Of a stretch of DNA of 34,105 nucleotides, positions 1 to 34,105 are shown piece after piece (position 1 is the first letter of the stretch; each line of letters starts with the position of its first letter). This DNA comes from an uncultured Clostridia bacterium. Its GTDB lineage: Bacteria > Bacillota > Clostridia > TANB77 > CAG-508. The stretch covers positions 1 to 34,105 of the forward strand of contig CALXEU010000053.1 of assembly GCA_944387395.1 (NCBI GenBank). The letters run 5' to 3'. The notes under the pieces were generated by a model. The model was not told where the DNA came from, did no database searches, and saw nothing but the letters and a program-made list of their open reading frames with translations. A program made the translations under genes and the position numbers.

Positions 1-1
1 A

Positions 2-313
2 GGTATTGCTAAGAATTATTTACAAAAAGAAGAACTAGAAAAACTAAACGATTTAACTAATTTATTTTTAGATGTAGCAGAAACAGAAGCAAAAGAGCAG
101 AAAACTATGACAATGAATAAATGGATAGAAGTTGCAGATGATTTATTAAAATATAGAAAGAAAAATATTTTAAAAGATTCTGGAAAAGTATCACATAAGC
201 AAGCAGTAGAAAAAGCAAATGAAGAATATGAAAAATTTAGAATTAAACAAGATAAAGAATATATTTCTAGTATGGATAAAATGCTAAATAAGTATTTAAA
301 AGAAAATAAATAA
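2..313 (+). CDS. RhuM-family protein, C-terminal fragment (5' end outside window)
   Basis: The reading frame is open from base 2 to the TAA at 311-313, giving about 103 residues with no natural start; the first ATG at 107 lies inside the conserved region. The sequence matches the C-terminal part of RhuM-type virulence proteins as I remember the family: an AKNYL..EEL..LN segment, a stretch of acidic and Lys residues, a 'MNKWIEVADDLLKYR' helix, 'GKVSHKQAVEKA' and 'EYEKFRIKQDKEYISSMDK'. RhuM proteins are of unknown biochemical function and are often carried on islands and other accessory DNA, so the left edge may border accessory DNA. Partial gene; family call fairly confident, function unknown. 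Confidence 0.75.
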   Translation, partial: GIAKNYLQKEELEKLNDLTNLFLDVAETEAKEQKTMTMNKWIEVADDLLKYRKKNILKDSGKVSHKQAVEKANEEYEKFRIKQDKEYISSMDKMLNKYLKENK

Positions 314-448
314 TGTAGTTTTGAAAAGACAAAAATTAAAGGCAAGATATATATAAATAATTACAATAAAGCAATAATATAACCACCAGTAAATTGCATA
401 AGAAATAACAATTTTCTTAAAGTAATAAATTTATATTATAAAAATATA

Positions 449-480
449 ATTAAATAAAACCAAAAGGAGTTTTATTTAAT
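449..480 (+). promoter_or_regulatory. Hairpin with the Shine-Dalgarno in its loop, abutting the start codon
   Basis: An 11-bp perfect inverted repeat (449-459 pairs with 470-480) surrounds a 10-nt loop (460-469) that contains AGGAG. The right arm ends on the base before the ATG at 481. The stem is entirely A/T and therefore weak. It could be a translation control element or simply AT-rich chance symmetry. Confidence 0.4.
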
Positions 481-1128
481 ATGAAGATTCTTGCAAAAAT
501 AAGAAATTGTAAAAAAACATATCTTTTCATAATAATGTTAATTATAGGCATTAGCTTATTTTTATTTATAAAAATTAATAAAAATACTTATAAAAAATTA
601 AATATTGGAAACACTAATATTAATCAAACTTTAGATAATGTTAGAGAATACATTTTAAAAATAGAACAATACGAAGCAAAAATCGAAGTAACAGTTAATA
701 GCAACAAAAATACAAATAAATATATAATGGAACAATCTCATACATCGGATAATATAGACAAACTAAAAATAATTGAACCTTCAAATTTATCCGGTGTCGA
801 AATTACATATAACAATGGAACATTAGAAGTAAAGAACTCAAAACTTAATCTTTCAAAAATATATAGCAATTATCCTTACATAGAAGATAATAATTTATGG
901 TTAAATTCATTTATAAAAGATTATAAAAATACTGATAGCAAAAATATAAAAATAGAGGAAAATGAAGTTGAAGCTATAGTCAAGTTAGAATTAAAAGAAT
1001 CTGACAAAATAAAATATAAAACGTTATATTTAGATAAAAAAACATCAAAGCCAACAAAATTAATACTACAAAATAATAACAAACAGGACATAATAATCAT
1101 AATATATAATGAGATAACGATAAAATAA
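481..1128 (+). CDS. GerS-like (LolA-fold) membrane-anchored protein
   Basis: 215 residues. A basic N-terminus is followed by one hydrophobic segment (about residues 14-31) and then a hydrophilic extracytoplasmic domain of about 180 residues rich in Asn and Lys. There is no lipobox Cys after the hydrophobic segment, so it looks like an uncleaved anchor rather than a lipoprotein. The pattern 'NVREYILKIEQYEAKIEVTVNSN', a central 'NGTLEVKNSKLN' and the late 'YLDKKTSKPTKLILQN' fits GerS/outer-membrane-lipoprotein-sorting-like proteins of clostridia. In those genomes relatives often sit near alr and mazF, and here mazF follows by 92 bp. GerS supports spore germination in Clostridioides difficile; the same role here is inference. 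SD AGGAG at 465-469 supports the ATG at 481. Confidence 0.5.
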   Translation: MKILAKIRNCKKTYLFIIMLIIGISLFLFIKINKNTYKKLNIGNTNINQTLDNVREYILKIEQYEAKIEVTVNSNKNTNKYIMEQSHTSDNIDKLKIIEPSNLSGVEITYNNGTLEVKNSKLNLSKIYSNYPYIEDNNLWLNSFIKDYKNTDSKNIKIEENEVEAIVKLELKESDKIKYKTLYLDKKTSKPTKLILQNNNKQDIIIIIYNEITIK

Positions 1129-1220
1129 TTTTGCAAAATAAGTTTTACCGGTCTTAATTGAAGTAATAAACACATCAAAAAACAAATCTAAAGTTTTACA
1201 AATATTAGGAGTGAAATACT

Positions 1221-1572
1221 ATGGTAATAAAAAGAGGAGATATGTTTTATGCTGATTTAAGCCCGGTTGTTGGCTCTGAACAACGGAGGGATAAGACCTG
1301 TTGTGATAATTCAAAATGATATGGGCAACAAGCATAGTCCAACAGTTATAGCAGCAGCGATAACTTCTCAAATGGGAAAAAACAAATTACCTACGCATAT
1401 AGAAATTGGTCCTGAAAATACTAAACTAAAAACAGAATCAATAGTGCTTACAGAGCAAATCAGAACTATTGATAAAAGCAGATTAAAGGAAAAAATAGGA
1501 CATATAGATGATGCGACGGTAATGAATCAGATTAATAATGCTCTGGGAGTAAGTTTCGGATTAGGAAAATAA
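1221..1572 (+). pseudogene. mazF: MazF/PemK-type mRNA endoribonuclease toxin, frameshifted
   Basis: AGGAG (1208-1212) precedes ATG 1221. The N-terminus reads 'MVIKRGDMFYADLSPVVGSEQ', the classic MazF start with the RGD and SPVVGSEQ motifs. It should continue with 'GGIRPVVIIQND', but that segment is in the next frame, entered at 1285. One surplus base within 1281-1284 (the CAAC before GGAGGG) explains the break. The second part runs to the TAA at 1572 and keeps 'TEQIRTIDKSRL' and the usual C-terminus, so the repaired protein would be about 116 residues, the normal length. The downstream half alone could only start at a TTG (1267) and would lack the N-terminal strand. No MazE antitoxin or alr is upstream. 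Either a recently inactivated toxin or a consensus sequencing error; the intact remainder favours recent or artefactual. Confidence 0.85.
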
Positions 1573-1605
1573 AATATTACAAAAAGGTTTATAGTATAAG
1601 ACAAA

Positions 1606-1657
1606 AAGCATTTACAATAGATTGTATAATTCTTTATACTTTCTAAAGTAAATGCTT
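1606..1657 (-). terminator. Intergenic hairpin terminator between convergent genes
   Basis: A 10-bp perfect stem (1606-1615 with 1648-1657) has a 32-nt AT-rich loop. Read on the minus strand the stem is followed by a run of T, which fits termination of the HD-GYP gene ending at 1674. On the plus strand the tract after the stem is weaker, so it may also help end mazF. Confidence 0.6.
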
Positions 1658-1673
1658 ATTTGATTTATAAATA

Positions 1674-2618
1674 TTAAACCTTTAATTTTTTTATTATTTT
1701 TATTTCTGCATATAAATCTTCTACTTTTTTATTTCTAACAGCTAAGGCTTCTCTATATTCGTGTAATATTTCATGATAATTCTGAAAATTCTCATTAGGC
1801 TTAAAGAGCATAGACATTCCTTCTTTATAATAGTCACGTTTTCTTTGTTTAGTTGCAGCTTGCATTTTTGCATTATACGAATCAATAAGTTCAAGCCTCT
1901 TAATATTTTCTTTCAAATAATCAATATAATCACAAACCAAACTTATTTCATATAAGGTATCATCTATTACTACCTTAAATAAACATTTTAAAATACGAGG
2001 ACTAATTTTACCATGTCTAGAATTCTCAGAGAGTTGAGTAAGCGCTATAGTCTTATTATAGTCAGCAGGATGAGCGTCTTTAATTAGTTCCTTTAACGTT
2101 TCAGAAATGTGAATATGAGTAGTGTAATGCCTTTTGGTTACCAAAGCGTCATATTCATCTGCAACACGAATTATTTTTGCAACAAAAGGAATTTGATCAT
2201 TTGTAAGACCTTGTGGGTAACCAGAGCCATTTAATGCTTCGTGATGATATAAAGCTCCTTCAGCATAAGGACGTAATTTTATATCATGCATACAAAGGTT
2301 ATAACCAAGAGTTGTATGAGTCTTCATAATTTCAAATTCCTCATCTGTTAACTCTGACGGTTTTGTTAGAATCTCAGGGGGAATTTTAGATTTACCAATA
2401 TCATGAAGATATCCACAAATCATAGCATGAACGGTAAATTTTTTATTTAACTTTAGATATTGACAAAGCCTACCACACAAATTTCCAACGTTTTCAGAAT
2501 GTATTTTTGTCATAGGATCTAGTCTATTTAATATTTCTAATTCATATTGAATATCTTTATCTAAATTATAAATTTTTATTGATGTAGAATCATAAAAATC
2601 AAACTTTTCAGTATACAT
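1674..2618 (-). CDS. HD-GYP domain phosphohydrolase (putative cyclic-di-GMP phosphodiesterase)
   Basis: 314 residues. The HD-GYP core occupies about residues 30-220: H40, HDIGK at 72-76, H101, HHE at 125-127, GSGYP with QGL at 131-138, and D154 in 'RVADEYDA'. All usual metal-binding positions are present. Family members hydrolyse cyclic di-GMP or related dinucleotides. There is no receiver, GAF, PAS or membrane segment before the domain, so the protein is cytoplasmic and its input is unclear. The last 100 residues are helical and charged and could dimerise. AAAAGGAG lies just upstream of its ATG on the minus strand. It is transcribed against its neighbours, as a single-gene unit. Enzyme family confident; exact substrate inferred. 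Confidence 0.88.
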   Translation of the reverse strand: MYTEKFDFYDSTSIKIYNLDKDIQYELEILNRLDPMTKIHSENVGNLCGRLCQYLKLNKKFTVHAMICGYLHDIGKSKIPPEILTKPSELTDEEFEIMKTHTTLGYNLCMHDIKLRPYAEGALYHHEALNGSGYPQGLTNDQIPFVAKIIRVADEYDALVTKRHYTTHIHISETLKELIKDAHPADYNKTIALTQLSENSRHGKISPRILKCLFKVVIDDTLYEISLVCDYIDYLKENIKRLELIDSYNAKMQAATKQRKRDYYKEGMSMLFKPNENFQNYHEILHEYREALAVRNKKVEDLYAEIKIIKKLKV

Positions 2619-2784
2619 TTTTGTTCTCCTTTTTACTGTATATATTATAATGAATAAAATATCTATTTAGAATTATAATAATTATAAAAAAATTATAAAA
2701 TAATAATATTTATCACTATAATTACATATTTATAAGAATAATAACACTAAATAGTAAAAAAGACAATAAAAATTATTAATTTGC

Positions 2785-2813
2785 TTGACATTTATTAAAA
2801 CTTGTATTATCTT
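2785..2813 (+). promoter_or_regulatory. Sigma-A type promoter for acpP
   Basis: TTGACA (2785-2790), a 17-bp spacer and TATCTT (2808-2813) lie about 45 bp upstream of acpP, directly before a strong G-rich ribosome binding site. Confidence 0.7.
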
Positions 2814-2857
2814 ATGTATAAGATTTTAGAAAATATGAGAGGGGGTGAACTTGGTAG

Positions 2858-3100
2858 ATGAGTTCAGAAGAAATATTTGAAAAAATAAAAAAAATAATAG
2901 TTGAACAATTAGGAGTAGCTGATACAGCAGTTACTATGGAAGCTTCTTTTATAGATGATCTAGGAGCAGATTCATTAGATATTGTAGAATTAATAATGGC
3001 ATTAGAAGAAGAATTCGATACTGAAATACCAGACAGTGATGCTGAAAAAATAGTTACAGTTAGTGATGTTGTTGATTACATAAAAGATCACGTTGCTTAA
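2858..3100 (+). CDS. acpP: Acyl carrier protein
   Basis: 80 residues, acidic, normal ACP length. The phosphopantetheine attachment motif '[13 protein letters not shown]' places the modified serine at residue 39. It carries growing acyl chains in type II fatty acid synthesis in the cytoplasm. The start is fixed: a TAG in the same frame lies directly before ATG 2858, and AGGGGGTGA at 2840-2848 is the ribosome binding site. rnc and a radical SAM gene follow, as in many clostridia, although fabD/fabG/plsX are not visible upstream; here an oppositely oriented HD-GYP gene is the neighbour. Two hairpins between acpP and rnc probably set a lower level of rnc expression. Confidence 0.97.
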
Positions 3101-3111
3101 GATAAAACAAA

Positions 3112-3173
3112 ACGAATACAATACTTTAATTTATGTATTCGTAAATTTGAAAGGTGAATAACCTTTCTTTTTT
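3112..3173 (+). terminator. Tandem hairpins with U-tract between acpP and rnc (attenuator-like)
   Basis: The first hairpin has a perfect 9-bp stem (3112-3120 with 3134-3142). The second has a 7-bp stem (3149-3155 with 3161-3167), a 5-nt loop and six T residues (3168-3173), the form of an intrinsic terminator. It ends 16 bp before the rnc start, so rnc is probably reached by partial read-through. Confidence 0.75.
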
Positions 3174-3189
3174 AATAAAGGAGGAATCT

Positions 3190-3876
3190 ATGGAAAAAGA
3201 CTTTAGTTTACTAGAAAAAAGCATTGGATATACATTTAAAGACAAAAAACTATTAAAAAAAGCCTTAACGCATACATCATATGCATACGAAAACAAAATG
3301 GAAAGCAATGAAAAATTAGAATTTTTAGGTGACAGTATCCTGGAATTTTTATCTAGTAAATATATTTATAACAACTATCCAAAACTAAAAGAAGGAGAAA
3401 TGACTAAAGTTAGAGCTGCGGTTGTATGTGAGGAAAGTTTACACAAAATAGCAGAAAGGCATAATTTTAGTGATTTCTTATTTGTTGGAAAAAGTGAACA
3501 AATGCATCAAGGTAATAGAAAAATAGCAATTATGGCCGATAGTGTAGAAGCGGTAATTGCAGCAATTTATTTTGATTCAGGACTAGAGAACGCAGAAAAA
3601 TTCATTATAGAAAATTTAAAAATTGAGATAGAAAATGCAAGTAAAAATGTTGGAATGAAAGATTATAAAACAGTTTTACAAGAAAAATTACAAGTAAATG
3701 GAAATGTAAATATAGAATATGATATAATTGACGAAAAAGGTCCTGACCATGATAAAACTTTTACGGCTGAAGTTAAAGTTAATGGAAGAAAACTTGCAGA
3801 TGGATCTGGAAGAACTAAAAAACAAGCTGAAATGAATGCTGCAAACAAAGCATTGCAAAAAATAAATAAAATTTAA
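3190..3876 (+). CDS. rnc: Ribonuclease III
   Basis: 228 residues from ATG 3190. This start is preferred over an in-frame GTG at 3154 because AAAGGAGG at 3177-3184 is optimally spaced and the GTG lies inside the terminator stem. The endonuclease domain (about 5-150) has the signature 'NEKLEFLGDSIL' with E41, E44 and D48, and the second metal-site pair D117 and E120 in 'ADSVEAVI'. A double-stranded RNA-binding domain follows (about 159-225, 'GSGRTKKQAEMNAANKAL'). It cleaves double-stranded RNA during rRNA and mRNA processing. Placed between acpP and a radical SAM gene, a common clostridial order. Complete and unremarkable. Confidence 0.97.
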   Translation: MEKDFSLLEKSIGYTFKDKKLLKKALTHTSYAYENKMESNEKLEFLGDSILEFLSSKYIYNNYPKLKEGEMTKVRAAVVCEESLHKIAERHNFSDFLFVGKSEQMHQGNRKIAIMADSVEAVIAAIYFDSGLENAEKFIIENLKIEIENASKNVGMKDYKTVLQEKLQVNGNVNIEYDIIDEKGPDHDKTFTAEVKVNGRKLADGSGRTKKQAEMNAANKALQKINKI

Positions 3877-3902
3877 GATAACAGTATTGGAACTAAAGAA
3901 AA

Positions 3903-4027
3903 GGTTGAAAAATAATTACAATTTTGACGTTGTCAAACTTCATTTGAAATTTAATTGAGCGTACATGGAGTACGCCTCATAAATTTCAAACTCATTCTCC
4001 TAGTCAAAATTTAATTCTTTTTCAACC
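3903..4027. repeat. Intergenic palindromic repeat, copy A (complete)
   Basis: A 125-bp imperfect palindrome lies between rnc and the radical SAM gene. Outer arms GGTTGAAAAATAATT... and ...AATTCTTTTTCAACC pair almost fully; the inner arms pair through TTTGAAATTTA/TAAATTTCAAA; the tip is GCGTAC-ATGGA-GTACGC (3959-3975). A closely related copy lies at 7685-7808, a 30-bp core-deleted copy at 28213-28242 and a left-end remnant at 11227-11242. No open reading frame and no convincing target-site duplication. It could be a REP- or MITE-like sequence or a structured leader RNA. Confidence 0.85.
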
Positions 4028-4080
4028 AGATTTGTGACTAGAAAGAAATGTAACATAAAAATGAAAATCATAAAGCAATA

Positions 4081-4104
4081 GTTATATAAATGGTTTTATA
4101 TAAC
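4081..4104 (+). promoter_or_regulatory. Perfect hairpin directly upstream of the radical SAM gene's ribosome binding site
   Basis: A 10-bp perfect stem (4081-4090 with 4095-4104) with a 4-nt loop is followed after one base by AAAGGAGG (4106-4113) and a TTG start at 4122. There is no T-tract, so it is not an intrinsic terminator. It could stabilise the mRNA 5' end or be an operator. Confidence 0.4.
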
Positions 4105-4121
4105 GAAAGGAGGAACCAATA

Positions 4122-5153
4122 TTGAAGAAAGAATATATAATTCCAATATTTGTACCACATTTAGGATGTCCAAAATGTTGCACATTTTGCAATCAAAAAA
4201 CAATAAGTGGAGAGCAAAAACAAGTTAGCGCTAAAGATGTAAGAGATACAATTGAATATTATCTAAAAAACTTTAAATATGACAATAGATACATTGAAGT
4301 AGCTTTTTTTGGAGGAAGTTTTACAGCAATAGAAATAGAAAAGCAAAAAGAACTATTAGAGGCAGTACAACCATATATAAAACAGAAAAAAGTAAATAGT
4401 ATTAGACTTTCTACAAGACCTGATGCCATAAATCTAGAAATATTAAAAATGTTAAAACATTATAAAGTAAAAACAATTGAACTTGGAGTACAATCTTCCA
4501 ATAACTATATATTAGCAAGATGCAAAAGAGGTCATAGTTTTGAAGATGTAAAAAAAGCATCAAGATTAATTAGATTATTTGGCTTTAATTTAGGACATCA
4601 GATGATGGTGGGACTTCCTGATAGCACAGAAAAAGATGATATTCAAACGGCTAAAGATTTAATAAAATTAAAACCTAAAATGGTAAGAATATATCCTGTT
4701 TTAGTAATAAGTGGAACAGAATTAGAACAAGAGTATAAAAAAGATGAATTTTTGCCACTTACAGTTGAACAAGCAGTAGAAAGAAGCAAAGAAATAGTAA
4801 ATTTATTTAACAAAAAACATATTCAAGTAATAAGAGTTGGGCTTCAAAACACAGATACCATAACAGATATTTCACAAAAACAAAGTGAAGTTGTTGCAGG
4901 ACCATATCATCCAGCCTTTGGGCAATTAGTAGATGATGGTCTATGGTATGATAAAATTGTTCATAAAATAAAAAAGATAAATGCTAATATAACAAAGGTA
5001 GAGATAGAAGCAAATCCTTATGATGTAAATAACATAGTAGGACATAAAAAAGAAAACATACATAGACTAAAAGATACATATGCTCTAATTTCAACAGTTA
5101 GAGCAAACGAACATATAAAAAAAGGAAATTTTAAAATTAATATATGTTCTTAA
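4122..5153 (+). CDS. Elp3-like radical SAM protein (rnc-linked family)
   Basis: 343 residues from a TTG start with AAAGGAGG 8 bp upstream; no ATG is available in frame. The N-terminal 'HLGCPKCCTFCNQ' gives the radical SAM CX3CX2C cluster (C16, C20, C23), followed by 'AFFGGSFTAIE' (the glycine-rich SAM motif) and 'SIRLSTRPDAI'. The protein corresponds to the radical SAM half of Elp3; no acetyltransferase domain follows the region ending near 'GPYHPAFGQLV'. Relatives encoded next to rnc and smc are common in clostridia and are often annotated as elongator protein 3 or B12-independent radical SAM proteins. A tRNA-modification role is plausible but unproven. smc, the usual next gene, is absent here. 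Confidence 0.85.
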   Translation: MKKEYIIPIFVPHLGCPKCCTFCNQKTISGEQKQVSAKDVRDTIEYYLKNFKYDNRYIEVAFFGGSFTAIEIEKQKELLEAVQPYIKQKKVNSIRLSTRPDAINLEILKMLKHYKVKTIELGVQSSNNYILARCKRGHSFEDVKKASRLIRLFGFNLGHQMMVGLPDSTEKDDIQTAKDLIKLKPKMVRIYPVLVISGTELEQEYKKDEFLPLTVEQAVERSKEIVNLFNKKHIQVIRVGLQNTDTITDISQKQSEVVAGPYHPAFGQLVDDGLWYDKIVHKIKKINANITKVEIEANPYDVNNIVGHKKENIHRLKDTYALISTVRANEHIKKGNFKINICS

Positions 5154-5166
5154 ATAACATAAATAA

Positions 5167-5203
5167 AAGTTCAGACTAAACAATTTAACAGTCTGGACTT
5201 TTT
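5167..5203 (+). terminator. Intrinsic terminator after the radical SAM gene
   Basis: An 11-bp stem with one G-T pair (5167-5177 with 5190-5200), a 12-nt loop and a T-tract ending at 5203, starting 14 bp after the stop codon. Confidence 0.85.
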
Positions 5204-5292
5204 CTAAATATAGATACTCTCAAACCAAATTTGCATAAAATTGCTAAATTTAGTTAATACTGAAAATAATTAATCTAAAAGATAGGAGTTTT

Positions 5293-6210
5293 ATGGAAAA
5301 TAAAGAAAGCAAAAAACAAATGCAAATGAGAAAAAACATAAGTAAAATATGTAACAATGAAGAATTAAAAACCAAAAAGTTTATAAAAGAATATTTTATA
5401 ATAACAACAGGAGCATTAATAATGGCAATAGGAGTATCTCTTTTCTTATTACCCAATGAACTATCAACAGGAGGATTTTCTGGATTAGGAACAATAGTTT
5501 ATTATGTACTAAAATTTCCACTTGGAGCTACAACACTAGTATTAAATATACCTTTACTATTAATTGCATATTTTAGAATAAGCAAAGAGTTATTTTTAAA
5601 ATCTATATATGGAACATTTGCATTATCATTTTTTATAGATATTTTAGACAGGTTACAGCCCATAATTCATGATAGATTTCTAGGTTGTATTTACGGTGGA
5701 ATCTTAATGGGTGTTGGGACCGCAATAATACTAAAAGTAAACGGATCAACAGGAGGTTCGGATTTACTATCATATGTAATTAAATCATTTAAACCACAAT
5801 ATAAAAGTGGAACATTGATTTTAATAATAGATGCTATTATAATTGCATTAAATGTATTTGTATTCAAGGCAATAGATATAGGATTGTACTCTGCAATTGC
5901 AATATTCTTAATGAGTAAAATGATAGATTTAATATTCGAAGGAATAAATTTTACAAAAGTTCTTCTTATAATTTCACCAGAGTATAAAAAAATTGCAGAA
6001 ACAATTGGTAAAAATATAGATAGAGGAAGTACTGCACTTTACTCCAAAGGTATGTATACAAATGAAGATAAAATGACATTACTATGTGTTGGTTCAAGAA
6101 ATGAAGCATATAATATACAATATATAGCAAAACAAATAGATAAAAATGCATTTATAATAATAATGAATGCAAGAGAAGTTTTGGGTAAAGGATTTAAAAA
6201 GCAACTCTAG
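5293..6210 (+). CDS. YitT-family membrane protein with C-terminal DUF2179 domain
   Basis: 305 residues. A charged cytoplasmic N-terminus (about 1-32) precedes five to six hydrophobic segments between about 33 and 215, including 'LLPNELSTGGFSGLGTIVYY' and 'VNGSTGGSDLL', both typical of YitT/YczE-type proteins. The C-terminal soluble DUF2179-like domain (about 222-300) contains 'DRGSTALYSKGMYT' and ends with 'FIIIMNAREVLGKGF'. Located in the cytoplasmic membrane. Members are conserved in Firmicutes; transport function is suspected but the substrate is unknown. TAGGAG precedes the ATG. An L,D-transpeptidase gene starts 34 bp downstream, so the two are probably co-transcribed with ogg. Confidence 0.88.
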   Translation: MENKESKKQMQMRKNISKICNNEELKTKKFIKEYFIITTGALIMAIGVSLFLLPNELSTGGFSGLGTIVYYVLKFPLGATTLVLNIPLLLIAYFRISKELFLKSIYGTFALSFFIDILDRLQPIIHDRFLGCIYGGILMGVGTAIILKVNGSTGGSDLLSYVIKSFKPQYKSGTLILIIDAIIIALNVFVFKAIDIGLYSAIAIFLMSKMIDLIFEGINFTKVLLIISPEYKKIAETIGKNIDRGSTALYSKGMYTNEDKMTLLCVGSRNEAYNIQYIAKQIDKNAFIIIMNAREVLGKGFKKQL

Positions 6211-6244
6211 AATTAAAATAAAAAAAGATTGGAGAGCAAATTAT

Positions 6245-6805
6245 ATGCTTATAAAAGCTAGATATACTAAAAATAGTAAAGGAATACTAGAATTTTTTGA
6301 GAATACCAATCAACAAGATAAAACTAATTATAATAAATTATTCCAAACTGAAGCTTTTTTTGGCAAAAACGGAGTAACCACAAACAAAAAAGAAGGAGAT
6401 GGAAAAACTCCTCTTGGAGTATTTAAATTAGGAGTCGCATTAGGTACACATAAAAAAGAAGAAATAAGAGAAAATCCTTATTATATGGAAATAAACGAAA
6501 ATTTATATTGGGTTGATGATTTGACATCAAATTTCTATAATCAATTAGTTGATATAACAAAAGTTAAAAAGGATTGGAAAAGTGCAGAACATTTAATAGA
6601 ATATCCTAAAGAATATGAATACATGATTGAAATAAAAACAAATTCAAACAACATTCCTGGAAATGGAAGTGCAATATTCCTTCATTGTAGTTCAAACAAA
6701 CCGACTGCAGGATGCATTGCAATAGATAAAGAAAAAATGGAAGAAGTATTGAAAAAAATAGACAGAAATGCAATAATAGTCATTGAAAGGAATGAGATAA
6801 AATAA
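6245..6805 (+). CDS. L,D-transpeptidase (YkuD domain) family protein
   Basis: 186 residues from ATG 6245, which has GGAGA at 6231-6235; a longer upstream frame would overlap the YitT gene and has no good ribosome binding site. The YkuD signature is clear: 'EGDGKTPLGVFKL' near residues 50-62, and catalytic 'HCSSNKPTAGCIAI' with H147 and nucleophile C157. YkuD enzymes form 3-3 peptidoglycan cross-links or attach proteins to the wall, outside the membrane. No signal peptide or membrane segment is visible (it starts MLIKARYTK), which is unusual for an enzyme acting on the wall. Its TAA overlaps the ATG of ogg, implying translational coupling. Confidence 0.88.
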   Translation: MLIKARYTKNSKGILEFFENTNQQDKTNYNKLFQTEAFFGKNGVTTNKKEGDGKTPLGVFKLGVALGTHKKEEIRENPYYMEINENLYWVDDLTSNFYNQLVDITKVKKDWKSAEHLIEYPKEYEYMIEIKTNSNNIPGNGSAIFLHCSSNKPTAGCIAIDKEKMEEVLKKIDRNAIIVIERNEIK

Positions 6806-7683
6806 TGGAACAAAAATATGTACTAAATAATTGTAAATCATTTAGACTAAGAGATGTATTTGAATGTGGGCAATGTTTTAGATGGAATAAACAATTAGAT
6901 GGAAGTTATACAGGAATTTTTGGTAAAAATGTATTAAATGTTACTGAAGAAAAAGATGATAATGGTTATAAGATTACATTTTGCGGTATATGTGATGGAG
7001 ACATAGAACAAATATGTAATTTCTATTTTGATTTAGAAAGAAATTACGAAAAAATCAAGCAAGACCTTTCTAAAATTGACAACAATTTAAAAGAAGCAAT
7101 AGAATATGGCTCTGGAATAAGGATACTAAACCAAGACCTATGGGAAATGATTATATCATTTATAATATCAGCAAATAACAACATTCCTAGAATAAAAGGC
7201 ATAATAGACAGAATGTCTAAAAAATATGGACAAGAGATAAATTTTAGAGGAGAGAGGTTTTACACGTTTCCAACTTCAAAAGAACTTTCAAAGGCAACAG
7301 AAAAGGATTTACGAGAACTAGGAGCAGGTTTTAGAGATAAATACATATTTGAAACTACAAAAATGATAAATAATGGAGAGATTAATTTAGAAGAACTTCA
7401 AAAAGAAAAAGAGACCAATGTAATTAGAAATAAACTTTTAACACTATGTGGTGTAGGCCCAAAAGTTGCAGATTGTATATTATTATTTTCTAGTTTAAAG
7501 CGTTTTGACGTATTTCCAATAGATGTGTGGGTTAGAAGAGTAATAAATGATTTATATATTCACAATGAGGTAGAAGCAAAAGTAGACAAAAAACAGATAG
7601 AAAACTTAGCAAAAGAGAAATTTGGAGACTTAGAAGGAATTGCACAACAGTATTTATTTTTTTATAGAAGAGAAAGGGACTAA
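6805..7683 (+). CDS. ogg: 8-oxoguanine DNA glycosylase/AP lyase
   Basis: 292 residues. N-terminal OGG_N-like domain with 'DVFECGQCFRWN' (about 17-28), then the helix-hairpin-helix-GPD domain: 'ISANNNIPRIKGII' (121-134), 'LCGVGPKVADCI' with catalytic lysine K220, and 'VFPIDVWVRR' with D240. These match the OGG1 type (hOGG1 SNNNIARI, K249, D268). It removes 8-oxoguanine from DNA and cuts the abasic site. The start overlaps the L,D-transpeptidase stop by one base. The stop codon is followed directly by palindromic repeat copy B. With AddB and the uracil glycosylase further on, several repair genes lie within 7 kb. Confidence 0.95.
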   Translation: MEQKYVLNNCKSFRLRDVFECGQCFRWNKQLDGSYTGIFGKNVLNVTEEKDDNGYKITFCGICDGDIEQICNFYFDLERNYEKIKQDLSKIDNNLKEAIEYGSGIRILNQDLWEMIISFIISANNNIPRIKGIIDRMSKKYGQEINFRGERFYTFPTSKELSKATEKDLRELGAGFRDKYIFETTKMINNGEINLEELQKEKETNVIRNKLLTLCGVGPKVADCILLFSSLKRFDVFPIDVWVRRVINDLYIHNEVEAKVDKKQIENLAKEKFGDLEGIAQQYLFFYRRERD

Positions 7684-7684
7684 A

Positions 7685-7808
7685 GGTTGAAAAATAATTA
7701 CAATTTTGGCGGTGTCAAACTTCATTTAAAATTTAATCAACGTACACAAAGTACGCCTCATAAATTTTAAATTCATTTTCCTTGCCAAAATTTAATTCTT
7801 TTCCAACC
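7685..7808. repeat. Intergenic palindromic repeat, copy B (complete)
   Basis: A 124-bp palindrome begins two bases after the ogg stop codon. It matches copy A over its length. Two differences are compensated across the stem: TTTTGAC/GTCAAAA in A is TTTTGGC/GCCAAAA in B, and TTTGAAATTTA/TAAATTTCAAA in A is TTTAAAATTTA/TAAATTTTAAA in B. The tip is CGTAC-ACAAA-GTACG. The flank after the right end (CCAGAT then an AGAAAGGAATG box) also resembles copy A. Confidence 0.85.
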
Positions 7809-7843
7809 AGATATATATGCTTTTAGAAAGGAATGATTGAGAA

Positions 7844-10800
7844 ATGGGTATGCAGATAATTTATGGTAAAAGCGGAACTGGAAAATCTAGCTATATTTTT
7901 GAGCAAATAAGCAAAAACATAAATAATGGAAGAAAAAAATACATAATAACTCCAGAACAATTTTCATTTACAGCAGAAAAAGAATTGTTAAATGCAATTA
8001 TAAAGAATCAAAGTACAACTGCTGCAATAAATGCAGAGGTTCTAACATTTAACAGAATGGCACATAGAGTATCACAAGAGGTTGGTGGAAGTAATAAAAC
8101 TACACTTTCAAACTGTGGTAAAGCCATGCTTCTTTATAGCATACTCTCAAACAAGAAAAACAATCTAAAGTTTTTAGGAAAATCTACAAACAATGTAGAT
8201 ATGGTATTAACACAAATAACAGAACTAAAAAAACACGGAGTAAGTGTAGAGAATCTGCAAGACTTGAAAGAAAATATAGAACAAAAATACCTAGCAAGCA
8301 AGCTAAATGATATTTATACAGTTTATAGTTTGTTTCAAGAAAAGATTTCTAATAACTACATAGATGAGAATGATTCATTAACAGTGCTTGAAAGTCAATT
8401 AGACAAGACAAATATGTTTGACAACACAGAAATATACATAGATGAATTTGTAGGATTTACAAAACAAGAATATCTTATAATTGCAAAACTATTAAAAGTA
8501 GCTAACAAAGTTACAATAGCTGTTACGACTGACAGCCTAGAAGAAAATAAACATCCTGCAAACGATATATTTTATAGTAATAAAGAGACTGTAAGAAAAC
8601 TTTTAAAAAAAGCAGAAGAAGTTAATATAAAAATAGAAGAACCAATATATTTAGATGAATTAAAAAGATTTAAATCACAAGAGTTAGTACATATAGAAAG
8701 TAATTTATACAGTTTTCCTTATAAGAAATATAATGAAAAAGAAATAAAAAATTTACATTTATTTTTAGCAAATAATCAATATTCAGAAATAGAAGAAGTA
8801 GCTAAAAATATTATTAAATTAGTAAAAAAAGAAAATTATCGATATAGAGATATATCTGTAATTACCAAAAACTTAGATACATATTCAAACTTGTGTAAAG
8901 CAATTTTTAATAAATATAAAATTCCAGTTTATATAGATGAAAAAAGAGATTTAAGCCAAAATATTTTAGTTAAATATTTAATAGCTATATTAGATATTTT
9001 TGCAAGTAATTGGGCATATGATAGTGTATTTAATTATATAAAATCAGGATTTTTAGATATACAAGAAGAAGATATTTATTTATTAGAAAACTATGCTCTA
9101 AAATGGGATATAAAAGGAAGTAAATGGTATAAAGAGGACTGGAATTTTTACGATAGTGAGGAAATAATCCAAGAAAAAATAGACCACATAAATTTGTTAA
9201 GAAGAAATGTAACAAAACCACTATTAAAATTAAAAGAAAATTTATCAGGAAATAAAACAGCTAAACAAATTTCAGAAAATCTCTATAATTTTCTTATACA
9301 AAATAGAATAAATGAAATACTTGAAAAGAAAATACAGAATCTAAACGATTTAGGAAAGGTTAATGTTGCATCTGAATACGAGACCAGCTGGAAAGTTGTA
9401 ATGCAAGTATTAGACGAAATAGTGTTAGTATTTGGAGAGGATAATATAACATTTGAAAATTACATGCAAATTCTAAAAATGGGACTAGGAGAAAGTAAAT
9501 TAGGAACAATTCCAATGTCTCAAGACGAAGTAACTGTTGGAGATGTGGATAGATCTAGGAGTCATAAAGTAAAAGCAGTATTTATTATAGGACTAAACGA
9601 TGGGATATTTCCATCTGTAAATAAAGCAGAAGGATTTTTAAATGATGATGATAGAGAAAAAATACTGCAATATGGAATAGAACTTGCAAAAGGCACTATA
9701 GAAAGAATTTATGAAGACAACTTTAATATATACAAGGCATTTACAACTGCAGAAGAAAAAATATATTTATCTTATTCATCATCAGATATGGAAGGAAAAT
9801 CGTTAAGACCATCTACACTTGTTACAAGAATAAAGAAAATGTTTACAGAACTTAAAGAAGAAAGCGATATAGTTAATAGGAAATCAGAAATAGTTACGCA
9901 GCAGAATATTTTTGAGGAATTACTAATTAATTTACGAGAGTTTAGAGATGGCAAGGAAATTGATCCAATCTGGTTTAATATATACAATATATATATAGAA
10001 AATTCAAAATGGAAAGATAAATTAGAGATGGCAATAAAAGCTCTAAATTATGATAATACACCAGAAAAAATAACCAAAGAAAATATAGACAAGTTATATG
10101 GTGATACATTAAAAACAAGTGTATCTAAATTGGAACAATACGCTAATTGTGCATTTTCATACTATTTAAAATACGGATTAAAACTTGCAGATAAAGAAAC
10201 TCTAAAAGTTGAGACTATAGATACAGGAACATTTATGCATGATGTAATAGATAACTTTTTTGCTAAATTAGAAGAAAAACAAATAAATATTAGAGAGTTA
10301 AACGATGAAGAAATAGAAAACATAGTTTCTGAAATAGTAGAAGAAAAACTAAATCTAAACAGAAACTATATATTTAAAGCCACTGCTAGATATAGAATCT
10401 TAGCTCAAAGATTAAAAAAGGTTGTTACTTTAAGCATAAAATATATAGTTCAAACTTTAAAACAAAGTGAATTTGAAGTATTTGGACATGAAGTGGAATT
10501 TGGTGGAAAGGGTAAATTTCCTCCAATAATGGTAACTACAGATTCTGGTAAGAAAGTAGAAATTACAGGAAAAATAGATAGAGTAGATATTTTAAAACAA
10601 CAGGATGGAACATATGTAAGAGTAATAGATTACAAATCATCAATTCATAGTGTGGACTTAAATAAAGTAATATCTGGTCTTCAAATTCAATTATTAACTT
10701 ACTTAAATGAAACTTGTAAAGTGGAAGATTTTATACCAGCTGGAGTATTATATTTTTCGTTATTAGATAAAACAATTTCTACAAATAAAAAGTTGACTAA

Positions 10801-11239
10801 TGAGGAAATTGAGAATAAAATAAAACAAGAATTTAAAATGAAAGGGTTAATACTAGCTGATGTTAATGTAATTAAAAAGATGGATACCAATATAGAAAAC
10901 GAACCAAGAGGAATAAGCAAAATTATTCCTGCAGGTATTACAAAAGATGGACAGATAAATAAACAGTCTACAACAGGAGCAGTAACAAAGGATCAATTCG
11001 AATATTTACAAAAATACACTGATAAAATTATAAAGCAAATATCAGAAGAAATATTAAAAGGAAACATTTCAATAAAACCAGTATTTAATACCGCAGGAAA
11101 AACAACACCTTGTACATATTGTAAATATAAATCAATTTGCAGATTTGATGAACAAAATCCTTCTTGTAAATATAATTATATAAGTAATCTGAACAAAGAT
11201 GCTATATTGGATTCAATAAAGGATAAGGTTGAAAAATAA
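7844..11239 (+). CDS. addB: ATP-dependent helicase/deoxyribonuclease subunit B
   Basis: 1131 residues, normal AddB length. Walker A-like 'YGKSGTGKSS' at 7-16; 'DEFVGFTKQE' matches the family; the C-terminal nuclease contains 'VIDYKSS'. The iron-sulfur ligands are an early Cys in 'EQYANCAFSYY' plus C1090, C1093 and C1099 (CX2CX5C), exactly the AddB spacing. With AddA it resects double-strand breaks for recombination. addA, normally next, is absent; a YfiH gene follows instead. Start: AAAGGA at 7827-7832 precedes ATG 7844; Met3 is an alternative. The final codons (VEK and stop) lie within a remnant of the intergenic palindrome. Confidence 0.96.
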   Translation: MGMQIIYGKSGTGKSSYIFEQISKNINNGRKKYIITPEQFSFTAEKELLNAIIKNQSTTAAINAEVLTFNRMAHRVSQEVGGSNKTTLSNCGKAMLLYSILSNKKNNLKFLGKSTNNVDMVLTQITELKKHGVSVENLQDLKENIEQKYLASKLNDIYTVYSLFQEKISNNYIDENDSLTVLESQLDKTNMFDNTEIYIDEFVGFTKQEYLIIAKLLKVANKVTIAVTTDSLEENKHPANDIFYSNKETVRKLLKKAEEVNIKIEEPIYLDELKRFKSQELVHIESNLYSFPYKKYNEKEIKNLHLFLANNQYSEIEEVAKNIIKLVKKENYRYRDISVITKNLDTYSNLCKAIFNKYKIPVYIDEKRDLSQNILVKYLIAILDIFASNWAYDSVFNYIKSGFLDIQEEDIYLLENYALKWDIKGSKWYKEDWNFYDSEEIIQEKIDHINLLRRNVTKPLLKLKENLSGNKTAKQISENLYNFLIQNRINEILEKKIQNLNDLGKVNVASEYETSWKVVMQVLDEIVLVFGEDNITFENYMQILKMGLGESKLGTIPMSQDEVTVGDVDRSRSHKVKAVFIIGLNDGIFPSVNKAEGFLNDDDREKILQYGIELAKGTIERIYEDNFNIYKAFTTAEEKIYLSYSSSDMEGKSLRPSTLVTRIKKMFTELKEESDIVNRKSEIVTQQNIFEELLINLREFRDGKEIDPIWFNIYNIYIENSKWKDKLEMAIKALNYDNTPEKITKENIDKLYGDTLKTSVSKLEQYANCAFSYYLKYGLKLADKETLKVETIDTGTFMHDVIDNFFAKLEEKQINIRELNDEEIENIVSEIVEEKLNLNRNYIFKATARYRILAQRLKKVVTLSIKYIVQTLKQSEFEVFGHEVEFGGKGKFPPIMVTTDSGKKVEITGKIDRVDILKQQDGTYVRVIDYKSSIHSVDLNKVISGLQIQLLTYLNETCKVEDFIPAGVLYFSLLDKTISTNKKLTNEEIENKIKQEFKMKGLILADVNVIKKMDTNIENEPRGISKIIPAGITKDGQINKQSTTGAVTKDQFEYLQKYTDKIIKQISEEILKGNISIKPVFNTAGKTTPCTYCKYKSICRFDEQNPSCKYNYISNLNKDAILDSIKDKVEK

Positions 11240-11242
11240 TTA
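11227..11242. repeat. Left-end remnant of the palindromic repeat (copy D), overlapping the addB stop
   Basis: Sixteen bases identical to the left end of copies A-C (GGTTGAAAAATAATTA) span the last codons of addB and its stop. The rest of the element is not recognisable, although an AGAAAGGAATAATG box like the one after the other copies precedes the next gene. Confidence 0.5.
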
Positions 11243-11303
11243 AAATATTATATGTTTAACTTTTGTCATTTCAAAAATAAATTTATAAACTCAGAAAGGA
11301 ATA

Positions 11304-12116
11304 ATGCAAAGTATGGAAAATGTAATAGATTTATCTAATGAGAATGTGGTTCATATAAAAAAAGATAAAATCGAGTATTTACAATTTCGCAAATTATTAG
11401 AATTTAAAAATTTAGTGCATTGTTATACATTAAAAGTCCATGATGTGAATTTTAAAATGAACTGGGATGAAGAACACAAATATATTTTAGAAGAAAATTA
11501 TAATAAAATATGTAATGCTCTAAAAATAGAACGAAAATCAATAATAAGACCACATCAAACACACACTGATTGTGTTGAAATTGTGGAAAGTGATGTACAA
11601 GAATTTGAAAATGTAGATGGACTAATAACAAATAAGAAAGATTTAAATTTGGTTTTATCATTTGCAGATTGCACACCAATTTTATTATATGATCCAATTA
11701 ATAAAGTTATTGCAAATATTCATTCAGGTTGGAGAGGAACTGTGCAGAAAATAGGACAAAAAGCTGCAAAAAAAATGATAAATAATTTTAATACAAAACC
11801 AGAAAATATAATTGCGTGTATAGGGCCATGTATTGGTAAATGTCATTTTGAAGTAGATGAAGATGTAAAGAATATTTTTGAAAAAACTTTTAGCTATTTT
11901 AATAGAAATTTTGATATAATAGAAAAAAGAAATGATAAATACCATATAGATACTACTCTGATAAACAAACTAATGTTACAAGAAGTTGGCGTAAAAAAAG
12001 AAAATATAATAGAGAGCGGAATTTGTACATACTGTAATTCAGATTATATGCATTCATATAGAGCAAATGGAAATCAAGTTGGAACAAATAATATAGCTGT
12101 TCTAGGACTTAAATAA
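11304..12116 (+). CDS. YfiH/LACC1-type laccase-domain protein (purine nucleoside phosphorylase/adenosine deaminase)
   Basis: 270 residues with the family's conserved blocks: 'RPHQTHTDCVEIV' (H84, H87), 'FADCTPILLYD' (C123), 'IHSGWRGT' (H140) and 'ACIGPCIGKCHFEVDEDV'. The zinc-binding Cys/His set is complete. Relatives were once annotated as polyphenol oxidases; characterised members act on purine nucleosides. Start is uncertain: AAAGGA ends 3 bp before ATG 11304 and 12 bp before an in-frame ATG at 11313. It follows addB by 64 bp and is followed by the carboxypeptidase after 18 bp. Confidence 0.9.
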   Translation: MQSMENVIDLSNENVVHIKKDKIEYLQFRKLLEFKNLVHCYTLKVHDVNFKMNWDEEHKYILEENYNKICNALKIERKSIIRPHQTHTDCVEIVESDVQEFENVDGLITNKKDLNLVLSFADCTPILLYDPINKVIANIHSGWRGTVQKIGQKAAKKMINNFNTKPENIIACIGPCIGKCHFEVDEDVKNIFEKTFSYFNRNFDIIEKRNDKYHIDTTLINKLMLQEVGVKKENIIESGICTYCNSDYMHSYRANGNQVGTNNIAVLGLK

Positions 12117-12134
12117 AAGAAAAGGAGGGCTAAA

Positions 12135-13052
12135 ATGATACCAAATAAATTAAAAAAAGGAGATACAATAGGAGTAATTGCTCCATCAAATTGCATAGAT
12201 GAAGGAGATTTAGAATATATAAATGCATCTATATCTCTTATGGAAACATCAGGGTTTAAAATAAAATTTGGCAAATACATAGCTGAAAATACATTTAAAT
12301 ATGGAACTGATCCAAAGAAGAGAGCTGAAGATATTAATACAATGTTTGCAGATAAAGATGTTAAAGCAATAATGTGTGCAAAAGGTGGAGAAGACTCTAA
12401 CTCTTGTCTAGATTATATAAATTATGAAATAATTAAAGAAAATCCCAAAATAATATGTGGATTTAGCGATAATACAAGCATATTAAATGTTATAAATGAT
12501 AAAACAAATTTAGTTACATATCATGGGCCAACTTTTAAGTCATTAACATCTTGGGATACTGAATATGCCTACAAAGAATTTATGCTTAAATTCGCAAAAG
12601 CAGAAAATTACATAGGAAGTATAGAAGACGAATATGAAACTTTAAAAGACGGAGTCGCAGAAGGAAAACTGGTTGGAGGAAATCTTAGCTTATTTTCAAA
12701 ACTCATAACAGGTAAATATTCTATTAACGTAGAAAATAAAATACTTTTTTTAGAAGAATTAGGATTTGAGTCAAGTCCTGAGACGGTAAATAGCAATATT
12801 TATTATTTAAAACAAAATGGAGTTTTTGATAAAATTTCCGGTTTATGGATTGGAAATTATTATCATAAATCTAGAATAACCTTAGAAGAAATAATAATAA
12901 GAGCTTTAGAAGATAATTATAATTTTCCTATAATAAAATCAGAAAATTTTGGACATATAGATAAAAAATCTATTATTCCTATAGGTATAAATGCAAGAAT
13001 TAATACAAAAGACGATAGAAAAGTAGAATTATTGGAAAATATGATAAATTAA
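12135..13052 (+). CDS. S66-family LD-carboxypeptidase (LdcA/MccF type)
   Basis: 305 residues, usual S66 length. N-terminal 'KKGDTIGVIAPSN' is typical; 'CAKGGEDSNSCLDYID'-like sequence (81-95) resembles the MccF branch; the catalytic triad is S111 in 'CGFSDNTSIL', E207 in 'LFLEEL' and H274 in 'NFGH'. Such enzymes cut the L-Lys/mDAP-D-Ala bond of murein tetrapeptides during recycling, or hydrolyse microcin-C-like toxins. No signal peptide, so cytoplasmic. AAAGGAGGG immediately upstream is a strong ribosome binding site. Co-directional with the YfiH gene (18 bp) and the uracil glycosylase (21 bp), so probably one transcript. Recycling versus immunity cannot be decided from sequence. Confidence 0.9.
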   Translation: MIPNKLKKGDTIGVIAPSNCIDEGDLEYINASISLMETSGFKIKFGKYIAENTFKYGTDPKKRAEDINTMFADKDVKAIMCAKGGEDSNSCLDYINYEIIKENPKIICGFSDNTSILNVINDKTNLVTYHGPTFKSLTSWDTEYAYKEFMLKFAKAENYIGSIEDEYETLKDGVAEGKLVGGNLSLFSKLITGKYSINVENKILFLEELGFESSPETVNSNIYYLKQNGVFDKISGLWIGNYYHKSRITLEEIIIRALEDNYNFPIIKSENFGHIDKKSIIPIGINARINTKDDRKVELLENMIN

Positions 13053-13073
13053 AATTAGGGAATTGAGGAAGAA

Positions 13074-13643
13074 ATGTACGATAATTGGGAAGATTTAGAA
13101 AAATCTATAGTTGGATGTAAAAAATGTAAGTTATGCACAGGTAGGAACAATATTGTATTCGGAGTCGGTAATAAAAACGCAGATATAATGTTTATAGGGG
13201 AAGGACCAGGTGCAGATGAAGATAGAATTGGAGAACCATTTGTTGGAAAAGCCGGTAAATTAATGGATCAAGCTTTTAAAGGTTTAGGGATAGACAGAAA
13301 TGAAGTATATATTGCAAATATTGTGAAATGTAGACCTCCACAAAATAGAACGCCAGAACAGGATGAAGCAAGAGCATGCTTAGATTACCTAAGAAATCAA
13401 GTTATGTTAGTAAGACCAAAAATAATAGTTTTGCTTGGTAGTACAGCTCTTAAGAATATTTTAGGGGAAGAATATGCAATTACTGCATCAAGGGGAATTT
13501 GGACTCAAAAAAAGGGTATATTATATATGCCTACATGGCATCCAGCAGCATTGCTTAGAGATGAATCTAAGAAAATTGATTTTTGGAAAGATTTAAAACA
13601 AGTCATGAGTAAGTATGATGAACTTATGTCAAAAACTGTTTAA
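13074..13643 (+). CDS. Family 4 uracil-DNA glycosylase (4Fe-4S)
   Basis: 189 residues. Iron-sulfur ligands C15 and C18 ('CKKC'), C86 ('KCRPPQNR') and C102. Catalytic block '[20 protein letters not shown]' at 42-61 and the C-terminal 'WHPAALLR' at 155-162 are diagnostic for family 4 enzymes. It removes uracil arising from cytosine deamination. GAGGAAG lies 4-10 bp before ATG 13074. It ends its transcription unit: a strong terminator follows 40 bp after the stop. Confidence 0.95.
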
Positions 13644-13682
13644 ATATACATAAATAGAAAAAGAGTATAATGTTTTTAATAG

Positions 13683-13710
13683 GTGCAACAACTTGTTGCA
13701 CTAATTTTTT
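13683..13710 (+). terminator. Intrinsic terminator after the uracil glycosylase gene
   Basis: An 8-bp perfect GC-containing stem (13683-13690 with 13694-13701), a 3-nt loop and six T residues (13705-13710). Confidence 0.88.
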
Positions 13711-13789
13711 GAAAACAAAATTTAAAACAGAGTTATAATAATAATTAAGCAAAAGGTGAAGAAAGTCGAAATTTGACACATGATTATTC

Positions 13790-13818
13790 TTGACTTTAAT
13801 AAAACATGTTAATATAAT
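13790..13818 (+). promoter_or_regulatory. Candidate distal promoter upstream of the Rpn gene
   Basis: TTGACT (13790-13795), a 17-bp spacer and a perfect TATAAT (13813-13818). It would give a leader of about 160 nt. Confidence 0.5.
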
Positions 13819-13941
13819 AATCTTACAATTTTATTCAAATAATTTGTATTATACTTTTATGTTACTTTAATCTAAATAAAATTTCCGCAAAGCTAAAAAT
13901 TAAAATACTAATAAGTCTATAAAATATTTATAATAATTATA

Positions 13942-13970
13942 TTGACTTATGAGTAAATATATACTAAAAT
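13942..13970 (+). promoter_or_regulatory. Candidate proximal promoter of the Rpn gene
   Basis: TTGACT (13942-13947), a 17-bp spacer and TAAAAT (13965-13970). Transcription would begin only a few bases before the ATG at 13984. Confidence 0.5.
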
Positions 13971-13983
13971 AAAGAAAGAAGGA

Positions 13984-15414
13984 ATGCATATAGGAACGAA
14001 AAAATATACCGACATAACTTATGACGAAATTCCAAAATATATAAAAACTGGACTTAAAAGAAAAGATGGAACTACAATAAAGTGTTTTAATTACAAATAT
14101 GAACTAGGGTATAGAAAAGAATTTTCAATATTAAAAGAAGATAAAACTGAGGACATAATAACAAATGAAAGTAAAATTAAAGAATCATATAAAAAGCACC
14201 AAATTCATGATAAGTTATTTAAAGATATATTTTCAGATAAAAATGAGGCAGTAAAATTTATAAACAAATATTTAAATTTACAAATACCATTAAAACAAGA
14301 GCAAATAGAAGCATATTCCACTGAATTTATAACAGAAGAATATTATAAAGAAAATGCAGATATTGTTTATAAAATAAAAGATAAAGATATATTTTTTTTA
14401 ATAGAGCATCAAAGTAAAATAGATAGAACAATGCCGTTTAGAATGAATGAATATGCAAGCTTAATAATAAGAAAAGCAATAGATAAAAGTAAAATGAGAC
14501 AAAAAGATTATAAGTTCCCACTAGTAATAAAAATTGTTTTATATACAGGGCATAAAAAATGGAATGCTGAACTTGAATTAAAAAATATACAGGAGGTGTT
14601 GACAGGGTATAAACCAAGTTTAGAAGATTATAATATAATAGATGTAAACAACTATAGAGATGAAGATTTATTAAATGACAACCTATTAGTATCAAAGGGA
14701 ATGTATGTAGAAACAATAAAAAATAAACAAGAAGTTGTTCAAAAGCTAGAAAAAATGATAAAAAGCGTAAAAGAACAGGATATACCTGGAGGAGCAAGAT
14801 TTATAGGAGTAATAGAAAAATATGTACTAGAGATAAAGAATAAAAATCTAAATTTAGATGAAGAAAAGGAAGGAGGAAAAATAAGAATGTCATTTTTAGA
14901 ATTGTTACAAGAATACCAAGAAGACTTATATAATGATACACAGAAAATGAAAAAAATGAAAATAAAACTAGCAAATAAATCTGCTGAATTAGAAAACAAA
15001 TATATAGAGATATCAAAGAAATCAGAAGAAGTAGCAAAGAAATCAGAAGAGGTAGCAAAGAAATCAGAAGAGGTAGCAAAGAAATCAGAAGAGGTAGCAA
15101 AGAAATCAGAAGAGGTAGCAAAGAAATCAGAAGAGGTAGCAAAGAAATCAGAAGAGGTAGCAAAGAAATTAGAAAAAGTAGAAAGAAGATCAGAAGAAGT
15201 AGAGATAAAATTAAAAAAAATTGAAAATGATAAAGACTATATAGCTAAAGAAAGAGAAAAATTAACAAGAGAGAAAAATACGATTATTAAAAAAGAAGAA
15301 AATACTATAAAGGCATTAATTAAAAGTGGCTTATCAAATGACGAAATATCAAAATTACTAGAAATAAGCCAATTAAGAGTAGAAAATATTGCTAATAAGT
15401 TCAACAATACATAA
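13984..15414 (+). CDS. Rpn-family recombination-promoting nuclease / PD-(D/E)XK transposase-like protein
   Basis: 476 residues. After an unfamiliar N-terminus of about 70 residues comes the Rpn nuclease core: 'HDKLFKDIFSDKNEAVKFIN' (about 75-94), D126 in 'NADIVY', and E141 and Q143 in 'FLIEHQSK', the D-ExQ active site; then 'PLVIKIVLYTG'. A long charged helix follows, including seven KKSEEVA heptads plus one degenerate copy (345-400). The C-terminus 'IKSGLSNDEISKLLEI' resembles the small helical tail of this family. Relatives cut DNA and promote recombination in E. coli; some are annotated as transposases. A TAA in frame at 13954 makes ATG 13984 the only ATG start, but its GAAGGA touches the ATG with no spacing. 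Lone gene flanked by its own promoters. Confidence 0.85.
   Translation: MHIGTKKYTDITYDEIPKYIKTGLKRKDGTTIKCFNYKYELGYRKEFSILKEDKTEDIITNESKIKESYKKHQIHDKLFKDIFSDKNEAVKFINKYLNLQIPLKQEQIEAYSTEFITEEYYKENADIVYKIKDKDIFFLIEHQSKIDRTMPFRMNEYASLIIRKAIDKSKMRQKDYKFPLVIKIVLYTGHKKWNAELELKNIQEVLTGYKPSLEDYNIIDVNNYRDEDLLNDNLLVSKGMYVETIKNKQEVVQKLEKMIKSVKEQDIPGGARFIGVIEKYVLEIKNKNLNLDEEKEGGKIRMSFLELLQEYQEDLYNDTQKMKKMKIKLANKSAELENKYIEISKKSEEVAKKSEEVAKKSEEVAKKSEEVAKKSEEVAKKSEEVAKKSEEVAKKLEKVERRSEEVEIKLKKIENDKDYIAKEREKLTREKNTIIKKEENTIKALIKSGLSNDEISKLLEISQLRVENIANKFNNT
15016..15183 (+). repeat. 21-bp tandem repeat (minisatellite) inside the Rpn gene
   Basis: Seven 21-bp units (15016-15162) encode KKSEEVA; the first differs from the others by one synonymous base (GAA for GAG) and units 2-7 are identical. 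A degenerate eighth unit runs to 15183. Because the unit is a whole number of codons, changes in copy number keep the frame and only alter coiled-coil length. Confidence 0.95.
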
Positions 15415-15452
15415 AGATGTGAAAAGTAGTATTAATTCTGAATAAATTTTAC

Positions 15453-15482
15453 TTGACAGACGCAAACAATTGTCCTTATAAT
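15453..15482 (+). promoter_or_regulatory. Sigma-A type promoter for the GltD-like gene
   Basis: Perfect TTGACA (15453-15458), an 18-bp spacer and perfect TATAAT (15477-15482), 64 bp before the start codon. The spacer contains the small palindrome ACAATTGT. Confidence 0.8.
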
Positions 15483-15545
15483 ACAGAAGGAAATAATTAT
15501 AAATTTATTTCTAATTTAATTTCTATTATTAGGAAGGAATAAAAA

Positions 15546-16835
15546 ATGAATATAGAAGACATAAGAAAATATTGTTTGAATTGTAAAATTAAACCATGTA
15601 AAAATAAAGGATGCCCTCTTGGAAATGATATACCAGCCTTTATTCATGAAGAAGACATAAATAATGCTTTTGAAATTTTGTGTAATACAACTGTGCTTCC
15701 TGCAATATGTGGTAGAATATGTCCTCATGAAAAACAATGTCAAGGAAGTTGCATAAGAGGGATAAAGGGAGAGCCAGTTTCTATTGGACAAATGGAGGCC
15801 TTTATTGGAGATAAAAGTCTAGAGGAAGGTTACAAAATTCCAACATGTAAAAAAGTAGAAAATAAAAAGGTTGCTGTTGTTGGAGGAGGACCAGCAGGAC
15901 TTACTTGTGGAGCATTTTTAGCAAGAGCAGGAGTAGGCGTAACAATTTTTGATAAACATTCAGAATTAGGTGGAATTCTTACTCATGGTATACCGGAATT
16001 TAGATTATCAAAAGAAATAACCAAGGCTACAATTAATAAAATATTAGATTTGGGAATAAAATGCGAAACTAATAAGGAACTAGGGAAGAATTTAGACTTA
16101 AAAGATTTAACTAGAGATTATGATGCTGTATTTATATCAATTGGAGCAAATGTACCTACTAAGATGAATATAGAAGGAGAAGAATTAGAAGGAGTATATG
16201 GAGGGAATAGTTTACTTGAATATAATTTACATCCATCATATGTTGGAAAAAAAGTTGCAGTAATAGGCGGAGGAAATGTTGCAATGGATTCTGCTAGAAC
16301 AATAAAAAGACTTGGAGCAGACAAGGTTTATATTATTTATAGAAGAGCTGAAGAACAAATGCCAGCAGAAAAGAAAGAAATAGAAGCTGCAAAAAACGAA
16401 GGAATAGAATTTTTATTTCAGACTAATATTATAAAGATATTAAACTCAGATTCACTAAAAAATAGTAAGTTAGATAAATCTAAATTGAATAACGAGTGCA
16501 ACTCAAATAATGTAGTTGCAGTTGAATGCATAAAGACACAGCTAGTTCAAAAGGAAGGAGAGACAAGACTTTCACCTGTTAATATAGAGAATAGTAATTA
16601 TCTAATGAATATAGATTATGTAGTAATGGCAACGGGATCTAAACCTGAGGAAGACAAAATAATGGAGTTTGAAAAGAATAAATGGGGTTACATACAGGTA
16701 AATGAAAATATGCAAACGTCAATAGAAAAAGTATTTGCTGGAGGAGATATAGTAGGAGAAAAACAAACTGTTGCTTGGGCTGCAAGAAGCGGAAGAGATG
16801 CATCAGAAAAAATTATAGAATATCTTTTAAAATAA
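15546..16835 (+). CDS. GltD-like NAD(P)-dependent flavin oxidoreductase (glutamate synthase small subunit family)
   Basis: 429 residues. The N-terminal ferredoxin-like region has two Cys sets, C10/C13/C18/C23 and C55/C59/C65/C69 ('CGRICPHEKQCQGSC'), for two 4Fe-4S clusters. The FAD-binding 'AVVGGGPAGLTCG' lies at 110-122, and the NAD(P)-binding 'AVIGGGNVAMDSART' in the second half; 'VFAGGDIVG' near the end is the usual FAD-closing motif. This is the fold of GltD, NfnB and related subunits that pass electrons from NAD(P)H to a partner. No glutamate synthase large subunit or NfnA is adjacent, so its partner and physiological acceptor are unknown. AGGAAGG precedes the ATG. Confidence 0.88.
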   Translation: MNIEDIRKYCLNCKIKPCKNKGCPLGNDIPAFIHEEDINNAFEILCNTTVLPAICGRICPHEKQCQGSCIRGIKGEPVSIGQMEAFIGDKSLEEGYKIPTCKKVENKKVAVVGGGPAGLTCGAFLARAGVGVTIFDKHSELGGILTHGIPEFRLSKEITKATINKILDLGIKCETNKELGKNLDLKDLTRDYDAVFISIGANVPTKMNIEGEELEGVYGGNSLLEYNLHPSYVGKKVAVIGGGNVAMDSARTIKRLGADKVYIIYRRAEEQMPAEKKEIEAAKNEGIEFLFQTNIIKILNSDSLKNSKLDKSKLNNECNSNNVVAVECIKTQLVQKEGETRLSPVNIENSNYLMNIDYVVMATGSKPEEDKIMEFEKNKWGYIQVNENMQTSIEKVFAGGDIVGEKQTVAWAARSGRDASEKIIEYLLK

Positions 16836-16844
16836 AAATATAAA

Positions 16845-16875
16845 AAATCAGATGTCTGTAAATGACACCTGATTT
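16845..16875. terminator. Bidirectional terminator between convergent genes
   Basis: A 12-bp stem with one A-C mismatch (16845-16856 with 16864-16875) and a 7-nt loop. The minus-strand reading ends in a run of six T, fitting the gene that stops at 16914; the plus-strand reading is followed by an AT-rich tract and can serve the GltD-like gene. Confidence 0.75.
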
Positions 16876-16913
16876 AATTATATTTATATATTAGGAAAAT
16901 CATAATGGCTTTC

Positions 16914-18011
16914 CTATTTGTTCTTGTCTGTCTCAAATTCACGTTTTAATATAACTTTTTTAATATATCTAATTAACCTTGAAAATGCAGTATCTTTATA
17001 AGGTATTAAATAAGTGCTAGGGTGATAGCTTTCTGTTATTCCATCAAATTTCTTATCTAGATTTTCCATCATTTCAATATAGAAAGTATTAAAGAAATGG
17101 TAACTATCTGTTGTACCAATTAAATCCTGATAGTTATATAACTTTTGTCTAAAGGTATAAATATCATCCGAACTAATTAGTGATTTTAAAAGAGTACTAA
17201 AGAAAGATTTTATAATTAATTCTTGTGCATTAAAATAAATATTTCTAATTTGCTGTTTTAAATCACTTATTTTATCTGAGATATTTTTTACTTTAGAAAG
17301 TGATAAATCCTCATTTTTTATTTTGGCTGATAATTTAATTAATCTTTCTTCCAAATCTAATAATTTATCAAAAGAAGAAGATACGTGATTGTAAACTTTT
17401 TCTCCACAAAATGCACAAAATTTATTTTTAAAATGATCATTACTATTAAATGTACTATCAAATAAAACTTCTTCACCTGTAACGTATGCCATTTGAGCAA
17501 TTAAATTGCAAATAATAGGATAACAATTTGAACTTATTGTTGAAAATGTTATTCCGTAATAAGTAACAGATTCAAAATTAGAGTCCAAAACATTAGAAGT
17601 TATAGTCTGAACTGCTGCTTCATTTAATGCCATATCTCTTGCTTTTTGACCTTTAAATGTACAAAGACCAAGTCTAGTTAGATTACCTTTTGAATCTTTT
17701 CTCTCTTGCAAATTATGAATAAGTTCATGAACTGCAAATTTTTCTAAATCCGAAAGTCCCATTCCATCCCTAAAGTAAACAGAAGAATCTTTGTAAAAAT
17801 AGCTAGCTTCTGCCAAACCTTCACGTAAAGTGGCAATGTACATAGGTAATTTAGAAAATCTTTCATAAAGTGAATCATAAGTAAACCCATAATTTGGAAA
17901 ACCTAAAGCGAGTTTTTTGCTAACATTTTTTGCAATACTTTTAATGCTTTCTTCATCTAAGGGTTCTATTATAGAAATTCCGTTCTTCTTTAACTCAGAT
18001 TCGGCATTCAT
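16914..18011 (-). CDS. Putative zinc metallopeptidase of unknown family (HExxH protein)
   Basis: 365 residues; not matched to a named gene. 'FAVHELIHNLQE' contains HELIH at 95-99, and 'ALNEAAVQ' supplies E131 about 30 residues later, the arrangement of gluzincin-type zinc sites. A CxxC ('FCAFCGEK', about 198-204) follows, then a charged predicted coiled coil (about 215-260, 'LLDLEERLIKLSAKIKNED'). No signal peptide or membrane segment, so probably cytoplasmic. AAAGGA precedes the ATG on the minus strand. It lies downstream of leuS in the same direction but behind the leuS terminator, so it is likely a separate unit. Protease activity is inference from the motif; substrate unknown. Confidence 0.6.
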   Translation of the reverse strand: MNAESELKKNGISIIEPLDEESIKSIAKNVSKKLALGFPNYGFTYDSLYERFSKLPMYIATLREGLAEASYFYKDSSVYFRDGMGLSDLEKFAVHELIHNLQERKDSKGNLTRLGLCTFKGQKARDMALNEAAVQTITSNVLDSNFESVTYYGITFSTISSNCYPIICNLIAQMAYVTGEEVLFDSTFNSNDHFKNKFCAFCGEKVYNHVSSSFDKLLDLEERLIKLSAKIKNEDLSLSKVKNISDKISDLKQQIRNIYFNAQELIIKSFFSTLLKSLISSDDIYTFRQKLYNYQDLIGTTDSYHFFNTFYIEMMENLDKKFDGITESYHPSTYLIPYKDTAFSRLIRYIKKVILKREFETDKNK

Positions 18012-18148
18012 TTAAATTCCTTTCTTCATTGTACCGACGTATAAAGTAGGTAACAAATCTCTTTAGTAAAATATTTATCTACATTATACTACATAATAGT
18101 ATAAAAATATGTAACAAAAAGGTTAAAAAACTATTACATTTATATTAC

Positions 18149-18188
18149 AAAAAATATCTCAGATGTTACTAATGTAACTCTGAGATAT
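18149..18188 (-). terminator. Intrinsic terminator of leuS
   Basis: A 15-bp stem with a single bulged base (18154-18169 with 18174-18188) and a 4-nt loop; the minus-strand product ends in six T residues (18149-18154). It starts 12 bp beyond the leuS stop. Confidence 0.88.
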
Positions 18189-18199
18189 AGTATTTAAAT

Positions 18200-20596
18200 T
18201 TATTTAATAACAATATTGTATATTTTATTTTTTACATATATTTCCTTAACAACTGTAACATTTTGTAATCTATCTTTTACTGCTTCATGAACTGCATTTT
18301 TTATTATTTCTTCATCTTCATTAAGTGCTATATCTATAGAAGCTCTTAATTTACCATTTATCTGAATAGGTAAATTTATAGTATCATTTACAGTTTTAGC
18401 TTCATCATAAACAGGCCAAGGAGTTTGAGATATTTCTTTTTCATATCCTATTTTCTCATATAGTTCTTCTGTAATATGAGGAGCAAATGGATTTAATAGC
18501 TCTAGGAATGTTTTAAACTCTGCTTTATTTATTCTCTTAAGTCTGTAAAATTCATTTACCATTGTCATAAATGTAGAAATACATGTGTTAAATTTCATTT
18601 CTTCAATATCATTTGAAACTTTTTTTATAGATTGATGCATCATTTTTTCAAAATCTTTTGAATATTCTGTACCATCAACTAAAATATCTTGTAAGTTCCA
18701 TACTCTATCTAAAAATTTGAAACATCCACGAATACTGTCTACTGACCAAGGAGCTGTTTGATCAAATGGTCCCATAAACATTTCATAAACACGAAGGGTA
18801 TCTGCACCATATTCTGCAACAACATCATCTGGATTTACAACATTTCCTTTAGACTTACTCATCTTCTCACCATTTGAACCTAAAATCATTCCGTGAGACG
18901 TTCTCTTAGCATATGGTTCACATGTTGGAACAATACCTATATCATATAAGAATTTATGCCAAAATCTTGAATAAAGTAGGTGTAATGTAGTGTGTTCCAT
19001 TCCTCCATTATACCAATCTACTTGTTTCCAGTAGTTAAGAGCTTCTTTAGAAGCTAAGGCATTGTTGTTATGTGCATCCATATATCTTAAATAATACCAA
19101 GATGAGCCTGCCCATTGAGGCATTGTATCTGTTTCACGTTTAGCTGGAGCACCACAGCAAGGACAAGTTGTGTTTACCCATTCAGAATGTTTTGCAAGAG
19201 GAGATTCTCCGTTTTCACCAGGTTCAAAATCTTTTACATCTGGTAAAACAAGTGGTAGTTCATTTTCTGGAACAGGAACCCATCCACATTTTTCGCAATA
19301 AATCATAGGGATTGGCTCGCCCCAATAACGTTGTCTAGAAAATACCCAGTCACGAAGTTTATAGTTAACCTTCTTAGTTCCAATTTTATTATCTTCTAGC
19401 CAAGAAACCATTTTTGAAATTGAATCTTGCTTATTTAATCCATTTAAGAATTCAGAATTAATGTGTAGTCCGTCATCAGTATAGGCCTCTTTAGATACAT
19501 CTCCACCTTCAATTACAGGAATAATTTCTAAACCAAATTTATTTGCAAATTCATAATCTCTATCATCGTGTGCAGGAACAGCCATAATAGCTCCAGTTCC
19601 ATATGTAATCAATACATAGTCAGAAACCCAAATTGGAATTTCTTTTCCATTTGCAGGGTTTATTGCCTTTATGCCTTTTATTTCAACTCCTGTTTTTTCT
19701 TTATTTAATTCTGAACGCTCAAAATCTGATTTTAAGGTAGCTGCAGTTTGGTATGCCTTAACTTCATCTAAATTTAAAATTTTATTTTCTAATGTTTTTA
19801 AAATAGGATGTTCTGGTGCTACTACCATATATGTTGCACCAAACATTGTGTCAGGTCTAGTTGTATAAATCTTTAGAGTTTCTTCTGAGTCTGCAATTTT
19901 AAATATAACTTCTGCGCCTTCACTTCTTCCAATCCAGTTTTTTTGTTGAAGTTTTATTTTCTCTAAATAATTTACCTTATCTAAATCATCAATAAGCCTT
20001 TGTGCATACTCTGTAATTTTTAGCATCCATTGACTTTTTTCTTTCTGAACAACAGGACTACCACATCTCTCACAAACGCCATTTACAACTTCCTCGTTAG
20101 AAAGTCCAACTTTACATCCAGTACAGAAATTTATTGGCATAGTTGTTTTATATGCTAATCCTTTTTTATAAAGTTGTATAAAGATCCATTGAGTCCATTT
20201 GTAATATTCAGGATCTGTTGTATTTATTGCTCTTGACCAGTCAAATGAAAAGCCAATTGATTTTAATTGTCTAGTGAAATTTTCTATATTTTTAGCAGTT
20301 ACAATTTTAGGATGAATATGATTTTTTATTGCATAATTTTCTGCAGGTAATCCGAATGCATCAAATCCTATTGGAAACAATACATTATAACCTTGCATTC
20401 TACGTTTTCTTGCAATAATATCCATTGCTGTGTATGATCTTGGGTGACCAACATGTAATCCTTGTCCAGAAGGATAAGGAAACTCAATTAAACCATACCA
20501 TTTTTCTTTTGAAGAATGGTTGTCTGCTTTAAAAGTTCTATCTTTTTCCCATTTATCTTGCCATTTTTTTTCTATTTGTTTAAAGTTGTATGACAT
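18200..20596 (-). CDS. leuS: Leucyl-tRNA synthetase
   Basis: 798 residues, bacterial length. Class I signatures: '[20 protein letters not shown]' with HVGH at 48-51, and '[14 protein letters not shown]' with KMSKS near residue 575. The inserted editing domain contains '[20 protein letters not shown]' and '[15 protein letters not shown]'. Zinc-binding-like Cys pairs occur in '[19 protein letters not shown]' and 'CEKCGW'. It charges tRNA-Leu in the cytoplasm. AAGGAG lies before its ATG on the minus strand. Its leader is only about 30 nt from the promoter at 20636-20664, so there is no room for a T-box riboswitch, which often controls this gene in Firmicutes. Confidence 0.98.
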
Positions 20597-20635
20597 AGTA
20601 TTACTCCTTTTTGTTCTTAATTATCTATGTATAAG

Positions 20636-20664
20636 ATTATATACACGATGTAGTGAAAAGTCAA
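20636..20664 (-). promoter_or_regulatory. Promoter of leuS
   Basis: On the minus strand: TTGACT (20664-20659), a 17-bp spacer and perfect TATAAT (20641-20636), 40 bp before the start codon. Confidence 0.82.
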
Positions 20665-20717
20665 GTAATATTTGATATAGATAGAACATATTTTCGCAAA
20701 AATTATGTAAAAAATAA

Positions 20718-20746
20718 TTGAAAAAATAAAAATGTTATTATATAAT
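20718..20746 (+). promoter_or_regulatory. Candidate promoter of adhE
   Basis: TTGAAA (20718-20723), a 17-bp spacer and TATAAT (20741-20746), 76 bp before the adhE start. I saw no clear Rex operator beside it. Confidence 0.65.
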
Positions 20747-20821
20747 GTTTTCGAATAAAAATACCAAAAATAAAAATAATATAAACATACATATGAATAA
20801 AAGACAAAAGGAGGAATTAAA

Positions 20822-23437
20822 ATGTCTTTAGAAGTTACAGAAGAACAGAAAAATCACATTCAAAACATGATTGATAATCTAGTAGAAAGAGCAAAAAAAG
20901 CTTCAATGGAATATATGAAGTTAAATCAACAGCAGGTAGATAAAATTGTTAAAGCAATGTCTATGGCAGGACTAGAACACCACATGGAACTTGCTAAAAT
21001 GGCAGTTGAAGAAACAGGCCGTGGTATTTATGAGGATAAAATAACAAAAAACATGTTTGCAACTGAATATATTTATCATAGCATTAAATACAGCAAAACT
21101 GTTGGAGTTATTTCGGAGAACGAAGAAGAAGGATATGAAGAAATTGCAGAGCCTGTTGGAATAATTGCAGGAGTTACTCCAGTTACAAACCCAACATCAA
21201 CAACAATGTTTAAGTCAATAATTTCAGCTAAAACTAGAAATGTAATAATATTTGGTTTCCATCCAGGCGCTCAAAAATGTAGTGTAGCTGCCGCAACTAT
21301 TTTAAGAGATGCAGCAGTTAAAGCAGGAGCACCAGAGGATTGCATTTTATGGATAGAAGAACCTTCTGTTACCGCGACATCAATGCTTATGAACCATCCA
21401 GGAGTAAATTTAATACTTGCAACTGGCGGTACGGGAATGGTTAAAAGTGCATATTCATGCGGAAAACCAGCACTTGGAGTTGGCCCTGGTAATGTACCTT
21501 GTTATATAAATAAAACGGCAAAGCTAAAAACATCTGTAAATGATTTAGTACTTTCTAAATCATTTGATAACGGAATGATTTGTGCATCAGAACAATCAGT
21601 AATTGTAGATAAAGAAATTCATGAAGAGTTTGAAGAATTAATGAAAGAAGCAGGATGCTATTTTCTAAACGAAGAGGAAACTAACAAGCTTCGTAATTCT
21701 ATGTTCATACAAGAAAAAGGATGTGCGCTTAATTCTGATATAGTAGGCAAGAGCCCATACGTTATTGCAAAAGGTGCAGGAATAGAAATACCAGAAAGTA
21801 CAAAAGTACTTGTATTAAAAGAAAATGGAGTTGGAATAGAATACCCATTTTCAAAAGAAAAATTAAGCCCTGTACTTGCATATTATATAGTAGAAAATGA
21901 AGACGAAGGAATAGAATTAGCAGAAAAATTACTAGAATTCGGCGGACTTGGACACTCTGCAGTAATTCACTCTGAAAACAAAGATACAATACAAAAGTTT
22001 TCAAATAAAGTAAAAGCAGGTAGAATAATAGTAAACTCTCCATCAACACATGGTGCAATAGGAGACATTTATAATACAAATATGCCATCGCTAACACTTG
22101 GTTGTGGAACATTTGGTGGAAACTCAACAACAGCAAATGTTTCATCCGTAAATTTAATAAATATAAAAAGAGTAGCGAAAAGGAGAGTTAATATGCAGTG
22201 GTTTAAGATACCAAATAAAATATATTTTGAAGCAGGTTCAATAGCATATCTAGAAAAAATGCCAGATATTTCAAGAGCCTTAATAGTAACTGATGAAGGA
22301 ATGGTAAAACTAGGTTATGTAGATAAAGTTTTATATCACTTAAGAAAAAGAAATCAGTATGTACATTCTGAAATATTTTCAGAAGTAGAACCAGATCCAT
22401 CTTTTGCAACAATAAAAAAAGGTGTTGCTTTAATGAATGAGTTCAAGCCAGATGTAATTATTGCACTTGGTGGAGGAAGTCCAATAGATGCAGCAAAAGG
22501 TATGTGGTTATTTTATGAACATCCAGATGCTGATATTGAAGGAATGAAACTTAAATTTATGGATATTCGTAAACGTACTTATAAGTTCCCAAAACTAGGA
22601 GAAAAAGCTAAAATGGTTGCGATACCAACTACATCAGGAACAGGATCAGAAGTAACATCTTTTGCAGTAATAACAGACAAAGAAAAAAATATAAAATATC
22701 CACTTGCTGACTACGAACTAACACCAGATGTTGCAATAGTAGATCCAGACTTAGTAATGAGTCTTCCAAAATCTGTAACAGCAGATACAGGAATGGATGT
22801 TTTGACACATGCACTAGAGGCATATGTTTCAAGTATGGCCTCTGATTACACAGATGGTTTAGCAGAAAAAGCTGCAGAATTAGTTTTTAAAAATTTAAGA
22901 AATGCTTATAATGACGGAAGTAATAAAGTAGCACGTGAAAAAATGCATAATGCAAGTACAATTGCAGGAATGGCTTTTACAAATGCCTTTTTAGGAGTAA
23001 GTCACTCAATGGCACATAAGATAGGAGCAGAATTCCATCTTCCTCACGGAAGAATAAATGCAATTCTATTACCGTATGTTATAAGATATAACGGAGTAAG
23101 AGAACCTAGTAAGTTTGTATCTTTTCCTAAATATGAATACTATATTGCAGATAAAAAGTATGCAGATATTTCAAGAAGAATGAACTTCCCTGCATATACA
23201 GATGAAGAGGGAGTATGGTCATTAATTCATGAAGTTCAAAAATTAAATGAGGATTTAAATATTCCAAAATCATTTAAAGATGCTGGAATTGATGAGAAAG
23301 AATTTATGGCAAAAGTTGATGAACTTGCAGATAGAGCATTTTCAGATCAATGTACAACTGCAAACCCAAGACTTCCACTTGTTTCAGAAATAAAACAAAT
23401 GTTAATAGATAGCTATTATGGAAATGAGATTAAATAA
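20822..23437 (+). CDS. adhE: Bifunctional acetaldehyde-CoA/alcohol dehydrogenase
   Basis: 871 residues, typical AdhE. The N-terminal CoA-acylating aldehyde dehydrogenase (about 1-450) has 'GVTPVTNPTSTTMFK' and catalytic C254 in 'NGMICASEQSV'. The C-terminal iron-dependent alcohol dehydrogenase (about 458-871) has 'ALGGGSPIDAAKGMW' and iron-ligand segments 'DVLTHALEAYVS' and 'HSMAHKIGAEFHLPHGRINA'. It reduces acetyl-CoA to ethanol in two steps and reoxidises NADH in fermentation; the family forms spirosomes. AAAAGGAGG before the ATG is a strong ribosome binding site. A second good ribosome binding site lies in frame at the domain border (22181-22195). It is the likely first gene of a unit with the 105-residue protein that starts 20 bp later. 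Confidence 0.97.
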   Translation: MSLEVTEEQKNHIQNMIDNLVERAKKASMEYMKLNQQQVDKIVKAMSMAGLEHHMELAKMAVEETGRGIYEDKITKNMFATEYIYHSIKYSKTVGVISENEEEGYEEIAEPVGIIAGVTPVTNPTSTTMFKSIISAKTRNVIIFGFHPGAQKCSVAAATILRDAAVKAGAPEDCILWIEEPSVTATSMLMNHPGVNLILATGGTGMVKSAYSCGKPALGVGPGNVPCYINKTAKLKTSVNDLVLSKSFDNGMICASEQSVIVDKEIHEEFEELMKEAGCYFLNEEETNKLRNSMFIQEKGCALNSDIVGKSPYVIAKGAGIEIPESTKVLVLKENGVGIEYPFSKEKLSPVLAYYIVENEDEGIELAEKLLEFGGLGHSAVIHSENKDTIQKFSNKVKAGRIIVNSPSTHGAIGDIYNTNMPSLTLGCGTFGGNSTTANVSSVNLINIKRVAKRRVNMQWFKIPNKIYFEAGSIAYLEKMPDISRALIVTDEGMVKLGYVDKVLYHLRKRNQYVHSEIFSEVEPDPSFATIKKGVALMNEFKPDVIIALGGGSPIDAAKGMWLFYEHPDADIEGMKLKFMDIRKRTYKFPKLGEKAKMVAIPTTSGTGSEVTSFAVITDKEKNIKYPLADYELTPDVAIVDPDLVMSLPKSVTADTGMDVLTHALEAYVSSMASDYTDGLAEKAAELVFKNLRNAYNDGSNKVAREKMHNASTIAGMAFTNAFLGVSHSMAHKIGAEFHLPHGRINAILLPYVIRYNGVREPSKFVSFPKYEYYIADKKYADISRRMNFPAYTDEEGVWSLIHEVQKLNEDLNIPKSFKDAGIDEKEFMAKVDELADRAFSDQCTTANPRLPLVSEIKQMLIDSYYGNEIK
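22181..22195 (+). promoter_or_regulatory. Internal ribosome binding site and in-frame ATG at the AdhE domain border
   Basis: AGGAG (22181-22185) is followed after 7 nt by an in-frame ATG (22193-22195, codon 458), exactly where the iron-alcohol dehydrogenase domain begins ('MQWFKIPNKIYF'). It may allow a free ADH domain to be made. The same bases also encode the linker residues, so chance is possible. Confidence 0.4.
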
Positions 23438-23457
23438 TAGACAGGGAATTAGTAAAA

Positions 23458-23775
23458 ATGAACAATAATAAATATAATATAATAACTTTATGTGGATCAA
23501 TTAGATTTAAAACAGAATTTTTGAAAGTACAAGAAAAACTTACTCTAGAAGGAAATATTGTTTTAACACCGAATTTTTTTAATAACATAAAAAAAGAAGA
23601 TATAAACGATGACATTAAAGATATGTTAGATAAAATGCATAGACAAAAGATAGATATGTCAGACGAAATTTATGTAATTAATTTTGGAGGATATATTGGA
23701 GAAAGTACAAAATCTGAAATTGAATATGCAAGAGCAAAAGGAAAAAAGATTTCTTATTTAGAGAATATTAAATAA
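23458..23775 (+). CDS. Nucleoside 2-deoxyribosyltransferase-like protein
   Basis: 105 residues. 'ITLCGSIRFKTEFLKVQEKL' near the N-terminus and 'IYVINFGGYIGESTKSEIEYA' near the C-terminus are the hallmarks of small proteins of the nucleoside 2-deoxyribosyltransferase superfamily, with the GS-R nucleotide-binding loop and the IGEST catalytic-region motif. Many are annotated only by fold; transferase or nucleotide hydrolase activity is inferred. Weak ribosome binding site (AGGGAA). It follows adhE by 20 bp and ends at a terminator, so it is probably in the adhE transcript. Confidence 0.8.
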   Translation: MNNNKYNIITLCGSIRFKTEFLKVQEKLTLEGNIVLTPNFFNNIKKEDINDDIKDMLDKMHRQKIDMSDEIYVINFGGYIGESTKSEIEYARAKGKKISYLENIK

Positions 23776-23805
23776 TTTAAATGTTGAAGATTAAATTTCT
23801 ATTTT

Positions 23806-23839
23806 AAAGGCAGGTATTTGTTGAAAAATACCTGCTTTT
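23806..23839 (+). terminator. Intrinsic terminator after the deoxyribosyltransferase-like gene
   Basis: A 10-bp core stem (23810-23819 with 23826-23835), extended by A-T pairs from 23806, with a 6-nt loop and a T-tract at 23836-23839. Confidence 0.85.
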
Positions 23840-23849
23840 ATGGTAATAT
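23821..23849 (+). promoter_or_regulatory. Candidate extended -10 promoter overlapping the terminator, for the SemiSWEET gene
   Basis: TTGAAA (23821-23826) lies in the terminator loop and right arm; a 17-bp spacer leads to TGGTAATAT (23841-23849), an extended -10. The 15-mer TATGGTAATATAAAA recurs upstream of the DUF6514-like gene near 27639-27653. Confidence 0.5.
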
Positions 23850-23892
23850 AAAAAAAGTAAGTTGTCTCTAAAGAGTAAATGGAGGAATAAAT

Positions 23893-24156
23893 ATGCTAGG
23901 AAATATATTATTAGGAATAGTATCATTATGCACAATGATTTCGTATTTACCACAAACTATAAAGTTAATAAAAACAAAAAAATCAAGTGATTTAAGTATT
24001 AATTCATGGATTCTTTGGGTTGTAAGTAGTTTGTCATATACATTATATGCAATTTTATGTAATAGAGATTTTATGCTAATATTTGAAACATCTTTAGAAT
24101 TATTTTTTTGTTTTATAATTTTATTTTTAGCAATAAAATATAAGAATAACAAATAA
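23893..24156 (+). CDS. SemiSWEET/PQ-loop family small transporter
   Basis: 87 residues with three hydrophobic helices (about 3-26, 37-58 and 61-82). The PQ-loop motif 'ISYLPQTIKLIKTKKSSDLS' with P20-Q21 near the end of helix 1, followed by 'INSWILWVVSSLSYTLYAIL', is typical of bacterial SemiSWEETs. These dimerise in the cytoplasmic membrane to form a sugar uniporter; the substrate cannot be read from the sequence. TGGAGG precedes the ATG. It is 24 bp upstream of ispH, so they may be co-transcribed, although the functions are unrelated. Confidence 0.88.
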   Translation: MLGNILLGIVSLCTMISYLPQTIKLIKTKKSSDLSINSWILWVVSSLSYTLYAILCNRDFMLIFETSLELFFCFIILFLAIKYKNNK

Positions 24157-24180
24157 ATTTTTAAAAGAAAGAGTGATTAT

Positions 24181-25035
24181 ATGGAAATAATAATAGGAAA
24201 AACATCAGGTTTTTGTGCAGGTGTAAAAAATGCAATAACAAAAACAGAGGAAGCACTTAAGCAAAACAAAAAAATAGATTGCTTAGGAGAACTAGTACAT
24301 AATAGACAAGTAATAGAAAAACTAGAAAAAAAGGGCCTAAATATAATTAATAATATAGAAGATGCAAAAAGTAAGGTAATAATAAGAGCACATGGGGAAA
24401 CCAAGAAAACATATGAAATCGCAAAACAAAAAGAAATAGAATTAATAGACTTAAGTTGCCCAAAAGTATTAAAAATACATGAAATAATTGAGGATTACTC
24501 TAAAAAAGGTTATTTTACAATTTTAATAGGACAAAAAGATCATCCAGAAGTAATAGGAAGCCTTAGTTTTGCAGGAGAAAATGCAATTTTAATAGGAAAA
24601 GAAGAAGAAATAGAAAACGTAATAAAACAAATAGAAAAAACACAAATAAAAAAGATTTTAATAATAGCACAAACTACATTTGATTTAGAAAAATTTGAAG
24701 AAATTTCACAAAAAATAAAAAACATATTAGGTAATGAATACATAATAGAAATAAAAAATACAATATGCTTGGCAACTAAAATAAGGCAAGAGGAGACAGA
24801 TAATATTTCTAAAAATGTAGATTGTATGATTATTGTAGGTGGAAAAAATAGTTCAAATACACAAAAACTATATGAAATATCATTAAAAAATTGTAAAAAT
24901 GTAGAATATGTGCAAACAGTAAATGAACTAAATATTAACGAAATAAAGAAATTTAATAAAATAGGAATTATGGCTGGAGCATCAACACCTGCAGAAAGTG
25001 TAGAAGAAATAATAAACAAAATAAAAGGAGAATGA
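24181..25035 (+). CDS. ispH: 4-hydroxy-3-methylbut-2-enyl diphosphate reductase
   Basis: 284 residues, stand-alone length without the S1 fusion found in some clostridia. Iron-sulfur ligands C12 ('GFCAGV'), C93 ('LSCPKV') and C196 ('NTICLAT'); substrate-binding H40, H71 ('RAHGE') and H121 with E123 ('DHPEV'), and 'AQTT' at 163-166. It performs the last step of the MEP isoprenoid pathway, giving IPP and DMAPP. The usual 'TICNAT' reads TICLAT here, a small deviation at a conserved position. Its TGA overlaps the region just before the trmL start, so the two genes are translationally coupled. Confidence 0.96.
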   Translation: MEIIIGKTSGFCAGVKNAITKTEEALKQNKKIDCLGELVHNRQVIEKLEKKGLNIINNIEDAKSKVIIRAHGETKKTYEIAKQKEIELIDLSCPKVLKIHEIIEDYSKKGYFTILIGQKDHPEVIGSLSFAGENAILIGKEEEIENVIKQIEKTQIKKILIIAQTTFDLEKFEEISQKIKNILGNEYIIEIKNTICLATKIRQEETDNISKNVDCMIIVGGKNSSNTQKLYEISLKNCKNVEYVQTVNELNINEIKKFNKIGIMAGASTPAESVEEIINKIKGE

Positions 25036-25037
25036 AA

Positions 25038-25538
25038 ATGAAGTTAAATATTGTATTAGTAGAACCAGAGATACCACAAAATACAGGTAATATAGCAAGA
25101 ACATGTGCTGCAATAGGAGCTAAGTTACACTTAGTATACCCATTAGGATTTAATATATCAGAAAAAAGTGTTAAAAGAGCAGGACTTGATTATTGGGATA
25201 AATTAGAAATAGAAGAACATATATCATTCGAAGAATTCTTAAAAAAATATGAGCCAGAAAAGACAAATATGTTTTTTGTAACAACAAAAGGAAAAAATGT
25301 TTACTCAGACATGGATTATTCAAAAATGGACGAAGTATTTTTATTATTTGGTAAAGAGACAAAAGGACTACCAGAAGATATACTAAAAAAATATTTGAGT
25401 AAAACAATAAGAATACCAATGAGAGAAACATTACGTTCTTTAAATTTAGCAAATTCAGTTGCAATTGTTGCATATGATGTTTTTAGACAAGTAGATTTTA
25501 AAGGACTAGAAGAAATAAGTAAATATTTTGATAACTAA
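25038..25538 (+). CDS. trmL: tRNA (cytidine(34)-2'-O)-methyltransferase
   Basis: 166 residues from ATG 25038, chosen because AAAGGAG ends 7 bp before it; an ATG at 25032 overlaps the ispH stop but leaves only 1 bp of spacing. SPOUT-fold signatures: 'LNIVLVEPEIPQNTGNIART' at the start, 'LLFGKETKGLPEDIL' and the knot-forming 'IRIPMRETLRSLNLANSVAI'. It 2'-O-methylates the wobble base of certain tRNA-Leu species. Its presence in the same window as leuS is probably coincidence. The stop codon abuts a terminator. Confidence 0.94.
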   Translation: MKLNIVLVEPEIPQNTGNIARTCAAIGAKLHLVYPLGFNISEKSVKRAGLDYWDKLEIEEHISFEEFLKKYEPEKTNMFFVTTKGKNVYSDMDYSKMDEVFLLFGKETKGLPEDILKKYLSKTIRIPMRETLRSLNLANSVAIVAYDVFRQVDFKGLEEISKYFDN

Positions 25539-25563
25539 ATAGCAAGATAATCTTGCTATTTTT
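25538..25563 (+). terminator. Intrinsic terminator after trmL
   Basis: A 10-bp perfect stem (25538-25547 with 25551-25560) with a 3-nt loop and a T-tract, beginning at the last base of the trmL stop codon. Confidence 0.87.
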
Positions 25564-25631
25564 CTATTTTTACAGTAAAATAAATACGCAAAAAATAAAA
25601 AAAGACAATATGTCTGGAAAGAATATAGAAA

Positions 25632-26474
25632 ATGGAAAAAGAAGAAAATATAAAAATAAAAAAACATAACAAAATTAAGAAAATTATATTAATAATAATA
25701 TCAATTATAATAATAGCAATTTCAAGTTTTGCAATATATGAAATTGCAACAGTACATAATGAATACTATATAGGAGAAAAAAATCTACAAATACCAATAC
25801 TTGTATACCATGACATTGTTGATGATGAATCTCAAGTTGAATATGATTATATGCAAACAACAGTAGAAACATTTGAAGAACAAATTACAGGACTTATGAA
25901 ACTAGGATATGTTCCAATATCATATGAAGACTTAGTTGCATATAAAAATGGGGAAAAAGCAATACCGAAATGGAGCTTTTTGATAACATTTGATGATGGC
26001 TACACTGGGGTATACGAAAATGCATATGAAATTGCAAAAAAATACAACATACCAATGACATCATTTTTAATAGATGATACTGTTGGAATACCTGGATATT
26101 ACACATGGGAACAAGCAAAAGAAATGAATGATAGTGGATTAATGCACATTTATTCACATGGATTATCACATAGACAATACGACCAAGAAACAACCGAAAC
26201 ACTTGTAAATGAAACAGAACAAGCCTATACTAGTTTAGTAAGTAATTTACAAGATGATGAATTATTAAAAGTATTTACATACCCATACGGTTTATATACA
26301 GAAGAAGGAAGACAAGCCCTAGAAAATAAAGGATACATACAAAATCTAACAGATAACAAGATTAATACAAGCAATAATTTAGACTTAAGTGGATTACATA
26401 GACAATATCCTCTAAGTAATTCTGCACTTAAAATTTTTCTAATCACACAATACAGAGTAATAAAATATAAATAA
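25632..26474 (+). CDS. Membrane-anchored polysaccharide deacetylase (CE4/NodB family)
   Basis: 280 residues. A Lys-rich cytoplasmic tail (1-17), one hydrophobic anchor (about 18-37), then an extracytoplasmic NodB domain. 'ILVYHDIVDD' at 56-65, metal-binding 'ITFDDGY' with D121 and D122 (118-124), and 'SHGLSH' with H176 and H180 give the Asp-His-His zinc site; 'TYPYGLYTEEGRQAL' matches the later CE4 motif. It probably deacetylates peptidoglycan or another wall or capsule polysaccharide. GGAAAG lies 10 bp before ATG 25632. It sits between the trmL terminator and the HAD gene as a short unit. Confidence 0.9.
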   Translation: MEKEENIKIKKHNKIKKIILIIISIIIIAISSFAIYEIATVHNEYYIGEKNLQIPILVYHDIVDDESQVEYDYMQTTVETFEEQITGLMKLGYVPISYEDLVAYKNGEKAIPKWSFLITFDDGYTGVYENAYEIAKKYNIPMTSFLIDDTVGIPGYYTWEQAKEMNDSGLMHIYSHGLSHRQYDQETTETLVNETEQAYTSLVSNLQDDELLKVFTYPYGLYTEEGRQALENKGYIQNLTDNKINTSNNLDLSGLHRQYPLSNSALKIFLITQYRVIKYK

Positions 26475-26533
26475 TAAGCAAAATATTTGTACAATAAAAA
26501 ATCAGGCATAATTTAAGAAAGGAAAAAAGCAAA

Positions 26534-27118
26534 ATGAGAATAGGAATAGACCTAGACGGAGTAGTATTTGATTCTGAAAAAGAATATAGAGTATATTCAG
26601 AATTATATGATATGATAGAGCTAAAACAAAATAGCAAAATTAATAACAAAGAACTTAATTTTCAAGATAGATTTGATTGGACACAGGAACAATGCATAGA
26701 GTTTTTTAACAAATATCTAATACAAATTATGGAAAAATCTAACTACATGCCAGGAGCAATAGACGTTTTAAAAATGCTAAAAGAAGAAGGAAATGAATTA
26801 ATATTAGTAACAGCCAGAGGTGGCTATGAACCAGAAGCAATAAAAATGAGCCAAAGAAGACTAAAAGAAAGCGAACTTGACATATTTAAAAATTACTTCT
26901 GGGGAGCAGAGGATAAGGCTAAAGTATGCAAAGAAGAAAACATAGACATAATGATAGATGATTCTTTTAGAAATTGCAAATCTATAGCTGATGCAGGAAT
27001 AAAGGTATTATACTTTAGAAGTGCTCCAAGTTACGAATTACAAGGCGAAAATGTAAAAACAGTATACAACTGGGGAGAAGTATATAGAGAATTAGGTAAA
27101 AAAACTAACAATAATTAA
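26534..27118 (+). CDS. HAD-family 5' nucleotidase-like phosphatase (NT5C type)
   Basis: 194 residues. 'MRIGIDLDGVVFDSE' supplies the HAD nucleophile D6 and acid/base D8; 'LVTARGG' provides motif II, and 'IDIMIDDSFRNC' motif IV. The overall pattern fits the 5'-deoxyribonucleotidase (NT5C)-like branch that dephosphorylates nucleotides. Substrate is not decided by sequence. AAAGGA precedes the start by 10 bp. It follows the deacetylase by 59 bp without an obvious terminator. Confidence 0.82.
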   Translation: MRIGIDLDGVVFDSEKEYRVYSELYDMIELKQNSKINNKELNFQDRFDWTQEQCIEFFNKYLIQIMEKSNYMPGAIDVLKMLKEEGNELILVTARGGYEPEAIKMSQRRLKESELDIFKNYFWGAEDKAKVCKEENIDIMIDDSFRNCKSIADAGIKVLYFRSAPSYELQGENVKTVYNWGEVYRELGKKTNNN

Positions 27119-27185
27119 TAGATTTTAAAATTCTGTTATATAATATATACAGTAATAAAATATAAATATGAAAGGAAGAAAAATT

Positions 27186-27557
27186 ATGGAAAAGGAATTA
27201 ATTATTAGAAAATGTTTAAAATGTGGAGCTGTTATTAAAGAAATAAAGGACAGTAAAAGTGCATTTAAATGCTGCGGAGAAGAAATGAAAAAAATGGTTG
27301 CAAATACAGAAGAAGCTGCATTTGAAAAACACATACCAACATATGAAGTAGTAGATAATAAAATAATTCTAAAGGTAAATCATGTAATGGAAGATGAACA
27401 CTATATTGAGTGGATAACAATTTTAACAGAAGAAAAAGAATGTACAGTATTCTTAAAACCAGGAAAAAATGCAGAATGTAAATTTAAATATGTACCAGGT
27501 GCAAAACTATATGCATATTGCAATAAACATGGATTATGGAGTACAGAAGTAAAATAG
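27186..27557 (+). CDS. Desulfoferrodoxin (two-iron superoxide reductase)
   Basis: 123 residues from ATG 27186, which has AAAGGAAG 7 bp upstream; an ATG at 27168 would place that ribosome binding site inside the gene. Center I cysteines C10, C13, C29 and C30 (CxxC...CC); center II ligands H49 ('EKHIP' with E47 and K48), H66, H72, C112 and H115 ('YCNKHGLW'). It reduces superoxide to hydrogen peroxide without releasing oxygen, a defence typical of strict anaerobes. No rubredoxin gene is adjacent to supply electrons. Confidence 0.96.
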   Translation: MEKELIIRKCLKCGAVIKEIKDSKSAFKCCGEEMKKMVANTEEAAFEKHIPTYEVVDNKIILKVNHVMEDEHYIEWITILTEEKECTVFLKPGKNAECKFKYVPGAKLYAYCNKHGLWSTEVK

Positions 27558-27618
27558 AAATATAAACTAAAATCCATCTAAATGTCGAATGTTGTCGAAA
27601 CTTGGTATACGAATATGG

Positions 27619-27648
27619 TTGCAATAAAATTAAATCCTATGGTAATAT
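27619..27648 (+). promoter_or_regulatory. Candidate extended -10 promoter for the DUF6514-like gene
   Basis: TTGCAA (27619-27624), an 18-bp spacer and TAATAT (27643-27648) preceded by TGG. The block TATGGTAATATAAAA is identical to that before the SemiSWEET gene. Confidence 0.45.
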
Positions 27649-27671
27649 AAAATCCTATGAAGGAGGGTGTT

Positions 27672-28013
27672 ATGATAGGAACAAGAAAATTATATGGAAT
27701 TACAAGAATTGATGAAAAAGACATTGAGGGAAGAGAAAATAAGTTACAAATCAATTTAAAATATTACAAAGTAAAGTTGGCAATGACAAAATCGAGAATA
27801 AAAAAATATGGAATAGAAATAGTAAAAGAAGAAATCAATAAAAGAGGAAAAACAAAAGAAAAAAGTAAAATATACAACATAACAAATAACGAAATGGTAA
27901 TAGAAAACTTATTGAAGATATTTATTCAAAATAAAGTAACACCAATTGCAACAAACGAAATAATATCGGATTTAAAGAAAAAGCCAGAATTAATTTATAA
28001 TTTTAAAGGTTAA
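27672..28013 (+). CDS. Small conserved protein, DUF6514-like
   Basis: 113 residues from ATG 27672, preceded by AGGAGGG (27661-27667); an in-frame ATG at 27657 lies upstream of that site. Basic protein without membrane segments. The pattern 'LQINLKYYKVKL... KKYGIEIVKEEINKRGK', then 'NNEMVIENLLKIFIQNKVTPIATNEIISDL' resembles DUF6514 proteins, which are common in clostridia and have no known function. The family assignment is from memory of the pattern and moderate only. Confidence 0.6.
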   Translation: MIGTRKLYGITRIDEKDIEGRENKLQINLKYYKVKLAMTKSRIKKYGIEIVKEEINKRGKTKEKSKIYNITNNEMVIENLLKIFIQNKVTPIATNEIISDLKKKPELIYNFKG

Positions 28014-28021
28014 AATAAAAG

Positions 28022-28064
28022 GTAGCTTGATATGAAATTTTATTTATCATACAAGTTACTTTTT
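28022..28064 (+). terminator. Terminator after the DUF6514-like gene
   Basis: An 8-bp stem with one G-T pair (28022-28029 with 28052-28059), further pairing inside, and a T-tract at 28060-28064. Confidence 0.7.
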
Positions 28065-28157
28065 ATATATAATATGAACACAAACTTACGGAAAGCAAAA
28101 TTGCAAAACTATATTTATATAAAAATTAAGGCTTTCCGATTTGTTCAAAAAGAAGTA

Positions 28158-28186
28158 TTGACAGAGTATATCAAAATGCTTATAAT
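28158..28186 (+). promoter_or_regulatory. Consensus promoter of topA
   Basis: TTGACA (28158-28163), exactly 17 bp, TATAAT (28181-28186): a full consensus match. The resulting leader of about 80 nt contains the short palindrome copy C. Confidence 0.88.
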
Positions 28187-28212
28187 AAAGACTATTAAAA
28201 AGAAGGAAGAAA

Positions 28213-28242
28213 GGTTGAAAAATAATTAATTCTTTTTCAACC
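28213..28242. repeat. Short palindromic repeat (copy C), core-deleted, in the topA leader
   Basis: Thirty bases join the left 15 bases and right 15 bases of the outer arms of copies A and B, forming a near-perfect hairpin without the roughly 95-bp interior. The flank (TTTATGCC then AGAGAGGAATG) again resembles that of copies A and B. No T-tract follows that would make it a clear terminator. Confidence 0.8.
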
Positions 28243-28273
28243 ATATTTATGCCTCAAGAGAGGAATGTGAAAA

Positions 28274-30340
28274 ATGGCAGATAAATTAATAATAGTTGAA
28301 TCGCCCGCAAAGGCAAATACAATAAAAAAATTTTTAGGTGGAAGTACAAAAGTAGTTGCTTCTATGGGACATATAAGAGACTTACCTAAGTCAAAAATTG
28401 GAGTGGATATAGAACACGACTTTGAACCAGAATATATTAATATTAGAGGAAAAGGAAATTTAATAAAATCTCTAAAAAAATATGCAAAAGCAGCTAAAAA
28501 AGTGTATCTTGCAACTGACCCTGATAGAGAAGGAGAAGCAATTGCATGGCACTTAGCACATATACTAGAAATTCCGGAAGATAGTGTATGTAGAGTTACA
28601 TTTAACGAAATAACAAAGGAAACTGTACAAGAATCAATAAAAAAACCAAGAAAAATAGATATGAATCTAACTAATGCACAACAAGCAAGAAGAGTATTAG
28701 ATAGAATAGTAGGATATAAAATAAGTCCATTATTATGGAAAAAAGTAAAGCCAGGATTATCAGCAGGAAGAGTTCAGTCAGTCGCTGTAAAATTAATAGT
28801 AGATAGAGAAAATGAAATTAGAAATTTCATACCAGAAGAATACTGGAACATTTATGCAAAACTTTTAGATGAAAAGTCAAAAAAAGAATTTGAAGCTAGA
28901 TTTTACGGAAAAGACGGAAAAAAACAAGAATTACACAAAAAAGAAGAAGTAGATGAAATTCTAAATAATATAAAAGATGGTAAATATATAGTAACAAATG
29001 TAAAAACAGGGGAAAAGAAAAGAACTCCAGCTCCTCCATTTACAACAAGTACAATGCAACAAGAAGCATCAAGAAAGTTAGGATTCACATTAAAGAAAAC
29101 AATGTCAGTTGCACAAGGTCTATATGAAGGAGTTAAAATACCAGAAAAAGGCAGTGTAGGATTAATTACATACATGAGAACAGACTCTACAAGAATTTCA
29201 GAAGAAGCAAGAGCTGCTGCTAAAGAGCAAATAATAAATACTTATGGAAGTTCATATTATGAGAATAGATATTACAAAACAAGTAAAGAAGCACAAGATG
29301 CCCATGAAGGTATAAGACCTACATATATATATTTAACACCAGAAAGTATAAAAGAAAGCTTAACAACAGACCAATATAAATTATATAAATTAATTTACAA
29401 CAGATTTATAGCAAGTCAGATGACAGCAGCAATCTATGACACAATAAATGTAGATATAGATGTAAATAAATATAACTTTAAAGCAAGTGGACAAAATTTG
29501 AAGTTTAAAGGATTTATGACATTATATATAGAAGGTAATGATGAAAACAGTACAGAAGACGAAGAGACTTCAATTCCTGCATTAGAAGAAAAACAAGAAG
29601 TAAAGCAAATATCTTTAACTCCAAAACAGAGTTTCACGGAACCACCTGCAAGATATACAGAAGCAAGTCTGGTAAAAGAACTAGAAGCAAGAGGAATAGG
29701 AAGACCAAGTACTTACTCGCCAACAATTACTACAATTTTAGAAAGAAGATATATAGAAAAAGAAAAAAAACAACTTGTACCAACAGAACTAGGAGAAGTG
29801 GTAAACAAGCTATTAATAGATAATTTTTCAGATGTAGTAAATGAAGAATTTACAGCTAAAATTGAGAGTGAGTTTGACAGTGTTGCTGAGGGAAAAGAAG
29901 AATGGAAACAAATTCTAAGAGACTTTTATCCTAAATTTGAAAATGAGTTAGAAAAAGTAGATAAAGAGTTAGAACATGTTGAACTTAAAGAAGAAGTCTC
30001 AGATGTTCCATGTGATAAATGTGGGAGAATGATGGTTGTAAAAATGAGTAGATATGGTAAATTTTTAGCATGTCCAGGCTACCCAGAGTGTAAAAATGTA
30101 AAACCTTTTGTAATTACAATAGAGGTTCCATGTCCAGTATGTGGAGGAAAAGTTCAAGTTAGAAAAACAAAAAGAGGAAAAAATTTTTATATTTGTGAAA
30201 ACAACCCTAAATCTTGTAATTATATTTCTTGGAATAAACCAAAACCTGGAGAAAAGTGGAGTCCAGAGGAAATTAAAAATACGGAAACTAAAAAAACTAA
30301 AAGAAAAAAGACAACTAAAAAAAAGACAAGTAAAAAATAA
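28274..30340 (+). CDS. topA: DNA topoisomerase I
   Basis: 688 residues, normal bacterial length. The TOPRIM domain begins 'KLIIVESPAKANTIKKFL' and includes 'YLATDPDREGEAIAWHLA'; the active-site tyrosine is Y300 in 'ITYMRTDSTRIS'. Two C-terminal Cys4 zinc ribbons follow ('CDKCGRMMVVKM...CPGYPEC' and 'CPVCGGKVQVRK...CENNPKSC'), then a Lys/Thr-rich tail. It relaxes negative supercoils. GAGAGGAATG provides the ribosome binding site before ATG 28274. Single gene between its own consensus promoter and a terminator. A probably spurious small frame at 28032-28229 overlaps its promoter. Confidence 0.98.
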   Translation: MADKLIIVESPAKANTIKKFLGGSTKVVASMGHIRDLPKSKIGVDIEHDFEPEYINIRGKGNLIKSLKKYAKAAKKVYLATDPDREGEAIAWHLAHILEIPEDSVCRVTFNEITKETVQESIKKPRKIDMNLTNAQQARRVLDRIVGYKISPLLWKKVKPGLSAGRVQSVAVKLIVDRENEIRNFIPEEYWNIYAKLLDEKSKKEFEARFYGKDGKKQELHKKEEVDEILNNIKDGKYIVTNVKTGEKKRTPAPPFTTSTMQQEASRKLGFTLKKTMSVAQGLYEGVKIPEKGSVGLITYMRTDSTRISEEARAAAKEQIINTYGSSYYENRYYKTSKEAQDAHEGIRPTYIYLTPESIKESLTTDQYKLYKLIYNRFIASQMTAAIYDTINVDIDVNKYNFKASGQNLKFKGFMTLYIEGNDENSTEDEETSIPALEEKQEVKQISLTPKQSFTEPPARYTEASLVKELEARGIGRPSTYSPTITTILERRYIEKEKKQLVPTELGEVVNKLLIDNFSDVVNEEFTAKIESEFDSVAEGKEEWKQILRDFYPKFENELEKVDKELEHVELKEEVSDVPCDKCGRMMVVKMSRYGKFLACPGYPECKNVKPFVITIEVPCPVCGGKVQVRKTKRGKNFYICENNPKSCNYISWNKPKPGEKWSPEEIKNTETKKTKRKKTTKKKTSKK

Positions 30341-30369
30341 AATACAATTAATCAAAATAGAATATTACG

Positions 30370-30419
30370 AGGCATTCCAATTATATGTTTTTATTAAGTA
30401 TATAAGCGGAATGCTTTTT
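30370..30419 (+). terminator. Intrinsic terminator after topA
   Basis: A 7-bp stem (30372-30378 with 30408-30414), extended by weaker pairs, a long AT-rich loop and five T residues (30415-30419). Confidence 0.72.
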
Positions 30420-30467
30420 ATATTAATCTTAAAAAATGTAAAGTTTGTATTTTTAAATAAAAATCGG

Positions 30468-30552
30468 AAAATGTGATAAAACACCATCAAAACGTTTCTA
30501 AAAATGTGATAAAATACTATTGAAATGCTTCTAAAAATGTGATAAACTTCTA
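30468..30552 (+). repeat. 33-bp direct repeats, two and a half copies, upstream of the ATPase gene
   Basis: Units 30468-30500 and 30501-30533 both start AAAATGTGATAAAA and end TTCTA, differing mainly in the middle; a shortened third unit covers 30534-30552. They lie between the topA terminator and the ATPase start. Possible binding-site array or simple slippage product. Confidence 0.75.
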
Positions 30553-30636
30553 AAAAGATCTTATTTTTTATAAATACAAATATTTTAATATTATAATTAA
30601 ATGAATATATTAAAAACCAGAAAGGAAGGTATTACT

Positions 30637-31971
30637 ATGGAAAGGTTAAAAAGAAAAATAGATAATTACCTTATAGAATGGAAAAAAAATAAAAACAGAT
30701 TACCATTAATAATAAAGGGTGCAAGGCAAATTGGAAAAACAAATGCAATAAGAAATTTCGGAAAGAATAATTATAAAACATTTATTGAAATAAATTTCGC
30801 ACTTCAACCACAGTTTAAAACAATTTTCAGTGAGGGATTTAGTGTCGATGAAATAATGAAAAATATAACATTAAAATTACCAGAGGTAGAGATAAATAAT
30901 AATGAAACGCTAATTTTCTTTGACGAAATGCAAGAATGTATAAGTGCTGCAACATCACTTAAAGCATTTAGAGAAGATGGAAGATATGATGTAATATGTT
31001 CTGGCTCTTTAATGGGAATAAATTATAAAGAAATCGAGTCTAATAGTGTGGGAAATAAAGAAGATTATATAATGACGTCTCTAGACTTTGAAGAATTCTT
31101 ATGGGCAAAAGGATATAAGGATGAACAAATAGATGACTTATACAAACATATGTTAAATTTATTACCACTTACGCAAACACAATACAATGTAATGCTGTCT
31201 ATATTCAAAGAATATATGATAGTTGGTGGAATGCCCGCAATTGTTAGTACTTTTGTTCAAAATAATAACTTTAGTGGAATTTTAAAAATGCAGCAGCAAA
31301 TTTTATTAGATTATGAAGAAGATATTACAAAATATGCAGGTGGATTAGATAAAACTAAAATCTTAAATGCATATAGAAAAATTCCAGTATTTTTAGGAAA
31401 TGAAAATAAAAAGTTTCAGATTTCAAAAATAGTTGATGGGGCAAGAAATAGAGAATATGTTGGCGTTGTAGAATGGCTTCAAAATGCTGGAATAGTAAAT
31501 ATTTGCTATGCAATGGAACAAGCATGTTTACCATTAAAAGGAAATTATAATCCTGATAATTATAGATTATATTTTGCAGATACAGGATTATTAATCGGCT
31601 CTTTAGATGATGAAGTTCAAGATGATTTAAGAAATAATGAAAATATGAATACATATAAAGGAGCTCTGTACGAAAATATAATATCAGACATGTTAGTTAA
31701 AGAGGGATATAATCTATATTTCTACAAAGATGATAGCAAAAAAATAGAAATGGATTTCTTTGTAAGAGACAAAAATTCATTAATTCCTATAGAAGTTAAA
31801 GCAAATGATAATGCTACTATTTCATTAAATAATTTAATAAATAGTGATTCTTACAAAGACATTAAATATGGAATAAAATTATGTAACAAGAACATTGGAT
31901 ATAATGGAAAAATTTATACATTTCCATACTTCTTAACATTCTTATTAAAAAATTTTTTAAAGGAAAAATAA
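30637..31971 (+). CDS. AAA-type ATPase with DUF4143 domain
   Basis: 444 residues from ATG 30637, which has AAAGGAAGG at 30621-30629; an ATG at 30601 lacks a ribosome binding site. Walker A 'KGARQIGKTNA' (27-37) and Walker B 'LIFFDEMQE' (92-100) form an AAA_14 domain; 'VICSGSLMGI' matches the sensor region. The C-terminal DUF4143 part contains 'YRLYFADTGLLIGSL', 'GALYENIISDMLV' and the nuclease-like 'EMDFFVRDKNSLIPIEVKA' (a PD-(D/E)XK-like D...ExK pattern). These proteins are abundant in gut anaerobes and archaea and of unknown function. Lone gene preceded by the direct repeats. Confidence 0.88.
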   Translation: MERLKRKIDNYLIEWKKNKNRLPLIIKGARQIGKTNAIRNFGKNNYKTFIEINFALQPQFKTIFSEGFSVDEIMKNITLKLPEVEINNNETLIFFDEMQECISAATSLKAFREDGRYDVICSGSLMGINYKEIESNSVGNKEDYIMTSLDFEEFLWAKGYKDEQIDDLYKHMLNLLPLTQTQYNVMLSIFKEYMIVGGMPAIVSTFVQNNNFSGILKMQQQILLDYEEDITKYAGGLDKTKILNAYRKIPVFLGNENKKFQISKIVDGARNREYVGVVEWLQNAGIVNICYAMEQACLPLKGNYNPDNYRLYFADTGLLIGSLDDEVQDDLRNNENMNTYKGALYENIISDMLVKEGYNLYFYKDDSKKIEMDFFVRDKNSLIPIEVKANDNATISLNNLINSDSYKDIKYGIKLCNKNIGYNGKIYTFPYFLTFLLKNFLKEK

Positions 31972-32003
31972 TATAAAGGATGTAAAAAAATTACCAAAAA
32001 TGT

Positions 32004-32032
32004 TTGACAAAATTCATTTCTTAATAGATAAT
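32004..32032 (+). promoter_or_regulatory. Promoter of the glucan phosphorylase gene
   Basis: TTGACA (32004-32009), a 17-bp spacer and GATAAT (32027-32032). The expected transcription start lies at about 32039, which excludes the in-frame ATG at 32038 as a translation start. Confidence 0.72.
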
Positions 32033-32103
32033 ATAATATGAAAAATTATAAAGAAAAAAACAATAAGATAAATACCCAAAAGTCACGAAGGAGGAATATT
32101 TTA

Positions 32104-34059
32104 ATGTATATTTTCAACAAAATTACCGTAACACCACAATTGCCATCTAGAATAGAAAAACTATCTGAAATAGCAAATAATTTATGGTGGGCATGGAATA
32201 CAGACTTTTTAACATTATTTAAAAAAATTGATGGAGACCTATGGGAACAAGTAGGAAAAAATCCTGTTAAATTTTTAAAGTTAGTATCACAAGAACGTTT
32301 AGAACTAGCTGCAAATAATCCAGAGTTTGTAAAGGAATATGACAAAATAGTAGAAAATTTTCAAAACTATATAAATAGTAAAAATACATGGTTTAAGAAA
32401 AATTATCCAGATAATAAGAACGATTTAATAGCATATTTTTCAGCAGAATATGGTTTAGATCAAATATTACCTATATACTCAGGTGGACTTGGAATATTAT
32501 CAGGAGACCATTTAAAATCAGCAAGTGATTTAGGAATTCCACTAGTTGCAGTAGGTTTATTATATAAACAAGGATTTATGCATCAAAGAATAGATGGCTA
32601 TGGTCAACAAAAGGAAGAATACATAGATAATGATTGGAGTTCTTTGCCAGTTACTCCAGTAAAAGATGTAGAAGGAAAAGACTTATTAGTATATGTAAAT
32701 CTACCAAAGAAAAAGTTATACTTAAAAGTATGGCAAATAAAAGTAGGAAGAGTTACATTATACTTAATGGATTCTGATATAGATGCTAATATTCCAGAAT
32801 ATAGAGGAATAACATCAACATTATATGGTGGAAACCAAGAAACAAGAATTCAACAAGAAATAGTACTTGGAATGGCAGGAACCAGCTTACTAAAAGCTTT
32901 AGGATTAAAACCAACAATATACCACATGAATGAAGGGCACTCTGCATTTTTAATATTAGAACTTATAAAAAATACAATAAAAGAAAAACAAGTTTCTTTT
33001 GAAATGGCAAAAGACATTGTAGCATCTAAAACAGTATTTACAACACATACGCCAGTTCCTGCTGGAAATGATATATTCCCAATATATTTAATAGAACAAT
33101 ATTTTAATGGATACTGGGATAGATTTTCAATTTCTAGGGAAGAATTTTTTAGATTAGGAATGAAACCAAATGCAGATATAAAAAATACTGGATTTAATAT
33201 GGGAATTCTAGCACTTAAATTTTCAGGAAAAAAGAATGGAGTTAGTAAACTTCATGGAGCTGTTTCAAGAGAATTATTTGGCGAAGTATGGCCAAATATT
33301 GCAGCAAATGAATCTCCTATTTCGTATGTAACAAATGGAATTCACACATGTACATGGATTGCACCAAATATGAAAAGACTATATAATAAATATTTAAAAC
33401 CATATTGGCAAGATGATATTCAAAATGATGATACATGGAAAAGAATTTACGACATTCCAGATAAAGAACTTTGGGATGTTCATATGCAAAGAAAAACAAA
33501 GTTATTAAATTTGGTAAAAGAAAATATAACCACAAGGCTAAAAAGAGAAGGTTACCATTACGATGAAATAAATAACATTGTATCAAAGTTAGATCCAAAT
33601 GCATTAACAATAGGATTTTCTAGAAGATTTGCAACATATAAAAGAGCAACTCTAATATTTAAAGATTTAGAAAGAATAACACAAATATTAAATAACCAAG
33701 GAAGACCAGTACAAATAATATTTGCTGGAAAAGCACACCCATCAGATGGAGAAGGTAAAGAGTTAATAAAATATATACATGAAATCTCAATGAAACCACA
33801 ATTTAAAGGTAAAGTATTCTTACTAGAAAATTACAATATTGGATTATCTAAATATTTAATAAGTGGTGTAGATGTATGGCTTAATAACCCAAGAAGACCA
33901 ATGGAAGCATCGGGAACAAGTGGTCAAAAAGCATCTGTAAATGGTGTAATTAACTTTAGTGTTCTAGATGGTTGGTGGGCAGAAGGTTACGACCAGACTA
34001 ATGGATGGACAATAGGAACAAATGCAGAATATTCATCATATGAAGACCAATATCAATAA
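32104..34059 (+). CDS. glgP: Alpha-glucan (glycogen/maltodextrin) phosphorylase, 3'-truncated by a probable chimeric join
   Basis: Start at ATG 32104 is set by GAAGGAGG at 32087-32094 and the promoter upstream. About 651 residues remain of an expected 800 or more. The N-terminal DUF3417-like part has 'LSEIANNLWWAWN'; the catalytic part has 'FSAEYGLDQILPIYSGGLGILSGDHLKSASDLG', 'HMNEGHSAFLILE', 'TTHTPVPAGND' and 'GFSRRFATYKRA'; the PLP-binding lysine is K609 in 'EASGTSGQKASVNG'. It phosphorolyses alpha-1,4-glucans to glucose 1-phosphate. The frame then stops at 34059, in the middle of the conserved C-terminal domain, where the sequence turns into antisense tex. So this is not a natural C-terminus. 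Confidence 0.92.
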   Translation: MYIFNKITVTPQLPSRIEKLSEIANNLWWAWNTDFLTLFKKIDGDLWEQVGKNPVKFLKLVSQERLELAANNPEFVKEYDKIVENFQNYINSKNTWFKKNYPDNKNDLIAYFSAEYGLDQILPIYSGGLGILSGDHLKSASDLGIPLVAVGLLYKQGFMHQRIDGYGQQKEEYIDNDWSSLPVTPVKDVEGKDLLVYVNLPKKKLYLKVWQIKVGRVTLYLMDSDIDANIPEYRGITSTLYGGNQETRIQQEIVLGMAGTSLLKALGLKPTIYHMNEGHSAFLILELIKNTIKEKQVSFEMAKDIVASKTVFTTHTPVPAGNDIFPIYLIEQYFNGYWDRFSISREEFFRLGMKPNADIKNTGFNMGILALKFSGKKNGVSKLHGAVSRELFGEVWPNIAANESPISYVTNGIHTCTWIAPNMKRLYNKYLKPYWQDDIQNDDTWKRIYDIPDKELWDVHMQRKTKLLNLVKENITTRLKREGYHYDEINNIVSKLDPNALTIGFSRRFATYKRATLIFKDLERITQILNNQGRPVQIIFAGKAHPSDGEGKELIKYIHEISMKPQFKGKVFLLENYNIGLSKYLISGVDVWLNNPRRPMEASGTSGQKASVNGVINFSVLDGWWAEGYDQTNGWTIGTNAEYSSYEDQYQ

Positions 34060-34105
34060 ATGCACCAAAATCCACAACATTACGAACCGTACCTTGCAAT
34101 TTCAT
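34040..34105 (-). CDS. tex: Fragment of Tex (S1 RNA-binding domain), antisense at the window edge
   Basis: Read on the minus strand from 34105, the last 66 bases encode 'MKLQGTVRNVVDFGAFIDIG' followed by LH, which is the characteristic start of the S1 domain in the transcription accessory protein Tex (GMxLxGTVRNVxDFGAFVDIGVH). The similarity ends at 34040. The first Met is internal to the protein, so this is a piece of a larger gene. It overlaps the glgP frame through a shared run of about 17 bases, which suggests a false or illegitimate join. Confidence 0.75.

Follow-up and report, generated by a model that had tools for sequence, protein, structure and literature searches.

A probably mobile palindromic element with a minus-strand fold, located between Shine-Dalgarno sequence and start codon in an uncultured Clostridia bacterium

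The closest described counterparts of the element analyzed here are the ERIC sequences of enterobacteria, also called IRU or RU-1, which resemble it in size (127 bp), in forming an imperfect palindrome and in occurring as intergenic copies, and which have TA at their termini (PMC2229807). REP and BIME sequences, with their RAYT, are also small, palindromic, strand-specific and non-autonomous, but their GTAG/CGTC tag, their size of 20-40 bp and their Y1 transposase (PMC3733652) are not shared by the element. Two further systems can be likened to it by description, not by sequence. The Rickettsia palindromic elements (RPE) are palindromes of some 150 bp whose entry into genes is not destructive (PMC10969869); they insert in frame inside coding genes, whereas the present element lies before the start codon. 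The Chunjie MITE of Geobacter uraniireducens is a repeated intergenic element of 178-235 bp, inserted according to the title of its description without disturbing an operon (PMC10969869). We found no description of an element of the present kind outside enterobacteria in the open-access literature, which does not prove its absence, and no mobiliser named for ERIC in the same literature.

Copies of the element in the window and its genome

The window, namely the whole stretch of 34,105 nucleotides taken from contig CALXEU010000053.1 of an uncultured Clostridia bacterium (assembly GCA_944387395.1), contains two complete copies of the element on the plus strand, which is the sense strand of the genes: copy A of 125 bp (positions 3903-4027) and copy B of 124 bp (7685-7808). 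The fold conserved in both is that of the minus strand, on which the covariance model R1, introduced below, matches positions 3918-4011 and 7700-7792, respectively. A first-pass annotation of this DNA had recognized both palindromes as folding end to end, and this is borne out by comparison with dinucleotide shuffles (RNA z scores of -9.2 and -7.1 on the plus strand, -9.3 and -7.8 on the minus strand). RNA of the minus strand folds 7-12 kcal/mol better than that of the plus strand, and minus-strand shuffles also fold better. The placement of the copies directly after a stop codon is accurate for copy B, which starts 1 nt after the stop, but not for copy A, which starts 26 nt after it. Moreover, the window contains a third copy that had been overlooked as such, copy C (28213-28242, plus strand), in which the core of the palindrome is deleted and only the outer arms are left (GGTTGAAAAATAATTAATTCTTTTTCAACC).

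A DNA search of the host genome, a draft of 1.24 Mb in 86 contigs, retrieved 16 full-length copies together with several core-deleted or shortened ones, about 20 in all; the absence of further copies, which the first-pass annotation had named as grounds for refutation, is thereby disproved. The differences between copies A and B that had been regarded as compensatory are real, since the paired positions co-vary across the 16 full copies: in minus-strand letters, the outer-stem pair is A-U in eight, G-C in the other eight and broken in none, while the inner-stem pair is G-C in seven, U-A in six, A-U in one, G-U in one and broken in one. Such covariation supports the earlier proposal that structure rather than sequence is conserved. 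The element is made of inverted repeats and codes for no protein; a conserved leader peptide starting from the TTG at the beginning of the element was considered and rejected, its frame being broken at codon 6 in four copies of the genome. In Rfam 15, no family matches the element at the gathering score, be it the copies of the window or those of the tested relatives.

The palindrome, taken initially for the whole element, is only part of the conserved unit, which runs for about 33 nt beyond its end in a tail (AGATTTGTGCCTAGAAAGGAATGTGAACAAAA and variants) that reaches the start codon and carries a strong Shine-Dalgarno sequence, hereafter abbreviated as SD. The tail of copy B (7809-7843, plus strand; TTTAGAAAGGAATG) lies immediately 5' of the addB start codon at 7844, and that of copy C (28243-28273, plus strand; ATATTTATGCCTCAAGAGAGGAATGTGAAAA) is followed by the topA ATG at 28274. 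Copy A is an exception to this layout: its tail (AGATTTGTGACTAGAAAGAAATG..., 4028-4060, plus strand), which also bears an SD, leads into an open reading frame of six codons (4061-4081, MKIIKQ and stop) and then into a radical SAM gene with its own SD. Tails are alike, and in a single orientation, before unrelated genes that we take from their sequence to be disA, dut, scpA, a HIT protein gene, rnhA, addB, rpiA, pflA, cdaA, xseA, a pspA-like gene and others; the tail is therefore a part of the element rather than of the genes. Elsewhere in the window, the open reading frame at 13984-15414, presumably encoding a PD-(D/E)XK nuclease of the Rpn type, has a tandem repeat of seven residues (KKSEEVA) in its C-terminal half.

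Replacement of the Shine-Dalgarno sequence

The probable original SD of addB (AGAAAGGG, 7671-7678, plus strand) lies upstream of the inserted copy B, and that of topA (AAGAAGGAAG, 28200-28209, plus strand) lies to the left of copy C, the latter being assigned by analogy with the left flanks of other copies. Left flanks of 18 nt were examined for 42 copies from three genomes: pairing with the anti-SD reaches -5 kcal/mol or better in 81% of them, versus 16% of random windows (p 1e-19). The left SD is weak in copy A, in the copies L007 (before metK), L012 and L016 and in a few copies of the sister genome G005; extra sequence separates the tail from the gene in copy A, L007 and L010. Orthologues in sister species show empty sites with the plain order of SD, spacer and start codon, as found for xseA (ACAGGAGAAACA-ATG), rpiA (GGAGGAAAAGTTAA-ATG), hit, scpA, rnhA, dut, abc, disA and others. 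At fmt, G005 also has a copy at the same place.

The left SD and the empty orthologous sites together indicate that the element sits between the old SD and the start codon, for which it supplies a replacement. This replacement is shown as anatomy, and from it we infer an effect on translation. An insertion directly before the start codon would be expected to silence the gene, and the SD of the tail would then rescue translation, so that such insertions could survive, with a net effect on the expression of the downstream gene that would be modest. Transcription includes the element upstream of many genes, so that an effect on their expression is conceivable. The form with its own SD in the tail, inserted in one orientation between old SD and start codon, occurs in the host genus and one related genus; named uncultured gut Clostridia bins close to the host carry the same form with the tail. 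Other repeats were also seen: a second family (GCATACTGAGGCTGTAACA...TTAACAGCCTCAGCA-like; loci L061, L089 and L076) is present in the bacterial family of the host, in one case nested within an element copy, and a short repeat around GTGTTTTTGGGGACA lies upstream of dut and rnhA in genomes G004 and G005 (L101, L102 and L111).

Relatives across phyla and the strand of the fold

A search with the core pattern TCAACGTAC-N3-6-GTACGCCTC retrieved at least 119 stretches from Nitrospira, Desulfobacterota, Rokubacteria, Acidobacteria, Treponema and many Clostridia; relatives of the element are found in Nitrospirota, Desulfobacterota, Rokubacteria, Acidobacteria and Spirochaetes besides the phylum of the host. 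The invariance of the core among these matches partly follows from the construction of the pattern; beyond the searched core, the columns CGT(T) and CCT.G, spaced at fixed distances, show no or almost no variation, while the stems share little sequence. On the minus strand the architecture comprises an outer stem, an internal loop of AAGGC/AACGC, an inner stem of nearly fixed length, a GAGG/TTGA loop and a CGTAC hairpin. This inner architecture is conserved across phyla, whereas the ends differ. Covariation is strong in 35 copies from outside Clostridia, including a few from other Bacillota: the score was 0.506 versus 0.140 for shuffled alignments (reached by 0 of 500), with slid versions scoring at most 0.111.

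The covariance model R1, trained on those 35 non-Clostridial copies alone, matches both complete copies of the window over its full length and on the minus strand (copy B, 56.4 bits, E 1.3e-14; copy A, 38.0 bits, E 6.5e-9). It also matches 15 places in the host genome, 17 of the 38 relatives searched and 29 of the 249 genomes sampled from the host phylum (own genome counted in both sets), these genomes being drafts and many of them metagenome bins. Four R1 matches lie between phage-structural-like genes in a contig of a viral collection (L148); the core is altered yet still largely paired in three of the four, and these three were missed by the search pattern. Nitrospira loci (e.g. L226, L179 and L178) have about 90 nt more after the palindrome, ending in an apparent second terminal arm (CAGCCTGCTAG), and look like a longer form of the element. 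In Treponema vincentii, the Rfam TD-2 RNA is found at L188:5799-5888, close to a copy of the element (5628-5719).

Isolated mismatches in the stems, counted with an aligner restricted to Watson-Crick pairs, are strongly biased on the gene-sense strand: the ratio of A.C to G.T is 28:0 in the family of the host, 20:4 in other Clostridia and 56:13 in other phyla. Copies are not independent, and clustering, which lowers this dependence without removing it, leaves 65 unique events of A.C versus 17 of G.T and 52 of T.C versus 7 of A.G. Mismatches serving as internal control are balanced (G.G and C.C, 11:11; A.A and T.T, 6:6), and the bias appears in inner and outer stems alike when their variable parts are counted apart. 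Read on the minus strand, the A.C and T.C mismatches of the sense strand become G.U(T) wobbles and G.A pairs. Palindrome correction at the DNA level or neutral drift alone would make G.T and A.C equally common on a given strand, while a mutation bias linked to transcription fails to explain the asymmetry because in other phyla the element lies in mixed orientations with respect to genes. The minus strand is thus the one with better pairing and, as shown statistically, the one on which the fold is kept, antisense to the genes. This strand-specific conservation could reflect a function unrelated to mobility.

The comparison with ERIC was carried out on seven loci from E. coli, Klebsiella, Lelliottia and Rahnella, using R1 and a broader covariance model, R2, neither of which includes ERIC. 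With filters off, all seven copies are matched in register and on the same strand by both models, the register match being the best hit of each locus (R1, 9.9-27.4 bits; R2, 6.4-28.6 bits; best E about 1e-6); only four to five of these matches are significant alone, and the weakest (9.9 and 6.4 bits) is not. When speed filters are applied, R1 recovers three ERIC loci from a set of eight, one member of which is a 40-kb stretch of E. coli, and R2 recovers none. ERIC presents its motifs in the same succession and on the same strand as the element (AAGGC, GAG-hairpin-TGA, AACGC), but its core is one base shorter on each side, which explains the low scores (6-29 bits). Conversely, the ERIC copies that we read have no 3' tail with an SD, unlike the element of the host genome. 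With its imperfect palindrome of 124-125 bp in 16 full copies, this element agrees with the ERIC type of about 127 bp and many intergenic copies; however, its tail-bearing copies end in GG...CC without the consistent TA of ERIC termini, and it is therefore filed as a member of a wider superfamily rather than as an ERIC element proper. From these sequence comparisons, the element and ERIC are most likely distant relatives within the same superfamily, convergence instead of common descent being a less likely alternative.

Mobility, target sites and possible mobilisers

Genome G153 contains twelve near-identical copies with sharp ends, most of them flanked by AT-rich target duplications of about 5 bp (TTTAA, TACTA, ATATA, TTAAA). 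Of the twelve copies in genomes G226 and G098, nine lie between direct repeats that are specific to the copy and consist of, or include, a hairpin resembling a terminator; the right-hand repeat retains its U-tract in most. Control scores between different copies are generally low, with a median of 7, but rise as high as 32 since the tandem arrays include sequence of the element, and so the argument rests on the identity of the repeats as hairpins, recognized on reading them. Loci L391, L394 and L397 of these genomes are tandem arrays of terminator hairpin and element, as if each insertion had duplicated the hairpin again. An inverted-repeat target is also used by IS1272, which replaces the repeat without duplication (PMC5678879), whereas the hairpin is duplicated in G226 and G098. 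For the SD-type copies of the host genome, comparison by eye of left flanks with the right ends of tails revealed no consistent target duplication.

Considering the repeated copies, the sites that are empty in orthologues of sister species and the near-identical copies with duplications in G153, it is very likely that we are dealing with a non-autonomous, MITE-like mobile element of conserved structure belonging to a widespread superfamily. A MITE-like sequence was among the interpretations originally offered for the two palindromes, and it is the one that the data favor. A mobilising factor might recognize the minus strand in its folded state, whether this is single-stranded DNA or RNA, a step that we regard as having about equal chances of being right or wrong.

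The main competitor is an ordinary MITE of the DDE type, in which the terminal repeats alone matter, an insertion sequence moves the element in trans and the long palindrome is a by-product. Inverted repeats and the short target duplications in G153 fit this reading, as do the IS1182-type transposases present in five of the seven copy-rich hosts examined outside the order of the host; yet the transposases of those five hosts have no ends matching the element, neither an autonomous insertion sequence nor any transposase with matching ends was found in G153, and PF13751 has no match in the seven own-order genomes searched. Since inner architecture is conserved across phyla while ends differ, and strand asymmetry affects both inner and outer stems, we consider a DDE-type MITE rather unlikely. 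Unlikely, too, is that a transcript of the minus strand acts as a structured RNA, either antisense or small, and that the element is spread or kept through the benefit of this RNA to itself or to the host. G.U and G.A on the minus strand suit RNA as well as DNA, the better folding of minus-strand RNA agrees with it (though shuffles share this property) and several tandem G.A pairs, which are common in structured RNA, appear in the alignment; but compact copies with sharp ends leave little room for a promoter, transcription of the minus strand would need starts inside many unrelated genes, and the Rfam search mentioned above gave no match.

The sense strand offers a still weaker case. A 5' leader RNA regulating the downstream genes, as had been suggested earlier, would account for the leader position, the fixed orientation, the conserved SD and the stable sense-strand hairpin. 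However, the downstream genes are unrelated, their orthologues live without the element, orientation to genes is mixed in other phyla and the fold is better kept on the opposite strand, with A.C and U.C mismatches on the sense strand against G.U and G.A on the antisense strand. The latter pairs being far commoner on the antisense strand, the element is not primarily a sense leader RNA, and we consider this reading improbable. The same strand evidence, unrelated genes and element-free orthologues speak against a stabiliser of transcript ends as the reason for the conserved fold. Least probable of all, and indeed very improbable, is a REP/BIME-type element moved by a RAYT (Y1 HUH transposase), even if the element is palindromic, repeated and folded in a strand-specific way: PF01797 (Y1_Tnp) has no match in the host genome or in G022 but is present in genomes free of the element (e.g. 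G002, G012 and G013), the Y1 genes of relatives are not adjacent to elements, and there is no tagged unit of 20-40 bp (cf. PMC3733652). REP in the strict sense, another of the initial suggestions, thus differs from the element in size and anatomy besides its transposase.

Returning to a mobile element with a folded minus strand, we tentatively propose, with somewhat less than even confidence, that ERIC and the elements of multiple phyla may form one ancient superfamily, whose single-stranded fold of the minus strand would be recognized by an undescribed mobiliser. Its targets would be lineage-specific (the start-codon side of the SD, a terminator hairpin or an AT-rich site), and the insertion would restore the gene signal that it hits. 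Insertion between SD and start codon by an element carrying a replacement SD would be an unusual, non-lethal way for mobile DNA to enter at the translation start of essential genes. ERIC has been used in bacterial typing for decades; if it is a branch of a multi-phylum superfamily with a strand-specific fold, the search for its mobiliser can use comparative genomics across phyla.
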